Positions 1 through 36,758 of a DNA stretch of 36,758 nucleotides are shown here, one piece after another. Positions within the stretch are counted from its first letter, which is position 1, and every line of letters begins with the position of its first letter. Location: the NCBI GenBank assembly GCA_025966225.1, contig JAOPVI010000322.1, forward strand, positions 1-36,758, in the 5' to 3' direction. This DNA comes from Mycobacterium sp. (lineage in GTDB: Bacteria > Actinomycetota > Actinomycetes > Mycobacteriales > Mycobacteriaceae). The translations under genes were made by a program, and so were the position numbers. The notes under the pieces were generated by a model. That model was given only the letters and a program-made list of their open reading frames with translations, was not told the DNA's origin and did no database searches.

Positions 1-2612
<2,612 letters not shown>

Positions 2613-2672
2613 GGACTTGCCTCCAGGAGAATGCGGGGCCGGATGCTCGATGTGTAGGAACTAGACAGAGAT

Positions 2673-2686
2673 TAGAACACGTTACG
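2673..2686. promoter_or_regulatory. KstR operator-like site (TAGAACACGTTACG)
   Basis: Matches the published KstR consensus TnnAACnnGTTnnA except the last base; lies in the divergent hsaA/kshB intergenic region. Confidence 0.7.
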
Positions 2687-2740
2687 ATTTGTGTCGAGTA
2701 ACGCATTCCTATGGCGGCTAGACCTGCGGAAGCGCATTTT

Positions 2741-2754
2741 TGTAACATGTTCTA
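2741..2754. promoter_or_regulatory. KstR operator (TGTAACATGTTCTA)
   Basis: Full match to TnnAACnnGTTnnA, upstream of the likely kshB start at 2814. Confidence 0.85.
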
Positions 2755-2813
2755 GTTCTGGGCGGATACTTCTCGGAAATCGCTCAGACTCTTTCAGAAG
2801 AGGGGACGCTAGC

Positions 2814-3872
2814 GTGACGGACGAGCCGCTCGGCAGCCACGTGCTCGAGTTGCAGTTGACCGACGTCGTCGATGAGACCGCCGACGCGCGCTCGCTGGTC
2901 TTCAGGGTGCCCGACGGCGTGCAGATTCCCGCGGACCGGCTGCGGCACGCGCCGGGTCAGTTCCTCACGCTGCGCGTGCCCAGTGAGCGCACCGGGTCGG
3001 TGGCGCGCTGCTATTCGCTGTGCAGCTCGCCGTTCGCCGGCGAGCCCCTGACCGTCACGGTCAAGCGCACCGCGGACGGCTACGCCTCCAACTGGCTGTG
3101 CGACAACGCCCACCCCGGCATGCGCATCCACGTGCTGGCTCCGTCGGGCACGTTCGTACCCAAGACGCTCGACGCAGACTTCCTGCTCCTGGCAGCAGGC
3201 AGCGGCATCACGCCCATGATGGCGATCCTCAAGTCGGCGCTGACCGAGGGCGGCGGCCAGGTGCTGCTGGTCTACGCCAACCGCGACGAGGGTTCGGTGA
3301 TCTTCGGCGCCGCACTGCGCGAGCTGGCGGCGAAGTACCCCGACCGGTTGACGGTCGTGCACTGGCTGGAGTCGGTGCAGGGCCTGCCGAGTGCCCTGGC
3401 GCTGGGAGGGTTGGTGTCGCCCTACAGCGCGCGCGACGCCTTCATCTGCGGACCAGGGCCGTTCATGGCGGCGGCCGAGGAAGCGCTGAAGTCCGCAGGG
3501 GCCGCGCCGGAGCGCATCCACATCGAGGTCTTCAAGTCGCTCGAGTCCGATCCGTTCGCTGCGGTGACGATCGAAGAAGACGACAGCGACGAAGGTCCGG
3601 CCACCGCCGTGGTGACCCTTGACGGGGACACCCACGAAGTGCGTTGGCCACGCAACGCCAAGCTGCTCGACGTGTTGCTGGACAAGGGGCTCGACGCGCC
3701 GTTCTCCTGCCGCGAGGGGCACTGCGGCGCGTGTGCCGTGCTGATGAAGAGCGGTGACGTCGACATGCACGTCAATGACGTGCTCGAACAGTCCGATCTC
3801 GACGAGGGCCTGATCCTGGCCTGCCAGGCGCACCCGAAGTCCGATTCCGTTGAAGTCACCTATGACGAGTAG
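2814..3872 (+). CDS. kshB: 3-ketosteroid-9-alpha-monooxygenase, ferredoxin reductase component KshB
   Basis: FAD/NAD reductase domain plus C-terminal plant-type 2Fe-2S (CREGHCGACAVLM...LACQAHP). GTG start at 2814 preceded by an AGAGGGG-like RBS; the longer ORF from 2691 would put a KstR site inside the gene. Confidence 0.93.
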   Translation: MTDEPLGSHVLELQLTDVVDETADARSLVFRVPDGVQIPADRLRHAPGQFLTLRVPSERTGSVARCYSLCSSPFAGEPLTVTVKRTADGYASNWLCDNAHPGMRIHVLAPSGTFVPKTLDADFLLLAAGSGITPMMAILKSALTEGGGQVLLVYANRDEGSVIFGAALRELAAKYPDRLTVVHWLESVQGLPSALALGGLVSPYSARDAFICGPGPFMAAAEEALKSAGAAPERIHIEVFKSLESDPFAAVTIEEDDSDEGPATAVVTLDGDTHEVRWPRNAKLLDVLLDKGLDAPFSCREGHCGACAVLMKSGDVDMHVNDVLEQSDLDEGLILACQAHPKSDSVEVTYDE

Positions 3873-3906
3873 CCAGCGGGCTAACCTTTGCCCCATTCGA
3901 AAGGGG

Positions 3907-4455
3907 ATGGACATGAGGCGGTTTGCCGGCGTCGCCGCACTCGGCTGGGCCGTGGCGCTGACCATCGCGCTCATCACGCCGACCGCCGTGGCCTCGGCCG
4001 CGGAGAACTCTGCGACGGCCTCGATCCCGATCGACGACGTCACCACCCTCGAGGTCCACACCACCGCCAATTGTGTGAAGGCCGACGGCCAGTGCTACTT
4101 CACCTCGTCGGCGAACCTGTTGACGCCGGACGGCCCGACGGGTTTCCCGCCTCAGTTCTATGCACGTCAGAACACCACGGTGCGGTCGATGGACCGCATG
4201 GTCTACCTTGACTCGGACTTCTCCGCCCCGAACACCAGAATGTTCAAATCGATTGGCTCCGTTGAGTTCAGCACCGTCTACTTCGACGGCGGACCGCCCG
4301 AGAAGTTCACCCTGCATGGCAATACGCGGACCACCGATTGGGCCACCGGGCGACCGAAGACCGATGCCAACTTCATCGCCTGCTCGTACATCCAGGTGGG
4401 CTACGCCAACGTGAACCTGACGTCACCGACCGCCTGCGCGACCACCACGTACTAG
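3907..4455 (+). CDS. Putative secreted protein (Rv3572-like position)
   Basis: MDMRRFAGVAALGWAVALTIALITPTAVASAAE signal peptide; AAGGGG RBS just upstream; located between kshB and fadE34 as Rv3572 is in M. tuberculosis. Confidence 0.75.
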   Translation: MDMRRFAGVAALGWAVALTIALITPTAVASAAENSATASIPIDDVTTLEVHTTANCVKADGQCYFTSSANLLTPDGPTGFPPQFYARQNTTVRSMDRMVYLDSDFSAPNTRMFKSIGSVEFSTVYFDGGPPEKFTLHGNTRTTDWATGRPKTDANFIACSYIQVGYANVNLTSPTACATTTY

Positions 4456-5186
4456 GAGTTGACGGGGACCAGCACCGGTTGGTCGCGGTACAGCGCCGGG
4501 AACAACTGCTTGAGCCCGTTCACCTTTGGCATGTCGTTGATCGCGATGTACGGGTAGGTGGGGTTCGAGTTCAGGTAGTTCTGGTGGTAGCCCTCGGCGG
4601 GGAAGAACCCGGTGTTTCGGCTCGACCTTGGTGACGATCGGGGCGGGGAAGGCCTTGGCCGCGTTCAGCTGAGCGAGGTACGCGTCCGCGACTCGCTGTT
4701 GAGTCGCATCCTGCGCGAAGATCGCCGACCGGTACTGCGTGCCCTCATCCGGACCCTGCCGGTTGAGTTGGGTGGGGTCGGTTACGACCGAGAAGTAGAT
4801 CCGCAGGAGCTGGCCGAAGGTCACCTGGCTCGGGTCATAGGTGATACGCACGGACTCCGCGTGGCCGGTACTGCCGGTGCTGACGGTGTCGTAGTCCGCC
4901 GTGTCCTTGCTGCCGCCCGCGTATCCGGACTCCGCCTCGGGCACGCCCTTGACGTGCTGGAACACCCCTTGGACACCCCAGAAGCAGCCACCTGCGAGCA
5001 CGTCGTCTCGCTGGCGGCCGACACGGGCGTTGGTTCGTCGAGGGCCGGAGCCGGAACCATGGAGTCGGATGCGTCGCTGGTGGCCTGCATCACCTGGGGT
5101 AAGCCGATGAACACGGCTCCGGCGACGCCCACTAGCCCGAGCCCGGTCGCGAGGGTCAGCCGGACGCGGGATGTCATTGCACGCAT
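4452..5186 (-). pseudogene. msrA: Peptide-methionine (S)-S-oxide reductase MsrA with signal peptide; two compensating frameshifts relative to the expected protein
   Basis: N-terminus MRAMTSRVRLTLATGLGLVGVAGAVFIG in one frame; VLAGGCFWGVQGVFQHVKGVPEAESGYAGG...QYRSAIFAQD in another; NTGFFPAEGYHQNYLNSNPTYPYIAINDMPKVNGLKQLFPALYRDQPVLVPVNS* back in the first. Shifts near 5001-5006 and 4613-4618. Confidence 0.7.
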
Positions 5187-5296
5187 GCACCAGTGTCCCA
5201 GCGGCCATTCCCAATCGGTGGAAACGGTTGTTGCCGGCTGCTGACGGAATGGGCCCCCGAACCGGTTCTGGGCCGTGGTGGTCCTACCGTCGACAC

Positions 5297-5482
5297 ATGA
5301 CCGTCCCGACCTCACCGCCCATGCCCCGACGGCGCGTACTGCTCGGCACTGCGATGCTCGGCGTGCTCGCGGGATGCAGCTCGCTGCGCAACAAGGCCGA
5401 GGCTGCGCCGCCCAGTGGGAACTTCGAAGTCACCCATTCCGACCAGGAGTGGCACAAGCTGCTGAACTCACAGCAGGCTTGA
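5297..5482 (+). pseudogene. Short lipoprotein/Tat-like leader plus about 20 N-terminal residues resembling MsrB; probable msrB remnant
   Basis: MTVPTSPPMPRRRVLLGTAMLGVLAGCSSLRNKAEAAPPSGNFEVTHSDQEWHKLLNSQQA*: 'FEVTxSDxEWxxLLxxQQ' is how SelR/MsrB domains begin; no catalytic region follows, next sequence is antisense fadE34. Confidence 0.55.
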
Positions 5483-5500
5483 GTTCTCAACGCGGAGTCC

Positions 5501-7621
5501 CTACCTCGGAAGGCCAAGCAGCCGTTCCCCGGCCAGGGTCAACAGGATCTGCTCGGTGCCCCCCGCGATCGACAGGCAACGGGTGTTGAGGAAGTACCGC
5601 ACGTCGGGCGAATCTACGAGGCCTGCGCCGTCGTAGGAATCCATGATGGTCTCGGCGAGGTTCTGCCGATAACGCACGCCGATCAACTTGCGCACGCTCG
5701 ACGGCGCCCCGGGGTCGTGACCGCCGACGGCCAGTTGCGCGATCAACTGGTCCAACAGCGCTCCGACCTGAGCCGCGCCGATGAGCGCCCCGAGTCGGTC
5801 GGCTTCGGCCGGATCCACGTCCCCGTCGCCGATCACGTCGAGCAGGTGCTCCATGCCCTTGTCGAGCGCACCTCCGGCCGCGATCGCGATCCGTTCGTTG
5901 GCCAACGTGGTGCGCGCCAGCGGCCAGCCCCCGTCGACCGGTCCGACGACCATGCCGTCCGGCACGAACAGGTCGTCGAAGAAGACCTCGTTGAACAGGG
6001 CTTCCCCGGTGATCTCGCGCAGCGGGCGGATGTCGATGCCCGGCGAGCGCATGTCGACCAGGAAGTAGGTGATGCCCTTGTGTTTTGGAGCGTCCGGGTT
6101 GGTACGGGCCAGACAGATGCCCCAGTCGGCGCGGTGCGCGTTCGACGTCCACACCTTCTGCCCGGTGAGCAGCCAGCCGCCGTCGGTGCGAACGGCCTTG
6201 GTGCGCAACGCCGCAAGGTCTGAGCCCGCCCCCGGCTCGCTGAACAACTGGCACCAGTACACGTCACCGTTGAGCGTGCCCGGAATGAACTTCTCGATCT
6301 GCTCGGGGCTGCCGTGCCCGAGGATCGTGGGGGCCGCCCACCAACCGATCGAGATGTCGGGCCGCTTCACGCCCGCAGCCTCGAGCTCCTGATCGATGAC
6401 CAACTGCTCGGCGGGCGACGCCGCGCGCCCGTGCGGCTTGGGCCAGTGCGGCGCCATCAAGCCGGACTCGGCCAGCGCGACCTGACGCTTCTCCTCGGGC
6501 AGCGCGGCGATGTCGGCGACCACCCCGGCGATCTCGGCCCTGATGTTTTCGCCGTCGGTGACGTCGACGTCGAGTTGGCGCCGCACACCCGCGCGGGTCA
6601 GGTCCGCACACCGCCGTAGCCAGAACGACTTGCCACCGAGGAACTGCGCGATGGCGTACGCGCGCCGCATGTACAGGTGCGCATCGTGCTCCCAGGTGAT
6701 GCCGATGCCGCCGAGCACCTGGATGCAGTCGCGGGCGTTGACCTTCGCGGCCTCGATGCCGGTTGCGGCGGCCACGGCGACGGCGATGGACAGCTGCGCC
6801 ACGTCGTCATCGGCAACCGCGCCTGCGGCGTCAGCCGAGGCGACGGCGATCTGTTGGGCGCGCAGCAGCATCTCGGCGCACATGTGCTTGACCGCCTGGA
6901 AGCTGCCGATCGGCTTGCCGAACTGCTCGCGCACCTTGGCGTAGTCGGTCGCGGTGTCGAGCATCCAGCGGGCCAGTCCGGCGGCCTCGGCCGCGAGCAC
7001 CGTCGCCGTCAGGTCCACCATCCGTTGGTGCGTCAGCGGCAGCACCGTCGCGGGCGCGGACGCAAGTTCCACCCGGGCCAACGGACGGGAGAAGTCGGTG
7101 GCCTCGAGCGCCTCGACGGCGGCCCCCCCTGCGGCGGCGTCGACCAACACCCACTGGTCGCCAGCCGGAAGGACGAGCAGCCCATCGGCCACCCCACCCA
7201 GCACGAACTCCGCGGTGCCGGTCGCGGTGCCGGAGCCTGCGTCGAACGTGATGTCCGAACCCAGCGCGACACCCGCAGTGCGCTCGCCGGAGGCCAACCC
7301 ATCGAGCAGCTTCTCGTCTGTGACGACGAGGGTCGCAAGGGCCGTCGTCGCGACCGGGCCGGGGATCAACGCCGCGGCGGCCTCGTCGACCATCGCGCAC
7401 AGGTCCTCGATGCTGCCGCCCGCGCCCCCCAGATCTTCGGGGATCGCCACTCCGAATATCCCTAGCTGCGCCAACCGCTCGTATACGGCCCGCCACGCGT
7501 CGGCGTTGCCCTGTTCGACGGCACGCACGGCCGCGATCGCACCGGAACCCGAGGCCCAGCTCCTGACCAGCTCGCGCGCAGCAAACTGTTCGTCGGTGAC
7601 GGTGGAAGACACCACGTACAT
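5501..7621 (-). CDS. fadE34: Fused acyl-CoA dehydrogenase FadE34 (cholesterol side-chain degradation)
   Basis: 706 aa tandem acyl-CoA dehydrogenase domains; second half carries WCQLFSEPGAGSDLAALRTKA and GGTEQILLTLAGERLLGLPR; divergent from kstR. Confidence 0.9.
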   Translation of the reverse strand: MYVVSSTVTDEQFAARELVRSWASGSGAIAAVRAVEQGNADAWRAVYERLAQLGIFGVAIPEDLGGAGGSIEDLCAMVDEAAAALIPGPVATTALATLVVTDEKLLDGLASGERTAGVALGSDITFDAGSGTATGTAEFVLGGVADGLLVLPAGDQWVLVDAAAGGAAVEALEATDFSRPLARVELASAPATVLPLTHQRMVDLTATVLAAEAAGLARWMLDTATDYAKVREQFGKPIGSFQAVKHMCAEMLLRAQQIAVASADAAGAVADDDVAQLSIAVAVAAATGIEAAKVNARDCIQVLGGIGITWEHDAHLYMRRAYAIAQFLGGKSFWLRRCADLTRAGVRRQLDVDVTDGENIRAEIAGVVADIAALPEEKRQVALAESGLMAPHWPKPHGRAASPAEQLVIDQELEAAGVKRPDISIGWWAAPTILGHGSPEQIEKFIPGTLNGDVYWCQLFSEPGAGSDLAALRTKAVRTDGGWLLTGQKVWTSNAHRADWGICLARTNPDAPKHKGITYFLVDMRSPGIDIRPLREITGEALFNEVFFDDLFVPDGMVVGPVDGGWPLARTTLANERIAIAAGGALDKGMEHLLDVIGDGDVDPAEADRLGALIGAAQVGALLDQLIAQLAVGGHDPGAPSSVRKLIGVRYRQNLAETIMDSYDGAGLVDSPDVRYFLNTRCLSIAGGTEQILLTLAGERLLGLPR

Positions 7622-7664
7622 CTCCGGCCTCCTAGGCTTCGGGCAAGAAGGCGGTGCTTCTTAC

Positions 7665-7678
7665 TAGAACGTGTTCTA
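7665..7678. promoter_or_regulatory. KstR operator (TAGAACGTGTTCTA, near-perfect palindrome)
   Basis: Full match to TnnAACnnGTTnnA in the fadE34/kstR divergent promoter. Confidence 0.88.
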
Positions 7679-7819
7679 ATGGTGACAGCGATCGAACGTC
7701 AAGTCGACCGCCATTAGAGCAGGACACGCCGGTGTCCCGGGGGCGCGGAGGTGCGAAATTAGTCGGCGCCGTGCGTATCGTTTTCACACAGTGACGAACG
7801 TGAAGGAGCTGCTCGCCTC

Positions 7820-8506
7820 ATGTCTGGATCTTCACAGCCAGCAGTTACCACCCCGGGTTCGGGGTCCGATTCGGCCACCAGCCCACGCCGGGTGACCACC
7901 GTGTCCGTTCTGGCCGAGTCCGAGCTCGGATCCGAAGCTCAACGGGAACGCCGCAAGCGCATCCTGGACGCCACCCTGGCAATCGCCTCCAAGGGCGGCT
8001 ACGAGGCCGTTCAGATGCGGGCCGTGGCCGAACGCGCAGACGTCGCCGTCGGCACGCTCTATCGCTACTTCCCATCCAAGGTGCACCTCCTGGTGTCCGC
8101 GCTCGGCCGCGAGTTCGAGCGTATCGACGCCAAGACCGATCGGGCGGCGCTCACAGGCGGCACCCCGTATCTGCGGCTCAACATGATGGTCGGCAGGCTC
8201 AACCGAGCCATGCAGCGAAACCCGCTGCTCACCGAGGCCATGACACGCGCATTCGTGTTCGCCGACGCGTCGGCCGCCGGTGAAGTTGATCACGTCGGCA
8301 AGCTGATGGACTCGATGTTCGCGCGCGCGATGAGCGAGGGCGAACCGACCGAGGATCAGTTCCACATCGCACGGGTGATCTCCGACGTATGGCTGTCGAA
8401 CCTGCTGGCATGGCTGACGCGCCGCGCCTCGGCCACCGACGTCAGCAAACGGCTCGACCTGGCCATGAGGCTGCTCATCGGAGACGGCGAGCACCCGAAG
8501 ATCTGA
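7820..8506 (+). CDS. kstR: TetR-family cholesterol catabolism repressor KstR
   Basis: VLAESELGSEAQRERRKRILDATLAIASKGGYEAVQMRAVAERADVAVGTLYRYFPSKVHLLVSALGREFERIDAKTDRAA closely resembles the known mycobacterial KstR sequence. N-terminal start uncertain. Confidence 0.96.
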   Translation: MSGSSQPAVTTPGSGSDSATSPRRVTTVSVLAESELGSEAQRERRKRILDATLAIASKGGYEAVQMRAVAERADVAVGTLYRYFPSKVHLLVSALGREFERIDAKTDRAALTGGTPYLRLNMMVGRLNRAMQRNPLLTEAMTRAFVFADASAAGEVDHVGKLMDSMFARAMSEGEPTEDQFHIARVISDVWLSNLLAWLTRRASATDVSKRLDLAMRLLIGDGEHPKI

Positions 8507-8514
8507 TCACCACA

Positions 8515-9282
8515 GTGAGCGGGCTACCGGCAGACCTCGTCGTCGCGCTCGACGCGGCCGCTGCAACGGACCGCCTCCTGGTGGCGTCGGACTTCGACGG
8601 CACGCTCGCGCCGATCGTCAACAACCCGGCCGACGCGCGCGCTCTCCCCCGCGCCGCCGAGGCGCTGGCCGCACTGGCAGAATTGCCGCGCACGTCCGTC
8701 GTGCTGGTGTCGGGTCGGGCGCTGACGACCCTGCGTGAGCTCTCCGCGATGCCGTCGACCGTGCATCTGGTGGGCAGCCACGGGGCCGAGTTCGATTCCG
8801 GCGGCTTCGCCAACCCGATCGACACCGAACTGTTGGAGCGGATCACCGCGGAGTTGACCGCGATCGCGTCGGGGCGGCCCGGTGTGACGGTCGAGCCCAA
8901 ACCTGCGAGCGTCGCACTGCACGTGCGCAACGCCAGCGCCGACGACGGCGCGGCGGCATTGGATGCGGCGCGCGCGGCCTCCGAGTCGTGGGACGCCGAA
9001 CTCACCGCGGGCAAGGCAGTGCTGGAGTTCGCCGTCGTCACCACGGACAAGGGGGAGGCGATCGACGTGCTGCGGGAGCAGACCGGCGGGACGGCAGTGG
9101 TGTTCTTCGGCGACGACGTCACCGACGAGAAGGCGTTCCGACGCATGCGCGATGCCGACGTCGGAGTGAAGGTCGGTCACGGCGACACTCTTGCCGCGTA
9201 CCGCGTGGACGCACCGGACGACGTCGCCGCGGCGCTGGCGTACCTTTTGGACGTGCGCGGCGGGTTTGTCCACAGAGGTTGA
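8515..9282 (+). CDS. otsB: Trehalose-6-phosphate phosphatase (HAD family)
   Basis: [13 protein letters not shown] (HAD motif I), LVSGR motif [12 protein letters not shown] motif IV; GTG start at 8515 after kstR. Confidence 0.88.
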
Positions 9283-9344
9283 TTCGCGGCTCAATGTGTC
9301 GGTGGATTGGGGACCGTCACCCGCACCCGAACCCGAACCCGGCT

Positions 9345-9600
9345 ACACGCCATCGAAGGCGCTTGCCGTCCGACTATGTGCGCTACCGGGATCTGACCTG
9401 CCGCTTCCCCAACTGCGACCAACCGGCCCTGGCCTGCGACGTCGATCACACCGTCCCGCACGGCGACGATGACCACACCCATCCGTCGAATCTCAAGTGC
9501 CAGTGCCGCTTTCACCATGTACTGAAACCTCTGCGGCACGCGCGCCGTCGCGAAGGTTACAGCCTCGCCGCCGCCAATCACCGCCCGGGGAATGTAGCGG
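9345..9600 (+). pseudogene. 13E12-repeat-family / HNH endonuclease remnant (no DUF222 N-terminus)
   Basis: [15 protein letters not shown] then, in another frame, [55 protein letters not shown] domain of 13E12 family, truncated and frameshifted. Confidence 0.75.
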
Positions 9601-10041
9601 TTAACGCGTCAGCGCCCGTTCAGCAGTGCGCGTGACACCCTCCATCCCCATTGGAACGAGTCGCGCATACAGACGCGTGAGAAGACCGGAGAACACTGGA
9701 GCAGTCATTCGGAACGTAGTCGTCCAAAATACTTCAGTGCCACCAGGAATCTCTTGAAACGTGATCGACCCACCGTCGTGCTCAATGCGGGGAATCATCG
9801 AAAGAGCTTTGTAGCTCATGTAGCGCGGTCGCTCGAATCCAGTGACTACTTCGGTGATCTTCGAGGCCACGCTGGCGAATTCTCGAATCGAGCCGACACC
9901 GTTGGGATCGGGTCCATCGGCGGGTTGGACTCGGGAGTAGAACATTCCGGGGACGGAGGCCCAGTTCGTCCCATCTGCGATCCAGTCGAACACCTCGTCG
10001 ATGGGTGCGGCAACGGACCGCCGCATGCTCACTGTTTGCAT
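9601..10041 (-). CDS. SRPBCC family (polyketide cyclase/START-like) protein
   Basis: 146 aa from [56 protein letters not shown]...: typical SRPBCC start and strand pattern. Confidence 0.8.
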
Positions 10042-10184
10042 CGTCCCCAACCCCTTCGATGACACCCCGCCGAAAGCTCTACGAAGCATTGCGTAGGCAT
10101 GGCCCGACCGGCGGCGATATCACGCAAATCGACGGCGAGGGTGCAATGCCTGCCTGCCGACCGTCAAAGCGTTCTTCAGCCAGT

Positions 10185-10270
10185 CGCACTCACCGTCTGC
10201 TCAAGACCTTCTGGGGCTGGACAGACGAACAACTCCGCCACCGCCTCCGACCCGCCACCGTTCTGAAAGT
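10185..10270 (+). pseudogene. Second 13E12/HNH fragment
   Basis: HRLLKTFWGWTDEQLRHRL resembles the HHLLKTFWGWRDEQLPDGT segment that follows the HNH motif in 13E12 proteins. Confidence 0.6.
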
Positions 10271-10278
10271 GGCTCTCG

Positions 10279-11379
10279 CTAGGCCGGGGGTCCCGACGTA
10301 CGGCCACGCACCAACTCGGTCTCCAGTACTTCGACGACGGGCAGGCCCGACCGCGGTGGGTTGTGGAGCAGCCAGCCCGCGCGGCGGCCTTTCTCGACGC
10401 TGGGTTGGATCACGGTCGTGAGGCCTCGCGCGATTGCTTCCGGTACTCCGTCGAAACCCGTTACCGTCATCTGACCCGGAACGTAAATGCCATGTGCGCG
10501 TAGGTAATCCATCGCGGATATGGCGAGCACGTCGGCGGTGCACATGAGTACGGTGATTCGCGGGTTGGCCGCTAGCGCGACTTCTGCGGCGGCACCGCCA
10601 GAGGTCGGCAGGTGTTCGTAGCTTTCCACCACGGTGAGCGAATCCGGTTCGAGCCCTGCTTCTTCCATCGCGTCGAGCACGCCGTGAATGCGTTCCCGCT
10701 GCACGTGGGAGTGTGGCGATTTGACCCGGTCCGGGCCTGCGAGCGCGGGTGCCTCGTTGTCGTGCGGCCAGTCCCTTCCCAGCCGCATCGTCAGCAGGCC
10801 GAGGTTCCGATGACCCAGTCCCACAACGTGATCCGCGATCGCTCTCATGGCGGCCCGATCATCGATGCAGACCCGCGACGTCCCAGGCACTCCCATGGGC
10901 TGGTCGACGACGACTACGGGAAGTCCGCGCTGCGCGACGACCGCAAGGTAGGGGTCGTCATCGGCGGCGGAGTACACGACGAACCCGTCGACGCCTGCGG
11001 ACAACACCGCCGAAGTTCCGTCGGTCAGGCTGCGCCCCGGACCAACGGCGACCAGCAGCAGGCCCTGACCCGCCTCCTCGCACGATTCGGCGAGCCCCGT
11101 CACGAATCCCAGCGCCGCCGGGTCGCTGAACGAATAGTCGAGCGGTTCGGTCAGCACAAGGCCAACGGCGCCTGCCTTGCGGGTGCGCAGCGAGCGTGCG
11201 ACGGGGTCCGGGCCGGGGTATCCGAGCTTCTTGGCGGTGGCGAGCACCCGTTCGCGAAGGTCGGCCGACAACTGGTCTGGCCGGTTGTAGGCGTTGGAGA
11301 TGGTGGTGCGGGACACCTTGAGTTCAGCGGCGAGGGAAGCCAGAGTCGCGCGCCGCCTTGGCATCGGACCACTGGACAT
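10279..11379 (-). CDS. LacI-family transcriptional regulator (Rv3575c-like)
   Basis: ATLASLAAELKVSRTTISNAYNRPDQLSADLRERVLATAKKLGYPGPDPVARSLRTRKAGAVGLVL: LacI HTH plus periplasmic-binding-like sensor. Confidence 0.9.
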   Translation of the reverse strand: MSSGPMPRRRATLASLAAELKVSRTTISNAYNRPDQLSADLRERVLATAKKLGYPGPDPVARSLRTRKAGAVGLVLTEPLDYSFSDPAALGFVTGLAESCEEAGQGLLLVAVGPGRSLTDGTSAVLSAGVDGFVVYSAADDDPYLAVVAQRGLPVVVVDQPMGVPGTSRVCIDDRAAMRAIADHVVGLGHRNLGLLTMRLGRDWPHDNEAPALAGPDRVKSPHSHVQRERIHGVLDAMEEAGLEPDSLTVVESYEHLPTSGGAAAEVALAANPRITVLMCTADVLAISAMDYLRAHGIYVPGQMTVTGFDGVPEAIARGLTTVIQPSVEKGRRAGWLLHNPPRSGLPVVEVLETELVRGRTSGPPA

Positions 11380-11398
11380 GCTCCATGACGTTAGTGGA

Positions 11399-12289
11399 TC
11401 AGCCCTCGACAACGGGCGCACCGTGCGACGGCGCGGGCGCGCTGCGATCCTTGGCACCGCGTTGTGCGATCAGCCAGACCACCAGCCAGATCGTCGACAC
11501 GATGGTCGTGATGACGAAACTCGGCGGCACGTTGAACATCGCCGACACCGCGAGGCCGGCCCATACCGAAACCACGGCAAGGCCGGTCGCCACCGCCATC
11601 GCCGCGCCCGGGCGCGCGGTCAGCAGTATCGCCGTCGCTGCAGGGGTGACCACCAGGGCGAACAGCAGCAGGGTGCCGACGGCCTGGACCGCCATCGTCA
11701 CCGACAGTCCGAGCAGGGCCATGAAGATCACGGACAGCACACGCACCGGTACGCCCTTGGCCTCGGCCACCTCGGGATTGACCGAAGCGAAGAGCAGCGG
11801 CCGGTACACGAATGCCACGACGCCTGCGATCACGGCGAGCGCCACGGCGAACGTCATCAACTGCTGGTGAGATACGGCAAGCAGGTTTCCGAAGAGCACG
11901 TTGGTAACGGTGCTGCTGCTCTTGGTCGCCAGTGAACTGAAGAACAACCCAAGACCCGTTGCAGCGGCCAGCACCGTCCCCGTCGCCACTTCGCGTTCGT
12001 CGGCACGCTTGCCGAGCGCCCCGATGACGAGCGCGCCGCCGATGCAGAAGACGGCGAGTCCGGCCGTCACCGGGAGACCGACCAGGACCGCGCCGGTGGC
12101 TCCGGGAAAGCCGATGTGGGCCAACGCGTGCGCGGCGAACGCGCTGCTGCGCACGATGATGAAGTATCCGATCAGTCCCGCGGCCAGTGCGACCAGCGTG
12201 CCGCCGATCAGCGCGTTGCGCATGAAGGCCGAAGTCAGGATCTGCGCCCAATTGTCTTGGTACCCAAGTGCGATCACGTTGACGGACAT
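11399..12289 (-). CDS. znuB: Zinc (metal) ABC transporter permease ZnuB-like
   Basis: 296 aa polytopic ABC-3 family permease (MSVNVIALGYQDNWAQILTSAFMRNALIGGTLVALAAGLIGYFIIVRSSAFAAHALAHIGFPGATGAVL). Confidence 0.85.
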   Translation of the reverse strand: MSVNVIALGYQDNWAQILTSAFMRNALIGGTLVALAAGLIGYFIIVRSSAFAAHALAHIGFPGATGAVLVGLPVTAGLAVFCIGGALVIGALGKRADEREVATGTVLAAATGLGLFFSSLATKSSSTVTNVLFGNLLAVSHQQLMTFAVALAVIAGVVAFVYRPLLFASVNPEVAEAKGVPVRVLSVIFMALLGLSVTMAVQAVGTLLLFALVVTPAATAILLTARPGAAMAVATGLAVVSVWAGLAVSAMFNVPPSFVITTIVSTIWLVVWLIAQRGAKDRSAPAPSHGAPVVEG

Positions 12290-12314
12290 CACACGCTCCG
12301 CATGCTTGAACTCA

Positions 12315-13112
12315 TTACACGCTCCGCATGTAGAGGTCGCCCTGCGGCGTGTGCACGACCTGGATCGACGTGCCATACAGGTGGGTCAGGAGGTGCTCGT
12401 CGACCACCTCGTCCATGGTGTCGAAGTGCGCGTGCCCGTCCAGCAGGTAGATCGCGCCGTCGAGGATCCCCAGCAGCGGGTTGAGGTCATGGGCGACGAC
12501 CACGATGGTGACGCCGAACTCCTCCCGAATCCTGGCGAGCAGGCCGACGATCCCGCGCTGGTTGCGGACGTCGAGCGCCGTCAACGGCTCGTCGAGGATG
12601 AGCAGTCGGGGCCTGCCGACGAGCGCCTCGGCGATGGCGACGCGTTGACGTTGGCCACCGGACAGCTGCGACAGCCGCCGGTTTGCGAACTCTCCTGCGT
12701 CCACGGCGGAGAGGATCTCGTCGACGCGACGGCGTTGGCCGGCGTCGGCCCGTCCGAAGCCCCACCGGTTACCGGTCAATCCGAGCATCACCGCGTCGCG
12801 GGCGCGGACCGCGTTGCCAGCCGCGGCGGCGTAGTTCTGCGGCACGTAGCCGATCAGGCCGGTGGCCGCACCGGGCGGCTTGCCGAGCACCCGGATCTCC
12901 CCCGAGGCCGTCGGGATGGTGCCCAGTACGGCGTTCAGGAGGGTCGTCTTTCCCGACCCGCTGGTTCCGATGACGGCGATGATGCCGCCCGACGGCACGT
13001 CGAAGGTGCCTTCCGACCAGATCAGCCGGCCACCTCGAACGACGCTGACGTCGTCGAAGGACAACGCGGGGGGCGCCTGGGCCGGGTCGGCCGCCTGGTC
13101 AGGTTGCGACAC
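12315..13112 (-). CDS. znuC: Zinc (metal) ABC transporter ATP-binding protein ZnuC-like
   Basis: Walker A GTSGSGKTTLLN, signature LSGGQRQRVAIAEAL, Walker B LLILDEPLTALD. Confidence 0.88.
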   Translation of the reverse strand: MSQPDQAADPAQAPPALSFDDVSVVRGGRLIWSEGTFDVPSGGIIAVIGTSGSGKTTLLNAVLGTIPTASGEIRVLGKPPGAATGLIGYVPQNYAAAAGNAVRARDAVMLGLTGNRWGFGRADAGQRRRVDEILSAVDAGEFANRRLSQLSGGQRQRVAIAEALVGRPRLLILDEPLTALDVRNQRGIVGLLARIREEFGVTIVVVAHDLNPLLGILDGAIYLLDGHAHFDTMDEVVDEHLLTHLYGTSIQVVHTPQGDLYMRSV

Positions 13113-14043
13113 CGAGGGCCTTGGCTAGGGCGGTGAGTTGGTCCACCTGCCAAGCCTCGAACGATTTCGCCCCCGGCGCCACCGTTTCGGTGACCTCGAC
13201 CACCGGAACCCCCGCCGATTCCGCGGCGGTGCGAAGCTGTTGGGGCACCGAGCCCTCGGTCTGGGTGTTGTAGATCAGCACGTCGACGCCCTTTTCCCGC
13301 AGCAGTCCGAGGAACGCATCGAGGTCGGCGGGCGACGGGTCGGACTCGTTGTTGGCCGCGGTCTGATAGCCGGCCGGGGTGTCGTTCGCGAGCCCGAGCG
13401 CGGACGCCATGTAGTCGAAGACGCCTTCGGTCGCGGCGTACCGCTTTCCTGACGCCCCCTTCTTGATCGCGGCGATCAAGTCGTCGTAGGGCTTGAGCGA
13501 CGTGGCGAATTCGCTGCGCCGCTGGGCGAAGTAGTCGGCCACGGGCGGCGCCAGCTTGCTCAGCTCGGCGGTGACCGCATCGGCCATCTGCGCGACCGCG
13601 GTGGGGCTGTACCACGTGTGGGGGTTGGTGCCGTTCTGATCGAGGCCGCTCACCTGGACGGCATCGACGACGGGCGCGGCGGGCGCGGAGCCCGCGGCGA
13701 GCTTGGTCGCCCACTCGTCGTAGTGGCCGCCGTTGACCACCACCAGTTGGGCACCGGAGAACTTGACGGCGTCGGCCGGCGACGGCTCGTAGTCGTGGGG
13801 GTCGATCGACGAACTGGCCAACAGGGTGGTGACCTTGGCACACGCTCCACCGAGTTCGGACACGATGCCACCCCACTGGTCCACGCTCACGACGACGTCG
13901 ACCGGCGTGGTGGGGCATGGCGGGGCGTCCTTCGACGAGGACGCGACGCCCTGATCGTCACCGCCGCTCGAGCACGACGCGAGCGCGAACGGGGCAGCAA
14001 GCAGGACCGCGGCGACCAGGCCGCGCCTCCAAATGGTCGACAT
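13099..14043 (-). CDS. znuA: Zinc (metal) ABC transporter substrate-binding lipoprotein ZnuA-like
   Basis: Lipobox LASCSS; VVVSVDQWGGIVSELGG...DPHDYEPSPADAVKFSGAQLVVVNGGHYDEW cluster-9 SBP; ends overlapping znuC start by 14 nt. Confidence 0.88.
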   Translation of the reverse strand: MSTIWRRGLVAAVLLAAPFALASCSSGGDDQGVASSSKDAPPCPTTPVDVVVSVDQWGGIVSELGGACAKVTTLLASSSIDPHDYEPSPADAVKFSGAQLVVVNGGHYDEWATKLAAGSAPAAPVVDAVQVSGLDQNGTNPHTWYSPTAVAQMADAVTAELSKLAPPVADYFAQRRSEFATSLKPYDDLIAAIKKGASGKRYAATEGVFDYMASALGLANDTPAGYQTAANNESDPSPADLDAFLGLLREKGVDVLIYNTQTEGSVPQQLRTAAESAGVPVVEVTETVAPGAKSFEAWQVDQLTALAKALGVAT

Positions 14044-14066
14044 GACGATAATGATAACCGTTTCCA
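14044..14066 (-). promoter_or_regulatory. Putative Zur-type operator immediately upstream of znuA
   Basis: Minus-strand GGAAACGGTTATCATTATCGTC abuts the znuA ATG; imperfect dyad ACGGTTATCATTATCGT with the TNATCATT core typical of actinobacterial Zur/Fur boxes. Confidence 0.5.
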
Positions 14067-14077
14067 ATAAGCCCCCG

Positions 14078-14914
14078 TCAGGCAGGACCCCTTTCCACCG
14101 GCCGCGACGGATCCGCACACCACTGCGACCACGAACCAGGAAACAGCGCCACCGGTACCCCCGCCGAGGCCAGCGCCGCGACCACGACCGACGCGGTGAC
14201 GCCGGACCCGCAATACGCCCCGGCCGCCTCCCCCCACGCCGCCCGCAGGTCGTCGTCGGCCAGGAACGTGCCATCGGCGGCCAAGAGCGAGGTACTCGGC
14301 ACGTTGACCGCGCCCGGCACGTGCCCGGCCACCGGGTCCACCGGTTCGACCTCGCCGCGAAACCGCTCAGGCGCGCGCGCATCGGCCAGGCGGCCACCCA
14401 GCGCGGCCGCCTGGTCGGCCGCGAGGGTTGGCAATCCACCGGAGTAGAGGTCGTCGTACGCAACTGACACATCACCGGGTTCGACTGTCGCCGTTCCGGT
14501 TTCGAGTTCACCGCCCATCGCCGTCCATGCGGCGAGTCCACCGTCGAGAATCCGCACTCCCGGGATGCCCGCGGCGGTCAGCACCCACCAGGCCCTGGCC
14601 GACCCGGCGCGGTTCCAGTCGTCGTAGACCACCACTGGCACGCCCGCGCGGATCCCCCACCGGCGTCCCGCCGACTCGACCGCACGCCCCGACGGCAGCG
14701 GATGACGGCCGCGCGCTTCGACGTCGTGGTCGGTCAGGTCGTCCTCGAGCGAGACGTACACCGCGCCTGGCACGTGGCCGGCCTCGTGATCGCCGCGCCC
14801 GTGGGGCTTGGCGAGTTGCCAACGCACGTCGAGCACGGTCGGTGGGGAATCGCCTGCCAACAGCACCCGTAGTTCGCTCGCACTGATCAGGACGTCGCCA
14901 CGGCTCGCAGTCAT
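14078..14914 (-). CDS. Thiosulfate/3-mercaptopyruvate sulfurtransferase, two rhodanese domains
   Basis: 278 aa; VLDVRWQL...HVPGAVYVSLEDDL and DARAPERFRGEVEPVDPVAGHVPGAVNVPS; catalytic loop YCGSGVTAS. Confidence 0.9.
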   Translation of the reverse strand: MTASRGDVLISASELRVLLAGDSPPTVLDVRWQLAKPHGRGDHEAGHVPGAVYVSLEDDLTDHDVEARGRHPLPSGRAVESAGRRWGIRAGVPVVVYDDWNRAGSARAWWVLTAAGIPGVRILDGGLAAWTAMGGELETGTATVEPGDVSVAYDDLYSGGLPTLAADQAAALGGRLADARAPERFRGEVEPVDPVAGHVPGAVNVPSTSLLAADGTFLADDDLRAAWGEAAGAYCGSGVTASVVVAALASAGVPVALFPGSWSQWCADPSRPVERGPA

Positions 14915-14932
14915 CCCTCAAGGCTGCCACCT

Positions 14933-15610
14933 ATGCTGACCGGCGTGACGGGACACGTGTTCGGCGAGGCGGAGCGGCACGCCGTGTACCGCGCGATAGC
15001 GGAACGCCGCGACATGCGCGAGTTCGTTCCGGACACAACCATTTCCGAGCCGGTGTTGGCCCGGTTGCTGGCGGCCGCGCACGCCGCGCCGAGCGTGGGG
15101 CTGATGCAGCCGTGGCGGTTCATCAGGATCACCGACGCCGGATTGCGCAAAAGCATCCACGCGCTGGTGGACGAAGAACGCAGGCTCACCGCCGCTGCGC
15201 TCGGCGCACGGGGCGACGAGTTCCTCGCGCTCAAGGTCGAGGGCATTCTCGACTGTGCCGAGCTCTTAGTCGTCGCGCTCGGCGAGGACCGCGGCCGACA
15301 CGTCTTCGGCCGTCGCACGATGCCCCAGATGGACCTGGCGTCGGTGTCGTGTGCCATCCAGAACCTGTGGCTCGCCGCGCGCGTCGAGGGCCTCGGACTC
15401 GGGTGGGTGTCGATGTTCGACCCGGACCGACTCGCGCGGATGCTGGACATGCCCGACGACGCCGAAGCCGTCGCGATCCTGTGTCTCGGTCCGGTACCGG
15501 CATTTCCCGATCGACCCGTGCTCGAACTCGAAGAGTGGACGTTCGGGCGTCCGCTGGCGGAGTTCGTGTCCGAGAACGGCTGGGCACCTTCGGCTGCTCG
15601 GTCGACGTAG
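14933..15610 (+). CDS. bluB: 5,6-dimethylbenzimidazole synthase BluB
   Basis: Nitroreductase-fold; ERRDMREFVPD, AHAAPSVGLMQPWRFI, GRRTMPQMDLASVSCAIQNLWLAARVEGLGLGWVSMFDPDRLARML characteristic of BluB. Confidence 0.9.
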   Translation: MLTGVTGHVFGEAERHAVYRAIAERRDMREFVPDTTISEPVLARLLAAAHAAPSVGLMQPWRFIRITDAGLRKSIHALVDEERRLTAAALGARGDEFLALKVEGILDCAELLVVALGEDRGRHVFGRRTMPQMDLASVSCAIQNLWLAARVEGLGLGWVSMFDPDRLARMLDMPDDAEAVAILCLGPVPAFPDRPVLELEEWTFGRPLAEFVSENGWAPSAARST

Positions 15611-15620
15611 GCTGTCCGCC

Positions 15621-16376
15621 GTGACCATCGACCTCAACGCCGATCTCGGCGAGGGCTTCGGGGTATGGCGGCTGGGCGACGACGACGCCATGCTCGACCT
15701 GGTGACCAGCGCGAACGTCGCGTGTGGATTCCATGCGGGCGACCCGGCCGGGCTGGCCCGCGCGTGTCGCTCCGCTGCGGCGCGGAACGTGCGCATCGGC
15801 GCCCAAGTGGGCTATCGCGATCTGGCCGGGTTCGGCCGCCGCTTCATGGACGTCTCGGCCGAGGACCTGCTGGCCGACATCGTGTACCAGATCGGTGCGT
15901 TGCAGGCGCTGGCTCATGCCGCCGGCTCGACCGTCAGTTACGTGAAACCGCATGGCGCGCTGTACAACACCGTCGTCACCGACGCCGCCCAGGCATCAGC
16001 AGTTGCCGAGGCCGTCCACGCCGTCGACCCCGGACTGCCGGTACTCGGGCTGGCGGGATCGGAGTTCTTCACCGCCGCCCAACAGCTCGGCCTGCGTACC
16101 GTGCCGGAGGCGTTCGCCGACCGGGCCTACCGACCCGACGGCCAACTGGTCTCGCGGCGGGAACCCGACGCCGTGTTGCACGACGTCGACCAGATCGCCG
16201 ATCGGGTGGTCGCGATGATCAACACCGGCCTCGTCGACGCGGTGGACGGATCCAGTATTCCCATCAGCGTGGAATCCGTTTGTGTGCACGGCGATTCACC
16301 GGGCGCGGTGCAGATCGCGCAAACCCTGCGGCAGCGACTGCAATCCGAGGGCATCGAGTTGGCAGCGTTCACATGA
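15621..16376 (+). CDS. pxpA: LamB/YcsF family protein, 5-oxoprolinase subunit A-like
   Basis: DLNADLGEGFGVW...NVACGFHAGDP...GAQVGYRDLAGFGRRFM...YVKPHGALYN: LamB/YcsF signatures; GTG start at 15621. Confidence 0.9.
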   Translation: MTIDLNADLGEGFGVWRLGDDDAMLDLVTSANVACGFHAGDPAGLARACRSAAARNVRIGAQVGYRDLAGFGRRFMDVSAEDLLADIVYQIGALQALAHAAGSTVSYVKPHGALYNTVVTDAAQASAVAEAVHAVDPGLPVLGLAGSEFFTAAQQLGLRTVPEAFADRAYRPDGQLVSRREPDAVLHDVDQIADRVVAMINTGLVDAVDGSSIPISVESVCVHGDSPGAVQIAQTLRQRLQSEGIELAAFT

Positions 16377-17305
16377 TGCGGCTGAAACTCGGAAGACCGA
16401 AGCTCGACGACTACACGGACTTCTTCGACGCACCTCCGGCCACCGCAGACGCCCCGCTGACCGTGGCCTGGGCTGGCGTCACCACGCTGCTGATCGACGA
16501 CGGCGACTCCGCGCTGATGACCGACGGGTTCTTCTCCCGCCCGACGCTCGCCGCCGTGGGCACGCGCAAGCTCTCGCCGTCGGAACCCCGCATCGACGGC
16601 GCTCTGGCCCGGTTGGGCGTCACCTCGCTGGATGCCGTGCTGCCCGTGCACACCCACTTCGACCACGCCATGGACTCCGCAGTCGTCGCCGCGCGCACTG
16701 GCGCGAAGGTGGTGGGCGGGACGTCGGCCACCCAGATTGCGCGCGGAGGCGGGCTAGCCGAGGATCGGCTCGTCACGGTCACTCCGGGTGAGCCAATCAC
16801 GTTGGGCGCCAATCAGAACTGGGCCGTCACCCTGATCGAGGGCGACCACTGCCCTCCGGATCGCTTCCCCGGCAAGATCACCGCCCCGGTCGTTCCACCG
16901 GTCAAGTCGTCGGCCTACCGGTGCGGGGAGTCGTGGTCGACGCTGATCCACCACGTACCCACCGACCGTCGGCTGCTCGTCGTCGGCAGCGCCGGCTACG
17001 TGACAGGCGCACTGAGTGGTCAGCGCGCCGACGTGGTGTACCTCGGCATCGGTCAGCTCGGGCTGCAGCCAGAGCGCTACCTCACCGACTACTGGACGGA
17101 GACCGTGCGAACGGTCGAGGCCCGCCGCGTGGTGCTGATCCACTGGGATGACTTCTTCCGGCCGCTGCACGCGCCGTTGCGCGCATTGCCCTATGCGGGC
17201 GACGATCTGGACGTGTCGATGCGGGTGCTTTCGCACCTGGCGCAGGCCGACGGCGTCCCGCTGCACCTCCCCACGTTGTGGCAGCGCGCTGACCCGTGGA
17301 GCTGA
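16373..17305 (+). CDS. MBL-fold metallo-hydrolase (Rv3577-like)
   Basis: HTHFDHAMD metal motif; 310 aa; ATGA overlap with pxpA stop. Confidence 0.85.
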   Translation: MMRLKLGRPKLDDYTDFFDAPPATADAPLTVAWAGVTTLLIDDGDSALMTDGFFSRPTLAAVGTRKLSPSEPRIDGALARLGVTSLDAVLPVHTHFDHAMDSAVVAARTGAKVVGGTSATQIARGGGLAEDRLVTVTPGEPITLGANQNWAVTLIEGDHCPPDRFPGKITAPVVPPVKSSAYRCGESWSTLIHHVPTDRRLLVVGSAGYVTGALSGQRADVVYLGIGQLGLQPERYLTDYWTETVRTVEARRVVLIHWDDFFRPLHAPLRALPYAGDDLDVSMRVLSHLAQADGVPLHLPTLWQRADPWS

Positions 17306-18540
17306 CGCTGGCGCTCGCCGCGCTGGCCGTGGTACTCGGATTCGCGATGGTCCGGCCGCGAGGCTGGCCCGAGGCGGTGGTTGCGGTACCGGCCGCGGGA
17401 CTACTGATCGCGACGGGCGTGGTGTCCTGGGGGGACGCCGTCGCCGAGGTCGAGGACCTGCTGCCCGTCGTCGGTTTCCTCGCGGCCGTCCTCGTGCTGG
17501 CCAAACTGTGCGACGACGAAGGCTTGTTTCACGCCGCGGGAGTGGCCATGGCGCGCCGAAGTGCGGGCCAACCACAGCGGTTGATGGGCACGGTGTTCGC
17601 CATTGCGGCGACGACGACCGCGGTGCTCAGCCTCGACGCGACCGTCGTGCTGTTGACGCCCGTAGTGCTGGCAACCGCGCGGACGCTTGGCATTCCGCCT
17701 CGGCCCCACGCCTACGCGACGGCCCACTTGGCCAACACGGCGTCGCTGCTGCTCCCGGTATCCAACCTGACCAACCTGCTCGCGTTTTCCGCGGCGGGCC
17801 TGACCTTCGCCCACTTCAGCGCCGTCATGGCACTCCCCTGGCTGCTGGCGATCGCAGCGGAGTACCTGGTGCTGCGCTGGTACTTCAGACGCGAACTAGC
17901 CGAACCGCCACCCGAGCAGTCGACTCCACCCGCAGCCGAGCTGCCGGTGTTCGTGCTCGGCGTGCTGGCGCTGACGCTGGTCGGATTCGCGGTCACTTCG
18001 CTGTTCGGCGCATCGCCGGCGTGGGCGGCGTTGGCCGGCTCCATCGTGCTCGGCGTACGGGCGTTGGCGCGCCGGCGCAGCACCTGGGCGGGTATCGCCA
18101 AGGCCGCCAACGTCCCGTTTCTCGCGTTCGTACTGTGCCTCGGCGTGGTGGTGACCGCGGTGATGCAGCACGGGCTCGACGAGGCGATGCGCCAGGTGTT
18201 GCCAAGGACGACGACGTTGTCCGCGTTGCTTGGCATTGCGCTGGCCGCGGCGTTGCTCTCGAACGTGGTCAACAATCTGCCTGCCGTGCTCGTGCTCCTG
18301 CCCCTGGTCGCCGGGCTGGGGCCTGCCGCCGTACTCGCGGTGCTGGTCGGGGTGAACGTCGGGCCCAACTTGACCTACCCGGGATCACTGTCGAACCTGC
18401 TGTGGCGCAGCGTCATTCAGCGTGAAAAGTTGCCAGCCGGGTTCGGAGAGTTCAGCCGCGTCGGGCTGGCCACCGTGCCGGCCACGCTGCTGGTGGCAGT
18501 GCTCGGCCTGTGGGTTGGGATCCAGGTGTTCGGGGTCTGA
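17296..18540 (+). CDS. arsB2: ArsB/NhaD-type (ion transporter superfamily) permease, Rv3578-like
   Basis: 414 aa polytopic; LSLDATVVLLTPVVLATA, NTASLLLPVSNLTNLLAF, SNVVNNLPAVLVLLPL, GVNVGPNLTYPGSLSNLLW motifs; GTG start overlapping the MBL gene. Confidence 0.85.
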   Translation: MELTLALAALAVVLGFAMVRPRGWPEAVVAVPAAGLLIATGVVSWGDAVAEVEDLLPVVGFLAAVLVLAKLCDDEGLFHAAGVAMARRSAGQPQRLMGTVFAIAATTTAVLSLDATVVLLTPVVLATARTLGIPPRPHAYATAHLANTASLLLPVSNLTNLLAFSAAGLTFAHFSAVMALPWLLAIAAEYLVLRWYFRRELAEPPPEQSTPPAAELPVFVLGVLALTLVGFAVTSLFGASPAWAALAGSIVLGVRALARRRSTWAGIAKAANVPFLAFVLCLGVVVTAVMQHGLDEAMRQVLPRTTTLSALLGIALAAALLSNVVNNLPAVLVLLPLVAGLGPAAVLAVLVGVNVGPNLTYPGSLSNLLWRSVIQREKLPAGFGEFSRVGLATVPATLLVAVLGLWVGIQVFGV

Positions 18541-18551
18541 CGCGAAGCCGG

Positions 18552-19499
18552 TCAGCCGCGGCGCTGTCGCGCGATCTCGGCCAGCACCACACCCGCGGCC
18601 ACCGACGCGTTGAGCGACTCGGTCGGCCCCGCCATCGGGATCGACACGATCGCATCGCAGTGCTCGCGCACCAGCCGGGACAACCCCTTGCCCTCGGAGC
18701 CGACCACGACGACCGTCGGCCCGCTGGCATCCAGCTCGTCGAGTTCGGTATTCCCGTTCGCATCCAGACCGACGATCTGGAGCCCGGCGTCGGACCAACT
18801 CTTCAGCGTCCGATTGAGGTTGGTCGCGCGCGCGACGCGAAGCCGGGCCGCAGCGCCCGCGCTGGTGCGCCAGGCCACCGCGGTGACCGAGGCCGAGCGG
18901 CGCTGCGGGATCAACACCCCGTGTCCCCCGAAGGCCGAGACCGACCGCACGATGGCGCCGAGGTTGCGGGGATCGCTGATGTTGTCCAGCGCCACCAACA
19001 GCGCGGGCTGTACGTCGGACGTCGCGGACTTCAGCATGTCGTCGGGGTGGGCGTAGTCGTACGGGGGCACCTGCAGCGCGATGCCCTGGTGCAGCCCGTT
19101 GGTGCTCATGCGGTCGAGGTCCGACCGGGGCACCTCGAGGATGACGATGCCGGAATCTGCTGCCCGCGTGACTGATTCGGTCAGCCGCTCATCGGTCTCG
19201 GTGCCCAGTGCGACGTACAGCGCGGTGGCGGGGACGCCGGCGCGCAGGCACTCCACGACGGGGTTGCGGCCGAGTACCAGCTCGACGTCGTCGGTCTTGC
19301 GGCGAGCCCGCTGCTGCTTCGAGGCCTTGGCGGCCTGCGCGGCGCGCTTGGCCGCCGGATGGTGTGGGCGCTGGACGGCGGCTGGGGTGGCACCCTTGCC
19401 TTCGAGCCCCCGCCTGCGCACCCCGCCGGAACCGACGGTGGGGCCCTTCTTGCTGCCCGTCTTGCGTACGGCACCGCGCCGCTGTGAGTTTCCGGCCAT
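18552..19499 (-). CDS. rlmB: 23S rRNA (guanosine-2'-O)-methyltransferase RlmB (SpoU/TrmH)
   Basis: Basic N-terminus, [67 protein letters not shown]. Confidence 0.93.
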
Positions 19500-19517
19500 C
19501 TACGTTTCTCGCCCCAT

Positions 19518-20930
19518 CTACTTGCTGCCACCATCGAGCAAGGTCCACTGCTGGCCGTCGGCAGTGTCGGTGACTTCGATGCCCGCGGCCTTCAGTCGGT
19601 CGCGAATCTCGTCCGCTTGTGCATAGTTTCGCTGTTCGCGCGCTTCCTGTCGATGCGCGAGCGCCCACTGGACCAGTTCGTCGACTGCGTTCAACGCCGC
19701 CAAGGTCTCGTCGCGCGACTCCCAGCGCTCGTCGAGCGGGTCGCACCCGAGTATGCCCATCATCGCGCGGATGGACTGGGCGTGCGCCATCGCGGCCTCG
19801 TGATCGCCTGCATCCAGCGCCCGATTGCCCTCGGCTCGCGCCGCGTGCACCTCGGCGAGCGCGACGGGCACGGCGAGGTCGTCGTCGAGCGCCGCCCCGA
19901 ACTTGGGCGTCCACGTTCCTGGCACGACGGTGCCGACCCGGCTGCGCACCCGGTGCAGAAAGTCCTCGATGCCCGTGTACGCCTTCGCGGCGTCGTGGAG
20001 TGCCGTCTCGGAGAACTCCAGCATCGAGCGGTAGTGGGCACTGCCGAGGTAGTAGCGCAACTCGGCGGCCCGCACCCGCTGCAGCACCGCGGGTATCGCC
20101 AGCACGTTGCCGAGCGACTTGCTCATCTTCTCGCCGCCCATGGTGACCCAGCCGTTGTGCATCCAGTACCGGGCGAAGCCGTCCCCCACCGCGCAGGCCT
20201 GAGCGATCTCGTTCTCGTGGTGTGGGAACACCAGGTCCATGCCGCCGGCGTGTATGTCGAACTCGGGGCCAAGGTAGGTCTCGCACATCGCGACGCACTC
20301 GGTGTGCCAGCCGGGGCGGCCCCTGCCCCACGGGGTCGGCCACGACGGCTCGCCGGGCTTGGCGCCCTTCCACAGCGTGAAGTCGCGCTCGTCGCGCTTG
20401 CCCTTGGCCACGCCCTCGCCCTGATGGACGTCGTCGACGCGGTGGCCGGACAGTTGGCCGTACCGCTGGTAGCTGAGCACGTCGAAATAGACGTCTCCGC
20501 CGCTGGCATACGCATGCCCCGCCGCGATCAGCCGTTCGATGAGCTCGACCATCTGGGTGATGTGTCCGGTCGCGCGCGGTTCGGCCGACGGTGGCAGCAC
20601 TCCCAGCGCGTCGTACGCCTGGCTGAAGGCCCGCTCGAACGTCGCGGCCCACTCCCACCACGGGCGGCCCGCATCGGCGGCCTTGATCAGGATCTTGTCG
20701 TCGATGTCGGTGACGTTGCGGACGAAGGCCACGTCGAAGCCCTTGGCCATCAGCCAACGCCGAAGCACGTCGAACGCGACGCCGCTGCGCACGTGTCCGA
20801 TGTGGGGCAGCCCCTGGACGGTCGCGCCACACAGGTAGATCGAGGCGTGCCCTTCGCGCAACGGTACGAACTCGCGCACGGCACCAGTCATGGTGTCGTG
20901 AAGGCGCAGTCCACCGCCGGTGTCGGTCAC
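19518..20930 (-). CDS. cysS: Cysteinyl-tRNA synthetase
   Basis: [66 protein letters not shown] (KMSKS). Confidence 0.97.
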
Positions 20931-20960
20931 GACGGGCCAGCTTACCGGCCTGGTAGACGC

Positions 20961-21431
20961 CTAGTCGCCAACACCGACCACTAAGGCCGTCGCGATCGCA
21001 GCCAGGCCCTCACCGCGGCCGGTGAGGCCCAGTCCGTCGGTGGTGGTCGCCGAGACCGATACCGGGGCATCGAGTAACTCGGAAAGCACCTGCTGGGCCT
21101 CGATCCGGCGGGGACCGACCTTTGGTCGATTTCCGATCACCTGTACCGCCGCGTTTCCCACTTGATAACCCTCGGCAAGGAGCAGTGCGCGCACGTGGCG
21201 GAGCATGTCGGCACCGCCGACCCCGCGCCACTGCGGCTGATCGGTACCGAATACGGCTCCGAGATCGCCGAGCCCGGCCGCGCTGAGCAGCGCATCACAC
21301 AACGCATGAGCAGCGACGTCACCATCGGAATGACCGGCGCAGCCGTCAGCGTCAGCAAACAAAAGACCCAGCAACCAGCACGGCCGCCCAGCCTCGATGG
21401 GATGTACGTCGGTGCCAAGCCCGATACGCAC
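20961..21431 (-). CDS. ispF: 2-C-methyl-D-erythritol 2,4-cyclodiphosphate synthase
   Basis: [23 protein letters not shown]...[29 protein letters not shown]...[25 protein letters not shown] start at 21431 with AGGGA RBS. Confidence 0.94.
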
Positions 21432-21462
21432 GTACGAAGTCCCTATCGAAACCCTAGAACCG

Positions 21463-21996
<534 letters not shown>

Positions 21997-22225
21997 TCAC
22001 ACGTTGAACAACTATGCAGGTCAGGGGCACTGATGATGAAGAAGGGGGCTTGACAGCATGGCGAATCCATGCAGTTGGCGGGGCAAACCCCGGGCCCTGG
22101 GCAACCCTCGCGGGCGCTGCGCTCCCCGCCTTTCAAGGCCCTGGCCACCCGCGGTACGGACGGGATCCGGCCCCGTGTTCGCCCTCGTCTGTCGCGGCCA
22201 ACCGCTACCTACTACTCTTCCTAGT

Positions 22226-22251
22226 ACTCGTCATAGTCACTCGTCATAGTC
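22226..22251 (+). repeat. Perfect 13-bp tandem duplication ACTCGTCATAGTC x2
   Basis: Read directly: ACTCGTCATAGTC ACTCGTCATAGTC, about 55 nt upstream of the lpqE start. Confidence 0.9.
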
Positions 22252-22305
22252 CGAAACATGGGACCCACGTTCACGGTCGGCTAGTCGGCCGAGCAGGAGG
22301 CTTCA

Positions 22306-22896
22306 GTGAACCGCATTAGAACGCGCACTTCTGCCATGACCGCGGGCCTGGCCGCTGGCGGGCTGGCCGTCGTGGTGACGCTGGCCGGCTGCAGCGCAGG
22401 GCAGGTCGCCCAGACCTCCATGCAGCAGCCTGCCGTCAACGGCACCGGCGCCACGGTCGGCAACATCGACCTCCGTAACGTCCATCTGCGGACGTTGCAG
22501 ACATCCGCGTACGTACAGCCCGGCGCCGACGTCGAACTGCTGTTCGTCGCCGCCAACGGCTCCGAAGCGGACGGCGACCGGCTGGTCTCCATCACGTCGG
22601 ACGTCGGCACCGTGTCAGTGGTCGGTGACACCAAGGTTCCACCCGGCGGCACGCTGGTGGTCGGCACGCCCGACCTTCAGCCCAGCCCCCTCGACGCCGC
22701 CGAGCCCGCCGCCACCGCCGAGGCCGCGGTCGCGCTGACGAAGCCGATCACCAACGGCCTGACCTACGGATTCACCTTCAAGTTCGAGAAGGCGGGCGAG
22801 AAGACGGTCGAGGTGCCCATCGCGGCAGGTGAGGCGCCGCGCCGCGCGGACAACGCCGTGAACGACGGTGTCAGCGAGCAACAAGGCCCCCACTAG
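22306..22896 (+). CDS. lpqE: Lipoprotein LpqE
   Basis: GTG start; lipobox VTLAGCSAG; VNGTGATVGNIDLRNVHL...; position between carD and radA as Rv3584. Confidence 0.9.
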   Translation: MNRIRTRTSAMTAGLAAGGLAVVVTLAGCSAGQVAQTSMQQPAVNGTGATVGNIDLRNVHLRTLQTSAYVQPGADVELLFVAANGSEADGDRLVSITSDVGTVSVVGDTKVPPGGTLVVGTPDLQPSPLDAAEPAATAEAAVALTKPITNGLTYGFTFKFEKAGEKTVEVPIAAGEAPRRADNAVNDGVSEQQGPH

Positions 22897-22941
22897 CGCG
22901 TCGCCCCCAGTTCTGTCGGTCGCGACGGCTAACGTCGATTC

Positions 22942-24339
22942 GTGGCTAGGGCAGGGGCGAAGGTGCGCGCGCAGTACCGCTGTTCGGAGTGCCATCACGT
23001 CACCGCCAAATGGGTGGGTCGCTGCCCCGACTGCGGCACCTGGGGCACCGTCAACGAGGTAGCAACGGTCAGCGCGCTCGGAGGCTCGAGCGGCGCCCGA
23101 TCCGTCGTACCGACCTCCCCTGCCGTCCCCATCACGTCCATCGACCCTGGCGCAACGCGCCACTTCCACACCGGCATCAGCGAACTCGATCGCGTGCTCG
23201 GCGGGGGCCTGGTGCCTGGCTCGGTGACGCTCTTGGCGGGTGATCCCGGAGTCGGCAAGTCGACGCTGTTGCTGGAGGTGGTCCATCGCTGGGCAAGTGC
23301 CGGGCGGCGGGCGCTGTACCTGTCAGGTGAGGAGTCCGCCGGTCAGATCCGGCTGCGGGCCGAACGCACGGGCTGCACCCACGACGAGGTCTTCCTGGCC
23401 GCAGAGTCGGATCTTCAGACCGCGCTCGGACACATCGAGGCCGTCCGACCGTCGCTGGTAGTCGTCGATTCAGTGCAGACCATGTCGACCACCGAGGTCG
23501 ACGGCGTCACCGGCGGGGTCACACAGGTCCGGGCCGTCACCACGGCGCTGACCTCGTACGCCAAGGCCGCAGGGTCTGACGGCGTCGCGATGATCCTCGT
23601 CGGCCACGTCACCAAAGACGGGGCCATCGCCGGGCCGCGCTCGCTCGAGCACCTCGTCGACGTCGTATTGCACTTCGAGGGTGACCGGGCCTCCGCGCTA
23701 CGGATGGTGCGCGGCGTCAAGAACCGCTTCGGTGCGGCCGACGAGGTTGGCTGTTTCCTTTTGCACGACAACGGAATCGAGTGCGTGGCCGACCCGTCGG
23801 GACTGTTCCGCGACCAGCGCCCCGCCCCGGTTCCCGGCACCGCCGTGACGGTGACACTGGACGGCAAGCGCCCGCTGATCGGCGAGGTACAGGCGCTCGT
23901 CGCAGATTCGTCGGCGACCAACCCGCGCCGCGCCACCAGCGGCATCGACTCCTCGCGCGCCGCAATGATCCTTGCCGTGCTGGAGAAACGGGCCAAGCTC
24001 CCGCTGGGCAAGTGCGACGTGTACCTCTCCACCGTCGGCGGCATGCGGTTCAACGATCCGTCGACGGACCTGGCCGTAGCCGCCGCGATCGCGTCGGCGG
24101 CCGCAGACGTCCCCATGCCCGCCAACGCCGTGTTCATCGGCGAGGTGGGCCTAGCCGGTGACATCCGCAGGGTCACGGGCACGGACCGCAGGTTGGCCGA
24201 GGCCGCCAGGCTGGGCTTCAAGTCCGCCATGGTGCCGCCTGGCGTCAAGCACGCGCCGCCGGGCCTGCGGGTCAGCACCATCGAGGACATCGGCAGGTTG
24301 TTGCACGGGGTGCAACGAATCGCCGACAATGGCGGCTGA
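22942..24339 (+). CDS. radA: DNA repair protein RadA
   Basis: Zinc finger [22 protein letters not shown], Walker [15 protein letters not shown] motif, Lon-like C-terminus. Confidence 0.96.
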
Positions 24340-24352
24340 CCGAGGAGGCGTC

Positions 24353-25474
24353 ATGGCCGTGAAGGCGAGCAGCAGGACCGCACGCGGCACCGTGGTGCAG
24401 TTGGCCCGCCCGACGCTGCGGGAGACCCTGGGCCGGCTGGCCCCAGGAACGGCCCTTCGCGACGGCCTGGAGCGCATCCTGCGGGGCCGTACGGGCGCGC
24501 TGATCGTGCTCGGCTACGACGACAGCGTCGACGCCATCTGCGACGGTGGGTTCACGCTCGACGTGCGCTACGCCCCGACGCGGCTGCGCGAGTTGTCGAA
24601 GATGGACGGGGCGGTCGTGTTGTCGAGCGACGGCACCCGCATCGTGCGCGCGAACGTGCAGTTGGTGCCCGACCCGTCGATCCCCACCGAAGAATCCGGG
24701 ACCAGGCACCGGTCGGCGGAACGCACTGCCGTGCAGACCGGGTATCCGGTGATCTCGGTGAGCCACTCGATGAGCATCGTGACGGTCTACGTGGCTGGCG
24801 AACGGCACGTCGTCCCCGACTCCGCCACCATCCTGTCGCGGGCCAACCAGACCATCGCCACCCTCGAGCGCTACAAGACGCGGTTGGACGAGGTCAACAG
24901 GCAGCTGTCCACGGCCGAGATCGAGGACTTCGTGACGCTGCGGGACGTGATGACGGTCGTACAACGGCTGGAGATGGTCCGTCGGATCAGCCTCGAGATC
25001 GACGCGGACGTGGTCGAACTCGGCACTGCGGGGCGACAGCTCAAACTGCAGCTCGAGGAACTCCTCGGTGACAACGACACCGCACGCGAACTGATCGTCC
25101 GCGACTATCACGCCAACCCCGACCCGCCCACCACGACGCAGGTGACGTCGACGCTGGATGACCTCGACGGGCTCAACGACAACGAGTTACTCGACTTCAC
25201 CACGCTGGCAAGGGTTTTCGGCTATCCCACCACTTTGGAGGCTCAGGATTCGGCGATGAGCTCACGCGGCTACCGGGCCATGGCGGGCATTCCGCGTCTG
25301 CAGTTCGCACACGTCGACCTGTTGGTGCACGCGTTCGGCTCGCTACAAGGGGTGCTCGCCGTCAGCGCGAGCGACCTTCAGTCTGTGGACGGCATCGGAT
25401 CGATGTGGGCGCGTCACATCCGCGAAGGACTGTCGCAGTTGGCCGAGTCGACCATCGCAGACCAGCTGGCCTGA
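24353..25474 (+). CDS. disA: DNA integrity scanning diadenylate cyclase DisA
   Basis: DAC domain [21 protein letters not shown]...[14 protein letters not shown]-terminal HhH; 373 aa from [13 protein letters not shown]. Confidence 0.95.
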
Positions 25475-25475
25475 G

Positions 25476-26282
25476 TCAGTTGCCCGGACCGGCAGCTCCG
25501 CCTTCGGCGGGCGGCGCGGCGCCGGCGGGCGGCGGTGCATCCCCTGGAAGCGCGGGTGCGGCTTCGGCGAGCGCGAACGGCAACGAGGACGACCGCAGGT
25601 TTCCGAGTTGAACCACCAGGTTGTAGGTGCCTGGCCCGATCGGCTGGCGCGGCAGCGGGCAGTTCGGCGCCGAGCCCATGCCGGTCCACGTCACCTCGGT
25701 GGTCACCTGCTCACCCGGGTTGAACGTCTTGACCAGCGTCTCGTTGGACGGCGCGCAATCCAGGTTGGACCACAACCGCGTGTTGTCGAGCGAGTAGACG
25801 TAGGCCGCCAACACGGCAGCGCCGACGTCGCGCTTGCACGCGACGAGTCCGATGTTGGTGACGACCATCGTGAACTTGGGCTGATCGCCGACGACGTAGT
25901 CGGGCTGGCTGGTGATGCCCTTGACCGCCAACGTGGAGTCCGGGCAGTCGTCACCCTCTTTGAGCACCGGCGGCGGCGTGACCGCGGCGGTCGGCGTCGG
26001 AGTCGGGGGCGGAGCCTGGGGCGCTGGGGGCAGCACCGGCGACTTGACCTCGGGGTTCTCCCCGGGCAGTGGCGTCGGAGGAGCCGCATTCGCGGTGGGC
26101 TTGGCGTCGGTCTTGGTGGTAGGGGTGCTGTTCGAGGCGACCAGGACGGCGATGCCCGCGATGATGGCGATGACGACTACCGCAATGCCCACGGCCAGCA
26201 GCCGACGCCGCCAGTAGATCTGGGTAGGCAGCGGGCCTTGCGGTTCGAGATCTAGCACAAGTTCACGGTAAGGCCAGGTCAT
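25476..26282 (-). CDS. Membrane-anchored Pro/Ala-rich protein (Rv3587c-like)
   Basis: Single TM after a short N-terminus (YWRRRLLAVGIAVVVIAIIAGIAVLVA), Pro-rich linker, secreted C-terminal domain; convergent with disA. Confidence 0.85.
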   Translation of the reverse strand: MTWPYRELVLDLEPQGPLPTQIYWRRRLLAVGIAVVVIAIIAGIAVLVASNSTPTTKTDAKPTANAAPPTPLPGENPEVKSPVLPPAPQAPPPTPTPTAAVTPPPVLKEGDDCPDSTLAVKGITSQPDYVVGDQPKFTMVVTNIGLVACKRDVGAAVLAAYVYSLDNTRLWSNLDCAPSNETLVKTFNPGEQVTTEVTWTGMGSAPNCPLPRQPIGPGTYNLVVQLGNLRSSSLPFALAEAAPALPGDAPPPAGAAPPAEGGAAGPGN

Positions 26283-26317
26283 CGCTAGTCGTCCGACCTC
26301 GCCCGGCGTGTCGCGGG

Positions 26318-26938
26318 TTAGCCTGCGCCGATGTCGCCGATGGACTCACGCAAACAGGCCCGCCCGTCGGCGAGATGGTAGGTCACGCCTGCGATGGCCA
26401 GCGTGCCCGATTCGACGCCTTTGGCGATCGCCGTCGAGCGGTCGACCAGCTGTTGGCCGGTTTCCGTGACGTGCCTGGCCTCGAACTCGTCGACCCTGGT
26501 CAAGCCTTCTTTCCGGCCAAGCAGAATCGACGGGGTGACGCGTTCGACGATGTCGCGCACGTAGCCACCCGGCATCTCGCCGTCGTCGAGCGCCCCCAGC
26601 GTCGCCTTCACCGCCCCGCAGCTGTCGTGTCCCAGCACCACGATCAAGGGCACGTTGAGCACCGTGACCGCGTATTCGATCGAACCGAGCACCGCGGAGT
26701 CGAACACGTGGCCCGCGGTTCGCACCACGAACATGTTGCCAAGGCCCTGGTCGAAGATGATCTCGGCGGCCACCCGACTGTCGGCGCATCCGAAGAGCAC
26801 CGCCGTCGGCGTCTGACCCTGCGCCAGGCGGGCGCGGTCGGCGATGCTCTGGCTCGGATGCTCGGGCATACCAGCGACGAAGCGCTCGTTACCCTCCCTC
26901 AGTGCCTTCCACGCGGATACCGGGTTCGAGTTGGGCAT
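26318..26938 (-). CDS. canB: Beta-class carbonic anhydrase
   Basis: FGCADSRVAAE and VLGHDSCGAVKA zinc ligands; 206 aa from MPNSNPVSAWKALREGNERF. Confidence 0.93.
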   Translation of the reverse strand: MPNSNPVSAWKALREGNERFVAGMPEHPSQSIADRARLAQGQTPTAVLFGCADSRVAAEIIFDQGLGNMFVVRTAGHVFDSAVLGSIEYAVTVLNVPLIVVLGHDSCGAVKATLGALDDGEMPGGYVRDIVERVTPSILLGRKEGLTRVDEFEARHVTETGQQLVDRSTAIAKGVESGTLAIAGVTYHLADGRACLRESIGDIGAG

Positions 26939-26951
26939 TGGCACATTGTGC

Positions 26952-27863
26952 ATGGAGCGGGACTTGACGGTCGATCCGAGCGAACTGCTGCGCTGGTACG
27001 GAGAGGCGCAGCGCGACCTGCCGTGGCGTCGGCCGGGGGTTTCGGCCTGGCAGATCCTGGTGAGCGAGTTCATGCTGCAGCAGACCCCGGTCGCCAGGGT
27101 CGAACCGAGCTGGCTCGAATGGGTGGCCCGCTGGCCGACGCCGTCCGCCACTGCGGCGGCCAACGCTGCCGACGTGCTGCGCGCGTGGGGCAAGCTCGGT
27201 TACCCACGCCGCGCGAAGCGGTTGCACGAGTGCGCGACGGCGATCGCGAATGAGCACGGCGACGTGGTGCCCGATGACGTCGAGGTGCTGTTGACGCTGC
27301 CCGGGGTCGGGGCATACACCGCGCGCGCCGTCGCGTGCTTCGCGTACCGCCAGCGCGTGCCCGTCGTCGACACCAACGTCCGGCGCGTGGTCGCAAGGGT
27401 GGTGCATGGGCGGGCCGACTCCCCCGCCAGCGTTCGCGACCTCGCCGACGTCGAGGCCCTGCTTCCCAATGATGCTGACGCACCGCGCTTTTCGGTGGCG
27501 CTCATGGAACTGGGCGCGACGGTGTGCACCGCACGGTCGCCGCGCTGCGGCGTGTGCCCGCTGAGCGTGTGTGCGTGGCGCGCCGCCGGCTATCCGCCGG
27601 CGGACACCCCGGCCCGTCGGCCGCAGCGCTATGCGGGCACCGACCGGCAGGTGCGCGGAAAGCTGCTGGATGTGTTGCGCGACAACGCGACCCCCGTTAC
27701 CCGCGCTCAGTTGGACGTGGCATGGCTGTCCGACACCGCGCAACGTGATCGCGCGCTGGACTCATTGTTGACGGACGGGTTGGTGGAGCAGACGGCGGAC
27801 GGCGGGTTTGCGCTGTCAGGTGAAGGTGGCGAAGCCGGGCCTGCGCCAACTCAGGTGAACTAA
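26952..27863 (+). CDS. mutY: A/G-specific adenine glycosylase MutY
   Basis: LPWRRPGVSAWQILVSEFMLQQTPVARV, LLTLPGVGAYTARAVACFAY, [4Fe-4S] CTARSPRCGVCPLSVC. Confidence 0.94.
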   Translation: MERDLTVDPSELLRWYGEAQRDLPWRRPGVSAWQILVSEFMLQQTPVARVEPSWLEWVARWPTPSATAAANAADVLRAWGKLGYPRRAKRLHECATAIANEHGDVVPDDVEVLLTLPGVGAYTARAVACFAYRQRVPVVDTNVRRVVARVVHGRADSPASVRDLADVEALLPNDADAPRFSVALMELGATVCTARSPRCGVCPLSVCAWRAAGYPPADTPARRPQRYAGTDRQVRGKLLDVLRDNATPVTRAQLDVAWLSDTAQRDRALDSLLTDGLVEQTADGGFALSGEGGEAGPAPTQVN

Positions 27864-27872
27864 CCTTTTTCC

Positions 27873-29237
27873 GTGGCTGTAACCGGTTCACGGGCTGCGC
27901 GGACTCGCTACGCATCGCGGGGCGATCTGGACATCGCCTACCAGGTGCTCGGTGACGGTCCGGAGGACGTGATCGTCATGCCGGGACCGTTCATTCCGAT
28001 CGACTCGATCGACTCCGAACCCTCGATGTACCGCTTCTACCGCAGGTTGTCGTCGTTCTGCCGGGTGATCCGCTTCGACCACCGCGGCATGGGAATGTCG
28101 TCTCGCATCGGCGCGGACAAGATCACGCCTGCGTGCTGGGCAGAAGACGTGGTCGCGGTGATGGATGCCGTCGGGTGCGAGCGGGCCACGATCATCGGCT
28201 CGGGATTCACGGCGGTGAGTGCGCTCTTCCTGGCGAGCGACCGCCCGCAGCGGGTGTCCAACCTGATCCTGCTCAACGCGAGTGCGCGAGCGCTTTGGGC
28301 ACCAAACTACCAGGTCGGGGCCGAACGCAGCGGCGCAAGTCCCTTCACGACGGTGGCAATGGAACCCGACGCGGTCGAGCAGGGCTTCGACGTGCTCGAC
28401 CTCATCGCACCGTCGGTCTCCCACGACGACGCGTTCCGCGCCTGGTGGGACGCGGCGGGAAACCGGGCTGCCTCTCCGAGCATGGCGCGCAGGTCGAACC
28501 AGGCGCTCGTCGACGCCGATCTGCGGGACAAACTTCCGTACATCACGTCGAGGACCCTGATCATTCACCGAGCGGATTCCCAGTTCGTCGCGGTCGGCCA
28601 CGGCCGGTACCTCGCCGAGCACATCGCGTGCGCCCACTACGTCGAGGTGCCCGGCGCGGACACCCTGTACTGGGTCGGCGACACCGCGCCCATCCTCAGC
28701 GAAATCGAGGAGTTCATCACGGGGAAGCGGGGCGGTTCCGATCCCGAGCGAGTGCTCACGACGATCGTGTTCACCGACATCGTCGGTTCTACGCGACGAG
28801 CCGCGGCGCTTGGTGACGACCGCTGGCGCGATCTGCTCGACAGCCATGACACGGCGGTGCGCCGACAGCTCGAGCGGTTCCGCGGACGCGAAGTCAACAC
28901 GGCCGGTGACGGTTTCGTTGCGACGTTCACCAGCCCCAGCGGAGCCATCGACTGCGCGGAAGCGATCGTCGACGCGGTCCGGGGGCTCGGCATCGAAGTG
29001 CGGGCAGGCATTCACGCCGGCGAAGTCGAGGTGCGAGGCGACGACATCGCGGGCCTTGCCGTGCACATCGCCGCCCGCGTGTCCGCGCTGGCCGGCCCCA
29101 GCGAGGTGCTGGTCTCCTCGACCCTGAACGAGATCGTCACCGGGTCGCGCCGGGTCTTCGTCGAGCGGGGCGATTACGAACTCAAGGGCGTCCCCGGCTG
29201 GTGGCGGCTTCACTCACTGTCCCGGCGGCCCGGCTAG
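27873..29237 (+). CDS. Alpha/beta-hydrolase-like domain fused to a class III adenylate/guanylate cyclase domain
   Basis: N-term [26 protein letters not shown]...; C-term [22 protein letters not shown]...[14 protein letters not shown]...[25 protein letters not shown]. Confidence 0.9.
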
Positions 29238-29316
29238 CTGCTGTAACCCCTGCCCCTATCTACCGGTGAAGCAATCACCACCCCAACACGCGGGTGGATG
29301 AGCCAAGGGGAAGACA

Positions 29317-29613
29317 ATGAAGAAGTTCGCCATCCGCACAGCAGTTTTCGGCATCATGGCCGCCGCGATCGCCGGGTCAACGGGCATCGCGGCCGCAGCG
29401 CCGACCGGGAGCGCGTCAGCTGCCGACACGGTGCAGTCGTTACAGGACAAGGGATATGCCGTGCAGATCAATGGATCGGTGACCGAGCCATTGGCGCAGT
29501 GCAAGGTCACCGGAGTTCACGGGATGTCCAATACCGACGCGAACGGCCACCAGCTGGTGCCGAATCAGTTCAACACCGCCTTTGTCGACGTCGACTGCCC
29601 GTCGGACAGCTGA
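29317..29613 (+). CDS. Small secreted mycobacterial protein
   Basis: 98 aa; MKKFAIRTAVFGIMAAAIAGSTGIAAAAPTG signal peptide; two Cys in the mature part. Confidence 0.75.
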   Translation: MKKFAIRTAVFGIMAAAIAGSTGIAAAAPTGSASAADTVQSLQDKGYAVQINGSVTEPLAQCKVTGVHGMSNTDANGHQLVPNQFNTAFVDVDCPSDS

Positions 29614-29622
29614 CCGTTGTCG

Positions 29623-30591
29623 CTAAGCCGTTGCCGCACAATCGGAGTCGCTGCATGCAAAGCTTCTCCGGTAGTCCGACGGCGTGACGCCGATGACCCG
29701 GCGGAAGTGGTGACGCAGCAGCGTCGCGGTACCGAAGCCGGATCTGTCGGCGACGCGGTCGATGTCCAGGTCGGTCTCCTCCAGCAGTCTGCGAGCGTAG
29801 AGCACCCGCTGGTCGGTGACCCACTGCATGGGCGTACGGCCGGTCTCTTCTACGAACCTCCGCGCGAACGTGCGAGCCGACATGTTCGCCAGCTTCGCGA
29901 GGGTGGTGACGGTATGCGGCTTCTCCAGGTTCGTCAGAATCCAGTCCAGATGGGGCGCAAAGCCGTCGGAGCAGCGCACCGGAATCGGCTGGTCGATGTA
30001 CTGACGCTGACCACCGTCGCGTTGAGGCGGTACCACCATGCGCCGGGCGATCGTGTTGGTCACCTCACTGCCGAGTTCACGGCGGACCAGGTGCAGGCAC
30101 GCGTCGATGCCCGCCGCGGTGCCCGCGCTGGTGATCAGGTTGCCGTCGTCGACGAACAGCACGTTTCGGTCGACCCGCGCGGTGGGGTACATCCGGGCCA
30201 GTTCGTCGGCGTGCATCCAGTGCGTCGTGCACGGGCGGCCGTCCAGCAATCCGGCGGCACCGGCGACGAAGGCGCCCGAGCACACGGTCAGGATGATCGC
30301 GCCCCCCTCTGCGGCCGCCCGAATCGCGTCGAGCGCCTCCGGCAGGTATGGGCCCGAGATGGCGGGAATGGCGACCAGGTCGGCACCGATGAGCGCATCG
30401 AGGCCGTGATCAGGGATGAGCGACGCGCCGACCGAGGTCCGCAGCGGCTTGCCCGGCTCGGGTCCGCAGATCTTGAAGTCGAAGTTGGGCACGCCGTCGG
30501 CGGTCCGATCGATGCCGAACACCTCGCAGATGACGCCGAACTCGAAGGGCGCGAGGCCTTCCAGCACCAATGCCGAGACAGTCTTGATCAT
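29623..30591 (-). CDS. GlxA-family transcriptional regulator (DJ-1/PfpI domain + AraC HTH)
   Basis: LTVCSGAFVAGAAGLLDGRPCTTHW and C-terminal LANMSARTFARRFVEETGRTPMQWVTDQRVLYARRLLEETDLDIDRVADRSGFGTATLLRHHFRRVIGVTPSDYRRSF. Confidence 0.9.
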   Translation of the reverse strand: MIKTVSALVLEGLAPFEFGVICEVFGIDRTADGVPNFDFKICGPEPGKPLRTSVGASLIPDHGLDALIGADLVAIPAISGPYLPEALDAIRAAAEGGAIILTVCSGAFVAGAAGLLDGRPCTTHWMHADELARMYPTARVDRNVLFVDDGNLITSAGTAAGIDACLHLVRRELGSEVTNTIARRMVVPPQRDGGQRQYIDQPIPVRCSDGFAPHLDWILTNLEKPHTVTTLAKLANMSARTFARRFVEETGRTPMQWVTDQRVLYARRLLEETDLDIDRVADRSGFGTATLLRHHFRRVIGVTPSDYRRSFACSDSDCAATA

Positions 30592-30663
30592 GGCAGTATC
30601 TTAACGCATCGCGGCACTACTGCCACTTGTTGGCGGAATATATCCGGCCGAATAATTGCTGCC

Positions 30664-30885
30664 ATGGACGTGATACTGACCTTCCTCATCTTGATGGCCC
30701 CGTTTGCGGTGGCAGCCCTCGTCAGCTGGGCGAGTCACCGGTCGGCACCGAAACGCGCTTGGCTGGCCGCAGTGGCCGACGACCCCGACTGGTACCGGAT
30801 TCAGCACGATGCCGATGCCGCGCGCACTCGCTTCGAAAAGGTTCCCGCGTGGCCTGTTTCAGGCGTGACTGGCGAACGTCGATAA
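30664..30885 (+). CDS. Small single-TM protein of unknown function
   Basis: 73 aa MDVILTFLILMAPFAVAALVSWASHRSAPKRAWLAAVADDPDWYRIQHDADAARTRFEKVPAWPVSGVTGERR; divergent from the GlxA-type gene. Confidence 0.55.
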   Translation: MDVILTFLILMAPFAVAALVSWASHRSAPKRAWLAAVADDPDWYRIQHDADAARTRFEKVPAWPVSGVTGERR

Positions 30886-31629
30886 AAACGTCTCGACCGC
30901 CCCGCGGTATTCCTGCGGCGCGTCGTCGTGCACCAGATGACCGGCGCCGGGCACGTGAAGATACGTCTTCCGGTCGCCGGTTTCTTGCATCTCGAGCATT
31001 TGCCCTGGCGGCGTGACGGAGTTGCCCGCCTCGATCAGCAGAGCGGGCGCCCGCACCGCCCGCCACTGGTCCCAGTAGTGCCGGGTGCCCCACTCCGCGG
31101 CGATCTCGATCCACCGCTGCGTGTGTCCGTGCAGCCGCCATCCCGTCGCCGTCCGGTCGAACGCCTCGAGAAAGTACTGCCCGGCCACCTCGCCGAATTC
31201 GTCGAACACCCTTTGCGCCGAATCGAACTCGACCGGCAGCGTGTGCAACCACGGCTCCCATGGCCCGGTCGTTCGGCCCCGGAAGTCGGGAGCCATGTCC
31301 TCCACGACCAATGCCGTCACCAACTCGGGACGTGTCGCGGCCAGGCACCAGGCGTGCAATCCGCCCATCGAATGCCCGACGAGAGTCACCGGTCGACCGA
31401 ATGCCGCAACCGCGTCAGCGAGGTCGGACACGAACCGCTCCGTGCTGACGGGATGGTCGTCGGCGACGTCGCGCCCGCGGTGCCATGGCGCGTCGTAGGT
31501 GTACACGGCACCGTGCGCGGCGAGCCACGGGCTCTGCCGTGACCACGTGCTGCCGCGCCCCATCAGGCCGTGCACCAGGACGATGGGTTCGCCCTCGCCG
31601 GCCCGGCGCGTCAGCGGTTGAGCGGGCAT
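30859..31629 (-). CDS. Alpha/beta hydrolase (Rv3591c-like)
   Basis: 256 aa; LVHGLMGRGSTW, LVGHSMGGLHAW, HVPGAGHLVHDD. Confidence 0.9.
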   Translation of the reverse strand: MPAQPLTRRAGEGEPIVLVHGLMGRGSTWSRQSPWLAAHGAVYTYDAPWHRGRDVADDHPVSTERFVSDLADAVAAFGRPVTLVGHSMGGLHAWCLAATRPELVTALVVEDMAPDFRGRTTGPWEPWLHTLPVEFDSAQRVFDEFGEVAGQYFLEAFDRTATGWRLHGHTQRWIEIAAEWGTRHYWDQWRAVRAPALLIEAGNSVTPPGQMLEMQETGDRKTYLHVPGAGHLVHDDAPQEYRGAVETFLSTFASHA

Positions 31630-31710
31630 GCCGCAATCTTGCCTGGGAAATTGGCGTTTGGAGGGCAGGAGCGAAGCGACCCGGGAAAGCGACGTTGTAG
31701 CCTGAACCAC

Positions 31711-32028
31711 ATGCCAGTGGTGAAGATCAACGCGATCGAGGTCCCGGCCGATGCAGGCCCGGAGTTGGAGAAACGGTTCGCCCACCGAGCACACGCTGTC
31801 GACAACCAGCCTGGCTTCCTGGGGTTTCAGCTGCTGCGCCCCGTCAAGGGCGAGAACCGCTACTTCGTGGTGACGCAGTGGGAATCCGATGAGGCGTTTC
31901 AGGCGTGGGCCAGCGGCCCCGCGGTCGAGGCGCATGCTGGCCAGCGCGCCAATCCAGTCGCCACCGGAGCGTCACTGCTCGAGTTCGAGGTCGTGCTGGA
32001 CGTTGCAGGGTCCGGCTCCGAGAAGTAG
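31711..32028 (+). CDS. mhuD: Mycobacterial heme-degrading protein MhuD (mycobilin-producing)
   Basis: MPVVKINAIEVPADAGPELEKRFAHRAHAVDNQPGFLGFQLLRPVKGENRYFVVTQWESDEAFQAWA...HAGQRANPVATGASLLEFEVVLDV: strong match to recalled Rv3592. Confidence 0.95.
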   Translation: MPVVKINAIEVPADAGPELEKRFAHRAHAVDNQPGFLGFQLLRPVKGENRYFVVTQWESDEAFQAWASGPAVEAHAGQRANPVATGASLLEFEVVLDVAGSGSEK

Positions 32029-32038
32029 CGCCAGCAGG

Positions 32039-33370
32039 GTGCGGCACCGCGCAATTGGGATCTCGGCGATCCTCTCGTTGGTGGTCGCGCTGGCCTGCGG
32101 CTGTGCCCACACCGGCGCACCCCCCGCCGACGCGGCGGCCTATGGCGCTCGCATCGACACCAACACCCCCCAGGGCGTCCGGGCCAAGCAGACCGTCGAC
32201 ATGATCAACTCGGACTGGCCGATCGGCACCGTCGGGGTGCGCACGCTCGCGGCTCCCGACAAGGTCGATGACGTTACCGCGGCGATGGGCCGGCTCTGGT
32301 CGGATCGACCGATCACCGTCACCGGCATCGACATGGGCGCCGGCCAGGCCACCCTGCACCTCCGTACTTCGTACGGGGCCGCCCAGGACATCGAATTGCG
32401 CACCAATGACGTTGGTTTGGTCGATCGCTTCGAGGTGACCGTCCAACCTCCGACGATCAACAACTGGGCCGACGTCGACGCGACGTTGACCAAGTCGGGC
32501 GCGCGGTATTCGTACCAGGCGTCGAAGGTGACCAACGGCGTATGCACCAAGTTCGCGGGCACCAACGTCGACGAATCGCTGCCGCTGGCCTCGATCTTCA
32601 AGCTCTACGTGCTGCTGGCCTTGGCCGAAGCCGTAAGCGCGGGCACGGTGCACTGGGACGAGCAATTGACCATCACCAAGGAGGTCAAGGACGTCGGATC
32701 GGCCGGCTTCGACAAACTTCCGCCCGGATCGCGCGTCTCGGTGAGAAGCGTTGCCCAGCAGATGATCTCGGCGAGCGACAACATGGCCACCGACATGCTG
32801 ATCAATCGGCTCGGTCATCGCGCCGTCGAGCGGGCCATGATCGCAGCCGGCCACCACGACCCGGCCCTGATGACCCCCTTCCCCACCACACACCAGCTGT
32901 TCACCATCGGCTGGGGCAAGCCGGATCTGCGCGAGCAGTGGCAGAAGGCGTCGCCCCAGATTCGGGCGCAAATGCTCGAGCAAACGAATTCCCGGGCCTA
33001 CGAACCAGATCCCGAGCGCATCTACACGCCGGCCTCGCCGTACGGCGCCGAATGGTATGGCACGGCAAACGACATTTGCCGCGTGCACGCGGCGTTGCAG
33101 GCCGCCGCGGTCGGCCGGGCCGCTCCCGTCAGGGACATCCTCTCGGCCGTCGCCGGAATCGACCTCGACAGGGTGAAGTGGCCCTACATCGGCGCCAAGG
33201 CCGGCAACCTTCCCGGCGACTTGACCTTCAGCTGGTATGCCATCGACCGGACCGGTCAGCCGTGGGTCGTCAGCTTCCAGCTGACCTGGCCGAAGTACCG
33301 CAGCCTGGCCGCCGCCCAGTGGGTGTTGTCGATCGCCAAGCAAGGCTTCGGCATGTTGCCGGTCAGCTGA
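32039..33370 (+). CDS. lpqF: Serine beta-lactamase-like lipoprotein LpqF
   Basis: Lipobox LACGC; SIFK (SxxK), SDN, KAG motifs; immediately after mhuD as Rv3593. Confidence 0.88.
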   Translation: MRHRAIGISAILSLVVALACGCAHTGAPPADAAAYGARIDTNTPQGVRAKQTVDMINSDWPIGTVGVRTLAAPDKVDDVTAAMGRLWSDRPITVTGIDMGAGQATLHLRTSYGAAQDIELRTNDVGLVDRFEVTVQPPTINNWADVDATLTKSGARYSYQASKVTNGVCTKFAGTNVDESLPLASIFKLYVLLALAEAVSAGTVHWDEQLTITKEVKDVGSAGFDKLPPGSRVSVRSVAQQMISASDNMATDMLINRLGHRAVERAMIAAGHHDPALMTPFPTTHQLFTIGWGKPDLREQWQKASPQIRAQMLEQTNSRAYEPDPERIYTPASPYGAEWYGTANDICRVHAALQAAAVGRAAPVRDILSAVAGIDLDRVKWPYIGAKAGNLPGDLTFSWYAIDRTGQPWVVSFQLTWPKYRSLAAAQWVLSIAKQGFGMLPVS

Positions 33371-33382
33371 CGACCGGCCGGC

Positions 33383-33934
33383 TCACCCCGTCGAGCGCAA
33401 CGTCCACGCCTGCCCGCGCAGATGCATCACCGTTCGGCTCACGGGCGCAACGTCGATGCGCCAGAACGACTTCGGCGGCGCGTCCAACGCGATCAGAATG
33501 GCCGCCCGAATCACCGCCGGATGGGTGACGGCGACGATCCGGCCGCGCCGGGTACCGAGTGAGTCGAGCCAACGTCGCACCCGCACCATCAGGCCGACGA
33601 CGGACTCCCCACCGTGCGGCGCCCCCGCGGGATCGGTCAACCAGATCGCGAGTTCGGCAGGCTGGACGCCGCCCAGCACGTTGCCGCGCCACGACCCGTG
33701 GTCCAGGTCCGCAAGCGCGGTGTCCGTCTCGGCGCGCAACCCGAGCAGCTCGGCGGTCTGACGCGTTCGCTTCTCCGGACCGCACAGCGCCGCGTCGATT
33801 GGCCCGAGGTCGACGGTCGCGTCGACCTGCCGGTGCCCCAAGGCATTCAAGGGCTCGTCGATGGGAAATCGTCCGGCTGACATCGCATCGGTCATACCGT
33901 GCGACACGAGAGTCAGCCGGAGGACGTCACTCAC
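33383..33934 (-). CDS. Histidine phosphatase-family protein with altered catalytic motif
   Basis: LRLTLVSHGMTDAMSAGRFPIDEPLNALGHRQVDATVD...CGPEKRTRQTAELLG...VTHPAVIRAAI; RHG is SHG here; overlaps the cbtA stop by 4 nt. Confidence 0.82.
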   Translation of the reverse strand: MSDVLRLTLVSHGMTDAMSAGRFPIDEPLNALGHRQVDATVDLGPIDAALCGPEKRTRQTAELLGLRAETDTALADLDHGSWRGNVLGGVQPAELAIWLTDPAGAPHGGESVVGLMVRVRRWLDSLGTRRGRIVAVTHPAVIRAAILIALDAPPKSFWRIDVAPVSRTVMHLRGQAWTLRSTG

Positions 33935-34779
33935 ACGGTTGCTTGCGCCCGGTCAGTCGACTCGGCGCCGCCGAGCAGCTTGTTCGCCATCGGAGCGAAG
34001 CCCAGCCCGATGGTGGCCCACAGGATCAGCTGGGCGCCAACCGAGTAGAGCCGGAACATGTAGAGATCGTCGGCCGAGAAGCCCGCGATGACGATCTTGC
34101 CCTGCGGATCGAGCAACGGCTGCGGCGTCTCCGTCGCAAAGTTGCCGTACTCCGCGTTGGCACTCAGATGGCCGAGCGACGGCAGAAGCAGCATCACGAT
34201 GGCAATCACGACGATGAAGGCGGCCCCGGAAAGCACGGTCGCCGAATACGACCCGAACCGCTCCTGCAGTCGTTTCGCCAACCACACCGCCAACGTGAAT
34301 GCCAGGACCGAGGCGACGACCATGGTCAGATACAGGCCCGTTCGGACACCGATCGTCTCACCGTGGCCGATTGACGGCGGATTGGCCGGGTACTTCAGGA
34401 ACGGCACCAGATACAGCGTGAAGAACATCGCTCCGGCCAGCAGGAGTGCCAGCGTGCCCGGACGCAGCGTGGTGAACCGACCGTAGACGACGCAGTAAAT
34501 GGCGGCGAACAACGCCCCCATTGCGATTCCGAACAGAAGCATGCCGAAGCCGATGCCCACGTTCGCTTGGATGGTGCGGGTGAACACCTCGGCATGGTCG
34601 CCTTCATCCATCGTCATACCGGCGGCGTGGTCCAGGGCGTGCTGGGCCTCGTCGCGGGCACCTTCGTAGTCGATGGCGCGCTGAATTATCGGCTCAGCGA
34701 AGATGCGCGCGAAGACGAACGCCAGCAGCCCACCGAGTCCGCCCCAGAGGGCACCCCGAATGATTATTCTCTTTTCCAT
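33931..34779 (-). CDS. cbtA: CbtA family (predicted cobalt transporter subunit)
   Basis: 282 aa polytopic, MEKRIIIRGALWGGLGGLLAFVFARIFAEPIIQRAIDYE...; directly follows cbtB. Confidence 0.88.
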   Translation of the reverse strand: MEKRIIIRGALWGGLGGLLAFVFARIFAEPIIQRAIDYEGARDEAQHALDHAAGMTMDEGDHAEVFTRTIQANVGIGFGMLLFGIAMGALFAAIYCVVYGRFTTLRPGTLALLLAGAMFFTLYLVPFLKYPANPPSIGHGETIGVRTGLYLTMVVASVLAFTLAVWLAKRLQERFGSYSATVLSGAAFIVVIAIVMLLLPSLGHLSANAEYGNFATETPQPLLDPQGKIVIAGFSADDLYMFRLYSVGAQLILWATIGLGFAPMANKLLGGAESTDRAQATV

Positions 34780-34794
34780 TTTCGGACGCCTGTT

Positions 34795-35004
34795 CTAGTG
34801 GCAGGGGAATCCGAGGAAGTGGCGGGCGTCATGCACGAACTCGTGCACGTGGGTGTCACTGCCGAAAATCGATGTCGCACCTTGGTCGATGCCGACGAAG
34901 TAGTACGCGAGCAGCGCGAACACGATCGCTGCGCTCAGCCACAAGGCCGCCTTCGCTGCCGAAAGATCGAACGCGCGGGGCAGGCTCTGGGGTGAAACGG
35001 TCAT
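34795..35004 (-). CDS. cbtB: CbtB family (predicted cobalt transporter subunit)
   Basis: 69 aa, single TM, His-rich C-terminus DTHVHEFVHDARHFLGFPCH. Confidence 0.88.
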   Translation of the reverse strand: MTVSPQSLPRAFDLSAAKAALWLSAAIVFALLAYYFVGIDQGATSIFGSDTHVHEFVHDARHFLGFPCH

Positions 35005-35044
35005 CAGATGCTCCTCTCGGGAATTCGCGTCCCGTTCAAGGGTG

Positions 35045-35128
35045 GTGACGAAACGTCGGGTCTGACTGTTCAGTGGCGCGACCGTTCTGGAATTCCACCA
35101 GATTCCGCCGTTCGTCGATTACAGCAGA
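35045..35128 (-). ncRNA. Cobalamin riboswitch-like leader of cbtB-cbtA
   Basis: Minus strand GGCGGAATCTGGTGGAATTCCAGAACGGTCGCGCCACTGAACAGTCAGACCCGACG reproduces cobalamin riboswitch blocks GGAA..(C)GGTG.GAAT..CC...CGGTC.CGCCACTG..AGTCAGA, in compact form; followed by a hairpin beside the cbtB RBS. Confidence 0.78.
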
Positions 35129-35144
35129 ATCGTAAACCCTGGGG

Positions 35145-35342
35145 CTAGGCTCCGGCGCCGTAACCCAACTGCTGAGCCGTGTACTTGGCGGCCTCGGTCA
35201 CCGGCACGGCTTGCACCGCGGTGCCGTATGCGCAGATCTCCGTCCACACGGCGCCGAGTTCGGTGGTGTCGAAGCGCATGGCGACGATGGCGTTGCCACC
35301 GCGCGTCTCGATGCTCTTCGCCACGTGCACCGACATTGTCAA
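35145..35342 (-). pseudogene. C-terminal half of a YbjQ/DUF74 heavy-metal-binding-domain protein (probable truncation)
   Basis: TRGGNAIVAMRFDTTELGAVWTEICAYGTAV matches the YbjQ C-terminal signature; the usual N-terminal half is not found upstream. Confidence 0.6.
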
Positions 35343-35411
35343 ACTGCCCGACAGCTGATCATTAGCTGTGATTTGCTTCGACGACTACCACGGCTCGGGA
35401 GGAGAAATCCC

Positions 35412-35810
35412 ATGGACATACGCGCTCGAAAACTTCGCACCGTCTTAGCAACGGCCTTAGCCGTCGCCGTGCCCACCGTCATCCTGGCGGGTGCCGGGAC
35501 CGCGCACGCCACGGTCCGCGGCTTGGACGTCAACTTCGAGCCGCTCCTGGGCGGCCTAGGAATAAGGGTGGAGGTGGTGGACACCGTTGGCGCGGGCAAG
35601 CAGAACTGTTCATACGATTCCAAGTCAGAGGGGGAATCGTTGCTGCCTCCGTTTCACAAGGACTTCGTCCTTGGGTTGAACGGCACGACGTCCTGGCAAA
35701 TCCCAGGCGTAGCCACCGGCACCCTTTGGCGGGTCCACATCGCCTGCACCTACGATCCGCCGAATCAGTTCGCGAAGCCCGGACTCTTCGACGACACCGT
35801 CACGTTCTGA
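35412..35810 (+). CDS. Secreted protein of unknown function
   Basis: 132 aa; MDIRARKLRTVLATALAVAVPTVILAGAGTAHATV signal peptide; GGAGAAA RBS. Confidence 0.7.
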   Translation: MDIRARKLRTVLATALAVAVPTVILAGAGTAHATVRGLDVNFEPLLGGLGIRVEVVDTVGAGKQNCSYDSKSEGESLLPPFHKDFVLGLNGTTSWQIPGVATGTLWRVHIACTYDPPNQFAKPGLFDDTVTF

Positions 35811-35842
35811 TCAGTCGCTGGATCGACGGTCGGGGATCTACG

Positions 35843-35880
35843 CGAAAAGGGCGGCACCCGTGAAGGTACCGCCCTTTTCG
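35843..35880. terminator. Bidirectional intrinsic-type hairpin
   Basis: CGAAAAGGGCGGcACC-CGTGAA-GGTaCCGCCCTTTTCG, long GC-rich stem flanked by A/T runs, between convergent genes. Confidence 0.85.
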
Positions 35881-35889
35881 ATCGGCTGA

Positions 35890-36758
35890 TTACTCGGCGG
35901 CTGTGGTCGTCGTGGTGGCCGCACCGGCCGCGCCAGGCGCTCCGGCCTTCGCCAGATCCGGTTCGGCGTCGGAGGTGGGCTTGGGCTTGCCGACGAACGT
36001 GAACACGGCGTCCTCGACCGAGCCTTCGCCATCCCAGTTGTCGACGTCGACGCTGACGAGTTGGCCGGGTCGGACCTCGTCGAAGAGGATCTTCTCCGAG
36101 AGCGCGTCCTCGATCTCGCGCTGGATGGTGCGCCGCAACGGGCGGGCCCCCAGCACCGGGTCGAAGCCCCGCTTGGCCAACAGCGACTTGGCCTTTTCGG
36201 TGAGCTCCATGGTCATGTCCTTGGCCTTGAGCTGCTTTTCCACCCGGCCGATCATCAGGTCGACCATCGTGATGATCTCTTCGCGAGTCAACTGGTGGAA
36301 GACGATGATGTCGTCGATGCGGTTGAGGAACTCCGGGCGGAAGTGCTTCTTCAGCTCGTCGTTGACCTTCTGCTTCATCCGCTCGTAGTTGTTCTCGCCA
36401 CCACCCTGGGTGAAGCCGAGCCCGACCGCCTTGGAGATGTCGGCGGTGCCGAGGTTCGAGGTGAAGATCAGCACGGTGTTCTTGAAGTCGACCGTGCGTC
36501 CCTGGCCATCGGTCAGACGACCGTCCTCGAGGACCTGCAACAGGCTGTTGTAGATCTCCTGATGCGCCTTCTCGATCTCGTCGAACAGGACGACGCTGAA
36601 CGGCTTGCGCCGCACCTTCTCGGTGAGCTGGCCGCCCTCCTCGTAGCCGACGTAGCCCGGAGGGGCACCGAACAGCCGCGAGGCGGTGAAGCGGTCGTGG
36701 AACTCGCCCATGTCGATCTGGATGAGCGCGTCGTCGTCGCCGAACAGGAAGTTGGCCA
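35890..36758 (-). CDS. clpC1: ATP-dependent Clp protease ATP-binding subunit ClpC1, C-terminal part; runs off the right edge
   Basis: MGEFHDRFTASRLFGAPPGYVGYEEGGQLTEKVRRKPFSVVLFDEIEKAH...GLGFTQGGGENNYERMKQKVNDELKKHFRPEFLNRIDDIIVF. Confidence 0.96.
   Translation of the reverse strand, partial: ANFLFGDDDALIQIDMGEFHDRFTASRLFGAPPGYVGYEEGGQLTEKVRRKPFSVVLFDEIEKAHQEIYNSLLQVLEDGRLTDGQGRTVDFKNTVLIFTSNLGTADISKAVGLGFTQGGGENNYERMKQKVNDELKKHFRPEFLNRIDDIIVFHQLTREEIITMVDLMIGRVEKQLKAKDMTMELTEKAKSLLAKRGFDPVLGARPLRRTIQREIEDALSEKILFDEVRPGQLVSVDVDNWDGEGSVEDAVFTFVGKPKPTSDAEPDLAKAGAPGAAGAATTTTTAAE

Follow-up and report, generated by a model that had tools for sequence, protein, structure and literature searches.

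Can a cobalamin aptamer whose P6 arm has shrunk to a few nucleotides still control cobalt uptake in Mycobacterium? The question is raised by the window, a stretch of 36,758 nucleotides from a Mycobacterium sp. draft genome (6.3 Mb, 429 contigs), in which direct reading of the minus strand places a leader at 35130-35005 ahead of cbtB, cbtA and a phosphatase gene. The original prediction located the conserved core of cobalamin aptamers upstream of cbtB, and the core motif GGAATCTGGTGGAATTCCAGAACGGTCGCGCCACTGAACAGTCAGACCC was indeed found there at 35106-35058 (-), with a match to Rfam family RF01482 (AdoCbl) of 33.8 bits. The predicted gene spacings of 15 nt and -4 nt were also correct, and Pfam confirmed all three genes. 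The gene cbtB (34795-35004, minus strand) encodes a predicted cobalt transporter subunit of 69 aa with a histidine-rich C-terminus, and cbtA (33931-34779, minus strand), which follows after a gap of 15 nt, encodes a predicted subunit of 282 aa. Both proteins exceeded the Pfam gathering scores (CbtB, PF09489, 38.4 bits, cut-off 27; CbtA, PF09490, 242.9 bits, cut-off 30.7). Cobalt transport by CbtA and CbtB is a prediction in the literature (PMC2667541). Relatives of CbtA were present in 156 of the 199 species of the genus, and CobN is encoded in the same draft genome (1327 bits), so that cobalt uptake has a use.

The third gene (33383-33934, minus strand) encodes a protein of 183 aa with the histidine phosphatase fold (PF00300, His_Phos_1, 95.9 bits, cut-off 21.7), and shares 4 nt (GTGA) at its start with the stop of cbtA. 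In 25 of 30 mycobacterial loci the phosphatase gene neighbours cbtA, and 18 of these show the 4-nt overlap; because of this arrangement the gene is likely to be under control common with cbtBA. The protein scored 78 bits with the model for the alpha-ribazole phosphatase CobC (TIGR03162), below the equivalog cut-off of 162.9. It is a divergent branch-1 protein, and among solved structures those of phosphoserine phosphatase 1 and alpha-ribazole-5'-phosphate phosphatases come closest to it. Ser or Ala stands at the arginine position of the RHG motif in the mycobacterial operon phosphatases for which the N-terminus was shown; the window protein and its orthologues in L002-L035 carry SHA, SHG or AHA, and the second histidine region is kept in the window copy. 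The activity of the operon phosphatases is thus possibly altered or lost. On the other side of the leader lies a ybjQ-like gene (PF01906, window 35145-35810) of which only the 3' part is retained. Homology to L002 ends near 35303 and restarts at clpC (35951), and a plus-strand open reading frame with a signal-peptide-like start occupies the expected place of the 5' half, an apparent gene replacement.

The RF01482 match covers 35130-35008 (-) over the full model length (E=1.6e-4, with 501 nt searched against all 4227 families) and is the only match to this family in the whole draft genome. By this covariance match of core and structure the leader belongs to the cobalamin riboswitch clan (CL00101). 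The score does not reach the RF01482 gathering cut-off of 50 bits, and no Rfam family matched at gathering level anywhere in the window. RF00174 had no match at E<=0.001 in the genome, nor one at gathering level (31.5) in the window. As regards RF01689 (class IIa), the cmscan of the leader, which reports the best family of each clan, indicated one further overlapping clan match of lower score without giving its name. Matches to MIR1094 and mir-598 in the same scan, miRNA families far below their own cut-offs, were dismissed as chance. The metE gene of this genome (L251, contig C91) begins 51 nt from the contig end and the draft does not contain its leader, so the absent RF00174 match is no evidence of a missing metE switch, and the apparent lack of one was discounted.

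In the window CCACTG and AGTCAG lie 3 nt (AAC) apart, which agrees with the earlier suggestion that only a few nucleotides precede AGTCAG and that the P6 arm is reduced. By spacing count, P6 (35062-35073, minus strand) consists of CUG/CAG closed by the 6-nt loop AACAGU. On this reading P6 has shrunk to its base and a short loop and is not lost; the extension stem alone is gone. To this base adjoin J3/4 GGAA (35106-35103), P4 CTGG/CCAG (35101-35098/35090-35087), P5 with L5, GG-TCGCG-CC (35083-35075), and J6/3 ACCC (35061-35058), all on the minus strand, all within the RF01482 match and near-invariant in 85 aligned leaders. Upstream regions were fetched for 150 mycobacterial cbtA loci, including that of the window. 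In 137 of these cbtBA leaders the core was compact, with CCACTG and AGTCAG 3-6 nt apart; in three others P6 was longer (14-20 nt), and the remaining ten, two of which retain eroded remnants, lacked an intact core. In long-P6 B12 switches fetched from mycobacteria, 14-37 nt occupy the same place.

A leader that scores below the gathering cut-offs and lacks the P6 stem could be a degenerate, non-functional remnant of a B12 riboswitch, and real decay does occur in relatives. L030 (304-391) has lost most of P4-P6 and retains both P3 arms and P13, L181 (379-477) is eroded with much or all of P4-P6 lost, and L019, L026 and L029 contain no recognisable element; cbtBA is kept in all five. The eroded leaders L030 and L181 were nevertheless counted among the points that favour reading the element as a compact riboswitch, and the conservation of the intact leaders speaks against a remnant. 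The core, the junctions, L5, L13 and the spacing to the Shine-Dalgarno sequence (SD) are near-invariant in 85 diverse leaders, and P3 covaries. With a model of the compact family the window leader scored 110.9 bits, being itself one of the 85 training sequences, and the next match in the genome reached 17.4 bits; L109, which is outside the training set, scored 89.2 bits.

The covariation was examined in the alignment of these 85 leaders, the window among them, with a named structure. The P3 helix (GACGAA/TTCGTC, 35116-35111/35052-35047, minus strand) was paired in 91.6% of cells, and five of its six pairs were changed on both sides. Over the whole structure 97.3% of cells were paired, and double-change cells numbered 58 against 16.5 after shuffling. 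Sliding the partner by 1-3 columns reduced pairing to 32-44%. In an independent test of the P3 arms the cognate combination scored 18.8 compared with 15.5 for permuted arms (sd 0.26; maximum of 500 shuffles 16.3). The covariation lies mainly in P3; P4, P5 and P6 are essentially always paired, and the P5, P6 and kissing pairs never vary in the compact set and give zero covariation information. The conserved, base-paired P3-P6 junction of clan CL00101 is thus present. Single-strand folding of the leader showed no unusual stability (z=-0.26) and was uninformative. Given this family-wide conservation and covariation, a degenerate remnant was rejected as highly improbable.

The same comparison bears on the Rfam thresholds. 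Among named relatives the nearest with this locus are Mycolicibacterium sp. CH28 (L002) and Mycobacterium sp. 141 (L003), and both have the same leader; that of L002 scored 32.6 bits with RF00174, above the cut-off of 31.5, and that of L003 scored 34.3 bits with RF01482. None of 40 sampled compact cbt leaders reached a gathering cut-off, and the only gathering-level match in that sample was a separate class-I element in L066. That species has a full class-I cobalamin riboswitch of 94.1 bits (501-737, plus strand), oriented divergently to the compact cbt leader and upstream of it. In a few cases, for example in G126 and G082, a compact leader does exceed the RF01482 cut-off. Since the architecture recurs in 137 of 150 leaders, P3 shows compensatory changes and L002 passes the RF00174 cut-off, the relatives indicate that the Rfam cut-offs are too strict for the compact variant. 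The original prediction was to be given up if no covariance model matched above threshold and a leader-reporter fusion showed no B12-dependent change. In the window no model matched at gathering level, and the first part of this refuting condition formally applies; it is outweighed because the relatives show the thresholds to be too strict.

The leader was compared with the known classes using criteria taken from PMC11260477, PMC12713380 and PMC10653944. Class IIb is defined by GGAA in J3/4 and UCU in J6/3 (PMC11260477). Direct reading and the 85-leader alignment show GGAA in J3/4 and no P8-P12; UCU is not found in J6/3, which is ACCC in the window. With RF01482 and class IIb the leader shares the four-way junction P3-P6, the J3/4 GGAA, the lack of P8-P12, the L5-L13 kissing loop, a hairpin at the ribosome-binding site and the full-length model match. 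It differs from them in that the P6 extension, which takes up 16 positions of the model, is missing, the P3 helix is shorter, J6/3 is ACCC and not UCU, and L5 is UCGCG, compared with the reported consensus UCCCG (PMC10653944). RF00174 class I belongs to the same clan and has the same core and the B12-box-like AGTCAG, but the cbt leader lacks both its P8-P12 domain and its P6 extension, with no sequence at all between P6 and J6/3 in the window. The riboswitch of M. tuberculosis ppe2, proposed as a class IIb variant, is likewise mycobacterial, has GGAA in J3/4 and lacks P8-P12 and the UCU of J6/3; unlike the cbt leader it has a P6/P7 extension and a uORF relay (PMC11260477), whereas the SD of the cbt leader, which has no extension, serves cbtB directly. 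Fetched leaders with ppe2-like downstream proteins had ATAC or AACA in J6/3 and 23-27 nt in P6.

J6/3 was ACCC in 143, ACCT in three and CCCC in one of the 147 compact leaders, and ACCC or ACCT in seven of 26 long-P6 leaders, the others having mostly different sequences; the leaders in these counts are phylogenetically non-independent. A compact P6 is accompanied in these leaders by an ACC-type J6/3 where class IIb has UCU. J6/3 is linked to ligand selectivity, and its change to ACCC would fit a shift of the ligand to another corrinoid, to MeCbl or OHCbl, or to a broad range. The beginning ACC in 146 of 147 compact leaders, compared with seven of 26 long-P6 leaders, points in this direction, as does the ppe2 switch, which also lacks UCU and is broad in the B12 forms that it binds (PMC11260477). 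J3/4 GGAA is retained, however, and the AdoCbl family is the best Rfam match, and we consider a shifted ligand rather unlikely.

The L5 half of the kissing loop, CGCG at 35077-35080 (minus strand), is invariant in 85 of 85 leaders and complementary to L13. This CGCG:CGCG complementarity between L5 and L13, a mark of the clan seen here by sequence only, was found in all 85. Among other subtypes, two of the three leaders with L5 UUGCG had CGCA in L13, and L5 UCCCG and UACCG occurred mostly with CGG/GGA-type L13. In most subtypes this joint change of L5 and L13 appears as expected for a kissing interaction. L13 (CGCG, 35029-35026) is the loop of the hairpin P13, GGGA-CGCGAAT-TCCC, which was paired in 97.3% of cells. 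The hairpin that had been predicted to adjoin the ribosome-binding site is this P13; GGGACGCGAATTCCC (35033-35019, minus strand) abuts the SD GAGAGGAG (35018-35011, minus strand). An SD-like motif was present in 147 of 147 compact leaders, with 0-7 nt between the end of P13 and the GGA or GGC of the SD in all 147 leaders scored.

A putative -10 element, TACGAT, is located at 35129-35134 (minus strand). In about 114 of 130 compact leaders a TANNNT begins 27-30 nt ahead of GGAA; further upstream the pattern occurs 0.1 times per position. We infer a transcript start near 35122, about six nucleotides before P3 and the aptamer, and such a transcript would therefore have no P1.

In the minimum-free-energy fold of the window leader a strand upstream of P13 pairs directly with the SD. 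This complementarity was not conserved (cognate 8.6, permuted 9.1, shuffled 9.6), and direct sequestration, being no better than the controls, was rejected as a general mechanism. A clamp by P13 beside the SD is therefore preferred, in which occlusion would have to be steric or come about through an alternative fold. Stabilisation of P13 by a kissing loop is a general mechanism (PMC10653944), and the two tested B12 switches of M. tuberculosis are translational OFF switches acting by SD masking (PMC11260477). At M. tuberculosis metE the mRNA also falls massively when translation is masked in this way, an effect ascribed to Rho-dependent termination and/or decay (PMC11260477). The cbt leader might similarly act mainly on the transcript level, by Rho-dependent termination or mRNA decay once translation is blocked or by termination within the leader, and not purely by preventing initiation. 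This is improbable here, as in every compact leader P13 sits right beside the SD, with no space for a separate terminator. Elsewhere cbtBA has been reported as repressed by B12 via riboswitches (PMC8123684). Those switches share with the present case B12 repression of a cobalt transporter operon; they differ in the organism, and for the region cited they are given as B12-binding consensus types, with cbtBA joined to cobEM and not to a phosphatase (PMC8123684).

These comparisons make it probable that the leader is a cobalamin riboswitch of a compact, class-II-like type and works on cobalt uptake as a translational OFF switch. Transcription would start just upstream of P3, and the RNA would fold P3-P4-P5-P6 around cobalamin, most likely adenosylcobalamin, with a wider corrinoid range possible. 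The bound ligand would stabilise the CGCG:CGCG kissing loop between L5 and L13, which would clamp the short P13 beside the cbtB SD, so that 30S subunits could not load. Through a presumably shared mRNA and translational coupling, cbtA and the phosphatase gene would be silenced alongside. At low B12 the kissing loop would be lost, P13 would open and cobalt uptake would be switched on, feeding CobN-dependent B12 synthesis.

Searched with the covariance model of the compact form, the family yielded relatives in 228 of its 251 genomes and the class in 154 of 297. Among the matches listed outside the genus most had longer spans, and would therefore have a longer P6. Twenty loci with compact-model matches were read in detail. 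Outside the genus, cbtBA follows a compact-P6 locus in one genus; in several other genera such loci stand before a protein beginning (M/V)ILLLSTSDTDLLS, which we take to be a putative CobN. In other genera of the same family, compact-P6 switches (4-5 nt) ahead of such cobN-like genes were seen at L217, L219, L221-L228 and L234. We put forward, tentatively and at somewhat less than even confidence, that these leaders form a minimal subtype (no P6 extension, ACCC in J6/3, UCGCG in L5, a transcript beginning at the aptamer) with its own ligand preference, which would govern cobalt uptake across Mycobacterium and, in a comparable compact version, cobN-like genes in sister genera, and would have been overlooked below the Rfam cut-offs.

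The operon logic is ordinary; the interest lies in the compactness, the linked change in J6/3 and the systematic failure of the cut-offs. Studies of B12 control in mycobacteria have so far dealt mainly with two M. tuberculosis genes, metE and ppe2. No mention of cbtA was found in the mycobacterial B12 papers retrieved. An earlier description of the compact subtype is possible, above all in subscription papers. Curated covariance cut-offs usually miss this whole conserved subtype, and a very compact natural B12 aptamer would be useful for probing the roles of P6 and J6/3 in ligand selectivity. For the mycobacteria themselves, a conserved B12-sensing leader on the cobalt operon of most species of the genus would show how cobalt supply is matched to the demand for B12.
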